64,000 nt of DNA from Hyphobacterium sp. CCMP332 (GTDB taxonomy: Bacteria > Bacteroidota > Bacteroidia > Cytophagales > CCMP332): assembly GCA_014323545.1 (NCBI GenBank), contig CP058647.1:750001-814000 (forward strand), written 5' to 3'. Under the pieces are notes generated by a model. The model saw only the letters and a list, made by a program, of their open reading frames with translations, was not told the origin of the DNA and made no database searches. This document shows positions 1 to 64,000 of the stretch, piece by piece. Made by a program: the position numbers and the translations under genes. The first letter of the stretch is position 1. Each line of letters begins with the position of its first letter.

Positions 1-114
1 TTCCGAATACCTTAGATACAACTGAATGGCATTGATTAATAAAAGTGCCACAATTGCAGCAATGACTGCAATTTTCCTACCTCCTGATGTTTTCTTTTTT
101 GCTTCTTCGGCCAT
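1..114 (-). CDS. N-terminal end of an unidentified membrane protein (partial)
   Basis: An open frame begins with ATG at 114 on the minus strand and runs off the left edge after 38 codons. The visible part has a charged start (MAEEAKKKTSGGRK) followed by a hydrophobic stretch (IAVIAAIVALLLINAI), which looks like a single N-terminal transmembrane anchor with a cytoplasmic lysine-rich tail. It diverges from queA, with about 110 bases between the two starts. The rest of the protein is outside the window, so no family can be named. Confidence 0.55.
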   Translation of the reverse strand, partial: MAEEAKKKTSGGRKIAVIAAIVALLLINAIQLYLRYSE

Positions 115-224
115 AGAAAAATTAATTTTATAGGATTTAAAAATAAAGAATCATTTTTTAATGCAAATGAGCAAAAAATACTTCCTTTATTTCTTACATC
201 GGGTTTAATTTGCCAGATAATATT

Positions 225-1427
225 ATGGCCTTCCCCAAAATAAATCCAAAAGACTTTTTATACCATCTTCCCCAGGATAAAATTGCAGAATCCCCATTGT
301 CTGAACGCGATGCATCCCATCTTCTTGTTTATCGCAATGGAAAAATTTCAGATGCCATTTTTAAAGATCTGAATCAATTTCTTCCCGATAATTCCCTTTT
401 GTTTTTTAACAACACAAAAGTAATTCCGGCTCGCATGCATTTTTTAAGAGAAAGTGGAGCAAGAATAGAAATACTTCTCGATAAGGCTCATTTTCCATCC
501 AGAGACCCTCTTATTTGTTTAAATCAAAAAAAATCCTGCACGTGGAATGCAATAATTGGCAACAAAAAAAAATGGAAGGATCAGGAGTTTTTAAAGCTGG
601 AGTTTCAATTGGATTCTAAAAAATATAAGCTTCAGGCCCGTTTGATAGAAAGAGAAAGCAATTTGGTAGAATTTTCCTGGTCGGGCGACTTAAGCTTTGC
701 TTCTGTATTGGAGGCATTAGGTCATACGCCCCTTCCACCTTATATTCAAAGAGCTGAAAAAGAAGAAGACAAAGAATCGTATCAAACGGTTTATGCTAAA
801 ATTAATGGCGCCGTAGCAGCGCCTACAGCCGGTTTACATTTTACCGACCATGTGATTGAAAATCTCAAAAGTGCCGGAATCAAAATGGATGAGTTAACAC
901 TTCACGTGGGTGCAGGCACTTTTAGTCCGATTAAAAGTGAAAATGCAGCCGGGCATGACATGCATTCTGAATTAATCCAAATAAATCGAAAAAACCTGGA
1001 GTCAATCTTAAGCCACCAAGGCCCCATTATTCCTGTAGGTACCACGGCAATGCGAAGCCTGGAATCCCTTTACTGGTTTGGACAAGCGCTTGAACATAAA
1101 CACTTTGATTTATTCGAATGTAAAAAAGAGCTGCCCTATCAATTGAAAGCGGAAATAGAATTAAAAAAAGCGATGCAAAATATCATCAACTGGATGGGTC
1201 AAAAAGGAATTGAAGAATTTTCTGGTGATACTTCAATTTTTATAGTCCCGGGTTATCAATTTCAGGTTTGCAATGGAATAATTACCAATTTTCATCAGCC
1301 CGGTACCACGCTAATATTATTGATCGCCGCATTAATCGGAGAAAAATGGCAAGAAGTATATGAGCATGCCTTGAGAAATAATTATCGTTTTTTGAGCTAT
1401 GGTGATTCTTCTTTACTCTTGCCCTAA
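225..1427 (+). CDS. queA: S-adenosylmethionine:tRNA ribosyltransferase-isomerase (QueA)
   Basis: Transfers and isomerises the ribosyl group of S-adenosylmethionine onto 7-aminomethyl-7-deazaguanine in tRNA, the penultimate step of queuosine synthesis in the cytoplasm. Family features are visible along the whole protein: LPQDKIAESPLSERDASHLL near the start, FFNNTKVIPAR, the central AAPTAGLHFT and LHVGAGTFSPI motifs, and TNFHQPGTTLILLIAALIG near the end. A TTG at 210 would add five residues, but ATG at 225 puts the conserved N-terminus (KDFLYHLPQDKIA) at the usual distance, giving 400 residues. The gene ends nine bases before the serine-synthesis fusion and may be co-transcribed with it, although the functions are unrelated. 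Only this queuosine gene is present here. Confidence 0.93.
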   Translation: MAFPKINPKDFLYHLPQDKIAESPLSERDASHLLVYRNGKISDAIFKDLNQFLPDNSLLFFNNTKVIPARMHFLRESGARIEILLDKAHFPSRDPLICLNQKKSCTWNAIIGNKKKWKDQEFLKLEFQLDSKKYKLQARLIERESNLVEFSWSGDLSFASVLEALGHTPLPPYIQRAEKEEDKESYQTVYAKINGAVAAPTAGLHFTDHVIENLKSAGIKMDELTLHVGAGTFSPIKSENAAGHDMHSELIQINRKNLESILSHQGPIIPVGTTAMRSLESLYWFGQALEHKHFDLFECKKELPYQLKAEIELKKAMQNIINWMGQKGIEEFSGDTSIFIVPGYQFQVCNGIITNFHQPGTTLILLIAALIGEKWQEVYEHALRNNYRFLSYGDSSLLLP

Positions 1428-1436
1428 ATTTGCCAC

Positions 1437-3329
1437 ATGGAAGACCGAGCCTATTATGTAATCGATTTTGACAGCACTTTTACCCAAGTAGAGGCCATGG
1501 ATATTCTTGCGGATATATCTCTCAAAAGCCATCCTGAAAAAGATTCCATAAAAAAAGAAATTGTCAGGCTAACTGATTTGGGCATGGAAGGCAAGCTGAC
1601 GGTTCGGGAATCGTTGATTAAAAGAATCGAACTTCTTAAAGCCAATAAAAATCATCTTCAGGAACTGGTAGAGCTTTTAAAAAAGAAAATCTCAAAATCA
1701 TTTAGAAGAAATGAGCAGTTTTTCTCAGAACACACCTCAAACATTTTGATCATATCCAATGGCTTTAAGGATTTTGTTGTTCCCGTAGTAACTGAATTGG
1801 GCGTGCTTCCCCAAAATGTCTATGCCAATTCCTTTGAGTACGATGAAAATGGAAATATTACGGGTGTGGATACCGACAATGTCCTTTCGGACAACGATGG
1901 CAAAGTGAAACAGCTTCAATCATTAAAACTGAATGGTGAAATATTTGTAATTGGCGATGGATTCACCGATTATGAAATAAAACAAAAAGGCATCGCTAAG
2001 AAATTCTATGCCTTTACTGAAAATGTAAAACGAGATTCCGTGGTCAGCGAAGCCGATCATATAGCACCATCGCTCGATGAATTTCTATACAAGAATAAAT
2101 TGACCATGGCGATTTCCTATCCCAAAAACAGGATCAAGGTTTTGGTGCTTGAAAATATACATTCCAAAGCCACGGAGTTGTTTTCTGAAGAAGGTTATGA
2201 GCTCGAAAGATTTTCAAGCGCTCTGGATGAGGATGAATTGAGTGAAAAAATCAAAAATGTGTCCATACTCTGTATTCGTTCCAAAACCAATGTCACTGCC
2301 AAAGTACTTGAAAATGCCAATAAACTTTTATCCATAGGCGCCTTTTGCATTGGTACCAATCAAATTGATCTGCCTTCATGCATGGATAAAGGGGTTGCTG
2401 TTTTTAATGCCCCTTACAGCAATACAAGGTCGGTGGTGGAATTGGCCATTGCGGAGATTATCATGTTAATGAGGAATATTCCCGACAAATTCTCACAGAT
2501 GCATTCCGGCAAATGGAATAAATCTGCGGTGGGAAGCAATGAGATCCGCGGTAAAAAACTCGGAATTATTGGATATGGCAATATCGGTTCACAGCTTTCT
2601 GTTTTGGCAGAGTCCATGGGTTTGAATGTATTCTATTATGACTTGGAAGATAAACTAGCCCTAGGCAATGCCACGCCCTGCGCTTCGCTTGAAGAATTAT
2701 TAAGATCTTCTGATATAATTTCGATACATGTAGATGGCCGGCCCGGAAATGATAATCTTTTATCTGAAAATGAATTTAAAATGATGAAAGATGGAGCCGT
2801 TTTGGTCAATTTGAGTCGTGGACATGTCGTGGATCCTAAAGCTTTAAGGAAAGCCATAGAATCAGGAAAGGTTAAAGGTGCCGGAATGGATGTATTCCGT
2901 GAAGAACCCAAAAATAATGAAGAGGAATTTAAATCACCTTTGAGAGGTTTGGCCAATACCATTCTCACTCCACATGTAGGTGGAAGCACTGAAGAAGCCC
3001 AGGTGAATATTGCGAGTTTTGTACCCGAAAAGATCATGTCTTTTGTCAATACGGGCAATACCTCCGGTGCGGTCAATTTTCCCAATATACAGTTGCCGCA
3101 ATTACAAAATGCGCATCGTTTGATTCATATTCATAAAAATACCAGTGGTATTTTGGCGAGCATTAATAATGTTTTGGCCGAGCACGATGCCAATATTGTA
3201 GGGCAGTATTTAAAAACCAATGAGCGTATTGGCTATGTCATTACAGATGTGGACCGGTTTTATGATAAAAACCTACTCAAAGCATTGAAACAAATCGAAC
3301 ACACCATCCGGGTACGAGTTTTATACTAA
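1437..3329 (+). CDS. Fusion of HAD phosphoserine phosphatase and D-3-phosphoglycerate dehydrogenase
   Basis: A 630-residue two-enzyme protein. Residues 1 to about 215 are a SerB-like HAD phosphatase: motif I DFDST at 10-14, the ISNG motif II near 106-109, and GDGFTDYE at 173-180. Residues about 230-545 are a SerA-like 2-hydroxyacid dehydrogenase with the NAD-binding GYGNIG at 379-384 and the catalytic set Arg461 (LSRGH), Glu489/490 (FREEP) and His513 (TPHVGG). A C-terminal ACT domain (about 565-630, ASINNVLAEHDANI) suggests allosteric control, as in serine-inhibited SerA. From family knowledge, these are the first and last steps of serine synthesis from 3-phosphoglycerate. Its TAA overlaps the ATG of serC by one base, so translation is probably coupled. 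Both catalytic halves look intact. Confidence 0.9.
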   Translation: MEDRAYYVIDFDSTFTQVEAMDILADISLKSHPEKDSIKKEIVRLTDLGMEGKLTVRESLIKRIELLKANKNHLQELVELLKKKISKSFRRNEQFFSEHTSNILIISNGFKDFVVPVVTELGVLPQNVYANSFEYDENGNITGVDTDNVLSDNDGKVKQLQSLKLNGEIFVIGDGFTDYEIKQKGIAKKFYAFTENVKRDSVVSEADHIAPSLDEFLYKNKLTMAISYPKNRIKVLVLENIHSKATELFSEEGYELERFSSALDEDELSEKIKNVSILCIRSKTNVTAKVLENANKLLSIGAFCIGTNQIDLPSCMDKGVAVFNAPYSNTRSVVELAIAEIIMLMRNIPDKFSQMHSGKWNKSAVGSNEIRGKKLGIIGYGNIGSQLSVLAESMGLNVFYYDLEDKLALGNATPCASLEELLRSSDIISIHVDGRPGNDNLLSENEFKMMKDGAVLVNLSRGHVVDPKALRKAIESGKVKGAGMDVFREEPKNNEEEFKSPLRGLANTILTPHVGGSTEEAQVNIASFVPEKIMSFVNTGNTSGAVNFPNIQLPQLQNAHRLIHIHKNTSGILASINNVLAEHDANIVGQYLKTNERIGYVITDVDRFYDKNLLKALKQIEHTIRVRVLY

Positions 3330-4390
3330 TGCAGCCGCAATTTTTAACACCGGGGCCATCGGAACTTTATTTCACAGTGGAGGATCATATAAGATCGGCC
3401 TTGCTCAGTGGTATTGGCAGTATTAGCCACCGAAGTGATGAATTCAAAAGTATATATAAAGAAACCGAAAAAAATCTTAGGAAATTGTTATCGATTCCGG
3501 AGGAATTTGCAGTGCTTTTTGCCGGATCGGCAACAGAGATTTGGGAAAGATCATTACAAAATATAAATCCTAAAAGACCGGGGTTCTTTATCAATGGGGC
3601 ATTTTCAGATAAATATTTCAAAACGGCCGAAGCGCTGGGATTCAAAGCAGAAACGTATTTCTGGACCGAAAAAAATTGGGATTTTGATCGTTATACATCG
3701 CTCGCAGATTGCGACTTCATAGGCATAGCTCAAAATGAAACCAGTCTTGGAATTGCCACGCCGACAGAAGTCATAAATGAAATCCGAAAAAGAAATTCTG
3801 ATGTATTTTTAGCGGTGGACATGGTATCCGGCCTCCCCTTTTATTCAGCCGATTGGCAAAATTGGGATTCGGTTTATTTTTCCGTTCAAAAGGGCTTTGG
3901 ACTGCCTGCGGGTTTGGGAGTATGGATTATTCGAAAATCCAAAATTAAAAGCGAGGCCAATGTTTCCCCTCATCGCAATGTTCTAAAATGGTTAGAAGCA
4001 GCAGAGCAATATCAAACACCCGAAACGCCGAATGTCTTAGGTATTTATCTGCTGGGAAAAGTTTGTGAGGATATGAATCGAAGAGGAATTGACATGATTC
4101 GTTCTGAAACAAGCTATAAAGCGGCATTGACCTATAATGCCTTTGATGACAGTCCTTTATTAAAACCTTTTGTGCAAGACAAAGTCTTACAATCCAAAAC
4201 AACCATTGTCGCAGAATGTCTGGGACTTAAATCCGATGTGATTATTGACCATTTGTTAAAATCAGGCATTCAAATAGGGAATGGCTATGGCAAACATTCG
4301 GAAACGCATATCAGAATCGCCAATTTTCCGACGCATTCAAAAGAGCTTTTTGAAAGATTGGTTGATGCTTTGGAAGAATTTAGGCCTTAG
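3329..4390 (+). CDS. serC: Class V aminotransferase, probable phosphoserine aminotransferase
   Basis: A 353-residue PLP enzyme of the class V aminotransferase fold. It opens with FLTPGPSELY, has a phosphate-contacting GSATEIWE segment near 66-73, an AVDMVSG aspartate region near 162-168, and the PLP lysine in SVQKGFGLPAG (Lys188). From its position directly after the SerB-SerA fusion (TAATG overlap), the likely reaction is conversion of 3-phosphohydroxypyruvate and glutamate to phosphoserine, which completes the serine pathway in two genes. Sequence alone does not exclude an alanine-glyoxylate type aminotransferase, but the overlap with a serA/serB fusion favours SerC. The next gene downstream is on the other strand and follows a short decayed sequence. 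Confidence 0.82.
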   Translation: MQPQFLTPGPSELYFTVEDHIRSALLSGIGSISHRSDEFKSIYKETEKNLRKLLSIPEEFAVLFAGSATEIWERSLQNINPKRPGFFINGAFSDKYFKTAEALGFKAETYFWTEKNWDFDRYTSLADCDFIGIAQNETSLGIATPTEVINEIRKRNSDVFLAVDMVSGLPFYSADWQNWDSVYFSVQKGFGLPAGLGVWIIRKSKIKSEANVSPHRNVLKWLEAAEQYQTPETPNVLGIYLLGKVCEDMNRRGIDMIRSETSYKAALTYNAFDDSPLLKPFVQDKVLQSKTTIVAECLGLKSDVIIDHLLKSGIQIGNGYGKHSETHIRIANFPTHSKELFERLVDALEEFRP

Positions 4391-4396
4391 TAATAT

Positions 4397-4477
4397 TTAC
4401 TTCAAATTCTCCTCAAATAATTTTAAAATCCTACGGTATTCATCGGTCCATGAACTGGCTTCTTTGAAGCCCACTGG
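4397..4477 (-). pseudogene. Remnant of the 3' end of an S9 peptidase gene
   Basis: Read on the minus strand, this gives 26 residues and a stop, including GFKEASSWTDEY and RILKLFEENLK. It matches the last 26 residues of the complete S9 peptidase ending at 5273 at 22 positions by hand alignment, and at about 64 of 81 bases. A stop codon (4478-4480) lies immediately upstream in frame, so nothing longer is coded. The intact gene and this fragment are direct repeats that flank the nucleotidyltransferase module at 4488-5134. The fragment probably marks an insertion or recombination event. Confidence 0.85.
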
Positions 4478-4487
4478 TTATAGATAA

Positions 4488-4949
4488 CTATTTCAGGTTA
4501 AATCTGATCTCCTTGAGTTTTTCAGCATCATCAAGATCTTTAAATGTATTTAAAGCAATTTTATTTTCTATCAGATGATTAATGTGTATTACGGGTACTT
4601 TTAAATTTTCAATTTCAAAAATTTTTGCATTTTGAAATACCTCATCGTAGTCAATGCCTTTTGTTGCATTCATAAAATCAACCGATAAACCAGGTTCACC
4701 TAGTCTGAAATTAATTTTTTTTTGCAGTTCTCCTGAAGCAATTGAGGAAGTATCATATCCCATTTTTTCAAGGCTATTGATCAGTCTTTTTGAATTGTCT
4801 TCCGATGCTTCGAAAAGAATATCCATATCACTCGTAGCCCTTCTATAACCATATAAATTTACAGCGAGCCCTCCGAGTAGCACAAATTTTACCTTGTTAT
4901 TTAATAATTCATGAAGTATATAGATAAACTCTTTTACGAATAAATCCAT
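4488..4949 (-). CDS. Small nucleotidyltransferase-fold protein (DUF6036/AbiEii-like)
   Basis: A 153-residue protein with the minimal nucleotidyltransferase signature: GGLAVNLYG at 26-34 followed by the metal-binding pair in TSDMDILFE (Asp41 and Asp43). The rest is short and ends with LKEIRFNLK. Proteins of this size and motif belong to the MNT/DUF6036/AbiEii group, several of which are toxin or antitoxin parts of two-gene modules. The ATG overlaps the TAA of the upstream 61-residue gene by one base, so the two form a tight pair. They lie between a broken and an intact copy of an S9 peptidase 3' end, which points to acquisition by transfer. Toxicity is inference from family and gene layout, not shown by sequence. 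Confidence 0.75.
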   Translation of the reverse strand: MDLFVKEFIYILHELLNNKVKFVLLGGLAVNLYGYRRATSDMDILFEASEDNSKRLINSLEKMGYDTSSIASGELQKKINFRLGEPGLSVDFMNATKGIDYDEVFQNAKIFEIENLKVPVIHINHLIENKIALNTFKDLDDAEKLKEIRFNLK

Positions 4950-5134
4950 TAATCCTCAATTGAAATGATTGTAATGACCTTTTTGATGGGTTTCAAGGAA
5001 TCTTTGCCGTGGTTTAGAATTCTGAGCCTTTGCACTTCGCGAATTTTTTCAGTTGGCGAAAGAGCCATAAACCATTCCTGGTCTTCTTTCTCAGCCTCTT
5101 CATGCGTCATTACCCTGATTTGATTTTTTTTCAC
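4949..5134 (-). CDS. Small hydrophilic protein paired with the nucleotidyltransferase
   Basis: A 61-residue charged protein (starts MKKNQIRVMTHEEAEKEDQE, contains LSPTEKIREVQRLR). It has no signal peptide or membrane segment and looks mostly helical. It is the first gene of a two-gene unit, and its stop overlaps the start of the nucleotidyltransferase gene. The order and size suit an antitoxin or accessory partner, but I recognise no named family. The upstream region to 5272 (about 140 bases) holds the module's promoter region and the 3' flank of the S9 peptidase gene. Confidence 0.65.
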   Translation of the reverse strand: MKKNQIRVMTHEEAEKEDQEWFMALSPTEKIREVQRLRILNHGKDSLKPIKKVITIISIED

Positions 5135-5272
5135 ATCTAAATTTACAAAGTTCCTCTATTTTCTAAAGTTCTGAATTTAAACTTATCCATACACCAAGAG
5201 AACCTGGCGAAGAGGCTTTTCTAATTGTGATCAGAGAAATTCTTTGAAGACCCCGATGTAAAAGTTGGAATC

Positions 5273-7624
5273 TTACCTTAAATTCTGCTCAAACAATTTC
5301 AAAATTCGACCATACTCATCGGTCCATGAGCTGGCTTCTTTAAAACCATGGGGTTCTATAGGATAGGATGCCAATTCCCAGTCCTTTTTACCCAATTCAA
5401 TGAGTTTCTGGGCTAAACGGATGATATCCTGGTATTGTACATTAGTATCCACCACACCATGCAACATTAATAATGGATCTTCAAGTCCTTCTGCAAAATA
5501 GATTGGTGATGATTTCATATAGGCCATGGAATCCTCAACAGGCGTGTTGAGAATATTGGAGGTATAGGGATGATTATAATGGGCCCAGTCGCTAACAGAT
5601 CGAATCGCAGCACCACAAGCAAAAGATTCCGGAACATTAAACAAGGCCATAAGCGTAATAAATCCCCCATAAGAGCCTCCGTAAATCCCTATTTTGTTTT
5701 TGTCAATACCCAATTCATCCACCAGGTATTTGGCACCGTCTACCTGATCACTCAAATCCTTGCCACCCATATGACGGTAAATGTCAGTGCGCCAGTCCCT
5801 GCCATATCCTTCGGAAGCACGATAATCAATATCTAATACCGTGTATCCCATATCCACTAATAAATTATGGAACATGTATTCACGATAATAGGAACTCCAC
5901 CATTTGTGGGCATTCTGGAGATATCCGGCACCATGGACAAAAATAACCGCGGCATTGTTTTTAATAGAATTTTCGGGTTTGTACAATCTGGCCCTTACTT
6001 TTTCCCCATCAGAGGCTTTGAAATAAATCAACTCCGGGACTTTCCATGAATAGTCATTAAATTCAGATTTTGTTGATTCTGTGATTTGTTTCATTTCTGC
6101 CCTAGGCTTGTTTTCCATTAAATACAGTTCCCAGGGTTTGTTATAAGTGGAATATCGACTTACAATGTATTTTTCATCGGGCGACAGGAACAGTTCATGA
6201 TGCCCTTCTCCTGAACTAAGCTGTGTTCTTTCTTTGCCCTCAAGATCCATTTTATACAAATGCCTCTCTCCGGGATCTTTTTCATTGCTGACTAAATAAA
6301 AATGTGTTTTATCCTTTGACAGAAATGCATCATGGACTTCAAAATCGCCTTTGCTCAAAGCTCTCTTTTTCCCTGATTTAATATGCACAGTATATAGGTG
6401 TGAATAGCCGCTTTCTTCCGAATGAAACCAGTAATGCTCTTCATCAGGCATCCAGCCTTTATTTCCGGGTACCATATTCCAGCCGGTAATGCCGGGGCCA
6501 CCAACCCATTTATCATCATGCTGTCTTTCGATCATCTTCCAGCTTGCAACTTCAGGATTTAAATACATCAACCAACGATCTTTATTGTCCTGGGCTTTAA
6601 TCTCAACCACAGCATTGCCATTTTCCGCTACATCCGGTCCATGGATCAATATTTTTCTTGGGTTCTCGAATGGTTTTGAAGCACTCTCTTTATCGTAAAT
6701 CGAATAAAATGCAGGTTTTTCGAATATCCCGGGAATGGCTTTGGTATCAAACTGTAACATGGTATCATTTTCAATTTGATAGACCCATAACTCCTCGGTT
6801 TCCAATTCCTGCCCTACTTTTGGCCGGTCCTCCAGAATTTTTGCATAACCATTATCGGCAACATAATCTAGGTTGTTGGTATTTTCATTGTTAACTTTTG
6901 ACTGCAATTGATAATAAACGTAGTTCCCATCTTCACTGAGTGTCATCGAAGAAATATTCATTTCGCCGTAATAAATGGTTTTTGGTTTTAGGTCTTTTAA
7001 TATTCGTCTTCTCTCCTCTTTATTTTTTCTCTCCTCTTCTCTTTTCTTCATGATATCAAAAAGTCGAACCTGATCTTTCTTTAGCCATTTTTCCTGTTCT
7101 GTGTCTTTTTTCTCCTTTTTCGTCCCGGATTTGAAATCTGTGATCTGTTTGATATTTCCTCCGGATAGTGCTCTTAGAAAAAGATTATTCCCCGATTCAT
7201 ACACGATATAAGCATCATTCATTACAAATCGGGGATTGCTTTCAGAGACATTGGTTTGTGTTAATTGTTCAATTTTGTTTTCAGCAATATTATTCAGAAA
7301 AATATCCCCACTTTTAGCGTATACCTTTAAGGTTCTGGAATTATTGTAATCTCCGGAAGAGGGAATTTCCATTAACGCCTCAAGCGGATCCATCTCGGTA
7401 ATGGCATTCACTTCTATATCATAGTTATAATAAGGATTAATGCCCGGATCTGACTCCCTCCATTTAAAATAAAAGCCATCGCTCTGCTCAGACCATATCA
7501 CTTCATCGGGAAGTGTTCCTACAAATTCTTCACCTTTCATGATTTCTGAAAGTATCAATTCAGAAGTTTGGGCCTGGAGATTTAAACTAAAAAGAACGAA
7601 TAGAATAAATGCAGCTGATCTCAT
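5273..7624 (-). CDS. Secreted S9 family peptidase, dipeptidyl peptidase IV-like
   Basis: A 783-residue protein with an N-terminal signal peptide (MRSAAFILFVLFSLNLQAQ). The N-terminal two-thirds is a DPP IV-type beta-propeller with repeated strand motifs such as YVYYQLQ, HYWFHSEESGYSHLY and HLYKMDLEG. The C-terminal alpha/beta-hydrolase domain has the nucleophile in YGGSYGGF (Ser651), the aspartate in HGVVDTNVQ (Asp726) and the histidine in EPHGFKE (His759), so the triad is complete. The family cleaves N-terminal dipeptides or short peptides, and periplasmic location is inferred from the signal. A lysine/glutamate-rich insertion near 180-215 may be a propeller loop. A short copy of its last 26 codons occurs at 4397-4477. 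Confidence 0.9.
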   Translation of the reverse strand: MRSAAFILFVLFSLNLQAQTSELILSEIMKGEEFVGTLPDEVIWSEQSDGFYFKWRESDPGINPYYNYDIEVNAITEMDPLEALMEIPSSGDYNNSRTLKVYAKSGDIFLNNIAENKIEQLTQTNVSESNPRFVMNDAYIVYESGNNLFLRALSGGNIKQITDFKSGTKKEKKDTEQEKWLKKDQVRLFDIMKKREEERKNKEERRRILKDLKPKTIYYGEMNISSMTLSEDGNYVYYQLQSKVNNENTNNLDYVADNGYAKILEDRPKVGQELETEELWVYQIENDTMLQFDTKAIPGIFEKPAFYSIYDKESASKPFENPRKILIHGPDVAENGNAVVEIKAQDNKDRWLMYLNPEVASWKMIERQHDDKWVGGPGITGWNMVPGNKGWMPDEEHYWFHSEESGYSHLYTVHIKSGKKRALSKGDFEVHDAFLSKDKTHFYLVSNEKDPGERHLYKMDLEGKERTQLSSGEGHHELFLSPDEKYIVSRYSTYNKPWELYLMENKPRAEMKQITESTKSEFNDYSWKVPELIYFKASDGEKVRARLYKPENSIKNNAAVIFVHGAGYLQNAHKWWSSYYREYMFHNLLVDMGYTVLDIDYRASEGYGRDWRTDIYRHMGGKDLSDQVDGAKYLVDELGIDKNKIGIYGGSYGGFITLMALFNVPESFACGAAIRSVSDWAHYNHPYTSNILNTPVEDSMAYMKSSPIYFAEGLEDPLLMLHGVVDTNVQYQDIIRLAQKLIELGKKDWELASYPIEPHGFKEASSWTDEYGRILKLFEQNLR

Positions 7625-7673
7625 AAGGATTTATTTGAGCAGCAAATTAACAAAAAGCTATGGAGATCAAATG

Positions 7674-7707
7674 AAAAAAGCCCTGTTCCGTAAGAAACAA
7701 GGCTTTC
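7674..7707 (-). terminator. Rho-independent terminator after folE
   Basis: On the minus strand, AAAGCCTTGTTTC pairs imperfectly with GGAACAGGGCTTT across a four-base loop and is followed by a T run. It lies 21 bases after the folE stop and ends transcription of the PTPS-folE unit before the S9 peptidase gene. Confidence 0.7.
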
Positions 7708-7728
7708 AATTTATGGATTAAGCTTAAA

Positions 7729-8415
7729 TTAACTATTGATATAATTTAAAAACTCTTTTTTAACATTTTCGTTCAAAAATTTACCGGAAAAATGGGCTGT
7801 CCCTGTTTTTGAGTTCGTATCGCCAACACCTCTTGAGGCTACACACAAATGCGTGGCATCCATTACCACACCAACATGTTCGGTATCCAGTGCTTTTTTA
7901 AGTTCTTCCGCCACCTGAACCGTAAGTCTTTCCTGAACCTGGGGTCTTTTGGCATAGTACTGAACAATTCTGTTAATTTTTGACAAACCGATTACTTTGC
8001 CGGTCGAGATATAAGCCACATGGGCCTTTCCGTATATGGGCACAAAATGATGCTCGCAATGCGAATAGAAAGTGATTTCTTTTTCAACAAGCATTTGATC
8101 GTATTTGTATTTGTTTTCAAATAAGCGGGCATGCGGCATGTTGTCGGGATTTAACCCACTGAAAACTTCCTTTACATACATTTTAGCCACTCGTCTTGGA
8201 CTGCCTTGTAAGCTATCGTCGGTAAGATCCAAACCGAGCGTTTCCATAATAGCACGAAAATGTTTTTCAATGATTCTTATTTTCTCATCATCACTGAGTT
8301 CAAAAGCATCGGGCCTTAGTGGAGTCTCGAATGATGAAACAACATGGTCCTCACCTGATTCCTCAACTGCCTGGTTAATTGCTTGGGTATTCAACAAAAT
8401 TTTTCTCTGTTTCAT
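7729..8415 (-). CDS. folE: GTP cyclohydrolase I (FolE)
   Basis: Converts GTP to 7,8-dihydroneopterin triphosphate, the first step of folate, biopterin and queuosine precursor synthesis. The 228-residue protein has the type I signature: FYSHCEHHFVPIYGKAHVAY with Cys120 and His122/123, and DATHLCVASRGV with Cys191, which are the zinc ligands in this family. SKINRIVQYYAKRPQVQERL is also typical. The first 45 residues are a poorly conserved extension common in bacterial homologues. The start overlaps the end of the upstream PTPS gene by 41 bases in another frame, so the two are almost certainly one transcript. A terminator follows. Confidence 0.95.
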   Translation of the reverse strand: MKQRKILLNTQAINQAVEESGEDHVVSSFETPLRPDAFELSDDEKIRIIEKHFRAIMETLGLDLTDDSLQGSPRRVAKMYVKEVFSGLNPDNMPHARLFENKYKYDQMLVEKEITFYSHCEHHFVPIYGKAHVAYISTGKVIGLSKINRIVQYYAKRPQVQERLTVQVAEELKKALDTEHVGVVMDATHLCVASRGVGDTNSKTGTAHFSGKFLNENVKKEFLNYINS

Positions 8416-8785
8416 AAAGTCTGATGCTTAGTTCAAGTTCAGGTTCGATAATTTCCCTAAGTATATTGTAGCTAACTACAGCAATATTTTCTGCCGTTGG
8501 GTTTAAATTCCCAAACTCTTCCGTATCAAGATTCAAATTCTTATGATCAAATTTACGAATAATATTCTCTTTGATAATATCGCTTAATTTTTTCATATCG
8601 TAGACATAGCCCGTTTTTGGATCAACTTCACCCCTCAGCTTCACAATGAGGGTATAATTATGACCGTGATAATTGGGGTTATTACATTTCCCAAATACCC
8701 TGTCATTCATCTCATCGGACCAGTCCGGGTTGTATAAGCGATGCGCGGCGTTAAACCTTTCCTTTCTATATATAGCTACCTTCAT
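8375..8785 (-). CDS. 6-pyruvoyltetrahydropterin synthase-type enzyme
   Basis: A 136-residue PTPS/QueD-fold enzyme. Zinc ligands are His15 (FNAAHRL) and His40/His42 in the YHGHNY motif, and the catalytic cysteine is Cys34. The spacing is C(x)5HGH (GKCNNPNYHGHNY), as in animal 6-pyruvoyltetrahydropterin synthase, and not the C(x)3HGH of QueD. Given this and the overlap with folE, the likely reaction is dihydroneopterin triphosphate to 6-pyruvoyltetrahydropterin for a tetrahydropterin cofactor; a QueD role remains possible. A GTG at 8800 would add five residues; ATG at 8785 gives the usual N-terminus (MKVAIYRKERFNAAH). The 41-base overlap with folE suggests translational coupling. Confidence 0.85.
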   Translation of the reverse strand: MKVAIYRKERFNAAHRLYNPDWSDEMNDRVFGKCNNPNYHGHNYTLIVKLRGEVDPKTGYVYDMKKLSDIIKENIIRKFDHKNLNLDTEEFGNLNPTAENIAVVSYNILREIIEPELELSIRLYETEKNFVEYPSN

Positions 8786-8954
8786 ACCTAATTTGAACAC
8801 TCATAGTGTCATTTGGTTCAAAATTATTGAAATACAATCCGGAATTGAATTTAGGGTATTTTTAGATTTGGCTGTATTTCACTCTTGGAGGCATATATAT
8901 GCATTTTTCGTATACATTTCAAAAAATTCAAAACCATGTATATGTTTCTTTGTT

Positions 8955-8962
8955 TAACTTTG
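8955..8962 (+). promoter_or_regulatory. Putative Bacteroidota -7 box for the fasciclin gene
   Basis: TAACTTTG fits the Bacteroidota -7 consensus TAnnTTTG and lies 24 bases before the ATG at 8987. No clear TTTG -33 element is visible at the usual spacing, so the call is tentative. Confidence 0.35.
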
Positions 8963-8986
8963 GATAAATAAATCAAATAATCAATT

Positions 8987-10030
8987 ATGAAAAAAACAGG
9001 ACTATTTAATTACAGCAAATACCTTATGGCCATATTATTAAGTGCCTCTGTGGTATTTTTTACAAGTTGTGGAGATGACGATGAGGATTCAACTCCTCCA
9101 CCACAGACTCCAAGTAAGACAATTGCAGAATTAGCGGGTGAAACTGCTGGACTCGATTCATTATTTGCACAATTAAGTGCTTTCCCTGATTTGGTAGCAG
9201 CGCTTAGTGATACCAGTGCTACATATACTGTATTTGCACCTGACAATCAGGCATTCGTTAACTTATTAGCGACTCCGGGTTTCCCAACTACTTTTGATGT
9301 TATCAATCCTGATATCATTAAAGGAGTGTTGAGTTATCATGTTGTACCAGGTCAGCAAATTTCTTCTGGTGATCTTGGTCCGGATATGGCTACTTTATTC
9401 GATGATCCTGCAACGGGAACCAATCAGGTAATTATGGTAAATCAGGATGGAACGCTTCTTACAGGTTCTACAAATGATGCTATTACTGTTATTACTGCCG
9501 ATATTCAGGCTTCAAATGGTGTAATTCACATTGTTGAATCAGTAATGATTCCACCTTCAGTTGGTGCAACATTGACTCCTATTTTGGGTACTTTGGCAGG
9601 TACAGTACTTTTAAGTGCGGATTTCTCTGATCTTGCAACGCTAGTTAATATTGCAGATTCAGATGTACCTTCGGGACAAGCTCCAATAGCAGGAGTTCTT
9701 TCTGGCGCAGTTGACAGCACAGCAAACTACACTGTATTTGGTCCTCCTAATTTAGTATTTGAAGGTGGGAATATCGATCCTACATCTTTTAATGCTGCTA
9801 CAGCCAGAGCTATACTTTTGAATCATGTTGTAAATGGTTTGAATCTTAGTTCAAGTTTGTCAGATGGAATGATGATACCAACTTTAGGTGGCGATACTCT
9901 GAATATTGCTGTTAATTCTAATGGAGTATTTGTGGGTCTAGATTCTGCTTCCATCCCTGTAGTGTCTCCGGATATTACTGATAATATTTCTAATGGTGTT
10001 ATTCACGCAATTGGAGGTATAATTCAGTAA
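8987..10030 (+). CDS. Fasciclin (FAS1) domain lipoprotein with two repeats
   Basis: A 347-residue exported lipoprotein: the lipobox FFTSC places the acylated cysteine at 28, followed by an acidic CGDDDEDS tail typical of Bacteroidota surface lipoproteins. Two FAS1 domains follow at about 45-185 and 195-347. The first has YTVFAPDNQAFVNLL and GVLSYHVVPG; both end in the xNGVIHxI motif (SNGVIHIVESV and SNGVIHAIGGI). FAS1 domains mediate adhesion to proteins or polysaccharides, so a cell-surface adhesion role is inferred. The gene stands alone with its own -7-like box and a strong terminator after it. The divergent neighbour is the PTPS-folE pair. Confidence 0.9.
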   Translation: MKKTGLFNYSKYLMAILLSASVVFFTSCGDDDEDSTPPPQTPSKTIAELAGETAGLDSLFAQLSAFPDLVAALSDTSATYTVFAPDNQAFVNLLATPGFPTTFDVINPDIIKGVLSYHVVPGQQISSGDLGPDMATLFDDPATGTNQVIMVNQDGTLLTGSTNDAITVITADIQASNGVIHIVESVMIPPSVGATLTPILGTLAGTVLLSADFSDLATLVNIADSDVPSGQAPIAGVLSGAVDSTANYTVFGPPNLVFEGGNIDPTSFNAATARAILLNHVVNGLNLSSSLSDGMMIPTLGGDTLNIAVNSNGVFVGLDSASIPVVSPDITDNISNGVIHAIGGIIQ

Positions 10031-10054
10031 TTTTTTAGAAACAGTTTAGAAAAA

Positions 10055-10084
10055 GAAAAGGGAGTCATGTGACTCCCTTTTTTT
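10055..10084. terminator. Bidirectional terminator between the FAS1 and TonB-receptor genes
   Basis: A near-perfect hairpin, GGGAGTC with loop ATGT and GACTCCC, is bounded by an A run on the left and a T run on the right. It can therefore stop transcription from both convergent genes. Confidence 0.85.
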
Positions 10085-10103
10085 GTGTCCTAATATTAAA
10101 ATC

Positions 10104-13061
10104 TTAGTTCATCAATTCATCAAAAGTGAGAGAAATGTAATACAACCCTCCAATATTTGGACCCCCCTTACTTTGTATATAACGGTTGTTTAGAGCGTTC
10201 GAAGCCCCTATTTTAAGTATTGTTTTTAGCTCTTTCATTTTGTAGGACACCTGAGCATCCAAAGTAGAATATGCTGGAACTTCTCCTACGGCAAAAGATG
10301 ATTGCCATAAAAATGCATCCTGCCATCTATAAGTAATAGAAAAGCCAATATTTTTTATTACCTCTCTGTTACCAAAGCTTAAATTAGTTTTGTGTTCAGG
10401 CGTATTGTATTCTGCAAGAAATCCCTGAGCATTCAAATCCTCATTAAGACTATTGTAACTATAATTACCCCCAATAGTGTAATTTTTAGGCAATACATAT
10501 TGAATACCAATCGCCGCACCTTGTGTTGTTACCTGATCATCAATATTGGTATAAATCTGTGCGGTATTTCCGGTAAGCGTACCATCCGGCTGTATAGTTA
10601 AAGCTTCACCATTCACCAAAGAAGCATAGTTTTCTGTTCCGTCCGAATTAAGACTGACTTTTCTAAGCTGTACCTGAGTTATGAAATCAAGATAAATATT
10701 ATAGTAAACCGCAAAATCAATTAACAACTTATTATCAATCAAACTTTTATAACCAACTTCAAATGATCTAACCCTTTCCGGTTTTACCGGCTCGAAATTA
10801 TCGAACGGTTGCAGAAGAGCAATGTTTGAAGGATCATTGGCAGCAGCGGTAGTTGCTCCGGCGTCAAAAACAGCCTGTGAATATCTGTTTACTGAAGAAA
10901 TAGTATAAGCGTTTTCAGTGATTCTATATCGTTCGGCTGTTTCAGGTAATCCACCCAATAATCTGGCCGAAATGATACTCAAATCAATATACTGCCCCTG
11001 AGTGGTAGGAATTCTAAATCCTGTTTGAAATGAAGCACGAATATTATGAATTTCTTTAATTTTAAATACTCCCGATATTCTTGGGCTATACTGTCCGTCA
11101 AAGTTTTGGTTTTTATCATATCGAAGTGAACTGGTCAATTTCAGTTTTTCATCAAGTAAATATTTCGATGCCTGCACGTAACCTCCAAATTCATTAATGG
11201 TAATAGGGCTTTCTTTATCAGGAAAAATTGTTCCATTAGATCTTAATACAAATTGACGGTAATTTCCTCCTACTTGTAATCCATCCAAAAAAGGAACCTG
11301 CTTAGTAAAGTCATATTGCCCCTCAACGTGATCCATTCTACTATTATCATTGAACTTGGGGCCTTCAGGAACAATTCCTTTCCCTGCTTCATCCTTAATT
11401 TCATTAAATCCTTCTGTACCAGGTACAAGTCCAATTGAAGTATAAAGAGAATCCATATGAGAACGCGCTGCTAAATGCGCAATCTCCTGAGTTCTGATTT
11501 TATTCTGATCCGATAAACTTCCGAATTCTCCTGGTTCAAGTCCCTGATCATACAAAGATCTCAGATATTCTACTCCATAATCCGCTAAATATCTCGAAAC
11601 ATCATTCTCAGAGTTATTATATATTCTCTGCATCGCAATATCGTTCATACGTTTTGCAAGAAATTCTGCTATGTATGAATCACCCGATTGCTCTATGGTA
11701 GTATATCCCCGAATAAAAAAGTTTTCACCTTTTAATTTTAACTGGTGTTGCTGAATATTGAAATTCTTTAAAGAATATCTTTGTGCCCCAGTATATATAC
11801 TAGTACCTGCGCCATAATTATATTGATAGCTTGCCTCCAAACCCTCAGTGATACGATAATATAGACCACCATTAAATTTTATATTTTCAGCAGAGTAATC
11901 GACCAAATATTCCTCTTGCCATGCCTTAGCCGTTACTACCTGACTTGGAAGGTCTCTTGCGTAATCTGAAGCAGCTAATATATCATCCCCGGCCTCATTA
12001 ATACCAAATGTTTTCGTTCTTGCGAGCGTCTGCCAGTCAGTGCTCAAATTAAATATTGCAAGATTAATCCCTGCTTCATCGCCCATGGTATGTAATCGGT
12101 CCGCTCCCGGGTTTGTTATGCCCAATTGACCTCTTCTTTCAGGAAATCGGTCAGTTAAATCTGTTCCATGCCAGTCATCAGCACGCTGATATGAGGCATT
12201 TACTTTAAATGCAACACGATTTCCAAATGCTTTGGCATATCGCAAAGAACCTTCGTATATAGGAGCAGTATTCTGGTCAGCATCTGCACCAACATGATTA
12301 AAACCTGATTTTACAAAAGCGCTTAAACCCTGATAATCAAATGCATTTTTGGAGTTGACCAACATTATACCATTAAATGCATTGGGACCATAAAGTGCTG
12401 ATGCTGCACCAGGAATTAATTCCACGCTTTCAACATCCAATTCGGAAGGTCCATTTAGATTTCCGATGGGAAAATTTAATGCGGGCGCCTGAGTATCCAT
12501 ACCGTCGGTCAATTGTACAAATCGCGTATTTCCCGTACTGCCAAATCCTCTAGTATTTATGATTTGAAAATTAATAGAGGAAGTAGCAACATCAACGCCT
12601 TTTAAATTTGCAATACCCTTATAATAATTATCCGCTGGAGTATTTTGTATGGCCAAAATATCCATCTTTTCAATAGAAACCGGGGATTCAAGAATACTTT
12701 CTTCAACTCTTGAAGCGGAAACTACTACTTCCTGCCCCAGTAAAGATTGAGTTTCTAAAGCAACCTCGACATTTTGATTATCTTCTGTTATTTCAATTTC
12801 CCTTTTATTATAACCAACACTAGATATTACCAGGGTGAATGGTCTGGGAGTATTGGTTTTCAATTCAAATTCTCCTTTGGAATTGGTTATTGTTCCTGTT
12901 ACGGTTCCTTTTACATAAACATTCACTCCTATTAATTCATCATTATTTTCAGCATCCTTGATCTGTCCTGTTACTGTTGTTTGTGCGGTGGAAGAGACTG
13001 AAATAAAGAGAAATAGGATAAAAAGGAGGAATGAAGATTTTTTAAGTATAGCTATAGTCAT
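10104..13061 (-). CDS. TonB-dependent outer-membrane receptor with CarboxypepD_reg-like domain
   Basis: An outer-membrane importer of about 985 residues. ATG at 13061 starts a good signal peptide (MTIAILKKSSFLLFILFLF), so I prefer it over the more distant starts that would add 24 non-signal-like residues. After the signal comes a carboxypeptidase-regulatory-like domain (TGQIKDAENNDELIGVNVYV), then a plug (VVVSASRVEESILESPVSIE, LIPGAASALYGPNAFNG), then a long beta-barrel with aromatic strand ends. No SusD partner is adjacent, so it is a stand-alone receptor and not a SusCD pair. The substrate cannot be read from the sequence. It converges with the FAS1 gene, and both use the terminator at 10055-10084. 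Confidence 0.88.
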   Translation of the reverse strand: MTIAILKKSSFLLFILFLFISVSSTAQTTVTGQIKDAENNDELIGVNVYVKGTVTGTITNSKGEFELKTNTPRPFTLVISSVGYNKREIEITEDNQNVEVALETQSLLGQEVVVSASRVEESILESPVSIEKMDILAIQNTPADNYYKGIANLKGVDVATSSINFQIINTRGFGSTGNTRFVQLTDGMDTQAPALNFPIGNLNGPSELDVESVELIPGAASALYGPNAFNGIMLVNSKNAFDYQGLSAFVKSGFNHVGADADQNTAPIYEGSLRYAKAFGNRVAFKVNASYQRADDWHGTDLTDRFPERRGQLGITNPGADRLHTMGDEAGINLAIFNLSTDWQTLARTKTFGINEAGDDILAASDYARDLPSQVVTAKAWQEEYLVDYSAENIKFNGGLYYRITEGLEASYQYNYGAGTSIYTGAQRYSLKNFNIQQHQLKLKGENFFIRGYTTIEQSGDSYIAEFLAKRMNDIAMQRIYNNSENDVSRYLADYGVEYLRSLYDQGLEPGEFGSLSDQNKIRTQEIAHLAARSHMDSLYTSIGLVPGTEGFNEIKDEAGKGIVPEGPKFNDNSRMDHVEGQYDFTKQVPFLDGLQVGGNYRQFVLRSNGTIFPDKESPITINEFGGYVQASKYLLDEKLKLTSSLRYDKNQNFDGQYSPRISGVFKIKEIHNIRASFQTGFRIPTTQGQYIDLSIISARLLGGLPETAERYRITENAYTISSVNRYSQAVFDAGATTAAANDPSNIALLQPFDNFEPVKPERVRSFEVGYKSLIDNKLLIDFAVYYNIYLDFITQVQLRKVSLNSDGTENYASLVNGEALTIQPDGTLTGNTAQIYTNIDDQVTTQGAAIGIQYVLPKNYTIGGNYSYNSLNEDLNAQGFLAEYNTPEHKTNLSFGNREVIKNIGFSITYRWQDAFLWQSSFAVGEVPAYSTLDAQVSYKMKELKTILKIGASNALNNRYIQSKGGPNIGGLYYISLTFDELMN

Positions 13062-13182
13062 AGTCTTCTCTTTATACAAATACATTTTAAACACCTGAAT
13101 ATATGTATTTATAGCATTATATGAGCTATTCATTAATTATTTTTCAACAAAACGAAAGTTTGAAATTCTTTTTGAACATAAA

Positions 13183-13208
13183 AAAAGCCGGATTTTAAAA
13201 ACCGGCTT
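13183..13208 (-). terminator. Terminator at the end of the SUF operon
   Basis: On the minus strand, AAGCCGG pairs with CCGGCTT across an AT-rich ten-base loop and is followed by a T run. It lies about 24 bases after the bacilliredoxin stop and closes the sufBCDSE operon. Confidence 0.85.
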
Positions 13209-13231
13209 GACTTTATTTTAAAATAATATTA

Positions 13232-13648
13232 TTAACAATATTCCTTAAAAACCGCAATAAGATGATTGGCTATCATCTCAGCTGATCTACCTTCTATATG
13301 ATGTCTTTCAACAAAATGAACCAATTCCCCATCTTTAAATAAAGCAATTGAAGGAGAAGAAGGAGGATAAGGCAGGGTGTATTCCCTTACTTTATTAACG
13401 GCCTCTTTTTCCATTCCTGCAAATACAGTAGCCAAAGCATTGGGCTTTTGGTCTGTATTTTTCAGAGCCAGGCGCACTCCCGGTCTGGCAGTACCTGCCG
13501 CGCATCCGCAAACACTGTTTATTACAACTAATGCAGTACCTTTTTGACTCGACATAAATAAATCGACTTCTTCGGCCGACATTAATTGTCGAAAACCATC
13601 ATCTGTCAATTCTGCTCGCATTGGAGCTACTAATTCTTCTGGATACAT
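13232..13648 (-). CDS. BrxA/BrxB family bacilliredoxin
   Basis: A 138-residue YphP/YqiW-type protein. The family active site is [12 protein letters not shown] with the CGC at 47-49, preceded by [15 protein letters not shown], the normal N-terminus of this family. In Firmicutes these proteins remove bacillithiol or act as disulfide isomerases; the thiol used in this organism is not visible here. It is the last gene of the SUF operon, 21 bases after the DUF59 gene, so it may help protect the thiol chemistry of Fe-S assembly (inference). A terminator follows. Confidence 0.9.
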
Positions 13649-13669
13649 ATCTCTTATATTTAATTAATT

Positions 13670-13987
13670 CTACATAAAACCTAACTCAAGCTTGGCGGCT
13701 TCTGACATCATTTCTGTGCTATAAGGTGGATCAAAAGTAATTTCAACTTCACATTCACTTACCCCTTCAATCCCTTCTATTCCGTGTTTAACCTCATTTG
13801 GAATGGATTCAGCAGCCGGGCAATTTGGCGATGTTAAAGTCATCAAAACGTAAACTTTGTTTACGGGAAAAACTTTAACCTCATAGATCAATCCAAGTTC
13901 AAAAATATTTACCGGGATTTCCGGGTCATAAATTGTCTTGATGACCTCAAGTGCTTTTTCTTTTATTTCGTTTTCGTCCAGAGGCAT
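13670..13987 (-). CDS. DUF59/MIP18 family Fe-S assembly factor (SufT-like)
   Basis: A 105-residue single-domain protein of the MIP18 (PaaD/SufT) family. It shows YDPEIPVNIFELGLIYEV, the TSPNCPAAESIP motif with the conserved cysteine, and the closing VEITFDPPYSTEMMSEAAKLELG. Family members help mature Fe-S proteins as carriers or targeting factors. It starts three bases after sufE and is followed by the bacilliredoxin gene, so it belongs to the SUF operon. The name SufT is often used for such genes in this place, but I give no symbol because the longer SufT proteins differ. Confidence 0.88.
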   Translation of the reverse strand: MPLDENEIKEKALEVIKTIYDPEIPVNIFELGLIYEVKVFPVNKVYVLMTLTSPNCPAAESIPNEVKHGIEGIEGVSECEVEITFDPPYSTEMMSEAAKLELGFM

Positions 13988-13990
13988 AAA

Positions 13991-14425
13991 TTAATCGTTT
14001 TGCAATTGCCCCTGATATGCCAGGGCAAAAATTTTCATCTTTTTTATCATGGACACAAAACCGTTTGATCGCTGTGAGCCAATCATATTACTCATTCCAA
14101 TTTTTTCCATGAAAAATAAATTGGCATCTATAATTTCTTTTGGGCTCCTGTTATTTAAAACCCTAATCAATAAGGAAATCAATCCTTTTGTAATAGCTGT
14201 ATTGCTATCCGCTGTAAATTGAACTTTACCATCTTTCAACTCGCTGATCAGCCATACTTTTGACTGGCATCCCTTTATGATATTGTCTTCCACTTTTTCC
14301 AAATCCTGAAGGGGCTCGAGTTTTTCACCGAGTTCCATAATATAATTGATCATGGCTTCCCTGTCATCTCCAAGAAAAGCAAACTCTTCTATAATTTCAT
14401 TTTGTATGTCTTCCGAAGATTTCAA
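13991..14425 (-). CDS. sufE: SufE family sulfur acceptor
   Basis: A 144-residue protein that accepts persulfide sulfur from the SufS cysteine desulfurase and passes it to the SufBCD scaffold. The acceptor is Cys53 in IIKGCQSKVWL, the conserved SufE site. The later part (DSNTAITKGLISLLIRVLNN, SNGFVSMIKKMK) also fits the family. The start is one base beyond the sufS stop, so translation is probably coupled. Confidence 0.94.
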   Translation of the reverse strand: MKSSEDIQNEIIEEFAFLGDDREAMINYIMELGEKLEPLQDLEKVEDNIIKGCQSKVWLISELKDGKVQFTADSNTAITKGLISLLIRVLNNRSPKEIIDANLFFMEKIGMSNMIGSQRSNGFVSMIKKMKIFALAYQGQLQND

Positions 14426-14426
14426 A

Positions 14427-15668
14427 TCAGTTTAGTTTTTTATCGATATCGATCAGACTCTCAACCAGAATATCAATTTCTTCTCTGGTATTATAAAATG
14501 TAAGCGATGCTCTTACAGTTCCTTCAATACCATAATGCTTCATCAATGGTTGAGTACAATGATGGCCTGTTCTTACGGCAATTCCTTTTGCATCGAGCAT
14601 CATCCCCACATCAAAAGCATGTGCATTACCCAAAAGGAATGAAAAAATCGCTGTTTTTTGATCGGCATCTCCGACAAACTTTAAACTTCCTATTTCGGAA
14701 AGCCGCTTTCTCCCATATTCCTTTAAGTCATTTTCATATTCTCTTATCCGATCCCTGCCAATACTTTGCAAGTATTTTAAGGACGCATTAAAAGCGATGA
14801 CATCGGCAATATTTGGTGTACCTGCTTCAAATTTAAATGGCAGTTCATTGTAAGTGGTGCCTTCAAAATCCACCTCTTTTATCATTTCGCCACCGCCCTG
14901 ATAGGGATTCATTTTCTCAAGAATATCTCGTTTGCCGTATAGAACTCCTAATCCGGTGGGACCGTACATTTTATGTGCAGAACAAACAAAAAAATCGCAA
15001 TCGAGCTTTTGAACATCTACATCCAAATGACTAGCCGATTGTGCTCCGTCTATGAGTACACTGGCTCCTTTTTCCCTGGCCATTTTTGTCAGTTCAGATA
15101 TGGGATTGATGGTCCCCAAAGCATTTGACACATGAACTACGGCCAGGAGTTTGGTTTTATCTGTAAAAATTTTTTCCGCTTCTTCCAGATTTATTTCTCC
15201 CTTTTCATTGATGGGCAAGACCTTAATTTTTGCCCCAACATTTTCACAAAGCATTTGCCATGGAACAATATTGGAATGATGCTCCATTGTGGAAAGTACA
15301 ATTTCATCTCCCTCAGAAATGAATTGTTTCCCAAATGTTGCTGCCACTAAATTGATACCATCTGTTGTACCCCTTGTAAATATTATTTGATCAGAAGATT
15401 CGGCATTAAACCATTTGGCCAGATTTTCGCGACTTGCTTCATAGGCTTTTGTAGCGCGATCCGCCAGGGTGTGTGCACCTCTGTGAATGTTGCTGTTATC
15501 GTGATAGTAATATTCGTTAAGTGCTTCTACGACTGCTTTTGGTTTTTGAGTAGTTGCAGCATTATCAAAGTAAATGAGATTTTTTCCATGAACTATTTCA
15601 TTCAATACCGGAAAATCTTTCCTTATTGAATCAATTTGAATTATCTCTTTTTCTTTGCTCAACTGCAT
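14427..15668 (-). CDS. sufS: Cysteine desulfurase SufS
   Basis: A 413-residue PLP-dependent class V enzyme that takes sulfur from cysteine for Fe-S clusters. The PLP lysine is Lys233 in CSAHKMYGPTGLG, the active cysteine is Cys371 in RTGHHCTQPLM, and YFDNAATTQKP is the conserved N-terminal motif. The length and the short loop around Cys371 are those of group II (SufS/CsdA) enzymes that need a SufE partner, which follows directly. It is separated from sufD by a single base. Confidence 0.96.
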   Translation of the reverse strand: MQLSKEKEIIQIDSIRKDFPVLNEIVHGKNLIYFDNAATTQKPKAVVEALNEYYYHDNSNIHRGAHTLADRATKAYEASRENLAKWFNAESSDQIIFTRGTTDGINLVAATFGKQFISEGDEIVLSTMEHHSNIVPWQMLCENVGAKIKVLPINEKGEINLEEAEKIFTDKTKLLAVVHVSNALGTINPISELTKMAREKGASVLIDGAQSASHLDVDVQKLDCDFFVCSAHKMYGPTGLGVLYGKRDILEKMNPYQGGGEMIKEVDFEGTTYNELPFKFEAGTPNIADVIAFNASLKYLQSIGRDRIREYENDLKEYGRKRLSEIGSLKFVGDADQKTAIFSFLLGNAHAFDVGMMLDAKGIAVRTGHHCTQPLMKHYGIEGTVRASLTFYNTREEIDILVESLIDIDKKLN

Positions 15669-15669
15669 T

Positions 15670-16977
15670 TTACAAACTGTATTCCATTCTTTGTTCTAAC
15701 TCTGAATCCAATCTTTTTCTGATGCTTTCTACCTTCACTTTTTCAATGACTTCTTCAATAAAGGCATGTGTCAGTAATGCTATGGCTTCCTTTTTAGGAA
15801 TTCCTCTTGACCTCAGATAAAATAACTGCTCTTCATCCAACTGACCGATAGTGGCCCCATGAGAACACTTCACATCATCGGCCCAAATCTCTAATTGAGG
15901 TTTGGTATGAACTGTGGCATCAGGCGATAAAAGCAGGTTTCTATTGGATTGAAAAGCATTTGTTTTTTGTGCATCTTTTCTTACGAATATTTTCCCATTA
16001 AAAACAGCTGTGGAATTATCATTCATAATCCCTTTGTACAATTCATTGCTTTCGCAATTTGGCATGGCATGATTAACACTGCTGTGATTATCTACATGGG
16101 TCTTCCCATTGAGAACATAAGCGCCATACATATGGGTCTCAATATGTTCGTCGAGCAAATGAATATCCAAATCATTTCTGAGCATTGCACCGCCAAATGA
16201 AAAAGCATATGCAGTAAAAACACTTCCTTTTTGTTGTATGACAGCGGTAAGTCCCGAATGATAATATTCTTCTGATTGCAATTGAAGTTTATAATACTCC
16301 AATCTGGCGTTTTGAGCCAATGCTATTTCCGTACAAGTGTTCGTAAAAGATGAATTCCGGCCTTTTTGATGATAATTTTCAACAATTTTCAATTCGGAAT
16401 TTTCATCAGCTACCACAAGAATTCTCGGTTGTGAAAAAATTAGTGACCCGGAAGTGTCAGAAATGATGTGAATCTGTATGTCTTTGGAAACGCACTCATT
16501 TTTTGGACAGTAGATAAAAAGCCCTTCCTTAATAAATGCAGTATTTAATTTCCCAAAAGCTCTTTGCTCTCTGGTGGATATTTTATTGAAATTTTCCTGA
16601 AAAATCTTGCCATAATCTTTTTGAGCCTGCTTGAAATTCAGAATTTTTAAATTGCTCTTTTCGTCTATTGTTTTGTCAAAAATCCAGTCTCCGTTTATAT
16701 TAAAGATATGGATGGAATCTTCTGAAAAGGATTTACATTCTTCCGTCAAATCCTGAATCGATTCAGATTTGATTTGTGGTGCATTGAAATAGTTTTCGAG
16801 ATTCTTGGAAAGAAAGGTGTATTTCCAGTCTTCTGATTTTTTTCCGGGCATTCCATTGGATTCAATGTCAGCAATAGCCTGAAGCCGTTCTTCATGCATC
16901 TCCGAGTTAGCAAATCCATTCAATTCTTTTTCAAAGGATCTGAATTTTTTTAATATTTCAGTCTGTAATTTTTCCAT
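15670..16977 (-). CDS. sufD: Fe-S assembly scaffold subunit SufD
   Basis: A 435-residue SufB/SufD-family protein forming the right-handed beta-helix core of the SufBC2D complex. The C-terminal part carries the family signature (HTKPQLEIWADDVKCSHGAT, then LFYLRSRGIPKKEAIALLTH). The N-terminal half is variable, with LPGKKSEDWKYT-like context (GMPGKKSEDWKYTFL). It lies between sufC (7-base gap) and sufS (1-base gap). Confidence 0.95.
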   Translation of the reverse strand: MEKLQTEILKKFRSFEKELNGFANSEMHEERLQAIADIESNGMPGKKSEDWKYTFLSKNLENYFNAPQIKSESIQDLTEECKSFSEDSIHIFNINGDWIFDKTIDEKSNLKILNFKQAQKDYGKIFQENFNKISTREQRAFGKLNTAFIKEGLFIYCPKNECVSKDIQIHIISDTSGSLIFSQPRILVVADENSELKIVENYHQKGRNSSFTNTCTEIALAQNARLEYYKLQLQSEEYYHSGLTAVIQQKGSVFTAYAFSFGGAMLRNDLDIHLLDEHIETHMYGAYVLNGKTHVDNHSSVNHAMPNCESNELYKGIMNDNSTAVFNGKIFVRKDAQKTNAFQSNRNLLLSPDATVHTKPQLEIWADDVKCSHGATIGQLDEEQLFYLRSRGIPKKEAIALLTHAFIEEVIEKVKVESIRKRLDSELEQRMEYSL

Positions 16978-16984
16978 TGATGAT

Positions 16985-17740
16985 TTATTTGACTGCTTCC
17001 TCTTCTCTTATCCAGTCATAGCCGCGTTCTTCCAATTCCAATGCCAGTTCTTTTCCTCCGGATTTTACAATTTGCCCGTTGACCAATACATGTACAAAAT
17101 CCGGTTGGATATAATTTAATAAGCGTTGGTAATGGGTAATTACGAGGAATGCATTTTTATCCGTCCTTAATTTATTTACACCATTAGAGACAATTTTTAA
17201 TGCGTCGATGTCAAGCCCACTGTCTGTCTCATCTAAAATAGCCAGTTTTGGATCGAGAAGTGCCATTTGAAATACTTCGTTTCTTTTTTTCTCTCCTCCT
17301 GAAAAACCCTCGTTAAGCGATCTGCTTAACAAACTTTGATCGATTTCAACCAATTTCATCTTTTCCTTCATTGCCTGAAGAAATTTTACCGCATCCAGTT
17401 TTTCCAGTCCGCGATGCTTACGGACATTATTGACGGCCGCTTTTAAAAAATTAGTGGTGCTGACGCCCGGTATTTCCACCGGATATTGAAATGCCAGAAA
17501 TAAACCTTCTCTTGCTCTGTCTTCGGGAGATTTTTCCAGTATATCTTCATTTTCAAAAAATATTTCTCCTTTTTCAACCTCGTATTCTTCCCTACCTGCC
17601 AGAACCGAAGCCAAAGTGCTTTTTCCAGAGCCATTGGGGCCCATGATGGCATGGATTTCACCGGGTTTGATTTCGAGATTTATTCCTTTTAGTATTGTCT
17701 TCCCTTCGATGGAAGCGTGTAAATTTTTTATACTTAACAT
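16985..17740 (-). CDS. sufC: Fe-S assembly ATPase SufC
   Basis: A 251-residue ABC-type ATPase that powers the SufBCD scaffold. Walker A is GPNGSGKST at 34-42, the signature is [10 protein letters not shown], and Walker B is [12 protein letters not shown], the typical SufC form. [19 protein letters not shown] near the end is also SufC-specific. It has no membrane segment. It sits 11 bases after sufB. Confidence 0.97.
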
Positions 17741-17751
17741 GTCTATTTTGA

Positions 17752-19197
17752 TTATCCTACTGATCCTTCCAGAGAAATTGCCAATAACTTCTGTGCTTCA
17801 ACAGCAAATTCCATAGGCAATTGTTTTAAAACTTCTTTTGCATAACCGTTGACGATCAAGGCTACCGCTTCTTCAGTGTCCAAGCCTCTTTGATTACAAT
17901 AAAAAATTTGATCTTCCCCAATTTTCGAGGTAGTTGCCTCGTGTTCTACTTGTGCGCTTGAGTTTTTTACGTCGATGTATGGAAATGTGTGGGCACCGCA
18001 TTTATCTCCCATCAAGAGAGAGTCGCATTGAGAGAAGTTGCGCGAATTTTCAGCCCTTTTGTGAACTTCCACCTGACCGCGATATGAATTTTGACTAAAA
18101 CCGGCTGAAACCCCTTTAGAAACAATACGACTTTTTGTATTTTTTCCTATATGTATCATTTTAGTTCCGGTATCAGCCTGCTGTCTGTTATTGGTAACAG
18201 CCACGGAATAAAATTCGCCGATAGAATTATCACCGGCTAAAACGCAACTAGGGTATTTCCATGTAATGGAAGATCCTGTTTCCACCTGCGTCCATGATAT
18301 TTTCGAGTTATCCCCTTTGCAAAGGCCTCTTTTGGTAACGAAATTGTAAATCCCACCCTTACCGTTTTTATCGCCTGGATACCAGTTTTGCACCGTTGAA
18401 TATTTTACTTCTGCGTCTTTTTCAGCATAAATTTCAACCACCGCCGCATGCAATTGATTTTCATCGCGCATTGGTGCCGTACAGCCTTCTAAATAACTTA
18501 CATAGGACCCTTCTTCCGCAACAATTAATGTTCTTTCAAATTGCCCTGTATTAGCTGCATTTATTCTAAAATAAGTGCTCAATTCCATTGGACATCGCAC
18601 GCCCTTCGGAATATAACAAAAAGAACCATCGCTAAATACAGCTGAATTTAAAGCCGCGAAATAATTATCATTTTGAGGGACAACAGAACCTAAATATCTT
18701 TTAACCAGTTCGGGGTGATCCTGAACTGCCTCTGAAAAAGAACAGAAGATTACGCCTAATTCCGCCAGTTTTTCTTTAAAGGTCGTTTTAACCGAAACAC
18801 TATCTATCACGGCATCCACAGCTACTCCTGTCAATCTTTTTTGTTCTTCAAGCGATATGCCTAGTTTTTTAAATGTTTCCAATAATTCCGGATCCACCTC
18901 ATCAAGGCTATCTACTTTCTTTTTCTTTTTTGGAGCTGAGTAATAGATGATATCCTGATAATTTATTGGAGGATAATGCACATTTGGCCATTTTGGCTCC
19001 CTCATTTTTTGCCAATTTCTAAAAGCCTTTAATCTCCATTCCAACAACCATTCGGGTTCATTCTTCTTTTCTGAAATGAAACGTACGATATCTTCATTCA
19101 AACCCGGAGGGGCTGAATCTGACTCAAAATCCGACTGGAATCCGTATTTGTACTCCGAGTTGGTTATTTCTTCCAGAATTTGATCATCCTTTGACAT
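17752..19197 (-). CDS. sufB: Fe-S assembly scaffold SufB
   Basis: A 481-residue scaffold on which Fe-S clusters are built. It has the family features [56 protein letters not shown] and the C-terminal [20 protein letters not shown]. Translation most likely starts at ATG 19197 ([11 protein letters not shown]); an upstream extension from 19236 adds 13 residues that do not resemble the family. It is the first gene of the seven-gene SUF operon, with a TAnnTTTG box 36 bases upstream. Confidence 0.97.
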
Positions 19198-19233
19198 AAA
19201 ATACTCTTTATTTAGACCAATTCTTAATAAGCA

Positions 19234-19241
19234 CAAAAGTA
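19234..19241 (-). promoter_or_regulatory. Putative -7 box of the SUF operon
   Basis: On the minus strand this reads TACTTTTG, a full match to the Bacteroidota -7 consensus TAnnTTTG, 36 bases before the sufB ATG. No good TTTG is seen at the -33 position. No Fur or IscR site could be recognised by eye. Confidence 0.45.
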
Positions 19242-19382
19242 ACCAATAATTTCTCAGTGGAGGCTTCTATTTGATACTTTTTTCAGATTGGATATTATAT
19301 TGCAAGTCAATTTATTTAGAAACAGTACAAACTGTCTTAAGTTTTTCGGTTATAAATAATTTTAAGCTAATCAGATACGATT

Positions 19383-21047
19383 ATGAAAGACTTTCCTTGG
19401 TTTAAAAATTATCCCGATTATGTTCCGCATGAAATCGATCCGGATAAATACGAGTCGCTTGTCCACCTTCTGGAAGTGGCCTTTAGTAATTTTAAAGAAG
19501 ATCCTGCCTATGTCTGCATGGATAAAGAATTGACTTACAATGATATAGATCAGATGTCATTGGATTTTGCCTCATATCTTCAAAATGAATGTGGTTTGAA
19601 AAAAGGAGACAGAGTAGCGATTCAAATGCCTAATCTTCTTCAATACCCGGTAGTCATGTTTGGAGTATTAAGAGCAGGCCTAATTGTGGTCAATACCAAT
19701 CCTTTGTACACACCACGGGAAATGCTACATCAATTCAATGATGCAGGGGTAAGCGCGATAATCATACTGGCAAATTTTGCCTATAATCTGGAAAAAATAA
19801 TCTCAAAAACCGGAATAAAACATGTTATTACTACACAGATTGGAGATTTTCACAGCTTTCCAAAAAAGCAAATCATCAATTTTGTTGTCAAGTCTATTAA
19901 AAAAATGGTCCCTGCTTATAAATTACCAAAAGCAATAAGTCTAAATCAGGCTTTAACCAGGGGAGCCCAATCCACCTTTGAAAAGGTCGATATCGATAGA
20001 AATGATACTGCATTTCTTCAATATACCGGAGGAACTACTGGTGTCTCAAAAGGAGCCATTCTTACGCATAGAAATATTATTGCAAACCTGGAGCAAAATT
20101 CTGCCTGGATGAGCAAAAGCCTGGAGAAACACAATGAAGTCGTAATAACTGCCTTGCCGCTCTATCACATTTTTTCTTTAACGGTCAATTGTTTCACAAT
20201 GATCCAAATAGGGGCGAAAAACATTCTGGTAACCAATCCCAGAGATATGAAAGCATTTATCAAAGACCTAAAGAAATATCCATTTACGGTATTCACAGGG
20301 GTAAATACCCTTTTTAACGGATTACTGAATCAGGAAAAATTTAAAGAGATCAATTTTGACAGCTTAAAAATTGCAATTGGCGGAGGCATGGCGGTGCAAT
20401 CGCCTGTGGCAAAACGCTGGAAGGAACAAACGGGCTGTTCGCTTCTGGAAGGTTATGGTTTAACTGAAACTTCCCCTGTATTGTCCTGTAATCCACTGGA
20501 TGGCTCCGATAAAATAGGTACAATTGGAATGCCTTTCCCAAGTACTGAAATGAAGATTGTGGACGAAGAAGGCAATGATTTACCGGTAGGTGATGCCGGA
20601 GAAATTGTGGCCCGTGGCCCACAGGTGATGCCGGGCTACTGGCAAAAAGAAGAAGAAACAAAAAATACTTTTTTGGCGGATAATTGGTTTAAAACCGGAG
20701 ATATCGGAATGATGCATGAAGACGGTTATTTCCAGATTGTAGATAGAAAAAAAGACATGATCCTCGTATCAGGATTTAATGTATATCCGAATGAAATTGA
20801 AGATGTGGTCATTGAACATCCAAAAGTTTTAGAAGTAGCTGCGGTTGGTGTGCCCGATGAAAAGTCGACTGAATGTGTTAAGCTTTTTGTGGTAAAAAAA
20901 GACCAATCTTTAAGCCGACAGGAACTTATTGATTTCTGCCATGAAAATCTGACCGGTTATAAACGCCCTAAACACATCGAATTCAGAGATGAACTCCCCA
21001 AATCCAATGTGGGTAAAATAATAAGAAGACATCTTCGGGAAAAGTAA
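19383..21047 (+). CDS. Long-chain fatty acid--CoA ligase (FadD-like AMP-binding enzyme)
   Basis: A 554-residue adenylate-forming enzyme. It has the AMP-binding motif LQYTGGTTGVSKGA near 213-225, GYGLTETSP, the YWQKEEET and WFKTGDIG segment, and the C-terminal DRKKDMILVSGFNVYPNEIE hinge and lysine motif ending SNVGKIIRRHLRE. The family activates fatty acids to acyl-CoA with ATP for beta-oxidation or lipid synthesis at the inner membrane. It closely fits the FadD group in length and N-terminus (FKNYPDYVPHEIDPDKYESL). It is a single gene divergent from the SUF operon, with a shared upstream region of 185 bases and a terminator behind it. Confidence 0.9.
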   Translation: MKDFPWFKNYPDYVPHEIDPDKYESLVHLLEVAFSNFKEDPAYVCMDKELTYNDIDQMSLDFASYLQNECGLKKGDRVAIQMPNLLQYPVVMFGVLRAGLIVVNTNPLYTPREMLHQFNDAGVSAIIILANFAYNLEKIISKTGIKHVITTQIGDFHSFPKKQIINFVVKSIKKMVPAYKLPKAISLNQALTRGAQSTFEKVDIDRNDTAFLQYTGGTTGVSKGAILTHRNIIANLEQNSAWMSKSLEKHNEVVITALPLYHIFSLTVNCFTMIQIGAKNILVTNPRDMKAFIKDLKKYPFTVFTGVNTLFNGLLNQEKFKEINFDSLKIAIGGGMAVQSPVAKRWKEQTGCSLLEGYGLTETSPVLSCNPLDGSDKIGTIGMPFPSTEMKIVDEEGNDLPVGDAGEIVARGPQVMPGYWQKEEETKNTFLADNWFKTGDIGMMHEDGYFQIVDRKKDMILVSGFNVYPNEIEDVVIEHPKVLEVAAVGVPDEKSTECVKLFVVKKDQSLSRQELIDFCHENLTGYKRPKHIEFRDELPKSNVGKIIRRHLREK

Positions 21048-21065
21048 TATCGATTTCAGAATTGA

Positions 21066-21089
21066 AAAAAGGGGCTCTCGCCCCTTTTA
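21066..21089. terminator. Bidirectional terminator after fadD
   Basis: AAAAGGGGC, loop TCTC, GCCCCTTTT forms a perfect nine-pair stem with A and T tails on either side. It can serve both the acyl-CoA ligase gene and the convergent GyrI-like gene. Confidence 0.88.
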
Positions 21090-21542
21090 TTAGTTTAATC
21101 CAACCTGTATTTCTATTTCATTGTCTGAGGAATTCTCTCCTATCCAGTTGTGATATACTTCTCTTATTTCATTAGAAGGTTTATGCTGCGCTTTTCCCAG
21201 GTCTGCGAAGATTTCGTGGTATTTTTTATCAAGGCCTTTCATGTCCCCTTTATAAGGGGTCGAAATACATTTCATCGGATCGATTGATTTGAAATGATAA
21301 GGACCATTAATTTTTTCTGATTTATTGGTAACCAGGGCTATCTCTAAATCAAATTCCTTGTCCAAATCCTCGCTTGCCCCTCTATAAATGAAGTGCGTAG
21401 GTTCCTTTTCTTCCAAACCCAGTTTATTCAGAGTTTCGTACATTTTGGGCAAATGTGACATCGCGATGTCAGGCACTTTTTCAAACTTGGCTTTGGTTTT
21501 AAATACTAATGCTGTTTTGGCTTTTACATTTTTTGTTTCCAT
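21090..21542 (-). CDS. GyrI-like small-molecule-binding domain protein
   Basis: A 150-residue soluble protein (VKAKTALVFKTKAKFEKVPD, then HFIYRGASEDLDKEFDLEIALV, THFIYRG and VYHNWIGENSSDNEIEIQVGL). The pattern of a FDLEIALV strand and a final EIEIQVGL strand matches GyrI/SOUL-like effector-binding domains seen alone or in AraC/MerR regulators. It could sequester or sense a small hydrophobic ligand; no ligand can be named. It lies 83 bases downstream of a WYL regulator on the same strand and may be its target. Confidence 0.7.
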   Translation of the reverse strand: METKNVKAKTALVFKTKAKFEKVPDIAMSHLPKMYETLNKLGLEEKEPTHFIYRGASEDLDKEFDLEIALVTNKSEKINGPYHFKSIDPMKCISTPYKGDMKGLDKKYHEIFADLGKAQHKPSNEIREVYHNWIGENSSDNEIEIQVGLN

Positions 21543-21625
21543 AATAATTGAATTTTGGTTAATTGTAAAAGCAAAGAAAGTGGCCCTTGTGACAGCCCTA
21601 TGTCAACAAGTTTTTAGAAGGGAAA

Positions 21626-22570
21626 TTATTTCAAATATTTTTTCTGAAGTACTCCAACCAAATCAGAAATATGTTCTAAAAGGGCGTGAGGACTAAGAAT
21701 TTCCACCGCGTTATCAAACATCAACAGCCATCTGGCGGTATAATCCATGGAAGGGCTTAAAAACTTCATCTCCACCTGATCACCCAAATCCTTTTCATCC
21801 ACATAGCCGTGATTGTATTTATCATTGCTGGTAAAACGCAATATTTCTTTTTTAAAACGCACTTTAATTTCTGTCAATTGGTATTGATCGGTCAATTGCT
21901 GCATATGTTCCTGAAGTCCCGGATGCGCATTTCGATCATAGCCATTTCCTGTGATTCTGATTTTTCCAATGCGATCCGTTCGAAAATCCCTGTATGCCTT
22001 TCTCATTCTACACCATGCCATCAGATGCCAGGCATCGGCATAAAACACTATTCCCAATGGCTCAATTTCCCTTTCAGATACCTGACCATTATAATTGCTG
22101 TAATACTTTATTTCGCAACATAAATTTTTTCCGATCGCTTTTTGAATTTCAGAGATAACAGGGTTTTCGGATTCAACGCCCAATCGTTTAGATACCAAAA
22201 GACGTTCATCCAATACATTAAGCACCTCCTTTCTTTCCGAAGGCAATACGGCTTTGATTTTATCAAGGGCATTTTGAAAAGCTTCCGCCACAACTTTATC
22301 CGTAAGATTCGAAATAAATTTAGCACCAATTAAAAGAGAATTGGCTTCTTCTTCACTGAACATAACAGGAGGAAGGTGATATCCTTCAACAAGAAAATAA
22401 CCCACCCCTTCCTGAGATCCGATTGGCACACCGGCTTCCTGAAGGCTGAGCATATCGCGGTAAATGGTACGCAGACTTACCTCGAATTTATCAGCAAGCA
22501 TTTGCGCTTTCACGATCTTTTTGCTTTGCAATTGAATTAAAATAGCTGTGAGGCGATCCAGACGTTTCAT
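21626..22570 (-). CDS. YafY-type transcriptional regulator (HTH_11 plus WYL domain)
   Basis: A 314-residue regulator. Residues 1-60 form a DeoR-like winged helix (MKRLDRLTAILIQLQSKKIV, MLADKFEVSLRTIYRDMLSL). Residues about 135-310 are a WYL-type ligand-binding region (IEPLGIVFYADAWHLMAWCR, YRDFRTDRIGKI). The family binds DNA and senses nucleic-acid or small-molecule ligands. The downstream GyrI-like gene on the same strand is a plausible regulated partner. The 450-base region upstream contains no complete gene. Confidence 0.88.
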   Translation of the reverse strand: MKRLDRLTAILIQLQSKKIVKAQMLADKFEVSLRTIYRDMLSLQEAGVPIGSQEGVGYFLVEGYHLPPVMFSEEEANSLLIGAKFISNLTDKVVAEAFQNALDKIKAVLPSERKEVLNVLDERLLVSKRLGVESENPVISEIQKAIGKNLCCEIKYYSNYNGQVSEREIEPLGIVFYADAWHLMAWCRMRKAYRDFRTDRIGKIRITGNGYDRNAHPGLQEHMQQLTDQYQLTEIKVRFKKEILRFTSNDKYNHGYVDEKDLGDQVEMKFLSPSMDYTARWLLMFDNAVEILSPHALLEHISDLVGVLQKKYLK

Positions 22571-23020
22571 GGATTAAAGAAAAAGAAATTTGGATAAAGA
22601 AAAAGAGGCTCGGATTTAATTTGGATTATGGATCAATTGATTTTGGGAATTTGGATTAAGTCCAACAATCATCCTTAAGCCGGACTCTTTAAATGTTAAT
22701 AAAATCTCATCGCACACGCCTCTGCAAACCTGTATGTCGCCAGGCAGAAATCTCAGTTGGATAAAGAGTGATAGTCTTTTATTGGCAAAGACTTTTACCT
22801 ATTTGTAAATGTATTTAGTCTATATCTTTATACCAATCCAGTCTACTGGTCTTTTCAAGGCTTTGCCTTCAAAGTTTGCTTCAGAAGCTTTAAATTCTTT
22901 ATATAGATCATATCTGATATTTCGTTCTTCTCCCTGATAACTCAGATTTGAAAGCAGCTGACTTTCTCTTCCTCTCTGAATGATTTCTTGAAAAGCAATA
23001 TTAGATGCTAAATGTTAACA
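22571..23020. other. Gene-poor stretch of about 450 bases
   Basis: From 22571 to about 22660 the words AAGAAAAAGA and TTTGGATTA recur irregularly, giving low-complexity AT-rich DNA without spacer-repeat order. 22680-22800 shows nothing recognisable. 22820-23014 holds an open frame without a start codon, listed separately. No RNA gene or clear promoter was seen. Confidence 0.5.
22820..23014 (-). pseudogene. Possible 3' remnant of an unidentified gene
   Basis: The minus strand is open for 64 codons ending in TAG at 22820, preceded by an in-frame TAA at 23015-23017. It has no ATG, GTG or TTG start at a usable place. The composition (QEIIQRGRESQLLSNL, YDLYKEFKASEANFEG, RPVDWIGIKI) looks like real protein, so it may be the tail of a truncated gene. 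It begins just downstream of the DUF1801 gene on the same strand. I do not recognise the family, and chance is possible. Confidence 0.35.
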
Positions 23021-23458
23021 TTAATAATTTCTACATGCACACTCATGGTGTTCATTTAGATAGGCAATGGTTTCCATACTTAGTTTTTCAACAATGGAAA
23101 TATCTATGTCGGCAAGTTTTTTAAAATAAATACAGGCTTTCCCCATTTTGTATTTACCCAATTCCTTTAAGAGCATGTCACTTTTTTCTGTTTTCGAATA
23201 AACGTAAAGGGAAAACTGAGCTTTACGTGGAGAAAAGCCTATCAAAGGGGCATCACCTTCGTGTCCGCTGGCATATTTGTAATGATAGCTCCCAAAACCA
23301 ATTATGGTCGGTCCCCACATTTTTGGTTCAAATCCTGACCATTCACGCATATATTTAATTAGTTTATAACTATCAGCTTTTTTCTGATCATTTTCAACAA
23401 ATGACTCGAGAAAATCAAATACGTCTATTGCATTTTCTGATGTTTTGTTTTTAGCCAT
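23021..23458 (-). CDS. DUF1801 (YdhG-like) domain protein
   Basis: A 145-residue soluble protein. It has the DUF1801 pattern: EWSGFEPKMWGPTIIGFGSY, followed by GDAPLIGFSPRKAQFSLYVY, and GKACIYFKKLADIDISIVEKL. Members include the B. subtilis frataxin-like YdhG and many small proteins of unknown role. The C-terminus ends in a short His/Cys cluster (HHECACRNY), which could bind metal; this is only an observation. It is a single gene with about 170 bases to the next start. Confidence 0.8.
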   Translation of the reverse strand: MAKNKTSENAIDVFDFLESFVENDQKKADSYKLIKYMREWSGFEPKMWGPTIIGFGSYHYKYASGHEGDAPLIGFSPRKAQFSLYVYSKTEKSDMLLKELGKYKMGKACIYFKKLADIDISIVEKLSMETIAYLNEHHECACRNY

Positions 23459-23632
23459 TTTGAATAAAGGTTTTTAACTCTTTTAAACCGTTTACAAACA
23501 AATAATTCAACACTTTAAAATAAAGCCAAGATAATTTACAAATTTAAATCACTCCTGAAATAAATTAGAATACTGGCTTATTAAGACTCCGATATCTAAT
23601 TGACCAACAATTACTTTAGAGAGCTATTTTAT

Positions 23633-25054
23633 TTAAGGCTTATGATGCATTATTATTAATTTTCCTTTTTTACCTTCTTTCCCAGGCTTGCCATTTTTGC
23701 CTTTTGAACCATTATTAACCGTCAATACTGATTCTAAAACCACCTTGAATAATGAGAGCAATAGTGGCTCGTCTTCTATGTCTTCATCATCATCCATAAG
23801 CGCCCCTCCACGTCCTTTCTTTCCGCCTAAACCTCCTTTGCCCGGCTTTCCGCCAAAATTTTCAATCACGAACAAAGTGGAATCAAGGGCCATTTTTGAA
23901 GAGGTATATAGTTTAATGGTACTGCCATTGCCTCCGTCTCCCCCATTCCCGCCATCTGCACCGTCTCCTCCCCAACCGCCTTCATACTCGGGTGTTTCAT
24001 CTCCTCCATAACCTCCACCACCACCATTACCACCCTGTCCGCCTTCACCACCCTCACATAACAAAGTGATCTTCCCTTTTTTAGCATCAATAATCAAGGT
24101 CTCTACACCAAAGTCTGATTCAAAAGCAATCTGAAGCAGGGTATCACCATTCCAGATATATTGTTCCAGGGCATAAATTTTCACATCAATACCATTTCCA
24201 CCCTTTTCGCCATCCCCACCCTTTTCACCATCGCCTCCATCACCAATCTCAGAACTAAATCCATGAGCTCCTTGATAACCGTCTCTGCCGGGAGATCCGC
24301 GAAAGTCCATAAAGTAGTTTGCTCTGTAATTAATCGGTATTTGTAATTTGCAGTTGAGATTTGTATTTTCTTTATGGTGGGCGTTTAAAATGATCGAACT
24401 GTAAATGATACTATCGCTAAGTGGAAGAATGACATTTTTTTCCCTTATAATTAATTGATCGGGTGAGTCAATGATATAATCATTTCGCGACACGGGATTT
24501 TTAGAGGGATTATGAATTATACCTTTTTTGGAATGTCGTTGAGAATAGAAAGTCTTGCCGCTTGAGTATGTCTCGGCAATCCAATAGGGTATTTCATACC
24601 CAGGTACAAGGCTGGCAGTACTATCGTATTCTAAAAAAATCTTCTCAAGAAAAGGAATCCGGATTTGAAGCGTTCGTTGAAAATCTTTTTGTTTTTTGGG
24701 CGAAACAAAGACCGTAAATGTTTTACTCGGTGACTTTAAAACATCTTTCCTGTTAAAATAAACACTACCATTTTTGAAATAGCCATGACTGACCTTAATA
24801 TCAAATTTATTCCATGATTTTGTGCCCTTATTTAAACCGCGGGTTTTTCGGATTTTGCCATTTTCATATTTAATAGTCAAACCAATACTCAAATGGCTGT
24901 CAAACTCCGGTACAAAATTAGAATCGCTACTTATACTAATTTCAATAATAGGATTTCGAGGGTATTTGCGCGCAAAAGATTCTGCACCAAACAGAATTAC
25001 CAAGATTAGAATACTATATTTTGGGATTTCTTTGTTAAAAAAATTTCGTCTCAT
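23633..25054 (-). CDS. Exported glycine-rich, collagen-like repeat protein
   Basis: A 473-residue protein with a hydrophobic N-terminal export signal (YSILILVILFGAESFA, residues 13-28). The first 250 residues look like beta-rich extracellular domains. Four glycine-rich blocks follow at about 253-289, 335-378, 401-417 and 449-464, with G-X-Y triplets such as GSPGRDGYQGAHG and GKNGKPGKEGKKGK and runs of GGDGG. Between them are short strand-like segments (VKIYALEQYIWNGDTLLQ, STIKLYTSS). The last block is lysine-rich and an acidic stretch (DDDEDIEDE) lies at about 421-429. No known family was recognised, and no lipobox or T9SS tail is present. A cell-surface or matrix role is inferred. Confidence 0.75.
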   Translation of the reverse strand: MRRNFFNKEIPKYSILILVILFGAESFARKYPRNPIIEISISSDSNFVPEFDSHLSIGLTIKYENGKIRKTRGLNKGTKSWNKFDIKVSHGYFKNGSVYFNRKDVLKSPSKTFTVFVSPKKQKDFQRTLQIRIPFLEKIFLEYDSTASLVPGYEIPYWIAETYSSGKTFYSQRHSKKGIIHNPSKNPVSRNDYIIDSPDQLIIREKNVILPLSDSIIYSSIILNAHHKENTNLNCKLQIPINYRANYFMDFRGSPGRDGYQGAHGFSSEIGDGGDGEKGGDGEKGGNGIDVKIYALEQYIWNGDTLLQIAFESDFGVETLIIDAKKGKITLLCEGGEGGQGGNGGGGGYGGDETPEYEGGWGGDGADGGNGGDGGNGSTIKLYTSSKMALDSTLFVIENFGGKPGKGGLGGKKGRGGALMDDDEDIEDEPLLLSLFKVVLESVLTVNNGSKGKNGKPGKEGKKGKLIIMHHKP

Positions 25055-25256
25055 TCAATCTGAATTCTCCTTTAGTGAATCAGAGATGCATAAACGATGC
25101 CAAAGGGAGTTTTAATTATGGATTGCAAAATGAGTAATGCGCAATGCTTTATGGTCAAATTGAAGTTTGAAGATTAAAAAGTGAAGTATGATTATTATTA
25201 ATTTGGCGACCCAATTAAATTTAATGCCTCCGTCATATCAAAATCAATAGAATAAA

Positions 25257-26153
25257 GTGAAATTTGGCAAAACAGTTCTAAAACCCGAGGAAATCGATTT
25301 TAGTCTTCCGGCTTTCAAATCACCAAGTCAGGAAATCAACAAATCTACTGATACACTAAAGGTATACACGGGTCAACCGATATGGTCAGCGAAAGGTAAT
25401 ATTGGCAAAATCTATCCCAAAGGCACCCGGCCCAATCAGTTTTTATACCACTATAGTCGACAATTTAATAGTATAGAACTCAATGCCACTTATTATAAAA
25501 TTCCGACGCAGGCACAGGTCATCAATTGGCGCGAGCAAACACCTGAAGATTTTAAATTTTGTCCAAAATTTCCTCAATTTATCAGTCATCGTAAAAAACT
25601 GTCTGAAAAATCGGATTCACTGGATGAATTCTTAAGCAATGTCTATCTGTTTGAAAATAGATTAGGCGTATCTTTTTTGCAATTGCCTCCGCATTTCAGT
25701 CCTGAGCATATTTCAGAACTCAAAAAATTTATTGATCTGCTCCCGGAAGATATGTCTTTTGCCATTGAATTTCGCCATGAAGACTGGTTTAGAAATAAAT
25801 CGGCATGGAATGAAATTCTTATATACATGCATGCAAAAAACATAGCAACGGTCATCACCGATACTCCGGGCAGAAGAGATGTTTTGCATCTCAATTTGAC
25901 CAGTGATATTGCACTTATCAGATTCAAAGGAAATAACTTGCATGCCACAGATTATAAAAGAATTGATCAATGGTCCAATAGAACAATTTCATTCATTGAA
26001 ACCGGAATTCGGGAACTCTATTTTTTTCTTCATCAGGAAGATGAATCTCTGGGAGTAGAACTGTCTCAACACTATCTAAAAAGGTTAAATACAGAATTGA
26101 ATCAACATTTCCGGTTTCCTAAAATTCTCGACCGACAAAGCTCGTTGTTCTAA
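25257..26153 (+). CDS. DUF72 (YecE-like) family protein
   Basis: A 298-residue TIM-barrel protein of the DUF72 family: YTGQPIWSAKGNIGKIYP at the front, HYSRQFNSIELNATYYKIPT, FKFCPKFPQFISH, a LQLPPHFSP segment, and FAIEFRHEDWF. The function of the family is unknown. An in-frame TAG at 25248-25250 leaves GTG at 25257 as the only usable start, so this gene uses GTG. It is monocistronic. Confidence 0.85.
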   Translation: MKFGKTVLKPEEIDFSLPAFKSPSQEINKSTDTLKVYTGQPIWSAKGNIGKIYPKGTRPNQFLYHYSRQFNSIELNATYYKIPTQAQVINWREQTPEDFKFCPKFPQFISHRKKLSEKSDSLDEFLSNVYLFENRLGVSFLQLPPHFSPEHISELKKFIDLLPEDMSFAIEFRHEDWFRNKSAWNEILIYMHAKNIATVITDTPGRRDVLHLNLTSDIALIRFKGNNLHATDYKRIDQWSNRTISFIETGIRELYFFLHQEDESLGVELSQHYLKRLNTELNQHFRFPKILDRQSSLF

Positions 26154-26184
26154 TCCGTACTGACCATTGAAATAATTAATGTTT

Positions 26185-26212
26185 TTTGATTCGACGTATT
26201 TATTTATTTTCG
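26185..26212 (+). promoter_or_regulatory. Possible promoter of the Omp28/PKD gene
   Basis: TTTG at 26185-26188 and TATTTTCG at 26205-26212, 16 bases apart, resemble the Bacteroidota -33/-7 pair (TTTG and TAnnTTTG) with one mismatch in the -7 box. The ATG is at 26232, 20 bases on. Confidence 0.4.
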
Positions 26213-26231
26213 TAGCTCAATAAAATCTATT

Positions 26232-28823
26232 ATGAAAAAATTTATACTATTTACCTTTTTTATTGCCATTGGTTTCTTAGCCAGTGCGCAGTACTTTTAT
26301 CTTCCGCCGGTAAACACGGGAAGTAATCCCGGTGGTTTAAATAACGATGACGAATTCCCGTTTGGAGGTGGTCTGGATGCATCCTGGACTCAAATTCAGG
26401 GACCGAGTTCTACTCCGGTCTGGTCTCCTGTTCAGACAATACCTTTTACCTTTAACTTCAATGGATCACCGGTAACACAATACAAAGCTTCAACAACAGG
26501 CGTTGTTACTTTTACAACTTCCGCATCAGCGGTGCCAAACACAAGTAATACAGCTTTACCCAGCGCAAGTATTCCAGATAATTCTGCCATGGTTTGGGGT
26601 TTGAATGGTTCGGGTTCTAATGATAATATAGTTATCAAAACATTTGGTACAGCTCCCAACAGACAACATTGGATATTTTTCGCTTCCTATAGCTATCCTG
26701 GCTTGAGCGGATGGACTTATTTCAGTGTGGTTTTGGAAGAAGGTACGGACAAAATTTATTTTGTAGATCAAAGAAATAACCAAACTGTTACTTCTATCAA
26801 CCTTACAATAGGCGTACAAATAAATGGAACAACAGCTGTTCAGGATGTAAATTCACCAAATACACATCCTAATGTTGCCACAAGTTTAGCAGACAGATCT
26901 GACAACTGGTATTGGGAATTCATTCCGGGAACCCAGTCGCAATACGATATGACAGCATCTGAGAATACCATGAATGGTTTTCTTAATTTGAGTTCAGCTC
27001 CATTTAATGTAACAGGAAAACTGACCAATTTAGGATCAGCAACAGTAACTTCATTTGATTTAAACTATAGTGTAGATGGTGGGGCAGCAGTTACCTCAAA
27101 TATAACTGGGGTGAATATTACATCATTTAGTGATTATAATTTTACGCACCCTACAAGCTGGAATCCTTCGATTTCGCAACCTTATACCATTGATATATGG
27201 GCTTCAAATATTAACGGTAATGCCGATCAGAATCCTTCAAATGATACCATTTCCACAATAATTCAGGTGGTAGATACCGTAATTCCAAGATTGGCATTGC
27301 ATGAAGTGTTTACATCTTCATCCTGTGGCCCTTGTAATCCGGGAAATGCCAATTTGAATTCCATATTCTCTAATAGCAGTCAAACACCTGTAATTTTAAA
27401 ATATCAGATGTCATGGCCTGGTAATGGTGATCCTTATTATACGCTCGAAGGATTGACCCGAAGACAATATTACGGTGTAAATTCTGTCCCTAATATGGCC
27501 GTTGATGGTGGATGGAATGGAAATACCAATTCCTATACCAATTCCTTATTAAATCAGTTTTCCGGAGTACCTTCATTTATGGATATTCACTCTGAAATTA
27601 GAGTAGAATGCAAGACGGTTACGGTAAATGTTACAGTCACACCATACTCGGACTTCCCCGGAAATAATGTGTTGCACTTAGCAGTTATTGAAAAACTGAC
27701 TTATAACAATGTATCTTCAAATGGGGAGACAGAATTTGATCATGTTATGAAGAAAATGTTGCCTAATGCAAATGGTACAACCATAGGAGCATTACAAAAG
27801 AATGTACCTCAAACCTTCACTTTTTCATATACATTTAATGGCAGCTACATATTACCGCCAAATGCCACACAGCCAATTAACCACAGTAATAATCATACGA
27901 TTGAAGAGTTTTTTGATTTAGATGTGGTAGCATTTGTTCAGGAAAATGGAACCAAAGAAGTTTATCAGGCTACATTCTCACAGGATTTAATTGGTTATGA
28001 CATTGGAATGGCCAGTCTAGATCCTATTAGCAATGCAAGCGTTGGCAATCCTGTTCCTATTAGTGGAGAAATTGTAAACTGGAAAGACAGTGCAACATCT
28101 AACCTCACATTGCATTATAGTGTGAATGGTGGTACTCCGGTTAATCAGAACCTTAACAATCTAAACATGGATAATCAGGGAGATAGCGAATCATTCTCTT
28201 TCTTGAATTCATGGACACCTACAATTGCCGGAAACAATACCATTAAAGTTTGGGTTGACAATTTCAATGGCGGAAATTCATTGGATGATTCTCCCTGTAA
28301 TGATACAATTGAGGTTGTAGTTAATGTAACCGGTGCTTCTGCTCCATTGGCTCAATTTAATTATACTCTACTGGGAAATAACACTGTAGCATTCACAGAT
28401 GCTTCTGTAGGTGCTACCGCATGGTCATGGGACTTTGGAGATGGCAATTTCTCTACGGATCAAAATCCGACAAATACCTATCTCAATCTAGGAACTTACC
28501 AGGTTTGCCTTGTTGCCAGCAATAGCAATGGTTCAGATACGGTTTGTCAGAGTGTAAATGTGGTTTCAGGAATTGCTGATTTGAATGAGCAATTTTTTGA
28601 AATTGTGCCCAACCCTTCCAATGGTGTATTTACCATCAATTCAGATCGATTGATCAATGGTAAAATTTACATTATGGATTTAACTGGAAAAGTTATACTT
28701 GAAGACGAAATAAATGACACTAGTTCAAAATCAATAAATCTTCAGGAATACAAAAAGGGTATTTATCTCATTAAAGTAATTGAAGATAATAGTGGATATA
28801 CCAGAAAAATAATTATTGAATAA
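26232..28823 (+). CDS. Secreted Omp28-like thioredoxin-fold protein with PKD domain and T9SS tail
   Basis: An 863-residue exported protein. After the signal peptide (MKKFILFTFFIAIGFLASAQ) comes a beta-rich region, then two CARDB-like stretches at about 237-350 and 590-700 (each with LNYSVDGG or LHYSVNGG). Between them is an Omp28-type thioredoxin-fold domain with CGPC at 365-368 in HEVFTSSSCGPCNPGN and the family's SVPNMAVDG. A PKD domain follows (SWDFGDGNFSTDQNPTNTY, about 735-750). The last 75 residues are a type A T9SS sorting domain (IVPNPSNGVFTINS to KGIYLIKVIEDN). It is therefore probably displayed on or released from the cell surface. The CxxC could make it redox-active, which is inference. 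Confidence 0.9.
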   Translation: MKKFILFTFFIAIGFLASAQYFYLPPVNTGSNPGGLNNDDEFPFGGGLDASWTQIQGPSSTPVWSPVQTIPFTFNFNGSPVTQYKASTTGVVTFTTSASAVPNTSNTALPSASIPDNSAMVWGLNGSGSNDNIVIKTFGTAPNRQHWIFFASYSYPGLSGWTYFSVVLEEGTDKIYFVDQRNNQTVTSINLTIGVQINGTTAVQDVNSPNTHPNVATSLADRSDNWYWEFIPGTQSQYDMTASENTMNGFLNLSSAPFNVTGKLTNLGSATVTSFDLNYSVDGGAAVTSNITGVNITSFSDYNFTHPTSWNPSISQPYTIDIWASNINGNADQNPSNDTISTIIQVVDTVIPRLALHEVFTSSSCGPCNPGNANLNSIFSNSSQTPVILKYQMSWPGNGDPYYTLEGLTRRQYYGVNSVPNMAVDGGWNGNTNSYTNSLLNQFSGVPSFMDIHSEIRVECKTVTVNVTVTPYSDFPGNNVLHLAVIEKLTYNNVSSNGETEFDHVMKKMLPNANGTTIGALQKNVPQTFTFSYTFNGSYILPPNATQPINHSNNHTIEEFFDLDVVAFVQENGTKEVYQATFSQDLIGYDIGMASLDPISNASVGNPVPISGEIVNWKDSATSNLTLHYSVNGGTPVNQNLNNLNMDNQGDSESFSFLNSWTPTIAGNNTIKVWVDNFNGGNSLDDSPCNDTIEVVVNVTGASAPLAQFNYTLLGNNTVAFTDASVGATAWSWDFGDGNFSTDQNPTNTYLNLGTYQVCLVASNSNGSDTVCQSVNVVSGIADLNEQFFEIVPNPSNGVFTINSDRLINGKIYIMDLTGKVILEDEINDTSSKSINLQEYKKGIYLIKVIEDNSGYTRKIIIE

Positions 28824-28842
28824 TACATTCAATGAGAATAAT

Positions 28843-28873
28843 AAAAAGGGTCATTTATTGACCCTTTTTTTTT
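28843..28873. terminator. Terminator between the Omp28/PKD gene and the flavin reductase gene
   Basis: AAAAAGGGTCA, loop TTTAT, TGACCCTTTTTTTT forms a strong stem with a long T run for the plus-strand gene and an A run usable from the other side. Its end overlaps the flavin reductase stop. Confidence 0.88.
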
Positions 28874-29774
28874 AATCCTGCAACAAAGTCAACCAGGCTT
28901 CTTTGACTTTTTTTTGACTCAAAAGTTTTTGTGCATGAATATGTAGTGCCTTTCTTAAAACTTCACGGTCATTGTAGTTTTGATTTAAGAGTTCGGAAAT
29001 CTCTTCGTTTTGTCTGAATTCTATCACCTCATTTTCTTCGGGAATAGATTCGACATTTCCCAGCTGACCTAAATTATTTCCTGTAAGTACATCAGAAAGT
29101 CTGATGTTGTCCGGAATATTATCGACGCCGATACCTTTATTTCTCAATGGTTTGGCAATTTCAAAAAGTGCATCTCCCTGTGCTCTTACATACCAATCAC
29201 CTCCCATTCTTCCTACCGAATCAAGTTTAAATGGATCGATTTTACCGTTTTCATCCAAAATGGATTGATCAATATGGGCTAATAGTACCTCGCAAATAAT
29301 CAGATTTCCAGCACCTCCTTCAGAACCTGTTTCAATAATATCGGTTACCCTGCATTCAAAACAGGCAGGTGCTTCCAATACTCCGGGAGCCTTTATCCGG
29401 GTTGAGGGCATTTCAGTTAAACCGGATTTTATAAATTCATTAACACCGGAATCATATTCCGTGCTTGACAAAGACATCTGCTCAACAATATCATAACTAA
29501 CAATGCTAATGCAAACTTCCTTCGTGCTTTTAGCATTTTCAAGCGTGTCCTTTGTGGTATTATTTCTAACCCTTCGCGCCGGAGAAAAAATAAGTGTAGG
29601 TGGGTTGGCTCCAAATGCGTTAAAAAAGCTAAAGGGACTTAAGTTGACATTGCCCTTGTTGTCTACCGTACTTGCAAAAGCAATTGGTCGCGGTGTTACA
29701 GCTCCTAACAAATAACCGTGAAATTCAGGTGTGCTTACAATTTTAGGATCTATGGTTTTAAAGGATTTTTTCAT
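28872..29774 (-). CDS. Flavin reductase family protein
   Basis: A 300-residue FMN-binding split-barrel protein. AVTPRPIAFASTVDNKGNVN and NLSPFSFFNAFGANPPTL are the typical flavin reductase-like N-terminal motifs, and VGRMGGDWYVRAQGDALFEI lies near the end of the core. The last 90 residues are an extra tail. It starts inside the stop of the upstream fahA gene (ATGA overlap), so it is cotranscribed and may serve an oxygenase in aromatic amino-acid breakdown (inference). The substrate flavin partner is not visible. Confidence 0.85.
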   Translation of the reverse strand: MKKSFKTIDPKIVSTPEFHGYLLGAVTPRPIAFASTVDNKGNVNLSPFSFFNAFGANPPTLIFSPARRVRNNTTKDTLENAKSTKEVCISIVSYDIVEQMSLSSTEYDSGVNEFIKSGLTEMPSTRIKAPGVLEAPACFECRVTDIIETGSEGGAGNLIICEVLLAHIDQSILDENGKIDPFKLDSVGRMGGDWYVRAQGDALFEIAKPLRNKGIGVDNIPDNIRLSDVLTGNNLGQLGNVESIPEENEVIEFRQNEEISELLNQNYNDREVLRKALHIHAQKLLSQKKVKEAWLTLLQD

Positions 29775-31051
29775 TTCGATGGTAGTACTTTCCCACTAAC
29801 TTCTCCAAAACCCACGCGTATATCGTCTTTTTTACAAAAACCTTTCATCACTAATGTATCGCCATCCTGTAGAAATTTACGTTCGCTGCCATCGGGCATT
29901 GCAATGGGTTTAGAACCGCGCCAGGTTAATTCCAAAAGTGAACCATAGGAATCTTCTGTGGGTCCGGAAATTGTCCCGGATGCATACATGTCTCCAACTC
30001 TTATGTTACAGCCATTTACCGTATGATGAGCTAATTGCTGACTCATACTCCAATACATATACTTAAAATTAGTATTGCTAATTACTTTCTCAGCTCCTTC
30101 TGAAGTTATAATACTGGCCTGAAGATTAATGTCTATATTGTTTTTGCCGTATACTTTTAAGTAGTCAAGTGGTTTTGGATCTTGTTTTGGCCCTTCTACT
30201 CTGAATGGAGCCAGTGCATCCATGGTGACGATCCAGGGTGAAACGGATGAACCAAAATTCTTACCCAAAAATGGACCCAATGGGACATACTCCCATTTTT
30301 GAATATCTCTTGCAGACCAATCATTGAAAAGAACCATTCCGAATATATAATCTTCGGCTTTTTCAACAGGAATGGATTCACCCAATTTCGTATTTACACC
30401 GGTAATAAATGCCATCTCCAATTCAAAGTCAAATAATTTGCTTGGACCAAAACTGGGTGCATCGGCGTCATCTGCTTTGGACTGTCCATTGGGCCGATGA
30501 ATGGGTGTACCCGAAACCACAATTGAGCTTGCTCTTCCGTGATATCCTACAGGCAAATGTTTCCAGTTGGGCATCAATGCATTCTCTTTTCCCCGAAACA
30601 TGATACCAACATTTGTCGCATGCTCTATGCTCGAATAAAAATCGGTATAGTCAGGCACATCAACCGGCATACCCATGATTGCATCTTCAACCGGCACCAA
30701 AATGGCTTTTTGATGATCTTTATTCTTTTTAAGATCTTCATTTTCCTTTCTGAATAATTCTATTAATCGCTTTCTTGTAGCGGTCCAATGTTTTTTACCT
30801 TGTGCTATGAATGGGTTCAAAACAGATTCATAAAATACCGAAAGGTCGGTAGTAGGTAATGAATCGAAGTAACCCAATTCTGCCAATTGACTTAAATCAA
30901 TAATGAAGTTTCCAATTCTTACGCCCGGCCTGAATTCCGAAGATTTGGTCTTGAATATACCATAAGGCAGATTGTAAATACTGAAATCCGAATTTGGATC
31001 AACTTCAATCCATGATGTCAAATTTTTTTCTATATCCATTCCTGCATTCAT
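29771..31051 (-). CDS. fahA: Fumarylacetoacetase
   Basis: A 426-residue enzyme that hydrolyses fumarylacetoacetate to fumarate and acetoacetate, the last step of tyrosine and homogentisate degradation. The family is clear: NLPYGIFKTKS, RVGNFIIDLSQ-like (VRIGNFIIDLSQL), DYTDFYSSIEHATNVGIMFR, YHGRASSIVVSG, FELEMAFITG, FNDWSARDIQKWEYVPLGPF and GTISGPTEDSYGSLLEL. The metal and catalytic residues in DYTDFYSS and FELEMAF are present. The gene heads a two-gene unit with the flavin reductase and diverges from valS. Confidence 0.96.
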   Translation of the reverse strand: MNAGMDIEKNLTSWIEVDPNSDFSIYNLPYGIFKTKSSEFRPGVRIGNFIIDLSQLAELGYFDSLPTTDLSVFYESVLNPFIAQGKKHWTATRKRLIELFRKENEDLKKNKDHQKAILVPVEDAIMGMPVDVPDYTDFYSSIEHATNVGIMFRGKENALMPNWKHLPVGYHGRASSIVVSGTPIHRPNGQSKADDADAPSFGPSKLFDFELEMAFITGVNTKLGESIPVEKAEDYIFGMVLFNDWSARDIQKWEYVPLGPFLGKNFGSSVSPWIVTMDALAPFRVEGPKQDPKPLDYLKVYGKNNIDINLQASIITSEGAEKVISNTNFKYMYWSMSQQLAHHTVNGCNIRVGDMYASGTISGPTEDSYGSLLELTWRGSKPIAMPDGSERKFLQDGDTLVMKGFCKKDDIRVGFGEVSGKVLPSK

Positions 31052-31242
31052 TTTGATGCAAACTTATTCATTTTGAATCGAATGCTTAAAACCCATTCGA
31101 TAAATTCATATTCAATTTCAATATTTCAATTCTTTACAGATATATTGTTGAAAAATAGCGAAACACGACAGAAGCAAATTGCTTTTTATTCAGGATTTTC
31201 CACATTATTTCTCAATTTCGCGATTCAATTATTGAAAAAATA

Positions 31243-33873
31243 ATGGCTGAAGAATTATCAACCAAATACAATCCTGTTGCAGTAGAAGACAAATGGTATT
31301 CACACTGGATGAAAAATGGCTTTTTTAAATCAAGTCCAGACCCTTCCAGGAAACCATATACCATTGTAATTCCTCCTCCAAATGTAACCGGTGTCTTGCA
31401 TATGGGCCATATGCTCAACAATACCATTCAGGATGTTTTAATTCGCCGCGCCAGAATGAAAGGTTTTGAAGCATTGTGGGTTCCCGGAACAGATCATGCC
31501 TCAATTGCCACAGAAGCAAAAGTAGTGGCCATGCTGAAAGAAAAAGGATTAAGTAAAAAGGAAATCGGCAGAGAAAAATTCCTGGAGCACGCCTGGGAAT
31601 GGAAAGAAAAATACGGTGGTATAATTCTTGAACAATTAAAAAAATTAGGTGCAAGTTGCGATTGGGACCGCACGCGTTTTACCATGGAGGAATCCCTTTC
31701 AGAAGCAGTGATTTACGTTTTCGTTGATCTTTATGAAAAAGGAATGATTTATCGCGGTATTCGAATGGTCAATTGGGATCCAGAAGGAAAAACCGCTATT
31801 TCTGATGATGAAGTGGTCTATAAAGATGTGAATTCCAGATTGTATTTTGTCAATTATAAAATAGAAGGAGAAGACAGAGAGGTCACAATAGCAACGACGA
31901 GGCCTGAAACCATTTTAGGAGATACAGCCGTATGTATAAATCCAAATGATGAAAGATATAAGGACTTAAAAGGCAAAAAGGTCATTGTTCCTATCGCCAA
32001 TCGCTTAGTGCCAATAATTGAGGATGAATACGTAAGTATGGAATTTGGTACTGGATGTCTAAAAGTCACTCCTGCACATGATATTAATGACTATGAACTA
32101 GGTCAAAAGCATCAACTTGAAAGCATAGAGATATTCAATGATGATGGAACATTGAATAAATACGGTTTGCATTATGAAAATGAAGATCGATTTGTAGTCA
32201 GGAAAAAGATAGCCAAAGAGTTGGAGTCGCTCGGTCAAATGGCCAAAATCGAAGAATACCAAAACAGCGTAGGATTTTCTGAAAGAACAGACGCGGTCAT
32301 TGAGCCCAAATTGTCCATGCAGTGGTTTTTAAAAATGGATGAAATCACAAAACCAGCCTATGAAAATGTGATGAATGACACCATTAAACTTATTCCTCCA
32401 AAATTTAAAAACATGTATCGGCATTGGATGGAAAATGTTCGGGATTGGTGTATTTCACGCCAGTTATGGTGGGGACATAGAATACCGGCCTGGTATATCA
32501 ATGGATCTGATTTTGTAATTGCTAAAAATGAAGATGAAGCGCTGAGAAAAGCAAAACAGAAAACAGGAAACGAGAAATTGCAAAAAGAAGACCTAAAGCA
32601 AGATGAAGATGTACTCGATACCTGGTTTTCAAGTTGGCTATGGCCGATTTCTGTTTTTGACGGCTTTAAGAATCCTGATAATAAAGACATCAATTATTAC
32701 TATCCGACTAATACATTAGTCACCGCACCGGAAATTTTGTTTTTCTGGGTGGCCCGAATGATCATCGCCGGATACGAATACAAAGGGGAAAGACCATTTA
32801 ATGAGGTTTATCTTACGGGAATTGTAAGAGATAAGCAAGGCAGAAAAATGTCCAAGTCATTGGGTAATTCTCCCGATCCTTTGGAATTGATTGCCAAATA
32901 CGGAGCAGATGGGGTACGTGTAGGCATGCTTCTATCCTCACCCGCGGGTAATGACCTTCTTTTTGATATAAAACTCTGTGAACAGGGAAGGAATTTTAAT
33001 AATAAGATCTGGAATGCATTCAGACTGGTTCGCGGTTGGGAAGTTGATGAAAAAAAGAGACCTGAAAATGAGATCGCGATTGAGTGGTTTGAGAATCGCT
33101 TTCGCGATTCACTTCAAGTACTTGAAGACCATTTCTCCAAGTACCGTATGTCGGATGCATTAATGACTGTCTACAAACTGGTTTGGGATGATTTCTGCTC
33201 CTGGTATCTCGAAATGGTCAAACCACCCTATCAGCAGGCTATTGATGCACATACCTACAATGCTACATTGCAATTCTTTGACAAGCTTGTAAGAGTACTG
33301 CATCCATTTACACCTTTCATCAGTGAGGAAATATGGTCCAAGCTGAGAGACAGGGATGAAAAAGACTGTCTGATTGTAGCTGAATGGCCGGAAACACATA
33401 GCTATGATGAACAAATTATCGATCAGGCCAACAGAATTTTTGAAGTTGTTTCTGCAATTCGAAATTTCAGAAATGAAAAACAGATTTCACCTAAAATCGT
33501 ATTGAATTTAAACATCGAAACCGCCGATATTCAGGTGTATCAGCGATTTGAGTCAGTACTTAAAAAGCTGGCCAATATTGATGCACTTGAATTTAACCAG
33601 GAAGCCGGCTCAGGTGATTTTGCTCTGATTGTTCGAAAAGACAAGCTACATATTCCAATGGATCAAAGTATCGATGTGGAAGAAGAGCAGAAAAAACTCA
33701 AGGAGGAACTGGAATACACCAAAGGCTTTTTGGCTTCGGTGAGTAAAAAACTCAGCAATGAACGCTTTGTGAATAATGCTCCGGAAGCAGTTGTTGCCAA
33801 GGAAAAACAAAAGCAGCAAGACGCCGAAGAAAGGATTAAGGTTCTAGAGAAGCAGTTGGAGAGCCTAAGTTGA
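31243..33873 (+). CDS. valS: Valyl-tRNA synthetase
   Basis: An 876-residue class I synthetase. It has the HIGH-type motif in [15 protein letters not shown] (HMGH at 53-56), the CP1 editing region ([17 protein letters not shown]), KMSKS in [14 protein letters not shown] near 535, and a C-terminal coiled arm rich in lysine and glutamate ([13 protein letters not shown] to EKQLESLS). The length and arrangement are normal for ValS. A terminator hairpin follows. A decayed copy of its last 12 codons is found 4.9 kb downstream at 38780-38818. Confidence 0.97.
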
Positions 33874-33933
33874 TTATTCCCGTGCATTCCCACATTTGTT
33901 GCAGGACACGGGTTCCCCTACAATGTTTTCGTC

Positions 33934-33968
33934 ATTCCAGTGCTAGTCACTGGAATCTATTTTTTTTC
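33934..33968 (+). terminator. Terminator of valS
   Basis: ATTCCAGTG pairs with CACTGGAAT across loop CTAGT, followed by CTATTTTTTTT. The matching place in the right repeat copy keeps the left arm (ATTCCAGTG) but has lost the right arm, as expected for a copy no longer serving valS. Confidence 0.8.
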
Positions 33969-34067
33969 CAGTAAAAAATTGTAGTCTCCAAGAACTCGCT
34001 TTGCATCTCCGCACAAATTACGGGATTGGAGTGATGAAGCTTTGGATCTTCCCTATTGTTTGAATTT

Positions 34068-34112
34068 TCAGTTTTTAAAAAGCATCCTCGAACCAAGGTA
34101 ATTCTTATCCCT
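34068..34112 (-). pseudogene. Remnant of the 3' end of a metallophosphoesterase gene
   Basis: On the minus strand, the last 14 codons before TGA at 34068 read RDKNYLGSRMLFKN, against GDENFLGSGMFFRN at the end of the intact gene at 39027. Eight residues are identical and most others conservative. Further upstream the frame is broken (CTA TAG-like codons instead of the conserved Arg-Trp). It marks the left junction of the inserted cassette. Confidence 0.75.
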
Positions 34113-34155
34113 TAGCTAATTCGTAACACTAAATTATTTTTCGTAATTGTGAATG

Positions 34156-36543
34156 CTAATCTATAAAAATCCTTTTCACGCTTTTTTGACCTCCAGCTTT
34201 TACTTCAAGAAGATAAATACCACTTTTCAAGTCGGCTGTTACAAGTATGAAATGATTAGCAGTTTTAGCTATTCTGTTTTCGATCTTTAAGACTCTCCCA
34301 GCGATATCCATCACAATTACTTCAAGCTCGTTTATTTCTGAGAAGTTTTCAGATAAAGCTATTTTAACGAAATCATCTGCCGGATTGGGGTATGTTATGA
34401 AAGTAAAGTTTGAATTCTGAAATGCTTCTTGTCCATAATCCAAACCAATTTTCGTCTGAATTTTTTGGGCTTGGTAGTCATTACTATTACAAATGTTATT
34501 GATTTCTGCAGCTGTAGCCAAGATTATAGACGCATCGCAGCTTCTACCCAATCGACTGATTTGCAAATCTGAATTTGGTAATAGGTCTGACTCAGAATTT
34601 ACATCAATAGTATGCCCAGCAATAACGTTGGTGAAACCCGGGTTCACGGGATGAACAGCCGTTGCTGTTATAGTACTATTACTTACTGTAATTGTTTCCA
34701 AGGCACTAACATCTTCGTCAATCGTGGAGTTATTGATATTTAGATTCTGAGTAGCACCGAAGAAACCATTGTTTTTACTGTCAAAAGGAGATTTGTTAAA
34801 CCAATTGTAATTGTATATAGCTCCATAAGGAATCCATTGACTATTATCAGGACCGTAAGAATATGAATGAACGACTAATTCAGTTTCCCATGTACTTTTA
34901 TGTAAGAATTTTTCTCCATTGTTATTTTCAAAAACTAAAATTAAAGATAGATTAAGGTCGTCAATATTTAAATTTGGATGAATAAAACCAATCTTACTTT
35001 CATCTATAATTATTGCATTTTCTTCTGCACAAGCCAGGGGTATTAAGTCGGATGTCCATTGTGTGTCATTAATAACAGATCCGCCACTTGTAGCTATAAT
35101 ACTATGTCTATTTAAATCAACAACATTCAGTTGAAAGTATTCTTCAACAATGTTTAAGTCTGAAGCAGGATTTAAGGCAATTTTTATACTCTGTTGATTA
35201 ATATTAAACCACTTCCTAATCCGAGTTTCATAATATCCGCCTGGTAAACTCGAAACTTGCCGATAAGTCCACCCGGTATACATTTCAATTATTGGTTTTT
35301 CCAACAAGGTATAAACCCCCAAAATTTCATTATATAAAGGATATCGATCATCAAAATTGGGTAGTTGATTATTAGGTACAAAACTGGAACCTGGAGTAAA
35401 TAGTGGTTTTGTAAAATAGTTAAAATTGGAAGTTAGAGTCCCACTAAAATTATGTTCAAGTTGTATTGACATTGGCGGTAATGACACAGTGTTTGCACCA
35501 TCCTTTTTTTTGCCACCACCTACGAAAAAGTCTATTATTGACAAGGCTTCCGAGATATAAGGCACAGCTTTTAATTCAGGAATATTGTTTGTTAAAAAGC
35601 TTCCGAGATTATCAATACCCGATTTCATGTCGGTTTCTTTACTTTTCCCTGTTGCTGTATTTTTTGCATCCGTTTTAAATACACTAAAAGATTTATAGCC
35701 TTTTTTCCCTGTTTCTATTAACTGTCCCGCTTTTTTAACTGTCCCGTAGAAGTCATTCCAATTTGCAGAACTGGAAGAGCTTGCATTTGCCTTATTAACG
35801 ATAGTTTGAATACTACCATTACTAAAGCCTTTTAATTCTATTGTGGCTTCATCAATTAAATTTACATCAAATTTCAAATTACTGATCCCGCCTGGATTAC
35901 TAATGGGAGGTGTACAGGTGCACGGATCATAATTGACCGGAAAATCGGCATAATGCCAATGTTTCACAAGAGTGCCTCCATTGGTTAGCTTCTGAACATT
36001 GGATGCTACCGCGGTTGGATCAAAATTTTTAAGAGGTTTTTGCACTTTGTTAACTGAGCCTAAAAGTGCTGTATTATAGTCACCTTCAATTTCCAGCACA
36101 ATTTCGGTCAGGTTGTTTTGGTTTAGTTGATCAATAGCTACAAATACCCTAATGATAGAACGGAATTTATTATATAAAACAAAGAAGAGTTGCCCGGATG
36201 CTGTCGGTGGAAGAAGAGGGTTACCCAGTTTATCAAGTCCTAAATCAACATAAAGTAATTCCCAACCGTCTTCGGGCTCAAAATCGTCTGTACCGTAAAG
36301 ACTTGTTACCCCACCATTATTAACATTGTAAGGATTTGCCTGTTGTTGAACAGCCCCTCCAACAAAATTTACGTTGTATGGATCCTGAGTCCAATCGAAA
36401 AAGTTGTTTAGATAATTTGGATGTTGATTATTTACGGGATTTGAAGGGTCGGTCATTACTCCAGTTGGAGGGCACGGTATTTGTTGAGCAGCCAATGGTG
36501 AAGATATGACCATCAAAAAAAGAATAGCATAATAGTTTTTCAT
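34156..36543 (-). CDS. T9SS-exported protein of unknown function
   Basis: A 795-residue exported protein with signal peptide MKNYYAILFLMVISSPLAAQQ. The body is beta-rich with a cysteine pair (CTCTPP) near 209. A region near 640-690 (TITVSNSTITATAVHPV, NVIAGHTIDVNSESDLLP) resembles the short beta-helical pre-tail repeats common in Bacteroidota surface proteins. The last 80 residues are a type A T9SS sorting domain (FITYPNPADDFVKIALSE to SGIYLLEVKAGGQKSVKRIF). No enzymatic motif was seen. It follows the lipoprotein gene by five bases, so the two are cotranscribed. It belongs to the cassette between the duplicated flanks. Confidence 0.82.
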   Translation of the reverse strand: MKNYYAILFLMVISSPLAAQQIPCPPTGVMTDPSNPVNNQHPNYLNNFFDWTQDPYNVNFVGGAVQQQANPYNVNNGGVTSLYGTDDFEPEDGWELLYVDLGLDKLGNPLLPPTASGQLFFVLYNKFRSIIRVFVAIDQLNQNNLTEIVLEIEGDYNTALLGSVNKVQKPLKNFDPTAVASNVQKLTNGGTLVKHWHYADFPVNYDPCTCTPPISNPGGISNLKFDVNLIDEATIELKGFSNGSIQTIVNKANASSSSSANWNDFYGTVKKAGQLIETGKKGYKSFSVFKTDAKNTATGKSKETDMKSGIDNLGSFLTNNIPELKAVPYISEALSIIDFFVGGGKKKDGANTVSLPPMSIQLEHNFSGTLTSNFNYFTKPLFTPGSSFVPNNQLPNFDDRYPLYNEILGVYTLLEKPIIEMYTGWTYRQVSSLPGGYYETRIRKWFNINQQSIKIALNPASDLNIVEEYFQLNVVDLNRHSIIATSGGSVINDTQWTSDLIPLACAEENAIIIDESKIGFIHPNLNIDDLNLSLILVFENNNGEKFLHKSTWETELVVHSYSYGPDNSQWIPYGAIYNYNWFNKSPFDSKNNGFFGATQNLNINNSTIDEDVSALETITVSNSTITATAVHPVNPGFTNVIAGHTIDVNSESDLLPNSDLQISRLGRSCDASIILATAAEINNICNSNDYQAQKIQTKIGLDYGQEAFQNSNFTFITYPNPADDFVKIALSENFSEINELEVIVMDIAGRVLKIENRIAKTANHFILVTADLKSGIYLLEVKAGGQKSVKRIFID

Positions 36544-36548
36544 ACTTA

Positions 36549-37388
36549 TTATTGTTTGATACCGGAAAAAATGTCATTTACATAAGGATCATTCAAAACA
36601 CTCCATTGGCAGGTGTCATTTGGATTAAAAGGAAATATCCCGAAATCCATAAGTAAATTTTTATTATTATCTACCACTCCAAAAGCACTGAGACCATTGC
36701 AACAACCGATCTTAGTACCGATAGAGCTCAGATAAAAACTCCGATAACCTAGTTGAATATCTTCTAGTCCCCCGCCACCCAAACTACTTGTTGAGCATTT
36801 AGGTGTAATGCCTGCAATGGAATATTTTCGATCACCCCAAAAATCTGTTGTGGTATCAATTTCAAAAAAGTTTTTTTCCTCAGGAGCACTTTCCATATAG
36901 CCTTCAAAACGACCAAGTACTCTTGAACTGTCTTTGGGAACAGTGATGAGTAGGCGAGTAAAAACAGCAGTATCACTATTATTCGGAAAACAAGTTTTGT
37001 CACTTTCTTTATACACTTTTAGAGTAATAGGAATCGGAGTGTAATTTGGTAATCCAAAACGCAATGAAAATTCCCTTGTATTCCAAACACGCGGATCCGT
37101 GCCCACACTCCATTCGTAATAGTCAGCTTCGAAATCTGCCCTGAACAGCGCGAAATTTGAATTCAGAATCGTGTCTGTAGCAACATCTTTAGATTCAAAT
37201 CCATCACTGGGTTTCGGTCCATTACCCAAAAGCTCGTAAATTGTAAAACTGGCATCTGATTTAGTCTGTCCACAGCAAGGGTCATAATTATTACAATCTA
37301 CATTGCACGGGTCTTCGCAATCTTCATTGCAAGCAATAAAAGTGCTGAGAATAAAAATTGAAAAAATTAATGCAAATTGATTTTTCAT
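36549..37388 (-). CDS. Cysteine-rich lipoprotein of unknown function
   Basis: A 279-residue protein with a lipoprotein signal (MKNQFALIFSIFILSTFIAC, lipid-bearing Cys20). Directly after comes an unusual cysteine cluster (NEDCEDPCNVDCNNYDPCC), which is probably disulfide-linked. The rest contains beta-rich motifs (YYEWSVGTDPRVW, LRFGLPNYTPIPITLKVY) that resemble a PKD-like domain, plus a GCCNG pair near 230. It is five bases upstream of the T9SS protein gene, suggesting a surface pair. I do not recognise the family. Confidence 0.7.
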   Translation of the reverse strand: MKNQFALIFSIFILSTFIACNEDCEDPCNVDCNNYDPCCGQTKSDASFTIYELLGNGPKPSDGFESKDVATDTILNSNFALFRADFEADYYEWSVGTDPRVWNTREFSLRFGLPNYTPIPITLKVYKESDKTCFPNNSDTAVFTRLLITVPKDSSRVLGRFEGYMESAPEEKNFFEIDTTTDFWGDRKYSIAGITPKCSTSSLGGGGLEDIQLGYRSFYLSSIGTKIGCCNGLSAFGVVDNNKNLLMDFGIFPFNPNDTCQWSVLNDPYVNDIFSGIKQ

Positions 37389-37586
37389 TGATATTGTCTC
37401 TTTAGATAACAGTTAACTTCACCCCTAAAAAAATTAGTTAATGGTGTCAATTGTTATACGTTGTTTGCCTGCCAAGATGAGTAAAGTTTTTGAATCGAAA
37501 TTTGTCCAACTTTGAAATTCCCTGAATTAAATTTTCAATTCTGATCGTTTCAAATTAATTATTGTTTCATTGAATTATGACCCGAA

Positions 37587-38633
37587 TTATTTGCCTAAGT
37601 CTTCTATTTGCCCTTGCAGATCTATCACATAAAGAGTGAGTTCCTCTATTTTTTCAAGCAATAGGCGGTTCATATCCGCAACATCTACCCCAGATTCCAT
37701 CACCTCTTTTGTACTTGGGATATTAGGTAAATGCCCATTTTCTTTAATATAATCGTCTAGTTCTTGAATATTTCTCAGCTCATATCCATCTTCAAAAACA
37801 TAGTCTGACCAGTTATGTGCTGTGACTATAACGCGTCTTGCCGCTATTTTACCGTTTACATGAAGTTCAGCGTCAGAATGGGGTCCATTGTTACGATTAC
37901 CAATAGTAACTTTATCCCATAACCTAATTTGTCGCTCTCCAACTTCTTCACCCGCGCCCACGATATCGAGATTTGGAGTCCAGATTTGATAACCAATTTT
38001 TCCAGCGTTCACTTCTTTCTCAACACCATAGCCAAATTCAAGATAATTACTTTCACGGATTTCTACGTTATTTTCATGCCTTGAAATTCCATTGAATGTA
38101 GAAAGGTTTGAAACGGAAAAATTTTGTTGAACATTTAAATCTCCAATTAAATTGGAACTTCCTTTTACCTGAAATTTATGAGAACCAATATTGATATCAG
38201 CATAAGTTTCTCCAATAGAAATCTTGCTATTTAACATTAATATATCATCCTCAAAAGTTGCATTATCCTTGAAAGTCGATTGGTTATGAGTTACAAAACC
38301 TCCATAAACATCTAAATTCAATGGTCCTAAACCTATGATATTGGTGTAGGTAGAATTATTTCCGCTGTATTTAAATTTTAATCCCCCGGTAAACCCTTCA
38401 TTTTTAATCTGAAAATTTCTATAGTGAGTAGTTGAAATCTCAGTGTCTGCATAATTCCAATTAATATTTATTGCCGGAAGGTTTGAATTAGGTGTACCCC
38501 CTGGCGCAGCATTATCAGATTGGATTGTTGTGGTCACATCAGTTCCGTTCAATTGCCATTCCAAGTGACTTTGACTTAATACATTTGAGAAAATAAATAG
38601 TAATGATATTAGAGTTATATAAAATCTCTTCAT
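37587..38633 (-). CDS. Exported tail-fibre-like protein
   Basis: A 348-residue protein with signal peptide MKRFYITLISLLFIFSNVLSQ. The middle is repetitive and beta-rich (LNLDVYGGFVTHNQSTF, NVQQNFSVSNLSTFNG). The C-terminal 90 residues are a widespread Bacteroidota motif: ELHVNGKIAARRVIVTAHNW, GYELRNIQELDDYIKENGHL, PNIPSTKEVMESGVDVADMN, then a helix (RLLLEKIEELTLYVIDLQGQ). This resembles the intramolecular chaperone or trimerising end of tail-fibre-type proteins. It is about 200 bases upstream of the lipoprotein gene, same strand, and is the third gene of the inserted cassette. Confidence 0.72.
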   Translation of the reverse strand: MKRFYITLISLLFIFSNVLSQSHLEWQLNGTDVTTTIQSDNAAPGGTPNSNLPAININWNYADTEISTTHYRNFQIKNEGFTGGLKFKYSGNNSTYTNIIGLGPLNLDVYGGFVTHNQSTFKDNATFEDDILMLNSKISIGETYADINIGSHKFQVKGSSNLIGDLNVQQNFSVSNLSTFNGISRHENNVEIRESNYLEFGYGVEKEVNAGKIGYQIWTPNLDIVGAGEEVGERQIRLWDKVTIGNRNNGPHSDAELHVNGKIAARRVIVTAHNWSDYVFEDGYELRNIQELDDYIKENGHLPNIPSTKEVMESGVDVADMNRLLLEKIEELTLYVIDLQGQIEDLGK

Positions 38634-38779
38634 GCGTTCTTACTTTGTTGTTGCAGCTCTAATCAAAAAAAAAAAATATAACATCAAACTTTTATCATAA
38701 AATTCATAAAATAAATATCTAAATACATTTAATGGGTAGATACTGAATAACATGAAATCGAAAAAATATAATAAGCATG

Positions 38780-38818
38780 ATTAAGGTTTAGGAGAAGCAA
38801 TTGAAAAGTTTGAGTTGA
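38780..38818 (+). pseudogene. Remnant of the 3' end of valS
   Basis: The plus strand reads IKV, stop, EKQLKSLS, stop, against [12 protein letters not shown], stop at the end of intact valS (33835-33873). Similarity stops abruptly before 38780. One internal stop (TAG at 38789-38791) shows it is not expressed as a protein. Confidence 0.8.
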
Positions 38819-39072
38819 TTATTCCCACGCCCCGCGGCATGGCGGGGGACACGGGATCCCCTTCAATGTTTTCGTCATTCCAGTGCATTTCACAATAATC
38901 TCTTTTGACTCCAGTAACTTCTTTCAACCCGACCCCGCATCAATTTTCGGTTTTAGTCTCAAATCTGCGCCGGGACAATTCCATATCACATTATATTACA
39001 CATTCGTAATCCGAAATTCGTAATTCTTAATTTCTAAAGAACATCCCCGACCCCAGAAAATTCTCATCCCCT
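38780..39072. repeat. Right copy of the direct repeat flanking the gene cassette
   Basis: This copy begins with a decayed valS 3' end, passes through the shared spacer and runs into the intact 3' end of the metallophosphoesterase gene. It fills most of the 393-base spacer 38634-39026. It carries its own GC-rich hairpin (CCCCGC-GGCAT-GCGGGG, near 38830-38847), absent from the left copy. The part before 38780, up to the tail-fibre-like gene, shows only AT-rich sequence with no gene. Confidence 0.8.
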
Positions 39073-40847
39073 CTCCAGTTTGGCTGCCAGTAATACATCT
39101 TCGGATCTTCTTCATCAAAATCTTTATCTCCAACAATTAGGTTGAACCTGAAATTTTTCCAGTCTTTACCTTGCAATTGCTCAATGTATGAAAGTGGAAT
39201 GGCCCATTCAAAAGTATAGCCTTCTTCATTTGCTTTGCAAGCGTATTGACTTCCTTCAGGCAGTTTTTCGCTCTTCCATGTTTGCGATTCATTTTTGCCT
39301 TTCTCCGGAGTCATTAGAAAATACATTTCATTTTTATACCAGCCTTCTCCCACACTCAATGCGCTTTTTTCTGCTATTTCAGCATTGAGACAAATGCCAA
39401 TATAATCCTGAGTCCATGGCCTGCCACTGCCATAGCTAATCACATTATTATCTTTAATTTTAGCCGCCAGATAAAGCATATCCTTATCGTATTTTAAGTC
39501 AAAATTTGCCTGAACACTAGCATTGCTTTCCGGTAAAATTTTGTAGTTAAGATCTTCCCAGTCTTTTAAATCGGCATCAACAGAAATTTTCTTTTTGGCC
39601 TTTTCAATAAAATTTTTCCTAATTGGTTTTAATCGGTATTCAAAAGGCAGTTTTATCTCTGTTTCACTTCTACCCGTATAAGTTAGCGTTGCCTTTAATG
39701 TTACGGGGCGTATATTACCAATCTCTTGTTTATTCTTTACTAGCATTGTCATTTCGTACATCCCAACGGAGTTTGGCGGAACGATTATTTCTTCCTTATC
39801 CCCATAAATTATCAGGTCAAAACTAAATCCGGGATTGAATCGAATTTTTAATGGTACGTTTTCATCATTGGTAATACTGGCTACAATTTTCGCCTCATTT
39901 TCAATTATATCATTGGTATAGATCAGTTGAAATTCAATCGGTGATTTATCCTGCAAATAATTGATTTCGTTTCTGACATCTTCAGTGACCACGTTTTCAT
40001 CCCAAATACCCTCAAGTAAAAGATTGGCAACAATTGCCTCACCATTTTTCATGGTCACCCAAACTACATGATCAAATTCACCAAATCCGGGTCCCCTTAG
40101 ATTGCTTCGCCCACCGGTCGTTGCCAAGACAAAATATTTGCCTTGATTTCTTTCGTATTTAGTGTATCGATGGTAATGACCGGTAAACACGTGATGTGAT
40201 CTGTTTTTAAGCAAATTTTCTACATCCTTCCACCTTTTTGTATCCTCCTGGGTCCAAAGCGGTTGATGCATGAATACCAGGGTGTGTTTTACATTCTCAT
40301 TTTCTTTTAGTGTTTTACTGATCCAATCAAATTGCTTATCCGAAATGGTTCCTCTCCCCGCCCCGCGTTTTTGATCTTCGGAATTAAGACAAAGAAATAG
40401 AACACCCTTGTATGTAAAAGCATAATAAGTATCTCCTAATCTTTCTTTCCAAAGATTTTCCATGACCTGATTGGTGATGTCGTGATTTCCCGGAACGTAG
40501 AAAAAGGGCATATCCAGTTTCTCGATAAAACCATCAAACTCTTCCCATTGACGTTCCAGCACCGGAATATTTTCGGTATAGCCATCGATCAAATCCCCAA
40601 CTGACATTACAAATTCGGGTTGAAGCAAATTCAATTTATTTATGGCATCCATAAAAACACCTGGTCTCTTATCGCCCGTTCGATCCGTTACGATTGCGAA
40701 TTGAAAATTATTTTCACTTCTATTAACTTTTGTACTTGTAAATGGGTGTACATCAGTCGATTGCATAGGTAGAATTGTTATGCCGGCATTTTGTGATTTG
40801 GAATCAACAACTAAACTCAACATCAGAAATATCAATAGAATTCGCAT
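39027..40847 (-). CDS. Secreted metallophosphoesterase with C-terminal CBM9-like domain
   Basis: About 606 residues starting at ATG 40847, which gives a proper signal peptide (MRILLIFLMLSLVVDSKSQ); the longer frame from 40925 adds 26 unlikely residues. The calcineurin-like domain shows FAIVTDRTGD, SVGDLIDGY, VPGNHD, FMHQPLW and FTGHYHRYTKY, which are the metal-binding blocks. The first block reads D-R-T where the usual motif is D-x-H, so one common metal ligand may be replaced or shifted. The C-terminal 190 residues look like a CBM9/DOMON-type beta-sandwich (DADLKDWEDL, DLKYDKDMLYLAAKIKDN). Phosphodiester or phosphomonoester substrate is unknown. Its 3' end is duplicated at 34068-34112. Confidence 0.82.
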   Translation of the reverse strand: MRILLIFLMLSLVVDSKSQNAGITILPMQSTDVHPFTSTKVNRSENNFQFAIVTDRTGDKRPGVFMDAINKLNLLQPEFVMSVGDLIDGYTENIPVLERQWEEFDGFIEKLDMPFFYVPGNHDITNQVMENLWKERLGDTYYAFTYKGVLFLCLNSEDQKRGAGRGTISDKQFDWISKTLKENENVKHTLVFMHQPLWTQEDTKRWKDVENLLKNRSHHVFTGHYHRYTKYERNQGKYFVLATTGGRSNLRGPGFGEFDHVVWVTMKNGEAIVANLLLEGIWDENVVTEDVRNEINYLQDKSPIEFQLIYTNDIIENEAKIVASITNDENVPLKIRFNPGFSFDLIIYGDKEEIIVPPNSVGMYEMTMLVKNKQEIGNIRPVTLKATLTYTGRSETEIKLPFEYRLKPIRKNFIEKAKKKISVDADLKDWEDLNYKILPESNASVQANFDLKYDKDMLYLAAKIKDNNVISYGSGRPWTQDYIGICLNAEIAEKSALSVGEGWYKNEMYFLMTPEKGKNESQTWKSEKLPEGSQYACKANEEGYTFEWAIPLSYIEQLQGKDWKNFRFNLIVGDKDFDEEDPKMYYWQPNWRGDENFLGSGMFFRN

Positions 40848-40932
40848 AGCTATCTTTTCAATGGAAATATTAAATTTACTATTATGACTAGCATTCAAAG
40901 TAAAGGGAATATTAAATTTTGACAATTATTTT

Positions 40933-41367
40933 ATGAAATACGAGCTGGAAATTAATATAAATAAGCCAAGAGAGGAAGTAATACGATTATTTGATAATCC
41001 CGATAATATGTCGAAATGGCAAAAAGGTTTAATAAGTTTTGAGCATATTAGTGGTGAAGTTGGGCAAAAAGGTGCAAAGTCACGATTGTTATACGACATG
41101 AATGGCCGTAAAACTGAAATGATCGAAACTATTACCAAACGCAATTTGCCTGAAGAATTTAGCGGGACCTATGAGGCAAAAGGGGTATTTAATATCCAGG
41201 AAAATTATTTCTACGTTATTGATGATAAAACAACCAAATGGAAGACCATAAGTGAATTCAGATTTAAAGGATTAATGAAAATTATCGCTTTTTTATTTGG
41301 CTCATCCTTTAAAAAAACGAGTTATAAATTCATGGTGGACTTTAAAAACTTCGCTGAATCTCAATGA
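40933..41367 (+). CDS. SRPBCC (START-like) superfamily protein
   Basis: A 144-residue soluble protein with the helix-grip pattern: MKYELEININKPREEVIRLF, then NPDNMSKWQKGLISFEHISG, and a C-terminal helix (SSFKKTSYKFMVDFKNFA). The family binds hydrophobic ligands or acts as a cyclase-like enzyme; nothing more can be read here. It diverges from the metallophosphoesterase and is followed after about 90 bases by the DUF4389 cluster. Confidence 0.78.
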   Translation: MKYELEININKPREEVIRLFDNPDNMSKWQKGLISFEHISGEVGQKGAKSRLLYDMNGRKTEMIETITKRNLPEEFSGTYEAKGVFNIQENYFYVIDDKTTKWKTISEFRFKGLMKIIAFLFGSSFKKTSYKFMVDFKNFAESQ

Positions 41368-41458
41368 ATCATATATATTTATTTTATTATATATCAAATA
41401 AGTTTTACATTAGGATTCAAAATTTCTACTCTCGAATAAAAACTCTAATAAAATAATC

Positions 41459-42103
41459 ATGGCAACATTTGAAATCGCTTATCAGGAGCGCTATTCCAGA
41501 AGTGAATTGCTCCTTAGAACCTTATTTGGCTTTATCTATATCGCACTTCCACATTTGTTCTTACTTGCTTTTCTGAGCATCTGGAGTGCAATACTTACTT
41601 TCATTGCTTTCTGGTCAATATTGTTTACCGGAAGGTATCCGGAAAGTATGTTTGAATTTCAAGTAAAACTAATTCGATGGAATACAAGAGTTAATGCGCG
41701 ATTAAACAACCTTGCCGATGATTATCCAAGATTTGGGCTCAATGCAGAGGATGAACATGTAACCGTTGAAATTCCCTATCCAGAAAAACTTGATCGAGGA
41801 ATTCTCATACTAAAAGTACTATTTGGAGGTTTTTATGTTTTACTTCCACATGGATTTATTTTACTTTTTAGAACTTTAGCTACTTTGGTTTTAATATTTC
41901 TTGCCTGGTGGGCAGTATTGTTTACCGGCAAATACCCTAAATCCTGGCATGAGTTTAACGTTGGTACTTCACGCTGGTCTTTCAGGGTAAATAATTATAT
42001 GAGTTTGTTAACGGATGACTATCCACCATTTTCAGGAAAACCAGATACAGGAAAACCAGATGCAGGAACAGAACAAATACAAGGAAATACCACAACCGAA
42101 TGA
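41459..42103 (+). CDS. Membrane protein with two DUF4389 repeats
   Basis: A 214-residue integral membrane protein made of two similar halves. Each half starts with a short beta part (FEIAYQERYSRSELLLRTLF and VEIPYPEKLDRGILILKVLF), has a membrane pair ending FWSILFTGRYPESMFEF or WWAVLFTGKYPKSWHEF, and ends in a helix with RWNTRVNARLNNLADDYP or RWSFRVNNYMSLLTDDYP. This is the DUF4389 signature, doubled. The function is unknown. The 3' end, with a short tandem repeat (GGAAAACCAGATACA-like), overlaps the next gene's start. Confidence 0.85.
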   Translation: MATFEIAYQERYSRSELLLRTLFGFIYIALPHLFLLAFLSIWSAILTFIAFWSILFTGRYPESMFEFQVKLIRWNTRVNARLNNLADDYPRFGLNAEDEHVTVEIPYPEKLDRGILILKVLFGGFYVLLPHGFILLFRTLATLVLIFLAWWAVLFTGKYPKSWHEFNVGTSRWSFRVNNYMSLLTDDYPPFSGKPDTGKPDAGTEQIQGNTTTE

Positions 42104-42554
42104 AATCCCAACGCGGGAGCGTGAGGATGCAATGGGCTCTTATTTTATGATGTTTGCCGCATTAGCGGCAGGCTTGCCCTTGCCTATTATAAATCTCATT
42201 GCCGCTGTTATTTATTATTATCTCAATAAAAAGAAAAGCGCATTTGTCCATTTTCATGCGCTCCAGTCTTTGATCAGCCAGCTTCCCACCAGTCTTATGA
42301 ATATCGTTTTGGTATTCTGGACAGTGAGAAATTTCATTTACGATTTGGAATTTACCCGATTGTATTTTGGCTATCTGGCCGCTGTTATTATCGCCAATGT
42401 GTTCTATTTAATCATGAGCATTGTTGCCGCCATATGGGCCAGAAAAGGAAGGATGTACTATTTTATATTTTTCGGACCGCTTTCTTATAAAGTGGCATTT
42501 GCAAATAAGGTAGAACAGGTCAAAGATTTCGAAAACAGGGCCCCGAGATTATAA
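42060..42554 (+). CDS. DUF4870 family membrane protein
   Basis: About 164 residues from ATG 42060 (MQEQNKYKEIPQPNEIPT). The frame is also open from ATG 42015, but that would read mostly inside the upstream gene's repeat region. The body is a DUF4870-like (Tic20-like) membrane protein: GSYFMMFAALAAGLPLPIIN, YYLNKKKSAFVHFHALQSLI, and two to four membrane helices. The overlap of 44 bases with the DUF4389 gene and the one-base gap to the M48 gene indicate one transcript. The exact start is not certain; ATG 42132 is a later alternative. Confidence 0.75.
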   Translation: MQEQNKYKEIPQPNEIPTREREDAMGSYFMMFAALAAGLPLPIINLIAAVIYYYLNKKKSAFVHFHALQSLISQLPTSLMNIVLVFWTVRNFIYDLEFTRLYFGYLAAVIIANVFYLIMSIVAAIWARKGRMYYFIFFGPLSYKVAFANKVEQVKDFENRAPRL

Positions 42555-42555
42555 A

Positions 42556-43320
42556 ATGAGAATTTTTAGAGATCTTCTGATTTTACTTGCGCTTTTTGGA
42601 CTTGTCTGGTTTGCTTTTAGCCTTTGGTCTGAACCTGTTGTACAGGACGATTTCATTACAGTAGAACAGGAAGAGGAAATCGCTGAAACCATACAGAGTT
42701 TTATACTTAGTGAGTTTGAATTTAGCAGCGATTCGAGTTTTAATACACTTCTCGATACCGTTCGAAGAAGATTATTAAAAGGTCTTGATACACCGAAATA
42801 CGATTATTCCTTTACCCTTCTTGAAGGTGAAGAAATCAATGCTTTTTGTGCCTTTTCCGGAGAAATATATGTGTTTAAAGGCCTGATTGAGGAATGTGAA
42901 AAACCGGAAGAACTGGCAGCGGTTCTTGCACATGAAATCGGCCATGGCCAAAAAAGACATGTGGTAAAGAATCTCATTAAGGAACTCGGAATTACAACAA
43001 TAACAGTAATTATTTCAGGTGGTGACCCTGTAATAGTTGAGCAGGTGGCTAAAGCGGTTATTAGCAGTTCATTTTCACGAAAAATGGAATATGAAGCGGA
43101 TGATTTTGCATTTGATTTGCTCCAGAATGCCAATATTAACCCTCAGCATCTGACTGCTTTTTTTATTTCACTTCAATCAAAAAAAGACCATTTTATCCCC
43201 GAATGGTTAAGTACTCATCCCGCACTTGACAAGAGAATTGAACGATTAGCGGGAAAAGAGAAAAATGTAGACTATTTGGAAATCCCCATCGATTTTAAAA
43301 TGGCACAGGATTCTATTTAA
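42556..43320 (+). CDS. M48 family metallopeptidase
   Basis: A 254-residue zinc protease. It has an N-terminal membrane anchor (LLILLALFGLVWFAFSLW), the catalytic HEIGH at 126-130 in LAAVLAHEIGHGQKRH, and the third-ligand helix motif MEYEADDFAFDLL around Glu180. STHPALDKRIERL near the end is typical of the family. It is related to HtpX/BepA-type quality-control proteases and probably works at the envelope. It is the last gene of the DUF4389-DUF4870-M48 group and overlaps the convergent bestrophin gene by four bases. Confidence 0.88.
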   Translation: MRIFRDLLILLALFGLVWFAFSLWSEPVVQDDFITVEQEEEIAETIQSFILSEFEFSSDSSFNTLLDTVRRRLLKGLDTPKYDYSFTLLEGEEINAFCAFSGEIYVFKGLIEECEKPEELAAVLAHEIGHGQKRHVVKNLIKELGITTITVIISGGDPVIVEQVAKAVISSSFSRKMEYEADDFAFDLLQNANINPQHLTAFFISLQSKKDHFIPEWLSTHPALDKRIERLAGKEKNVDYLEIPIDFKMAQDSI

Positions 43321-44246
43321 AAAATCTTCTGATAAATCTCAGGACTTGCCTTGCATTCTTCCAGCATGTCTACTTCCAGAATTTCAAATACATTTTCCTT
43401 GATTGTATTGGCAATTGTACCGGTTGGCAGATCGTTGCAGTCCAAGCCGAAAGGTTCCTCAATTTCACCACCCATCATTTCCACCCCGATAAAAGCAAAG
43501 AATACAAACATTACGGCAGGAATGGCCCAATATTGCATTTCAGAAACAAGAGCAAAAGGCAACATTAACCCATATGCCAGAATAAAAATTTTAATATAAA
43601 CACTGTATGAAAATGGAATGGGTGTTTTTTTGATTCGCTCACAGGCTCCCAAAATATCCAAGAGGGATTGATGCATAGGCCTAATATTAATCATATCCGC
43701 CTCTGTCATTTCCCCCCTTTTATAAGCATCGTGCAAACATTTCTGGATTTGCATTGAAACAAAATTTGGTATGTGATTTTTTGACTTATAAATCTTTTTT
43801 TCTCCTTCGCCGAGCATTATTAAATTTTTCAGATCAACCCCATTTCTAAGATGATCGACCAATGAAAGACAAAAATTGCTAATGTGGATTGCGAGGTATC
43901 TGCGGATGGGTTTGTCAGAATCAGGCAATTGGGAATGTGCGTATACAGCCAGGTTTCTGGTATTATTGACAAGAGCACCCCACTGTTTTCTACCCTCCCA
44001 CCATTTGTCATAAGCCGTATTTGTCCTAAATACAAGCAAAATACTTAACACAATTCCCAGCAATGAGAAAACACTGCCGACATATGTTTTGTAAGATTCA
44101 GGAAATAACTCAACATGAAGAACGCATATAATTAGGGTATATAATCCCAACGCAATTACTGAGCGGACGATTTTTACCATGGTCCAGCTCCTGGCCAAAT
44201 TAGAAATATCCTTAAACCAATTTTTATTTGAGTCATAAACTATCAT
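43317..44246 (-). CDS. Bestrophin/UPF0187 family membrane protein
   Basis: A 309-residue membrane protein of the bestrophin-like anion channel family. Key features are the helices in the first 80 residues, the family motif RTNTAYDKWWEGRKQWGALV, and MMGGEIEEPFGLDCNDLP near the end. Bacterial homologues form pentameric ion channels. It ends with a four-base overlap against the M48 gene. It is followed (upstream in its own direction) by a short spacer to the GNAT gene, on the same strand. Confidence 0.88.
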   Translation of the reverse strand: MIVYDSNKNWFKDISNLARSWTMVKIVRSVIALGLYTLIICVLHVELFPESYKTYVGSVFSLLGIVLSILLVFRTNTAYDKWWEGRKQWGALVNNTRNLAVYAHSQLPDSDKPIRRYLAIHISNFCLSLVDHLRNGVDLKNLIMLGEGEKKIYKSKNHIPNFVSMQIQKCLHDAYKRGEMTEADMINIRPMHQSLLDILGACERIKKTPIPFSYSVYIKIFILAYGLMLPFALVSEMQYWAIPAVMFVFFAFIGVEMMGGEIEEPFGLDCNDLPTGTIANTIKENVFEILEVDMLEECKASPEIYQKIF

Positions 44247-44284
44247 AAGCTCATTTTAGATGAAATGGAAAATTAATTAAACAA

Positions 44285-44722
44285 TTATTTCAACCACATA
44301 ACAATTTTGTCCAGGCCTAGACCAAAACCGTCTTTTACTCTATGCGAAATTTCAAATCCCAATTTTACATAAAATTCAAACGTGTGTTGTGAGGTTTCAA
44401 TCTTATAACGATGTTCGGGAAATATTTCTTTAAGTTTTTCTATCCTGAACCTTGTGAAAAATGACCCAATTCCTTTGTTGTGAAAATCTCGGTGAACCAT
44501 CCCCCATGCCAATCCGGCTATATCAATATCATCTTCAAAAATACCACCACAGGCTACTATCCTATTTTCATTTTTTAGAACATAATATAATTCATCAGGA
44601 CTGTTATTAAGGTAATTGATAAAAACAGGTCTTTCGTCTTCATGAAAATAAACGGGTTTATTGCTATCAAAAATCGACAAACAGGCATTTAAATATTCAA
44701 ATCGATAATTAGTTATTTCCAT
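44285..44722 (-). CDS. GNAT family N-acetyltransferase
   Basis: A 145-residue GNAT-fold protein. The acetyl-CoA-binding region is visible as GLAWGMVHRDFHNKGIGSFF, preceded by VACGGIFEDD. The C-terminal strand region (SQHTFEFYVKLGFEISHR) is typical. The acceptor is not known. It lies 38 bases upstream of the bestrophin gene on the same strand. Confidence 0.85.
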   Translation of the reverse strand: MEITNYRFEYLNACLSIFDSNKPVYFHEDERPVFINYLNNSPDELYYVLKNENRIVACGGIFEDDIDIAGLAWGMVHRDFHNKGIGSFFTRFRIEKLKEIFPEHRYKIETSQHTFEFYVKLGFEISHRVKDGFGLGLDKIVMWLK

Positions 44723-44830
44723 TTCATTTATTACCTGTTTCCAAGATCATTTATTAAATAATAATTCCTTAAACTATGAATGTTTTTTCTGTATTTGACA
44801 GTCTATTGAATTAAATTAGTGTTTAAGATT

Positions 44831-46330
44831 ATGAAGATACTTTCAGCCCTTCAAATTCAAAAACTAGATCAATTTACTATTGAAAATGAACCAATAGCAT
44901 CTATTGATTTAATGGAAAGGGCCTCCTCAACATTTGCCGATTGGTACAAACAAAATTTTGACCAGGAGCAAATTGTAAGGATACTATGTGGCCCCGGAAA
45001 TAACGGTGGAGATGGACTTGCTATTGCAAGATTATTATCTCAAAAAGGATATAAAATTGAAGTTGACCTTGTTAATCCTAAGAACAAATTCTCTCAAGAC
45101 GCGGAAGTAAATCTCAAAAGATTGCCTGATAAAATTCCTGTTAGACATATCCGGGAAGTAAAGGACATTCCATTGAATTATTCTTCGGAAATAATAATTG
45201 ACGCACTTTTTGGATCGGGTTTGGATAGACCCCTGCAAGGAATTTATGCTGATATTGTTAGGGTGGTAAATAAATGGGATGCTGATATTATTAGTATAGA
45301 TATTCCTTCTGGTCTTTATTGTGATAAAATAAATAGCGATGAAAATAAAATTAAGGCCAAATACACCCTAAGTTTTCAATTGCCAAAACTGTCTTTTTTT
45401 CTAAAAGAAAACGAAGATTGCATCGGTGAATGGACTATCCTGGATATAGGCTTGTCCAAAGAAGGCCTTGACAAATTAAAAACAGACATTTATTATTCCA
45501 CTCATTCCGATATAAAAGCAATTGTAAATAAGAGGAGGAAGAAATTTGATCATAAAGGTAATTTTGGCCATACTCTGATAATCGCCGGGTCAAAAGGAAA
45601 AATGGGTGCTGCAGTTTTAGCCTCAAAGTCCGCATTGCGAACGGGTTGTGGTTTGCTCACCGCATATATTCCTGAAGTCGGTTATAATATTTTTCAAAGT
45701 GCTTTACCTGAGGCAATGTGTATAACAGACATCGGAGAAAGTTTTTTGATCGATATTCCAGATTTACAGCCCTTTAATTCGATTGCAATCGGACCTGGAA
45801 TAGGTCGAAATGAAGAAACATTGACCTGTCTGGAAACATTGTTTGAAAGATATTCAAAGCCCTTGGTGCTGGATGCGGATGCACTCAATCTGCTCGCTAA
45901 AAATGAACATCTCCTTAAGGCGATTCCGGAGAATTCAATTCTAACGCCACATCCCGGAGAATTTCGTCGATTAGCGGGAGCCTGGGAAGACGAAATAGAA
46001 AAATTAACATTGCAGAAAGTGTTTTCAAAAACCTATAAGTGCATAATTGTTTTAAAAGGAGCTTATACAACAATTTCTGATGCCAATGGGAATATTTATA
46101 TAAACAGTACCGGCAATCCCGGAATGGCAACAGCAGGTTCCGGAGACGTATTAACAGGCATGATTGCAGCACAATTATCGAAAGGCATGGACGCTTTGAA
46201 TGCAACTAAATCAGCAGTTTATCTTCATGGCCTTTCAGGTGATCTGGCCCTTTTAAAAATTCATGAAGAAAGTATGATTGCAGGTGATATTATAGATCAC
46301 ATCTCGATGGCTTATCAAAGACTCGACTAA
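44831..46330 (+). CDS. nnr: Bifunctional NAD(P)H-hydrate repair enzyme (epimerase plus dehydratase)
   Basis: A 499-residue fusion that restores damaged NAD(P)HX. The N-terminal epimerase domain has GPGNNGGDGLAIARLL at about 54-69; the C-terminal ADP-dependent dehydratase domain has SIAIGPGIGRNEET, LVLDADALNLLAKN, LTPHPGEFRRLAG and GNPGMATAGSGDVLTGMIAA. Both halves look complete. ATG at 44831 gives the normal N-terminus (MKILSALQIQKLDQFT); GTG at 44819 would add four residues. It overlaps the convergent unknown gene by four bases at its stop. Confidence 0.94.
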   Translation: MKILSALQIQKLDQFTIENEPIASIDLMERASSTFADWYKQNFDQEQIVRILCGPGNNGGDGLAIARLLSQKGYKIEVDLVNPKNKFSQDAEVNLKRLPDKIPVRHIREVKDIPLNYSSEIIIDALFGSGLDRPLQGIYADIVRVVNKWDADIISIDIPSGLYCDKINSDENKIKAKYTLSFQLPKLSFFLKENEDCIGEWTILDIGLSKEGLDKLKTDIYYSTHSDIKAIVNKRRKKFDHKGNFGHTLIIAGSKGKMGAAVLASKSALRTGCGLLTAYIPEVGYNIFQSALPEAMCITDIGESFLIDIPDLQPFNSIAIGPGIGRNEETLTCLETLFERYSKPLVLDADALNLLAKNEHLLKAIPENSILTPHPGEFRRLAGAWEDEIEKLTLQKVFSKTYKCIIVLKGAYTTISDANGNIYINSTGNPGMATAGSGDVLTGMIAAQLSKGMDALNATKSAVYLHGLSGDLALLKIHEESMIAGDIIDHISMAYQRLD

Positions 46331-47019
46331 AATCTTCCGAATTTTAGCATCATATTGTAATTAATGCCATTGAAAGCCTTCTTACTAGTATTCTCAAGTT
46401 CAAAATTATCTGCGGATCTATAAGATATTCCCAATCCCAATCTGGTATGGCGGGTTAGGTTGAATTCAACATTTACACCGGGTTCTACAACAAAAAATAC
46501 GGCGTCATCCAATAAATCCTTCTCTCCTTCCTGCAATTCTTCGTTCCAATCCCTGAGGTACCCTACCCACCCGGCTCCAAGTAAAATTGGGAATGTGATA
46601 TGCACAGGTTGATTAGACATAATTATTGGCTCGATTATCAATCCACCATAACCAATAATCGGCCGCATGCTTCCTCCTTCCGGTAAATATTTCAATTCAA
46701 TATCATCGACTTCTACTGAAGGGAGCATGGAATTAAATTCCAGACCAATGGCCAGGGTACGATTAATAACGCCTGCCATTTTTGCTCCGAGAAACAAGAC
46801 GTCTTCTCCAAAGTAATTATGCCCTTTAAAATTTATTGCTAAATAAGCTCCCGAATGATAATCACCATTGAAGATTGTCTTCATCTCCTTTTGATCGGAA
46901 CGATAAACCCTTCGCTCGATTCGATGCAATAAAGTATCTTCACTGTATTCATTTATTACTTGTGAAAAGGAAAAAAATGGGGCCAGCAAAGAAATTGCCA
47001 ATAGAATTTTGTTCAACAT
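46327..47019 (-). CDS. Exported protein, possible outer-membrane beta-barrel
   Basis: A 230-residue protein with a signal peptide (MLNKILLAISLLAPFFSFSQ). Alternating hydrophobic strands (AYLAINFKGHNYFGEDVLFLGAK, GYGGLIIEPIIMSNQPVHITFP, NVEFNLTRHTRLGLGISYRSA) and a final Phe (MMLKFGRF) suggest an outer-membrane barrel. I do not recognise a family. It converges with nnr, and an AT-rich gap follows. Confidence 0.65.
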   Translation of the reverse strand: MLNKILLAISLLAPFFSFSQVINEYSEDTLLHRIERRVYRSDQKEMKTIFNGDYHSGAYLAINFKGHNYFGEDVLFLGAKMAGVINRTLAIGLEFNSMLPSVEVDDIELKYLPEGGSMRPIIGYGGLIIEPIIMSNQPVHITFPILLGAGWVGYLRDWNEELQEGEKDLLDDAVFFVVEPGVNVEFNLTRHTRLGLGISYRSADNFELENTSKKAFNGINYNMMLKFGRF

Positions 47020-47074
47020 GGTCTTTTTTTTTATAAAGACAAGAACAAAATAAAAGGGTTGCCAATAAATTTAA

Positions 47075-47248
47075 TTAATCATTCATCACGATTTTTTGAA
47101 TCGAATCAACATCCAGAATTGTAACTAATTTGGCATTCTTAATTCTCCAATTTTCCTGTGGTTGATGTAGGACATGAACAAATTTTGGCGCTTCAGCATT
47201 TTGTGGTTTTCTTCCTCTTTTTTTAGGGATCTTAATTTCCTCTACCAT
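47075..47248 (-). CDS. Small protein with an AT-hook-like motif
   Basis: A 57-residue protein starting at ATG 47248 (MVEEIKIPKKRGRKPQNAEA); a TTG at 47269 would add seven residues. KKRGRKP is a near-perfect AT-hook core (GRKP/RGRP-type), which binds the minor groove of AT-rich DNA. The remainder (VHVLHQPQENWRIKNAKLVT, ILDVDSIQKIVMND) is short with no signal peptide. It is too short for a family call, and it is stand-alone. Confidence 0.6.
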   Translation of the reverse strand: MVEEIKIPKKRGRKPQNAEAPKFVHVLHQPQENWRIKNAKLVTILDVDSIQKIVMND

Positions 47249-47397
47249 GTTTAACGATTTAGTGGTCAATTATACGTAATAGTGATGCTCACAAAAAGTA
47301 TAATATTTTAAATTAAATAGATTTTTATTCAAGTGGTAAAAAAAAGTTCAAAATTGTAATTGTTTTGAACTTATAAATAGAATAATACAATCGTGTC

Positions 47398-48054
47398 ATG
47401 GAATATTCAAAGAAACCTTTAAATACCGTAAAAAGAATTCCCAAAAGAGGTAATTATAATAAAGATGAAATTTTTGATATTCTGGATAGCAATTTCATCG
47501 GGTATATGGGATATGTATACAAGGGTTACTCCATCACTATACCAATGGCCTATGGAAGAAACGGGAATGAAATTTACATTCATGGCTCTAGCAAAAACCG
47601 AATGATCAATTCTATTCAGGAATGTGAAAAAGTAAGCATGACCGTTACGGAAATAAAAGCCCTTGTCCTTGCCAAATCCGTATTTCATCACAGCATGAAT
47701 TATCGATCGGCCGTAATATTTGGGAAAGCATCTCTTGTAGAGTCAGAAAATGAGAAAATTGATGTATTGAAAATTATTACTGAAAACATTTTAAAAGGAC
47801 GATGGAAAGAGGCAAGATTGCCTAATAAAAAGGAATTAAAAGCTACAGCAGTATTAAAAATTCAAATTGAGTCCGCCTCTGCAAAAATTCGCGAAGGAGA
47901 GCCGATTGATGAAAAGGAAGATTTAAATTCAGGCATTTGGTCGGGATTATTAACTATTAATTCTGACTTTGGAAAGGTAATTAGCGATTCCAATTCGAAT
48001 GGATTAAAAATTCCGGATAGCCTTGAGAAATTTTTATTAAGAAATGAATATTAG
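47398..48054 (+). CDS. Pyridoxamine 5'-phosphate oxidase-like FMN-binding protein
   Basis: A 218-residue split-barrel flavin-binding protein: FIGYMGYVYKGYSITIPMAY, GRNGNEIYIHGSSKNRMINS, and MNYRSAVIFGKASLVE. It fits the PPOX class flavin/nucleotide-binding family related to nitroimidazole resistance proteins (NimA-like). The reaction is not known. It is 29 bases upstream of the FAD/Fe-S oxidoreductase gene and could be in the same transcript. Confidence 0.82.
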   Translation: MEYSKKPLNTVKRIPKRGNYNKDEIFDILDSNFIGYMGYVYKGYSITIPMAYGRNGNEIYIHGSSKNRMINSIQECEKVSMTVTEIKALVLAKSVFHHSMNYRSAVIFGKASLVESENEKIDVLKIITENILKGRWKEARLPNKKELKATAVLKIQIESASAKIREGEPIDEKEDLNSGIWSGLLTINSDFGKVISDSNSNGLKIPDSLEKFLLRNEY

Positions 48055-48083
48055 TTAGTTTTAATTTTCATAGCAAGAATTGA

Positions 48084-51008
48084 ATGTTTAAGACAAAGCT
48101 GATTGCCGATTTTGAAGGGGAGATAGTAACTGATGAAGTCAGTAGAAAAATATATGCTACGGATGCTTCAGCATACAGGGAAATTCCACATGCCGTTGCA
48201 TTTCCAAAAAATAAAAATGACTTAAAAAAATTAATTCTATACGCAGCTAAAAACAAAACATCCTTGATTCCACGAACCGCCGGAACCTCCTTAGCGGGCC
48301 AGGTAGTGGGATCGGGAATTATCGTCGATGTATCAAAGTATTTTACTAAAATTATACAGCTTGATAAGTCCGGAAAGCGCGTTCATCTTGAGCCCGGAGT
48401 AATTAGAGATGAATTAAATCAATATTTGGCCCCACATAATCTATATTTTGGTCCTGAAACTTCTACTGCCAATCGAGCCATGATCGGTGGAATGGTTGGT
48501 AATAATTCATGCGGTTCTAATTCTGTAGTTTATGGCAGTACAAGAGAACACCTCATTTCGCTCAAGGGATTTTTAAGCAACGGCCAGGAAGTTGAATTTA
48601 AGGCACTAGATAAAGAAGCCTTTGAAGAAAAATGTAAGCTGCCATCGGATAATTTGGAGGGAAATATATACAGAAATATTAAAGACTTACTTGGCAATGG
48701 ACAAAACAGGAAATCCATAAGCGATGCCTACCCGAAACCAAGCATTCCAAGGAGAAACACGGGCTATGCTTTGGATTTATTAATGGACTCAGAAGTTTTT
48801 CAAAATGGAACAAATCAATTCAATTTCTGTAAGCTTCTGGCTGGTTCAGAAGGAACGCTTTTCTTTATAACTGAAATTTGTCTTCAACTGGTTGATAAAC
48901 CTTCTAGCAATAAAGTTTTGCTTTGTGCACATTTTAATTCTATCAAAGATTCATTAAAAGCGAATTTATATGCCTTAAAATATAAACCAAGTGCTTCCGA
49001 ATTAATGGACCACTATGTTTTAGATTGTACAAAGGAGAATATTGAACACAAAAAAAACAGGTTTTTTGTTTTAGGCGATCCGCGGGCTATTCTGGTGATT
49101 GAATTCACGGAGTCTGACATTGAAAAAGCACAAGATAAAGCCAATCAACTTATCGAAGATCTTAGAAAAGCAGAATTGGGTTATCATTTTCCTTTGGTAA
49201 CCGGAGTAGATACCACCAAAGTATGGAATCTCAGAAAAGCCGGTTTAGGCTTACTTTCAAATTTACCCGGCGATGCGAAACCCGTGCCGGTTATAGAGGA
49301 TACGGCTGTCGATGTTAATGACCTTCCGGATTATATTGAAGATTTTAATGAAATCCTCAAAAAATATGACCTTTATTGTGTGCATTACGCCCATGCTGGT
49401 TCCGGAGAATTGCATTTGCGTCCAATCATAAATCTTAAGACGAAAAGTGGGCAGGAATTATTCAAAACTATTCTCGATGAAATTTCCACTTTGGTCAAGA
49501 AATACAAAGGTTCTTTAAGTGGTGAACACGGTGATGGCCGATTGAGAGGAGAATTCATCCAGAAAATGATTGGTAAAGAGAATTATCAATTATTGAGAAT
49601 AGTTAAAAATACCTGGGATCCCCAGAATATTTTTAATCCCGGTAAAATTGTCGATACCCCATCCATGAACAGTTCATTGAGATATCAGACAGATCAGGAA
49701 ACACCTGACATCCTAACATATTTTGATTTCTCAAAGAATCAAGGAATTCTAAGGGCAGCAGAGATGTGCAATGGATCGGGAGATTGCAGGAAAACACATT
49801 TGAGCGGCGGAACCATGTGCCCGAGTTACATGGCGACTAAGAATGAAAAAGATACAACCAGGGCGAGAGCGAATATCTTAAGAGAATATCTTAGCAACTC
49901 GAAAAAAGATAATCGTTTTGATCACAATGAAATTAGGGATGTACTTGATCTTTGTTTATCCTGCAAAGGATGTAAATCTGAATGTCCAAGCAATGTCGAT
50001 ATGGCTAAAATGAAGGCAGAATTCCTTCAAAATTATTATGACAGTAATGGAGCAGGATTTAGAGCCAAACTTTTCGCTTCATACGATAAAAGCAATGAAC
50101 TGGCTTCTGTTTTTCCGGGCCTCTATAATTTCATAACTCAAACAAAACCTTTTAGCAGTATCTTCAAATCAATCGCAGGTATTGCCCCTCAAAGGAGCAT
50201 TCCAAAACTGCATACTATTAAATTGAAATCCTGGTTTGAGAAAAATAAAACAAGTATTAATCCATTAAAACCCAGAAAGAGAGTTTGGCTTTTTGCAGAT
50301 GAGTTTAGCAATTACAACGATGTTGGTATTGGAATAAAATCGATATTACTCTTAACAAAGCTTGGATATGAAGTCATCATACCCGATCATAATGAAAGTG
50401 GCAGAAGTTCCATTTCAAAAGGTTTTTTAAAAAATGCTAAATCAATTGCTGAATACAATGTGAATGCCCTTGCTGATATCGTTAGCGAAGAAAATCCGCT
50501 TTTGGGTATAGAACCTTCTGCTATTTTCACTTTCAAAGACGAATATCCCGACTTGGTTGATGAAAGCATTCAGGAAAAAGCCAAAAAATTGGCTGAGAAC
50601 TGTTTTATGATTGAAGAATTTCTTGCAAAGGAAATGGAATTGGGAAATTTGGATTTGACGCTGTTTACAAAGGAAAAGAAAAAGATACTATTACATGGCC
50701 ATTGCCATCAAAAGGCCATATCTTCTACAATTCCGAGTAAAACCATACTTGAAATACCCGATAATTATATGGTAGAAATTATACCCTCGGGTTGTTGTGG
50801 AATGGCCGGATCTTTTGGTTATGAAAAAGAGCATTATCATTTATCCCAAAAGATTGCTGAACTTGTATTATACCCTGCAATTCAAAAATCATCTGAAAAC
50901 ACCTTAATTGCAGCACCAGGGACAAGTTGTAGGCATCAAATAATAGATGGGACTAAGCGAAAAGCCTTTCACCCGGTTGAGATTTTATTCAATGCAATTG
51001 AACCTTAA
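48084..51008 (+). CDS. FAD- and Fe-S-dependent oxidoreductase fusion (GlcD/GlcF or D-lactate dehydrogenase type)
   Basis: A 974-residue protein that joins a FAD-linked oxidase (residues about 1-530: TSLIPRTAGTSLAGQVVGSG, GGMVGNNSCGSNSVVYGSTR, GEHGDGRLRGEFI) to a GlcF-like Fe-S region. Cysteine blocks are CNGSGDCRKTHLSGGTMCPS near 562-581 and CLSCKGCKSECPSNVDM near 623-639, and the C-terminal CCG-type domain has GHCHQKAI near 872 and SGCCGMAGSFG near 902. Family members oxidise D-2-hydroxy acids such as D-lactate or glycolate and pass electrons to the membrane quinone pool. The substrate cannot be read here. The second 4Fe-4S site is well formed. Confidence 0.9.
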   Translation: MFKTKLIADFEGEIVTDEVSRKIYATDASAYREIPHAVAFPKNKNDLKKLILYAAKNKTSLIPRTAGTSLAGQVVGSGIIVDVSKYFTKIIQLDKSGKRVHLEPGVIRDELNQYLAPHNLYFGPETSTANRAMIGGMVGNNSCGSNSVVYGSTREHLISLKGFLSNGQEVEFKALDKEAFEEKCKLPSDNLEGNIYRNIKDLLGNGQNRKSISDAYPKPSIPRRNTGYALDLLMDSEVFQNGTNQFNFCKLLAGSEGTLFFITEICLQLVDKPSSNKVLLCAHFNSIKDSLKANLYALKYKPSASELMDHYVLDCTKENIEHKKNRFFVLGDPRAILVIEFTESDIEKAQDKANQLIEDLRKAELGYHFPLVTGVDTTKVWNLRKAGLGLLSNLPGDAKPVPVIEDTAVDVNDLPDYIEDFNEILKKYDLYCVHYAHAGSGELHLRPIINLKTKSGQELFKTILDEISTLVKKYKGSLSGEHGDGRLRGEFIQKMIGKENYQLLRIVKNTWDPQNIFNPGKIVDTPSMNSSLRYQTDQETPDILTYFDFSKNQGILRAAEMCNGSGDCRKTHLSGGTMCPSYMATKNEKDTTRARANILREYLSNSKKDNRFDHNEIRDVLDLCLSCKGCKSECPSNVDMAKMKAEFLQNYYDSNGAGFRAKLFASYDKSNELASVFPGLYNFITQTKPFSSIFKSIAGIAPQRSIPKLHTIKLKSWFEKNKTSINPLKPRKRVWLFADEFSNYNDVGIGIKSILLLTKLGYEVIIPDHNESGRSSISKGFLKNAKSIAEYNVNALADIVSEENPLLGIEPSAIFTFKDEYPDLVDESIQEKAKKLAENCFMIEEFLAKEMELGNLDLTLFTKEKKKILLHGHCHQKAISSTIPSKTILEIPDNYMVEIIPSGCCGMAGSFGYEKEHYHLSQKIAELVLYPAIQKSSENTLIAAPGTSCRHQIIDGTKRKAFHPVEILFNAIEP

Positions 51009-51130
51009 GAATTTCCACATTGACCGATAATAATCGGCCATTGGCCGAAATTCTATTTTTTATTTTCATCGAAGAAAATAAATTAGCTTCTGATTGGAGG
51101 TCAAATTAAACTCATTCTAAAATTAAAAAT

Positions 51131-51877
51131 ATGGATCAATTACCAACTCGAAGAATTGCACTCGGTATAATACTAGTTATAGCCGGAGTCCTTTTATTGT
51201 TTAAAAATTTTGGCATGTTGCCCTACTACTTTTCAGATGCCATCTTTAACTGGCCCATGCTGATAATGGTTATAGGTGCAATTGCATTGATAAATCGCAC
51301 AAATAAAACACCTGGTCTTATTATATTCTTTATTGGTGCGTACTTCTGGATAGACCGTTATTTAAATCTGGATTTAAGGTGGACGCAGGCATTCTGGCCA
51401 GTTGTTATCATAACTATTGGTATATACATCCTGGTAAAGCATGGAAGAAAAAACAATTGGCACCAAAATTTTCAGGAAGGTGCAGAAAAAAAAAATGACC
51501 GGACCGAAGGACCAGAAATAACACCGGGAGGTTCTGATACTTTTGACGAAATTGCCATCTTTGGAGGTGGTGACCGCAGCGTGAGTTCAATGTCTTTTAA
51601 AGGGGGAAAAGCAACCTGTATATTTGGTGGTTCAGATATCAATTTTAAAAATGCAAAATTGATAAATAATCAACCTGCAGTAATTGATTTGCTCTGTGTT
51701 TTTGGAGGCGTCTCCTTAAAAGTACCAAATGACTGGACAGTGCACTCCGAAGTAACCCCACTTTTGGGTGGATTTGGTGATGACCGGGATTTGTCAAACA
51801 TTCACCCGGATCCAAGCAAAGTCTTGATAGTTAAAGGTTTGGTGATATTCGGAGGTGGCGATATAAAATCTACCTAA
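51131..51877 (+). CDS. LiaF-like membrane protein
   Basis: A 248-residue protein with four N-terminal membrane helices (RIALGIILVIAGVLLLFKNF, FNWPMLIMVIGAIALI, GLIIFFIGAYFWI, AFWPVVIITIGIYILV) and a C-terminal soluble beta-domain from about 130 (FDEIAIFGGGDRSVSSMSFK, ATCIFGGSDINFKNA, VSLKVPNDWTVHSEVTPLLG, LVIFGGGDIKS). This is the DUF5668/LiaF arrangement known from Firmicutes cell-envelope stress regulation, where LiaF works with a sensor kinase and regulator. Seven bases after its stop the histidine kinase gene starts, so the two are cotranscribed. A repeated IFGGG motif is notable. Confidence 0.82.
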   Translation: MDQLPTRRIALGIILVIAGVLLLFKNFGMLPYYFSDAIFNWPMLIMVIGAIALINRTNKTPGLIIFFIGAYFWIDRYLNLDLRWTQAFWPVVIITIGIYILVKHGRKNNWHQNFQEGAEKKNDRTEGPEITPGGSDTFDEIAIFGGGDRSVSSMSFKGGKATCIFGGSDINFKNAKLINNQPAVIDLLCVFGGVSLKVPNDWTVHSEVTPLLGGFGDDRDLSNIHPDPSKVLIVKGLVIFGGGDIKST

Positions 51878-51884
51878 AGAAAGG

Positions 51885-52979
51885 GTGCAAAATCCATTTA
51901 TATCAAATAATAAGAACTTATTTTATTATATCCTTTTATGGGCTGTTATAGCGACAGTCCATATTTTATATATTCTTCGAAATTATGATTTCGGCTTGTC
52001 TATTTCCATTTCTGATGGGCTATTTTTTAATTTCAGTTTTGCGTTATTTGGCCTTGGACTTTGGTATTTAATTAAATATTCAGTTTGGGATGAAAGAGAT
52101 AACATACAGGTTATTGTCAATTTGTTTCTCGGAGCACTGGTAATAATTTCACTTTGGATTGGATTCAATGAATTAATTCTCCGATTGATATTCAGCCAGT
52201 CAAATGATTATCATAGTTTCCTCAAATCATTTCGGTTTTGGCGAATCTCGCTGGCCGTTTTTTATTATATCCTTATCATTCTAATTTATTATGTTATCAT
52301 TTATTATGTCAGATTGCAGGAGAAAAAATCTGCAGAAATTGAGCTTAAGCGAAATATAACCGAAGCCAGATTGAATCTTATCAGAAATCAGGTAAACCCA
52401 CATTTTCTATTTAATAGCCTCAATTCCATTTCATCTTTGACTTTATCAGATGCTGCAAAAGCGAGATCCATGATTGGAAGACTTTCTAATTTTTTGCGAA
52501 ACTCTTTGTCTCATGAGCCAAATTCTATGATTAGTCTGGAGGAAGAACTTCAAAACTGTTCCGAATATTTGGAAATTGAGAGAGTGCGATTTTCGGAAAA
52601 ATTTGTTTTCAAATTTAATCTGCCACCCGATTTGCACTCAGTTTTAATTCCAAATATGCTGTTACAACCAATTTTTGAAAATGCGATAAAACATGGTGTG
52701 CAGGAAAACACAGGTAATACAGACTTGATTTGTGAGATAAAAAAAATTAATAATGCTGTTCAAATACTTGTCAAAAATACGCTTGAAGAAAAACCGGTCT
52801 CAAGTAAAGCGGGGACATCCTTTGGACAGAAGAATATAAAAGAAAGGCTTTCCCTGATTTATAACGGAAAAGCCAATTGCAGTTTTCGCATTGAAAACAA
52901 TTTATATCTTGCTGAAATAAATCTGCCAATCCATTATCACAAAGACTGGATACGCTCTGAATCTCCATCTTTATCATAG
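51885..52979 (+). CDS. LytS/YehU-type sensor histidine kinase
   Basis: A 364-residue membrane kinase with about four N-terminal transmembrane helices (residues 12-145) and the His_kinase domain: phosphoaccepting His173 in QVNPHFLFNSLN, then EEELQNCSEYLEIERVRFSE, NMLLQPIFENAIKHGV and SFGQKNIKERLSLIYNG. It has no separate periplasmic sensor domain, so it likely senses within the membrane. The start is GTG at 51885, seven bases after the LiaF-like stop; no ATG fits. The last 43 bases overlap the convergent lipoprotein gene. The expected regulator partner is at 53736. Confidence 0.92.
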   Translation: MQNPFISNNKNLFYYILLWAVIATVHILYILRNYDFGLSISISDGLFFNFSFALFGLGLWYLIKYSVWDERDNIQVIVNLFLGALVIISLWIGFNELILRLIFSQSNDYHSFLKSFRFWRISLAVFYYILIILIYYVIIYYVRLQEKKSAEIELKRNITEARLNLIRNQVNPHFLFNSLNSISSLTLSDAAKARSMIGRLSNFLRNSLSHEPNSMISLEEELQNCSEYLEIERVRFSEKFVFKFNLPPDLHSVLIPNMLLQPIFENAIKHGVQENTGNTDLICEIKKINNAVQILVKNTLEEKPVSSKAGTSFGQKNIKERLSLIYNGKANCSFRIENNLYLAEINLPIHYHKDWIRSESPSLS

Positions 52980-53575
52980 AGAATTCTTCCTTCACCATTT
53001 TCAATCCAGATTAAATTTGGGTTGTCATTATTATCCAACATAAAATTGGCAACATGCATATCCCTAATAGTATCGTTAACAATAGAACCTGATATCACAT
53101 AAGCAAAAGTTGCATTCTCAAATTCTTTTTCAGATTCAACTTCGGCAAAAACAGAAAAGGCATCTCCTTTACCAACTATAAATGCGCCCAATCCGGAACC
53201 GGATTCGAATTTATTCACATAATCCAGCTGTACAGATAAGTTGTATTGATTGAATGACGTGAACTGAACTTTGAAATCAGGATATCTATAACCAATAAAA
53301 TCTTCAGGGATATTGGAATTTTTTAAGATAAACTTTGAACCGAGAAAAATTCCATTTAAGGGTGGCGGTGTTCCACCTCTGTTTATGATCATCCCGAGAT
53401 TCTCCATTTCGGCTAAAACGTCTGCAGGAACCAAATCGTTAATATCTTTGGTCAAACCATTATCTTCAACTGTTTTTTGAACGGGTTCAGGTTCCTTGTC
53501 TTTTTTACAAGAAATTGAAATAAATGCAAGGCATAACAATAAACTCAATACACCCGGGTATTTAAAACTATTCAT
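52937..53575 (-). CDS. Lipoprotein of unknown function, antisense within the kinase-regulator group
   Basis: About 212 residues from ATG 53575 (MNSFKYPGVLSLLLCLAFIS), with the lipobox cysteine at 23 in FISISCKKDKEPEP; an ATG further upstream gives 20 more residues that do not fit a signal. It contains NGIFLGSKFILKNSNIPEDF and AFAVFAE-like strands (DAFSVFAEVESEKEF, FAYVISGSIVNDTI, RILYDKDGDSERIQSL). I do not recognise the family. Its 3' end overlaps the histidine kinase gene by 43 bases and its start faces the regulator gene start, so it is enclosed by the two-component genes. Confidence 0.75.
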   Translation of the reverse strand: MNSFKYPGVLSLLLCLAFISISCKKDKEPEPVQKTVEDNGLTKDINDLVPADVLAEMENLGMIINRGGTPPPLNGIFLGSKFILKNSNIPEDFIGYRYPDFKVQFTSFNQYNLSVQLDYVNKFESGSGLGAFIVGKGDAFSVFAEVESEKEFENATFAYVISGSIVNDTIRDMHVANFMLDNNDNPNLIWIENGEGRILYDKDGDSERIQSL

Positions 53576-53735
53576 AATAATATTTTTTATATCCAACATA
53601 TTCGTGAATCTGAGGAAATTCAAATTTAAATTCAATAATTCTTTTTTTAAGTATTTTCATTAATTGTAACGCACCGCTTATACATTCTTATATTTAATTA
53701 TTAAAATTAATCCTTGTCTCAAATAAGAAATAATT

Positions 53736-54467
53736 TTGAAAGTATTGATTATTGATGATGAAAAACCAGCTCGCCAGCTATTGGTTGAATTGCTTAAAAA
53801 TAAGAATGACCTTGAAATTATCGGAGAAGCATCCAACGGATTTGAGGCTTTAAAACAAATTAACTCACTTAATCCCGAATTGATTTTTTTAGATATTCAA
53901 ATGCCGAAAATAAATGGCTTTGAATTACTGGAAATACTTGATCAACCACCTTTGGTAATTTTTACTACCGCTTACTCGGAATACGCTATAAAAGCTTTTG
54001 AAATGAATGCAATAGACTATTTGCTAAAACCAATAGAAGAAAGCAGACTTGAAATGGCCATAAATAAAGTTTTAAATTCAAGAACCGGTCGACCTGATAT
54101 TCAAAAACTGAGTGAGAACCGATTATCAGAGAAGGAAAAACTCGAAAAAATAGTAGTAAAAACAGGCAATCAAATTCATATTTTGCCTATCGATGACATT
54201 GAACGAATTGAAGCCTATGATGATTATGTGAAAATCCATTCAATGGATAAATATTATCTCAAAAAAATGACAATGAAATTTTTGGAAAATAAATTACCTA
54301 ATGATCAATTTATAAGAATACACAGGTCTCATATATTGAACAGTAACCATTTACAAAAATTAGAGGCTATGGGTAAAGAGAGCCATTTAGCCATTCTTAA
54401 AAATGGAGATAAGATTCCGGTGAGTTCTTCCGGCTATCATTTACTCAAAGAAATTTTAGGTTTTTGA
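53736..54467 (+). CDS. LytTR family response regulator
   Basis: A 243-residue regulator with an N-terminal receiver (VLIIDDEKPARQLLVELL, phosphoacceptor Asp53 in LIFLDIQMPKINGFELLE) and a C-terminal LytTR DNA-binding domain (ILPIDDIERIEAYDDYVKIH, FIRIHRSHILNSNHLQKLEA, KIPVSSSGYH). The start must be TTG 53736 because no ATG or GTG precedes the first receiver strand. It is most likely the partner of the LytS-like kinase despite the intervening lipoprotein gene. Its target promoters are not visible. Confidence 0.92.
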   Translation: MKVLIIDDEKPARQLLVELLKNKNDLEIIGEASNGFEALKQINSLNPELIFLDIQMPKINGFELLEILDQPPLVIFTTAYSEYAIKAFEMNAIDYLLKPIEESRLEMAINKVLNSRTGRPDIQKLSENRLSEKEKLEKIVVKTGNQIHILPIDDIERIEAYDDYVKIHSMDKYYLKKMTMKFLENKLPNDQFIRIHRSHILNSNHLQKLEAMGKESHLAILKNGDKIPVSSSGYHLLKEILGF

Positions 54468-54791
54468 TCAGACGATCACTTTTTGAGGCTGACTTTCCTC
54501 AATTTTTAGGGAATCATTGCTTGAACCCGTTTTGAATATCATTCCACAAACTCCAAAATACTCGACAGAAATATTCCCGAATTCATATTTGTAATTGCTC
54601 AAGAAGATTAAATTCATTCGATCGCCCTTGCCAATCGCCAACAAATAACCCGGTGTGAATTGGGTACCATGATGAATCGAACCATATTCTTCACCAATTT
54701 TATTCAAATATGCTCTTTCGGAAGGATTGCTTACTACTAATGCAATTAAAAAAAGACCTAACACGAATATTATCCGGTTTGCTTTGCTCAT
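54468..54791 (-). CDS. Small single-anchor protein of unknown function
   Basis: About 107 residues from ATG 54791 (MSKANRIIFVLGLFLIALVV), with an N-terminal membrane anchor. The segment SNPSERAYLNKIGEEYGS after the anchor resembles DUF4359-type small proteins, a weak resemblance only. The remainder is a short beta-rich domain (LIFLSNYKYEFGNISVEYFG). It starts at the base adjacent to the response regulator stop on the other strand. Confidence 0.6.
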   Translation of the reverse strand: MSKANRIIFVLGLFLIALVVSNPSERAYLNKIGEEYGSIHHGTQFTPGYLLAIGKGDRMNLIFLSNYKYEFGNISVEYFGVCGMIFKTGSSNDSLKIEESQPQKVIV

Positions 54792-54823
54792 GAAAAACAA
54801 AACAACTTTATTAAATGAAAGGT

Positions 54824-54849
54824 TTAAAAGCCCTCATGGAATGAGGGCC
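54824..54849 (-). terminator. Terminator after the 54855-55805 gene
   Basis: On the minus strand GCCCTCAT, loop TCC, ATGAGGGC forms an eight-pair stem followed by CTTTTAAACC. It lies just past the lipoprotein stop, in the direction of transcription. Confidence 0.75.
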
Positions 54850-54854
54850 AATTA

Positions 54855-55805
54855 TTATTGAGTACAGGTACCGTTTCCGGCTACAGTTCCACTATAATTT
54901 TCATCCAATATATCAAATGTCGTGCAATTAAAAGTTACGGAATTACCACTTCTTGTAACAGATCCGCTTACAGTAGCCCTTGTAAATGTTCCTGAAGTGT
55001 TTGCGCTAAGAATATAAGGATCATTAAGAACATCAAAATCCGTGTCCGCATATTTTGAAAGTGATTGCGTTCCATCTTGAATATTATAGAGATAAGCATA
55101 AGCTATTTCTGAATTTGACAGCGTTTTTTGAAAAATGATTATTTCCTTTCCACTTCCTTGAGGATCTAATCCACAAAGAACTAAATCTGCAACATAAGTA
55201 ATTCCATCAATGGAAAAGTTACCTTCTCCCGGTGCAGCTGGACAGGGAGGATCAATCAAATCTTTACAACTTGGTTCATCACAATTACCGCACATAAGAG
55301 CCACGTCTCGGATATTTGCTTTAGAAATTTTACCATCGGAAGTAACTGCAAATTCATAACATTTGATGTCATGGCAGACCTGCGATAGATTGGCACAAGT
55401 AGCATCAGTTACCTGAAATGGGACGTTTAATGTTCCTGATGTAGATCCCGATGGAACATTGACCGGAACGACATTGACAGGACCCGAAGTACCAAACCTC
55501 ATTCCGGCACCCACTACATTGCCTGAAGGAGCACTAAACGTAATTTTACCCTCCATTTGTTGATTTGGATAAATTGGCATTGCAGCAGATCCCGGTGCAG
55601 GGCCTTCAATATCAATTGTTTCATCTATTTCCATAGTGTCGGGGTCCACTGTATAAGAGCCTGCCGGTAGCTGAAGGTTTGAATTAAAACTAGTTACAGG
55701 ATCACCTTGTGGTGCTACTGTGCCTCCTTTATTATTGTCATCATCTCCACAGGATATAAATAGTATAAAAACTATTCCAAAGCTTAGGTAAGTTAATTTT
55801 CTCAT
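54855..55805 (-). CDS. Cysteine-containing lipoprotein of unknown function
   Basis: A 316-residue lipoprotein: signal ending FILFISC with the lipid cysteine at 19 and an acidic CGDDDNN tail. It has many cysteines (TCANLSQVCHDIKCYEF, MCGNCDEPSCKDLIDPPC), which suggest disulfides in the envelope. The front contains GAGMRFGTSGPVNVVPVNVP and the end several beta-strand repeats (SGTFTRATVSGSVTRSGNSV). I do not recognise the family. It is a single gene upstream of the terminator. Confidence 0.72.
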   Translation of the reverse strand: MRKLTYLSFGIVFILFISCGDDDNNKGGTVAPQGDPVTSFNSNLQLPAGSYTVDPDTMEIDETIDIEGPAPGSAAMPIYPNQQMEGKITFSAPSGNVVGAGMRFGTSGPVNVVPVNVPSGSTSGTLNVPFQVTDATCANLSQVCHDIKCYEFAVTSDGKISKANIRDVALMCGNCDEPSCKDLIDPPCPAAPGEGNFSIDGITYVADLVLCGLDPQGSGKEIIIFQKTLSNSEIAYAYLYNIQDGTQSLSKYADTDFDVLNDPYILSANTSGTFTRATVSGSVTRSGNSVTFNCTTFDILDENYSGTVAGNGTCTQ

Positions 55806-55852
55806 TATTTCATGTTAATTTAAGCTAATATAAATAAGCTGCTTTAATCAAC

Positions 55853-55880
55853 AAAACATCCCGAAAGACTCAGGGATTTA
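55853..55880 (-). terminator. Weak terminator after the DUF4340 gene
   Basis: On the minus strand AAATCCC pairs with GGGAT across about nine loop bases, followed by GTTTTGTT. It lies just after the DUF4340 stop at 55882. The short stem makes this tentative. Confidence 0.4.
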
Positions 55881-55881
55881 T

Positions 55882-56844
55882 TTACAGGTTGAAAAACTCT
55901 TCCTTGCTGAGAAAAATATCATTAAATAAATCCTCCCTGTTTACCTTAAACCAAACCTCTGAATTAAGACTTGAATTCATGAAAACATTAATACTATCCC
56001 CTTCCTTTACTTTGATTATCAATGTCGACATGTTATCTCCTTCAATTTTCAATGAATAATCGGGACTGCCCTTGGCTTCAAAGTCATCAGCAAATTGACT
56101 TTGATTATTTATGACCAGTTTTGATAGTACCTGATCTACTTTATTATCATCTGCTTGTTCACCTGCGATCATCCAGGCTGAATCCACTCTCTGAAGGATA
56201 TAAGATTCTTCTCCGGGTAAATTATAATGGAGTTTTCTAATATCCTCTTTTTTCGTCTTTATAAAGGTCTGATCACGAAAAGCATTGATATCTCTATTAA
56301 ACGTCATCGTTAAAAATCCATCGGTTGCATACACTTCTTCCTGATCAATAAGTCTGAAATATGTAAGCGTTTTCATCTGCTGCCGTTGATAGGGATTTGC
56401 TTGCGGTGCCTGCTTATAACTAAATTTTCCGATCATAATACCCATTTCGGTCCCATCCTCGTATACCACTTTAACTTTCGTTGCCAGAGAATCGTTGACC
56501 TGAAATTTCTCCCATTTCTCTTTGGATCTTGCTGCCAAACGCGTTGGTTTTATGTTTTGAATGGCATTGATCAAAGCCATTACGGTCGATTTCATTGCAT
56601 TTACACTAAGCTCTCCTTTTTGTGCTTTCCAAATATTATTCTCCCGAATTAGTCGAATTTCTTGCTGATTATTGATTTGAGGGTAAATAAGAATCTCGGT
56701 AATTTCTGCAGTATCAAGACTAATAACATTTGGATTAAAATTACCCTTGGTCCTGGTGACATTAAAGTACCTCACCAATAAAAAAACAGCAGTAAGAACG
56801 ACAAAAACAATAAGCAGCTTACTATTATTCCATTTAGTTGCCAT
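55882..56844 (-). CDS. DUF4340 domain protein
   Basis: A 320-residue protein with an N-terminal membrane anchor (LLIVFVVLTAVFLLVRYF) and a periplasmic DUF4340 domain (ITEILIYPQINNQQEIRLIR, FLTMTFNRDINAFRDQTFIK, LHYNLPGEESYILQRVDSAW). It starts 11 bases inside gldG and ends the gldA-gldF-gldG operon. In many bacteria a DUF4340 gene accompanies such an ABC module; its role is unknown. Confidence 0.82.
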   Translation of the reverse strand: MATKWNNSKLLIVFVVLTAVFLLVRYFNVTRTKGNFNPNVISLDTAEITEILIYPQINNQQEIRLIRENNIWKAQKGELSVNAMKSTVMALINAIQNIKPTRLAARSKEKWEKFQVNDSLATKVKVVYEDGTEMGIMIGKFSYKQAPQANPYQRQQMKTLTYFRLIDQEEVYATDGFLTMTFNRDINAFRDQTFIKTKKEDIRKLHYNLPGEESYILQRVDSAWMIAGEQADDNKVDQVLSKLVINNQSQFADDFEAKGSPDYSLKIEGDNMSTLIIKVKEGDSINVFMNSSLNSEVWFKVNREDLFNDIFLSKEEFFNL

Positions 56845-58348
56845 AATTTTCCTCCATTCTTTTTATTCTCACATTTCTTTTTACCTGCATTCTTGCAATG
56901 CCATATATAACCACAAGAATAATTGGCAATAGAAAATTTAAAAATTTCAATGTGGTTTTTGTCCCATCTTCAAGATCGACTAAGGGCCTTGATGTAACTC
57001 CCTTTGTTCTTAATTCAATCAATCCCGTGTCATCGGAAAGGAAGTCAATGCTATTTGCCATAAGAGAAATATTATCAGCCTGCATTCTCTGAGCCCCTTG
57101 ACCCTCGCCTGTTACTGCAAAATCTCCATCACCGAAAACAATCAATCTTGAATTCGCAGTACCTGATATTTTTCCCTCTAACAATGCTCCGATCACTTGT
57201 TTACCCAATGGATAATCTGCCTCAGTCCATTGTTTTTGAATGTTAAAATAAGTTGGCGCGGTTTGAGTACCGGATTTATCTGAAGAATACACCAAAGGAG
57301 TCCATTTAATTGAGCTGTCTCCTTCATAATTCAAAGGACTTGCAAATGGAAATATCACCTGCTCCAGACCTTTTGTAACAGGATGATCTCTAAAATTTTG
57401 AGCAATTGGCAAATAGGGAAATTGTATCTGAGTATTATAGACAAATATTCCCTGTTGTTGCTGTACGGAAACAGCTCCGGAATTGGGATCTACTAAAAAA
57501 CTGGAAGGAATGTTAAGTCCTTTTTGAGAAAGCCAGCTTTCCAATCCCGTGCTCATTATTTTTCCAAATGATTGTTGCATATCAGCCTCTACCCTGTTTA
57601 ATGCAATCACCAGATTTCCACCTTGTGCTAAAAAAGCGTCTAAAATTGCCAATTCCCCTGCCGGAATGGTGTCTTTAGGTCTGATTAGCGTCAATGTTTT
57701 ATAAGTACTCAAATCGGAATCTGTGCTGATGTCGACTTCTTTTAATTGATACAGAATCGACAATTGAGCATTCAATTGCTGAAGTTCAGCGATGCTCGCT
57801 TCGCCATGACCACTGACCAGGCCAATCACCGGTTTATCAATTACCGACAACTTTTTAATACTCGTTGAAAGAGAATACTCCATTGCCAATCCGGGCTGCA
57901 TAAATGGTATTATTTCTTTTTCTTCTCCCATTTCAATAAGAACTCCTAAATAGGCTTTTTGCTGTTTAACCTGGTCTTTTTCCCTTACATTAATCATAAC
58001 CGGTTGAATACCGGCCTTGATCGCCTGATTTTCCAGCTCTTCATTTTCCGACGGATTTATAAATTCAAAAACCAGCATTCCATCTGAAAGACTGGAATAC
58101 TCTACCAGCATTTCCTGTAAATCGCGTCTTGTTTTGGCAATATCGGGTGGAAGATTTTCTGAAAAGAAAGCTTTAACTGTTACAGGTTCTTCAATATCCT
58201 TTAAAATATCTTTAGTGGCTTCACTAAGGGTATATCTTTTATCTTCGGTAAGGTCCAAACGGTAATAAAGCTGGTCAGAAATAAAATTTATAACCACCAA
58301 TATTCCGACAATTAAAACGACACTCAATATTATTCTACTGTCTTTCAT
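56834..58348 (-). CDS. gldG: GldG-type ABC transporter component
   Basis: A 504-residue membrane-anchored protein with an N-terminal helix (IILSVVLIVGILVVINFISD), a GldG-like domain (LTEDKRYTLSEATKDILKDI, AFFSENLPPDIAKTRRDLQE, YSLSTSIKKLS, IGLVSGHGEASI, ILDAFLAQGGNLVIALNR), and a C-terminal helix (LNFLLPIILVVIYGIARM). In Flavobacterium, GldA, GldF and GldG are needed for gliding, but modules of this type are also found in many non-gliding bacteria, so gliding is not proven. It follows gldF by 12 bases and overlaps the DUF4340 gene by 11 bases. Confidence 0.88.
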   Translation of the reverse strand: MKDSRIILSVVLIVGILVVINFISDQLYYRLDLTEDKRYTLSEATKDILKDIEEPVTVKAFFSENLPPDIAKTRRDLQEMLVEYSSLSDGMLVFEFINPSENEELENQAIKAGIQPVMINVREKDQVKQQKAYLGVLIEMGEEKEIIPFMQPGLAMEYSLSTSIKKLSVIDKPVIGLVSGHGEASIAELQQLNAQLSILYQLKEVDISTDSDLSTYKTLTLIRPKDTIPAGELAILDAFLAQGGNLVIALNRVEADMQQSFGKIMSTGLESWLSQKGLNIPSSFLVDPNSGAVSVQQQQGIFVYNTQIQFPYLPIAQNFRDHPVTKGLEQVIFPFASPLNYEGDSSIKWTPLVYSSDKSGTQTAPTYFNIQKQWTEADYPLGKQVIGALLEGKISGTANSRLIVFGDGDFAVTGEGQGAQRMQADNISLMANSIDFLSDDTGLIELRTKGVTSRPLVDLEDGTKTTLKFLNFLLPIILVVIYGIARMQVKRNVRIKRMEENYGN

Positions 58349-58360
58349 AATATCCTGATT

Positions 58361-59086
58361 TTAACTGTTTAAATTTCTTTTTGCCAACGATAATTCTGCC
58401 AATAATATGCCCACAGCACCCAGAGACAAGAAGTAGATGATATCTTTGGTATCCAATACACCTCTTGAAATACTTTCAAAATGAGTTGATAAGCTCATGA
58501 AAACAAATATTTCTCCAAGCCATCCGGTAAAATTGGGAGCCAAAACATCGAATATGATGTGAAAAAATAAGCCGATGAATAAAGCGAGAAGAAAAGCCAC
58601 AATTTGATTGTTGGTAATACTGCTGGCATATATTCCTATGCCTATGTAAGTTATACTCATCATCACAAGTCCAAGGTATCCACATATCGTAGCCCCCAGA
58701 TCAAGATTACCAATATTGGAAAGAGTAATCACATAGGGAAAAGTGAAAACCAATGCAATACAGATCAATAATAAAGTAGCAAGGAATTTACCAAGTACCA
58801 CTTCTCTATCGCTTACTGCTTTAGTGAGCAACAATTCAATGGTCCCGGTTTTTTTCTCTTCCGCCAATAATCGCATGGTCAGGGCCGGAATAAAAAAGAA
58901 TAAGGTCCAGTAGGCAATGCTAAAAAAACCTCTCAGACTTGTTTGGCCAATTAAGAAAATATCCTGACCGTAGAGCCATGTAAAAAAACCGCTGAATCCC
59001 AAAAATGCAACCAGCATGATATAAGCGATGAGGGAATCAAAAAATGATTGTAATTCTCTTTTTGAAATTATCCAGATAGCATTCAT
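58361..59086 (-). CDS. gldF: GldF-type ABC transporter permease
   Basis: A 241-residue permease with six predicted membrane segments. WIISKRELQSFFDSLIAYIM at the start, AYWTLFFFIPALTMRLLAEE, RMLAEEKKTGTIELLLT-like (RLLAEEKKTGTIELLLTKAV) and REVVLGKFLATLL are standard ABC-2/GldF motifs. It starts one base after the gldA stop. Its partners are GldA (ATPase) and GldG. Confidence 0.92.
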   Translation of the reverse strand: MNAIWIISKRELQSFFDSLIAYIMLVAFLGFSGFFTWLYGQDIFLIGQTSLRGFFSIAYWTLFFFIPALTMRLLAEEKKTGTIELLLTKAVSDREVVLGKFLATLLLICIALVFTFPYVITLSNIGNLDLGATICGYLGLVMMSITYIGIGIYASSITNNQIVAFLLALFIGLFFHIIFDVLAPNFTGWLGEIFVFMSLSTHFESISRGVLDTKDIIYFLSLGAVGILLAELSLAKRNLNS

Positions 59087-59087
59087 T

Positions 59088-60014
59088 TTAGTTCACAGTT
59101 AGGTTTCTGAAAATATCTTCAAGTTTTGTTTCATAAGGTATCATTTCAGTGAGTACCCATTTATTCTTAACACAAGATTCAAATACAGCGCGTTTAGAAG
59201 AGGATCCACTCTTACTTTCTATTTCAAAAGCACCTTTTTCGGACAAACTTTTTACTTTTTCTACAGAATCAAGATTTTTTAATTCAGACTCAATTTTGGA
59301 AGGCTCGGCATCTTCAATTTTAATTTTTAAAATTTCTTGTCCTTGTGCCTGGGCTCTTAGCGTTTCTGAAGTTCCATCGGCCACAATTTTACCTCTGTTA
59401 ATAATCAAAATTCTATCGCAGGTGGCTTCTACTTCAGGCAAAATGTGCGTACTGAGAATGACTGTCTTCTCCTTTCCCAAATCGCGAATCAATTTTCTTA
59501 TTTCTACAATTTGGTTGGGGTCTAATCCCGTAGTAGGCTCGTCCAGAATCAGGATTTCAGGATCGTGGATCATCGCTTGCGCAAGGCCCACTCTTTGTCT
59601 ATACCCTTTTGAAAGTTCACCTATCTTTTTGTGTTTTTCCGCATTCAACCCACATTTATTTACCATTTCTCTGATTCTCTCCTGTATTTTGGATTTTTCC
59701 ACCCCTTGAAGCGAGGCGCAAAATTCAAGGTAATCTATTACAGGCATTTCATGATACAAGGGATTATTTTCCGGTAAATAGCCTATGTGCTTTTTTAATT
59801 CATCGGGATCCTTTTTGATTGATTTGCCACCGATATTAATCTCACCTTCTCCTACTGAAATATAATTGGTGATCATTTTCATTGTGGTGGTTTTTCCGGC
59901 CCCATTTGGTCCCAAAAAACCCAGAATTTCCCCTGTTTTCACCTTAAAAGAAATGTTATCAACCGCGCGCTGAGCGCCGTACTTTTTAGTAAGGTTTTCA
60001 ATAACTATGTCCAT
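59088..60014 (-). CDS. gldA: GldA-type ABC transporter ATPase
   Basis: A 308-residue ABC ATPase with Walker A GPNGAGKTT at 35-43, signature ELSKGYRQRVGLAQAM, Walker B PEILILDEPTTGLDPNQ and the H-loop ILSTHILPEVEATCDRI. The C-terminal 80 residues are a typical GldA extension. It is the first gene of the operon; the 210-base spacer upstream holds an AT-rich divergent promoter region shared with the oligopeptidase gene. Confidence 0.93.
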   Translation of the reverse strand: MDIVIENLTKKYGAQRAVDNISFKVKTGEILGFLGPNGAGKTTTMKMITNYISVGEGEINIGGKSIKKDPDELKKHIGYLPENNPLYHEMPVIDYLEFCASLQGVEKSKIQERIREMVNKCGLNAEKHKKIGELSKGYRQRVGLAQAMIHDPEILILDEPTTGLDPNQIVEIRKLIRDLGKEKTVILSTHILPEVEATCDRILIINRGKIVADGTSETLRAQAQGQEILKIKIEDAEPSKIESELKNLDSVEKVKSLSEKGAFEIESKSGSSSKRAVFESCVKNKWVLTEMIPYETKLEDIFRNLTVN

Positions 60015-60224
60015 AACACTCTGTTAAAAAAATTTCGATTGCGAAAATAAAATAGAGTGTGAAAAGTCAAAAAATAAAATTTAATTTTTCATCGTCGCAA
60101 TGAATAAAAAAGACTTTCCAGAGCATTCTAATTATTCCACTGGAATGAATAATCAATTGTTTTCGATTTTAATGCTCCTAATTTTTACTTTTACCTGCCC
60201 TTAAGAAACGGCCTAAAGAAAAAA

Positions 60225-62276
60225 ATGAACAAAGCTCAGATCCTGGCACCTGTCGCCAAAAAAATACCAAAAAAATTAAGCAAGCACGGTCATACAAGAA
60301 TTGATAATTACTACTGGTTAAATGATAGGGAAAATCCCGAAGTAATAAATTATCTGGAAGCAGAAAACAAATACCTTGATACCATTCTCGTTCATACTAA
60401 AGCATTTCAGCAGGATCTGTTCGAGGAGATGAAAGGAAGAATAAAGGAAGATGACAGTTCTCTTCCTTACCGAAAAGATGGTTTTTACTATTACAGCAGA
60501 TACGAGGAAGGGATGGAGTACCAAATACTCTGTAGAAAAAAGGGAAGTTTAAAAGCCAGTGAAGAAACTATACTGAATTTAAATGAATTGGCCGAGGGGC
60601 ATGACTTTTTCAATCTCGGTTCAAGTAGTATTAGCACCAATAATATGTTGATGGCCTTTGCAATCGACACCCTTGGTCGAAGAATTTATGAAATTAAATT
60701 TAAAGATTTCAAAAGCGGCAAATTTTTAGATGATGTTATTTCAAATGTAACCGGAAACCTTGCCTGGGCCAATGACAATAAAACCCTCTTTTATGCCAGA
60801 CAAGACCCTACCACACTGAGGTCATTTCAAATTTATAAACACGAATTGGGTACAAATACTGAGGAAGATAAACTCATTTATGAGGAAAACGACGAAGCTT
60901 TTGGCTGCTATGTATGGAAAACCAAATCAAGAAAATACCTAATGATAGGCTCCTATGCCACGCTTTCGAGCGAGATAAGATACCTGCATACAGAAAATAC
61001 CGATGGTGAATTCAAAGTACTTCAAACACGGGAAGAGAATCATGAATACGATGTCTCGCATTTTGGAAATGAATTTTTTATTCGAAGTAATTGGAATGCA
61101 AAAAACTTTCGTTTGCTCAAAGTAAATGAAGACAATCCTTCAAAAGAGAATTGGGAAGAATTAATTCCCCATCGTGAAGATACCCTTCTGGAATCAATAG
61201 AAATATTTAAAGATTATCTGGTCCTTGATGAACGTAGTGAGGGCTTGACCAACATTAGGGTTATTCCATGGGCCGGAGAAGAATATTATATAGACTTTGG
61301 CGAAGAGGTATACACGGCCTTTATTTCTACCAACCCTGAATTCGACTCTGAGGTATTGCGATTCGGCTATTCCTCCCCGACCACTCCGGTATCAAGTTTT
61401 GACTATAATATGAGAACAAAAAGGAGAAAGTTGATGAAACAGCAGGAGGTAATTGGCGAATTCTCTTCAAAAAACTACAAAGCAGAAAGAAGTTATGCAC
61501 AGGCGGAAGATGGAACCAGAATTCCTATTTCAATTGTATACAGAAAAAATCTAAGGAAAAAGGGCAAAAACCCATGTCTGATTTACGGATATGGTTCATA
61601 CGGATCTACAGTTGACCCCTATTTCTCCTCAGTGAGACTCAGTCTCTTAGATAGAGGATTTGTATTCGCCATTGCCCATGTCCGCGGTGGTCAAATAAAT
61701 GGACGCGATTGGTATGAAGACGGTAAATTCCTTAAAAAGGAAAATACCTTTAAAGATTTTATTGCCTGCTCGGAACATTTGATAGAAAAAAAATACTCCG
61801 ATCCGAATAATTTGTTTGCCATGGGTGGCAGCGCAGGCGGTTTGTTAATGGGAGCAATCGTCAATATGCGTCCTGATTTATATAAAGGCATAGTGGCAGC
61901 AGTACCATTCGTTGACGTGGTAACAACCATGTTAGATGAAAGCATTCCATTAACAACCGGGGAGTACGATGAGTGGGGAAATCCAAATGACAAAAAATAT
62001 TATGACTATATTCATTCCTATTCCCCTTACGATCAGGTCAAAAAGCAAAATTACCCACATATGCTAATCACTACAGGATTGCATGATTCACAGGTTCAAT
62101 ATTGGGAACCGGCCAAGTGGGTTGCAAAACTGCGGGAAATGAAGACTGATGATAATTTGTTATTGCTTCATACGAATATGGAGGCCGGACATGGTGGTGC
62201 TTCAGGTAGATTCACAAGTTTGAAAGAAACCGCAATGGAATACGCTTTCATATTAGATCTGGCAGGGATTAAATAA
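60225..62276 (+). CDS. ptrB: Oligopeptidase B-type S9 peptidase
   Basis: A 683-residue serine peptidase of the prolyl oligopeptidase family. It has an N-terminal propeller (RIDNYYWLNDRENPEVINYL) and a hydrolase domain with the nucleophile in MGGSAGGLLMG (Ser536), the aspartate in TGLHDSQVQYWEP (Asp621) and histidine in EAGHGGASGR (His656). FVDVVTTMLDESIPLTTGEY and WGNP are oligopeptidase B markers, so it is expected to prefer basic residues. No signal peptide is visible, so it is probably cytoplasmic. Confidence 0.92.
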   Translation: MNKAQILAPVAKKIPKKLSKHGHTRIDNYYWLNDRENPEVINYLEAENKYLDTILVHTKAFQQDLFEEMKGRIKEDDSSLPYRKDGFYYYSRYEEGMEYQILCRKKGSLKASEETILNLNELAEGHDFFNLGSSSISTNNMLMAFAIDTLGRRIYEIKFKDFKSGKFLDDVISNVTGNLAWANDNKTLFYARQDPTTLRSFQIYKHELGTNTEEDKLIYEENDEAFGCYVWKTKSRKYLMIGSYATLSSEIRYLHTENTDGEFKVLQTREENHEYDVSHFGNEFFIRSNWNAKNFRLLKVNEDNPSKENWEELIPHREDTLLESIEIFKDYLVLDERSEGLTNIRVIPWAGEEYYIDFGEEVYTAFISTNPEFDSEVLRFGYSSPTTPVSSFDYNMRTKRRKLMKQQEVIGEFSSKNYKAERSYAQAEDGTRIPISIVYRKNLRKKGKNPCLIYGYGSYGSTVDPYFSSVRLSLLDRGFVFAIAHVRGGQINGRDWYEDGKFLKKENTFKDFIACSEHLIEKKYSDPNNLFAMGGSAGGLLMGAIVNMRPDLYKGIVAAVPFVDVVTTMLDESIPLTTGEYDEWGNPNDKKYYDYIHSYSPYDQVKKQNYPHMLITTGLHDSQVQYWEPAKWVAKLREMKTDDNLLLLHTNMEAGHGGASGRFTSLKETAMEYAFILDLAGIK

Positions 62277-62280
62277 TAGT

Positions 62281-63510
62281 TTAAAATCTGGTCATAATGA
62301 TCAGGTCAAGGTCTTTATACTGGAGCTCGTATTTCTCTGCAATATCTGAATTGCATAGCGTTCCCTTGTACATATAAACACCCTTCATAAACCAGTTATT
62401 TTCTCGGATCATGTTATCCACGCCACCCAAATTTGCCGCCTGCAAGATATAAGGGACAAAAATATTGCTAACCGCGGTAGAAGCAGTTCGCGGAACTCTC
62501 GAAGCAATATTGGGAACACAATAATGGATTACATCGTGTTTTCTAAAAGTGGGAGACTTATGACTCGTAACAGCGGAGGTCTCAAAACAACCACCATTGT
62601 CAATACTTACATCAATTATTATTGAATTTGCCTGCATATTGCTAATCATTTCCTCAGTAACCACTACCGGAGCTCTTCCGTGGGAAGGCCTTAAGGCACC
62701 TATGACGACATCTGCTTCTGCAATGCTATTGGTGAGTATAACTCCATCCAATGTCGAAGTGAAAATTTGTTGACCTAAATTGTACTTAATCCTCCTTAAT
62801 CTGTAGATTCTGTTGTCGAAGATTTTTACATCTGCTCCCAATCCAAGTGCTGTTCGCGCCGCAAATTCAGCCACCGTTCCGGCACCCAAAATAACTACAC
62901 TGGTTGGAGGTACGCCTGTTATTCCGCCCAGAATTACGCCTTTGCCATTCTTGACATTGCTCAAATATTCAGCAGCAATCAACATCACAGAACTTCCGGC
63001 GATTTCACTCATGGCTCTTACAACCGGCATGCTGCCAACTTTGTCTTCTATCATCTCAAATCCAATGGCGGTAATTTTTTTTGAGGCCAGTTTTTTAAAA
63101 TAGGTCGCTTCGAGGTTTCCCAATTGAAGCGCAGACATAAGCGTTTTGCCCGTTTTAATCATGTCTATTTCTGCATCGCTTGGCGGTTGAATTTTGAGAA
63201 CAATTTCATTTTCAAATACCTCTTTGGTTGAATAAGAAATCGTGGCGCCTGCGTCGCTAAACTCATGGTCAGCATATTTTGAAGCCTCACCTGCACCGGT
63301 TTCAACCATGACTTCATGCCCGTTAGAAGTGAGAACCGCCACACCTTCAGGTGTCAATGGAATACGGTGTTCCTGCCATCCGATTTCCTTTGGGATTCCA
63401 ATCTGTAATTTGTGAGATCCTGATTTTACCTTCAAAAGAGCTTCCTGAGGGTGGTAAATTTGACTTTCCTGTGCCACCTCCTTAAAGCCCGGCTTGGTGC
63501 TGCTAGACAT
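62281..63510 (-). CDS. ald: Alanine dehydrogenase
   Basis: A 409-residue NAD-dependent enzyme of the alanine dehydrogenase/transhydrogenase family. LQIGIPKEIGWQEHRIPLTP is the substrate-binding N-terminal motif, and VILGAGTVAEFAARTALGLG is the Rossmann motif. GALRPSHGRAPVVVTEEMIS also fits. It deaminates L-alanine to pyruvate and ammonia. It overlaps the tsaE gene by eight bases and shares its operon; the pairing is positional, not functional. Confidence 0.88.
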   Translation of the reverse strand: MSSSTKPGFKEVAQESQIYHPQEALLKVKSGSHKLQIGIPKEIGWQEHRIPLTPEGVAVLTSNGHEVMVETGAGEASKYADHEFSDAGATISYSTKEVFENEIVLKIQPPSDAEIDMIKTGKTLMSALQLGNLEATYFKKLASKKITAIGFEMIEDKVGSMPVVRAMSEIAGSSVMLIAAEYLSNVKNGKGVILGGITGVPPTSVVILGAGTVAEFAARTALGLGADVKIFDNRIYRLRRIKYNLGQQIFTSTLDGVILTNSIAEADVVIGALRPSHGRAPVVVTEEMISNMQANSIIIDVSIDNGGCFETSAVTSHKSPTFRKHDVIHYCVPNIASRVPRTASTAVSNIFVPYILQAANLGGVDNMIRENNWFMKGVYMYKGTLCNSDIAEKYELQYKDLDLIIMTRF

Positions 63511-63922
63511 GTTTCCTCAAAAATAAATGTCTACCAATATCCGATTTTTTAAGGGTAATTTCAAGATATTGATCTTTAAGAAAGGATTTTACCAATTCAG
63601 GCCATTCAATTAGACAGTAATTTCCGGAGTCTACATATTCCAAAAACCCAATATCCAGAAGCTCACCGATATGCTTAAGTCTGTAGAGATCAAAATGGTA
63701 AAGTATTTCTGAAGATCCCTGGTATTCATTTGCAATCCCAAAAGTTGGACTGCTCATTTGCGATTCGGGGACACCTAGATTTTTACATACAGCTTTGATC
63801 AATGTAGTTTTCCCGGTTCCCATTTCGCCATCGAATAGCCAAATCCTCAAATCGCCGGCAAAGGATATTATTTTGGAAGCATTTTCATCAATTTTGGTAA
63901 GATCGGAATAGTCTATTTCCAA
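63503..63922 (-). CDS. tsaE: tRNA threonylcarbamoyladenosine synthesis ATPase TsaE
   Basis: A 139-residue P-loop protein with Walker A GEMGTGKTT at 32-40, MSSPTFGIANEYQGSSEILY and DLYRLKHIGELLDIGFLEY. It is needed together with TsaB and TsaD for the t6A modification of tRNA. The ATG is five bases after the porX-like stop, so it is cotranscribed with it. Confidence 0.94.
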   Translation of the reverse strand: MEIDYSDLTKIDENASKIISFAGDLRIWLFDGEMGTGKTTLIKAVCKNLGVPESQMSSPTFGIANEYQGSSEILYHFDLYRLKHIGELLDIGFLEYVDSGNYCLIEWPELVKSFLKDQYLEITLKKSDIGRHLFLRKHV

Positions 63923-63927
63923 GGTTA

Positions 63928-64000
63928 TTATTTTGGTTCCAATTGAATATAAGGAATAATCATCTCTTCGAGTGAAATACCGCCGTGCTGGAATGTATCC
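63928..64000 (-). CDS. porX: C-terminal end of a probable PorX response regulator (partial)
   Basis: The minus strand reads 23 residues, including DTFQHGGISLEEMIIPYIQL, and a double stop (TAA TAA); the rest lies outside the window. An HGGxSLEEMxxP motif is typical of the PglZ-like alkaline phosphatase end of PorX, the T9SS regulator, and porX often stands before tsaE in Bacteroidota. The identification rests on a short piece and the context. Confidence 0.6.
   Translation of the reverse strand, partial: DTFQHGGISLEEMIIPYIQLEPK

Follow-up and report, generated by a model that had tools for sequence, protein, structure and literature searches.

A three-gene module between valS and a metallophosphoesterase gene is flanked by reciprocal, partly decayed copies of the junction between the two genes

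Two convergent host genes in the 64,000-nucleotide stretch of Hyphobacterium sp. CCMP332 DNA analysed here (the window) are separated by a module of three genes, and a copy of one and the same gene junction lies on each side of that module. The features of the locus are given below in window coordinates.

31243-33873, plus strand: valS, intact valyl-tRNA synthetase gene and left host gene (open frame)
33834-34111, no strand: left junction copy by local alignment, comprising the valS 3' end, a spacer and a 3' remnant of the metallophosphoesterase (MPE) gene
33934-33956, plus strand: terminator-like hairpin with a 9-pair stem, followed by a T run; intact only in the left copy
34068-34112, minus strand: decayed MPE 3' end, 33/45 bases identical to 39027-39071
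34156-36543, minus strand: P0002, large exported protein with a predicted type IX secretion sorting tail (PF18962, TIGR04183)
36549-37388, minus strand: P0003, small Cys-rich protein whose signal peptide looks lipoprotein-like by eye; no Pfam or NCBIfam match
37587-38633, minus strand: P0004, exported protein whose C-terminal tail is conserved and looks coiled-coil-like by eye, assigned by tail-gene similarity
38779-39070, no strand: right junction copy by alignment and shuffles, comprising a valS remnant, the spacer and the MPE 3' end
38780-38818, plus strand: decayed valS 3' end containing one stop codon, sharing 30/39 bases and 11/13 codon meanings with 33835-33873
39027-40847, minus strand: MPE, right host gene, an intact calcineurin-type metallophosphoesterase gene that includes a CBM9-like domain (PF00149, PF06452)

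The left host gene is named valS as in the first-pass annotation, and its orthologues in the two other family members share 61-63% identity. The right host gene matches PF00149 at E 3.9e-12 and PF06452 at E 3.4e-9 in Pfam, with its start taken at an ATG; the open frame reaches 40925 from a TTG. No tRNA gene lies in the window as a possible target.

The cargo is a recurring module, composed of a tail gene, a lipoprotein-like gene and a gene for a type IX-secreted protein, that is found at unrelated loci. P0002 carries a C-terminal sorting domain scoring above the curated cut-offs of both PF18962 (E 3.4e-12, 46.9 bits, cut-off 27) and TIGR04183 (E 3.4e-10, 39.8 bits, cut-off 23), which predicts it to be a type IX secretion substrate. 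Essentially through this secretion tail, 8 of the 9 members of its family find matches, and solved structures match the family in its C-terminal part only. The P0003 family has strong matches in 25 of 390 genomes of the order (E 1.7e-11 or better), with none of 14 members matching Pfam and no solved structure matching the family. P0004, itself lacking a match in Pfam or NCBIfam, resembles the tail genes of other modules at E values down to 1.6e-55. PHROGs gave no match below E 0.04, and the plasmid matches were two Vibrio records with 24% of P0002 covered. No literature describing the module or the scar was found, as judged by titles and abstract openings, and the module is undescribed in the libraries searched. 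At the DNA level, modules of different families share no more than 56 to 252 bases of matching sequence, located chiefly in the tail gene and counted over at most three pieces per pair; recent horizontal transfer of the module is accordingly not seen. The upstream ends of the modules at loci L180 and L177 are alike beyond 100 shuffles, as are those at L073 and L075, which lie in one genome.

Inspection of the two junction copies bears out the proposal of the first-pass annotation that direct repeats with reciprocal gene remnants flank the cassette. The segment 33834-34111 aligns to 38779-39070 with 191 of 269 aligned bases identical over 301 columns, and its local alignment score of 150 compares with a maximum of 49 in 500 shuffles. 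The 23-base block reported from the first reading is the longest identical one, starting at 33921 and 38864, and the valS remnant likewise has the 30/39 identical bases and single in-frame stop originally described. Each piece also exceeds 2000 first-order shuffles, where the valS end scores 44 (null maximum 35), the spacer 96 (null maximum 40) and the MPE end 50 (null maximum 31). The mid-spacer, at about 33976-34060, can be aligned only with many gaps, and the hairpin gives a fold z-score of -4.75 in the left copy, where it is intact, and +0.86 in the right copy, where it is broken.

A dispersed repeat had been raised as a possible cause of the shared spacer, and a search of the 3.33 Mb genome, which holds no third full copy, lends this no support. 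For the left spacer copy, the matches are its own position, the right copy and a 38-base stretch at 1650643, and for the right copy they are its own position and the left copy only. A 12-base spacer core has two exact copies only and 11 more places with one mismatch, giving a total of 13 places against 4 for a reversed control, so that a short core resembling a terminator may be mildly common. Across 484 kb of the genome, the pair is the sole direct repeat (1-15 kb apart, E <= 1e-6) outside three excluded classes, namely long paralogous reading frames, one insertion-sequence pair and an attC-like array at 2247-2273 kb. The reading-frame check of direct repeats covered 16 pairs in 550001-854000.

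Among the relatives compared, none of which is from the same genus, no empty valS/MPE junction is present. Both other family members, G001 and G002, are without MPE, and the one distant MPE match in genome contigs does not adjoin valS. Two other module copies, both from G063, do have empty sites in relatives. The neighbour genes of the module at L073 are adjacent and convergent in G020 and G077 and lie 344 bases apart in G172, of the same genus; those of the module at L075 are adjacent in G020 and G077.

Duplicated terminators are found beside related modules at two further loci, in other genomes. At L180, two convergent genes have a 38-base terminator hairpin between them that stands in perfect copies on each side of the module, with no further occurrence in 261 kb of the same genome; alignment shuffles alone give P 0.04 here because the DNA is AT-rich. 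At L174, a degraded copy of the left gene's 3' end and terminator lies past a decayed module and matches at 93 of 109 aligned bases; its coding piece scores 39, where 2000 shuffles reach at most 30, and the 315 kb searched contain no other copy of this kind. Automatic calling placed the right neighbour at L174 on the other strand, so that the locus does not pass the convergence rule; by eye, this neighbour is counted as a convergent gene. The three repeats differ in sequence and in length, at 38 bases (L180), about 110 (L174) and about 290 (window), and a single mechanism is therefore not forced.

Modules bounded by convergent genes carry a repeat at E <= 1e-6 in 2/7 cases versus 2/153 control segments (P 0.0095), using the same automatic gene calls for modules and controls and non-overlapping controls. 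Without the window, from which the case originated, the figures are 1/6 modules versus 2/153 controls (P 0.11), and with the window excluded and L174 counted by eye they are 2/7 (P 0.0095). Overlapping controls (5/558, L174 counted, window excluded) gave P 0.0027, which overstates the case, and were replaced; a wide-window control of 1200 bases, with 67/153 hits, is void because both windows overlap on short segments. The statistical association of modules with duplicated junctions is weak. A direct repeat is absent at five convergent-bounded modules (L073, L074, L075, L177 and L178), two of which, L073 and L075, are those with empty sites. By automatic calls, the site is a convergent junction at 7 of 21 loci, with no clear excess; 6 of 8 complete three-gene modules with both neighbours are convergent, where 25-33% is expected (P 0.004 to 0.019), in a subset picked afterwards. 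Repeats at L078, L171 and L053 look dispersed or tandem by eye, and those at L079 (E 5e-4), L167 (E 0.002) and L172 (AT-rich) are weak or of low complexity; all of these were set aside.

Substitutions in the remnants lean towards changes that preserve the amino acid, with a combined P of 0.064 (identity) or 0.026 (BLOSUM) for the short pieces and 0.010 (identity) or 0.023 (BLOSUM) with a longer MPE piece. This codon-level bias is weak and varies with the piece chosen. It bears on a possible, if doubtful, origin of the scar by Campbell-type single crossover, in which a circle from a related strain would have carried the module beside its own valS-end/MPE-end junction, recombined within the spacer and left donor DNA as the remnants. 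Such a crossover yields precisely the reciprocal layout seen, since Campbell-type insertion-duplication likewise places direct repeats around the cargo, with an intact gene and reciprocal truncated gene ends, and the bias would be expected if part of the divergence predates loss of coding in either copy. The bias, however, depends on the piece, and neither the valS remnant nor the MPE remnant alone reaches P 0.05 in any codon-bias test. Moreover, the window repeats are old and short for homologous exchange, neither donor nor circle is seen here, and no donor-like relative occurs among the genomes compared. A crossover is also silent on the module's first arrival beside such a junction, and it leaves a 38-base case such as L180 unexplained; a further departure from the Campbell-type pattern is that two unrelated junctions next to this module type carry scars that are similar in part.

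A phase with two working copies would account for the codon bias too, as would follow from a larger tandem duplication in this lineage, the alternative named in the first-pass annotation: a stretch containing valS and MPE would be doubled, the superfluous gene bodies would be lost, and the module would separately arrive, or be retained, in between. Such events are known in bacteria, also in transformation with partly repeated DNA; PMC3784515 describes merodiploidy in Streptococcus pneumoniae transformation through tandem duplication of about 100-900 kb between existing repeats. That case is alike in that chromosomal DNA is directly duplicated as DNA enters, with one copy free to decay, and unlike in scale, the duplicated unit here being 38 to about 290 bases. 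We consider this course of events unlikely at the present locus, as it requires two independent deletions, each ending no more than about 60 bases from a gene end, and offers no account of L174 and L180, where the same module type is found.

The dyad-symmetric direct repeats at L180, the dyad in the left window copy and the presence of one lipoprotein-family member within an attC-like cassette array of the same genome are all compatible with site-specific integration, where a recombinase acting in trans would use the terminator region as its attachment site. The remaining evidence makes this very improbable. Pfam and NCBIfam scans of the three window proteins gave no transposase or recombinase family, none of 8 modules tested has terminal inverted repeats (window P 0.92, modules 0.16 to 0.93), no common motif was noticed by eye in the three repeats, and the window homology spans both gene ends, well past a core. 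Some integrative elements copy the 3' end of the gene they target, and the likeness lies in a 3' gene fragment on the distal side of the insert. In contrast to such elements, no integrase was found in the module's three proteins, the window involves the ends of both neighbours, and the repeats differ by site. A P0003-family gene of the same genome (L072), bounded by what look by eye like attC-type repeats, resembles integron gene cassettes, but this gene sits at another locus than the window. A strict consensus scan found no attC-type site in the window; it also missed the array's own repeats, as at L072, where repeat families D2, D4 and D5 with complementary ends are recognised by eye. The TIGR02249 candidate for an integron integrase near L072 falls below the cut-off, as was likewise the case in 14/14 control genomes.

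The reading that we favour, at a probability of about one half, is that the three-gene module inserted into the valS/MPE 3'-3' junction and that the insertion duplicated this junction. The insertion appears to have taken place long ago. The module would have entered between the convergent genes, and duplication of the junction would have given each module side the shared terminator region and both gene ends. Both valS and MPE would thus keep one working copy, and the useless outer half of each copy would decay: on the left this affects the MPE end, on the right both the valS end and the hairpin of the terminator. We infer that the module entered and the junction was duplicated in a single event, in which a target of variable length was duplicated via tandem duplication or template switching and not by a transposase or integrase. 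Of the integration model in the first-pass annotation, insertion of cargo with reciprocal duplication of the junction is supported by the layout, the recurring module, the empty sites and the scars at L180 and L174; its single crossover with a related-strain circle is the less probable part, no relative with the junction being present among the genomes compared and the codon bias of the remnants being weak.

The similar scars beside two related modules elsewhere hint at a repeated way of entry. A broader view, which we regard as quite improbable, takes the module for a non-autonomous mobile unit of the order that enters and duplicates terminator hairpins between convergent genes. Both neighbours would then keep a terminator, with the hairpin as the target and the enzymes supplied in trans, and the hairpin might be recognised by its shape, as attC hairpins are, or be duplicated by template switching. 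For cargo that carries no recombinase of its own, a module lying between convergent genes with their shared terminator copied to both sides would offer a concrete and testable route of entry into harmless sites of the chromosome.

Inspection of the two ends of the cargo module reveals that each carries a copy of the valS/metallophosphoesterase junction, with one host gene end preserved and the other reduced to a remnant:

33834-34111, left copy: valS end intact, metallophosphoesterase end decayed
38779-39070, right copy: valS end decayed, metallophosphoesterase end intact

The reciprocal remnants within direct repeats proposed in the first-pass annotation are real. Alignment of the two copies gives a score of 150 against a maximum of 49 in 500 shuffles, with 191 of 269 aligned bases identical, and every piece of the junction, tested singly, exceeds all of 2000 shuffles. 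Codon meaning is preserved at 11 of 13 positions in the valS remnant, which contains one stop, and at 9 of 15 in the metallophosphoesterase remnant. When the observed substitutions were re-dealt, the excess of conserved residues gave a combined P of 0.010-0.064, with neither remnant alone below 0.05, which weakly suggests that part of the divergence may date from a period when both copies were coding. A hairpin of nine pairs followed by a T run is present in the left copy and broken in the right copy, as expected if a terminator is needed only beside valS.

A search of the whole genome found no other full copy of the spacer, contrary to the reading of it as a dispersed repeat. Its 12-base core has two exact sites, which are the two junction copies, and 11 one-mismatch sites, giving 13 in all against 4 for the reversed control. 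Direct repeats at 1-15 kb spacing (E <= 1e-6) number 16 in 304 kb around the window, where 15 lie within long paralogous reading frames and the remaining one is the junction pair; the rest of the scanned stretches (484 kb in total) yield one pair of insertion sequences plus an attC-like array. The window also holds an 86-base direct repeat (4397-4482 and 5273-5358; 79% identical, 876 bases apart), and elsewhere in the genome long paralogous reading frames form two tandem arrays, at 601750-619198 (1404-1465 codons) and 581909-591298 (718-736 codons).

The window (750001-814000) belongs to a single-contig genome of 3.33 Mb, and the valS/metallophosphoesterase neighbourhood occurs only there among the genomes compared. 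The metallophosphoesterase gene was not found in either of the two other genomes of the family, each of another genus; its closest relatives, at L007 and L046, are 45-49% identical, the one at L046 does not adjoin valS, and in G001 a different gene follows valS.

Within the cargo, P0002 ends in a C-terminal type IX sorting domain, whereas neither Pfam nor NCBIfam has a model that matches P0003 (lipoprotein-like) or P0004 (tail-gene product). Further genomes of the order contain these three kinds of gene, usually with like order and strand; exceptions are L074, where the type IX gene precedes the lipoprotein gene, and L079, where the tail gene comes last. The lipoprotein gene stands alone at several loci. 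Of 390 genomes searched with a P0003-family profile, 29 matched at E <= 0.001: 25 at 1.7e-11 or better, seven of which had contributed rows to the profile, and four between 3e-4 and 9e-4.

Two further occurrences lie in the window's own genome. A second module copy with a cut type IX gene (874537-879661; L071 7537-12661) is flanked by insertion sequences, 99.5% identical and in the same direction, resembling a composite transposon. A lone P0003-family gene lies at L072 (2244001-2264000) in what looks like a chromosomal cassette array, a stretch reaching about 2272720 in which attC-like repeats separate small genes that lie almost exclusively on the minus strand and include ParE-like and nucleotidyltransferase genes and one nearly identical repeated cassette; a nearby tyrosine recombinase (2274293-2275102) scores below the integron-integrase cut-off. 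Small genes resembling XRE-type helix-turn-helix regulators by eye stand divergent from the module at L077 (7649-7987), L079 (10688-11071), L171 (9074-9499) and L175 (6683-7081); none was seen adjoining the window copy.

By automatic gene calls, 21 loci have neighbours on both sides, and at seven of them the flanking genes converge (window, L073, L074, L075, L177, L178 and L180). The 21 take in lipoprotein-only loci; outside them are L080, L081 and L172, with one side lacking a gene, the insertion-sequence and cassette-array loci, and those on the shortest contigs (L049, L053, L076, L078, L176, L179, L181). L174 would be an eighth convergent locus, provided that the minus-strand gene read by eye to its right (about 11650-12240) is genuine. 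Among complete modules the proportion is six of eight, but this subset was chosen afterwards. These counts therefore do not establish that modules in general prefer convergent junctions. Empty sites were seen for two modules of G063. L073 lies between a transporter gene and another gene that directly adjoin each other, in convergent orientation, in G020 and G077, and that stand 344 bases apart in G172, a genome of the same genus; the convergent pair bounding L075 is adjacent in G020 and G077. G035, G049 and G090, with one of two immediate neighbours found per site, are uninformative in this respect.

Duplicated terminators mark two other module sites. At L180, a 38-base terminator hairpin is present in two identical copies, one right behind the left gene and one across the right gene's stop codon; the hairpin is absent from 261 kb scanned elsewhere in G177, where a weak 37-base match (E 0.001) occurs. 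At L174, a decayed second copy of the left gene's final 39 bases and terminator lies past the module, which is also in decay: its lipoprotein gene is whole, its tail gene looks broken by eye and no type IX gene was found. The sole match to this right copy in 315 kb of G160 spans 28 bases (E 0.003). The other five convergent-bounded modules (L073, L074, L075, L177, L178) have no flanking repeats above shuffles.

Flanking repeats were counted at E <= 1e-6, from 300 bases inside to 400 bases beyond gene ends, with the same automatic gene calls for the modules and for 153 control segments, which do not overlap and come from 1.69 Mb. In this comparison, which postdates sight of the cases, two of seven convergent-bounded modules carry them versus 2 of 153 controls (P 0.0095), and one of six without the window (P 0.11). 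L174 carries such a repeat and is non-convergent by automatic calls; counting it in gives two of seven without the window. L171, likewise non-convergent, has one too. Against overlapping control segments, of which 5 of 558 had such repeats, and with L174 included, P came to 1e-4 and, leaving the window out, to 0.0027; those controls overstate the link. Short palindromic or dispersed-looking repeats adjoin the modules at L171 (8818-8921 and 12936-12961; a small tandem array) and L078 (740-785 and 4892-4942). At L053, two module genes lie on a 3.8 kb contig whose ends are identical over 67 bases (1-67 and 3769-3835), which may mean that the DNA is circular, that a direct repeat flanks the genes or that assembly produced the match.

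The single-crossover integration of a circle from a related strain, as first proposed, would leave the same picture in the window. However, such a circle would have to carry the very junction that it enters, so that the question of first entry is only pushed one step back, and the three scarred junctions (window, L180, L174) are unrelated to one another. Entry of the module into the convergent valS/metallophosphoesterase junction, together with duplication of that junction, is the best explanation of the window. We infer that this would be a target duplication of variable length, arising through tandem duplication or template switching near the terminator, for which no donor with a matching junction is necessary. 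Transformation-driven merodiploidy in pneumococcus is a known parallel (PMC3784515), although the duplicated stretches described there are far longer than that in the window.
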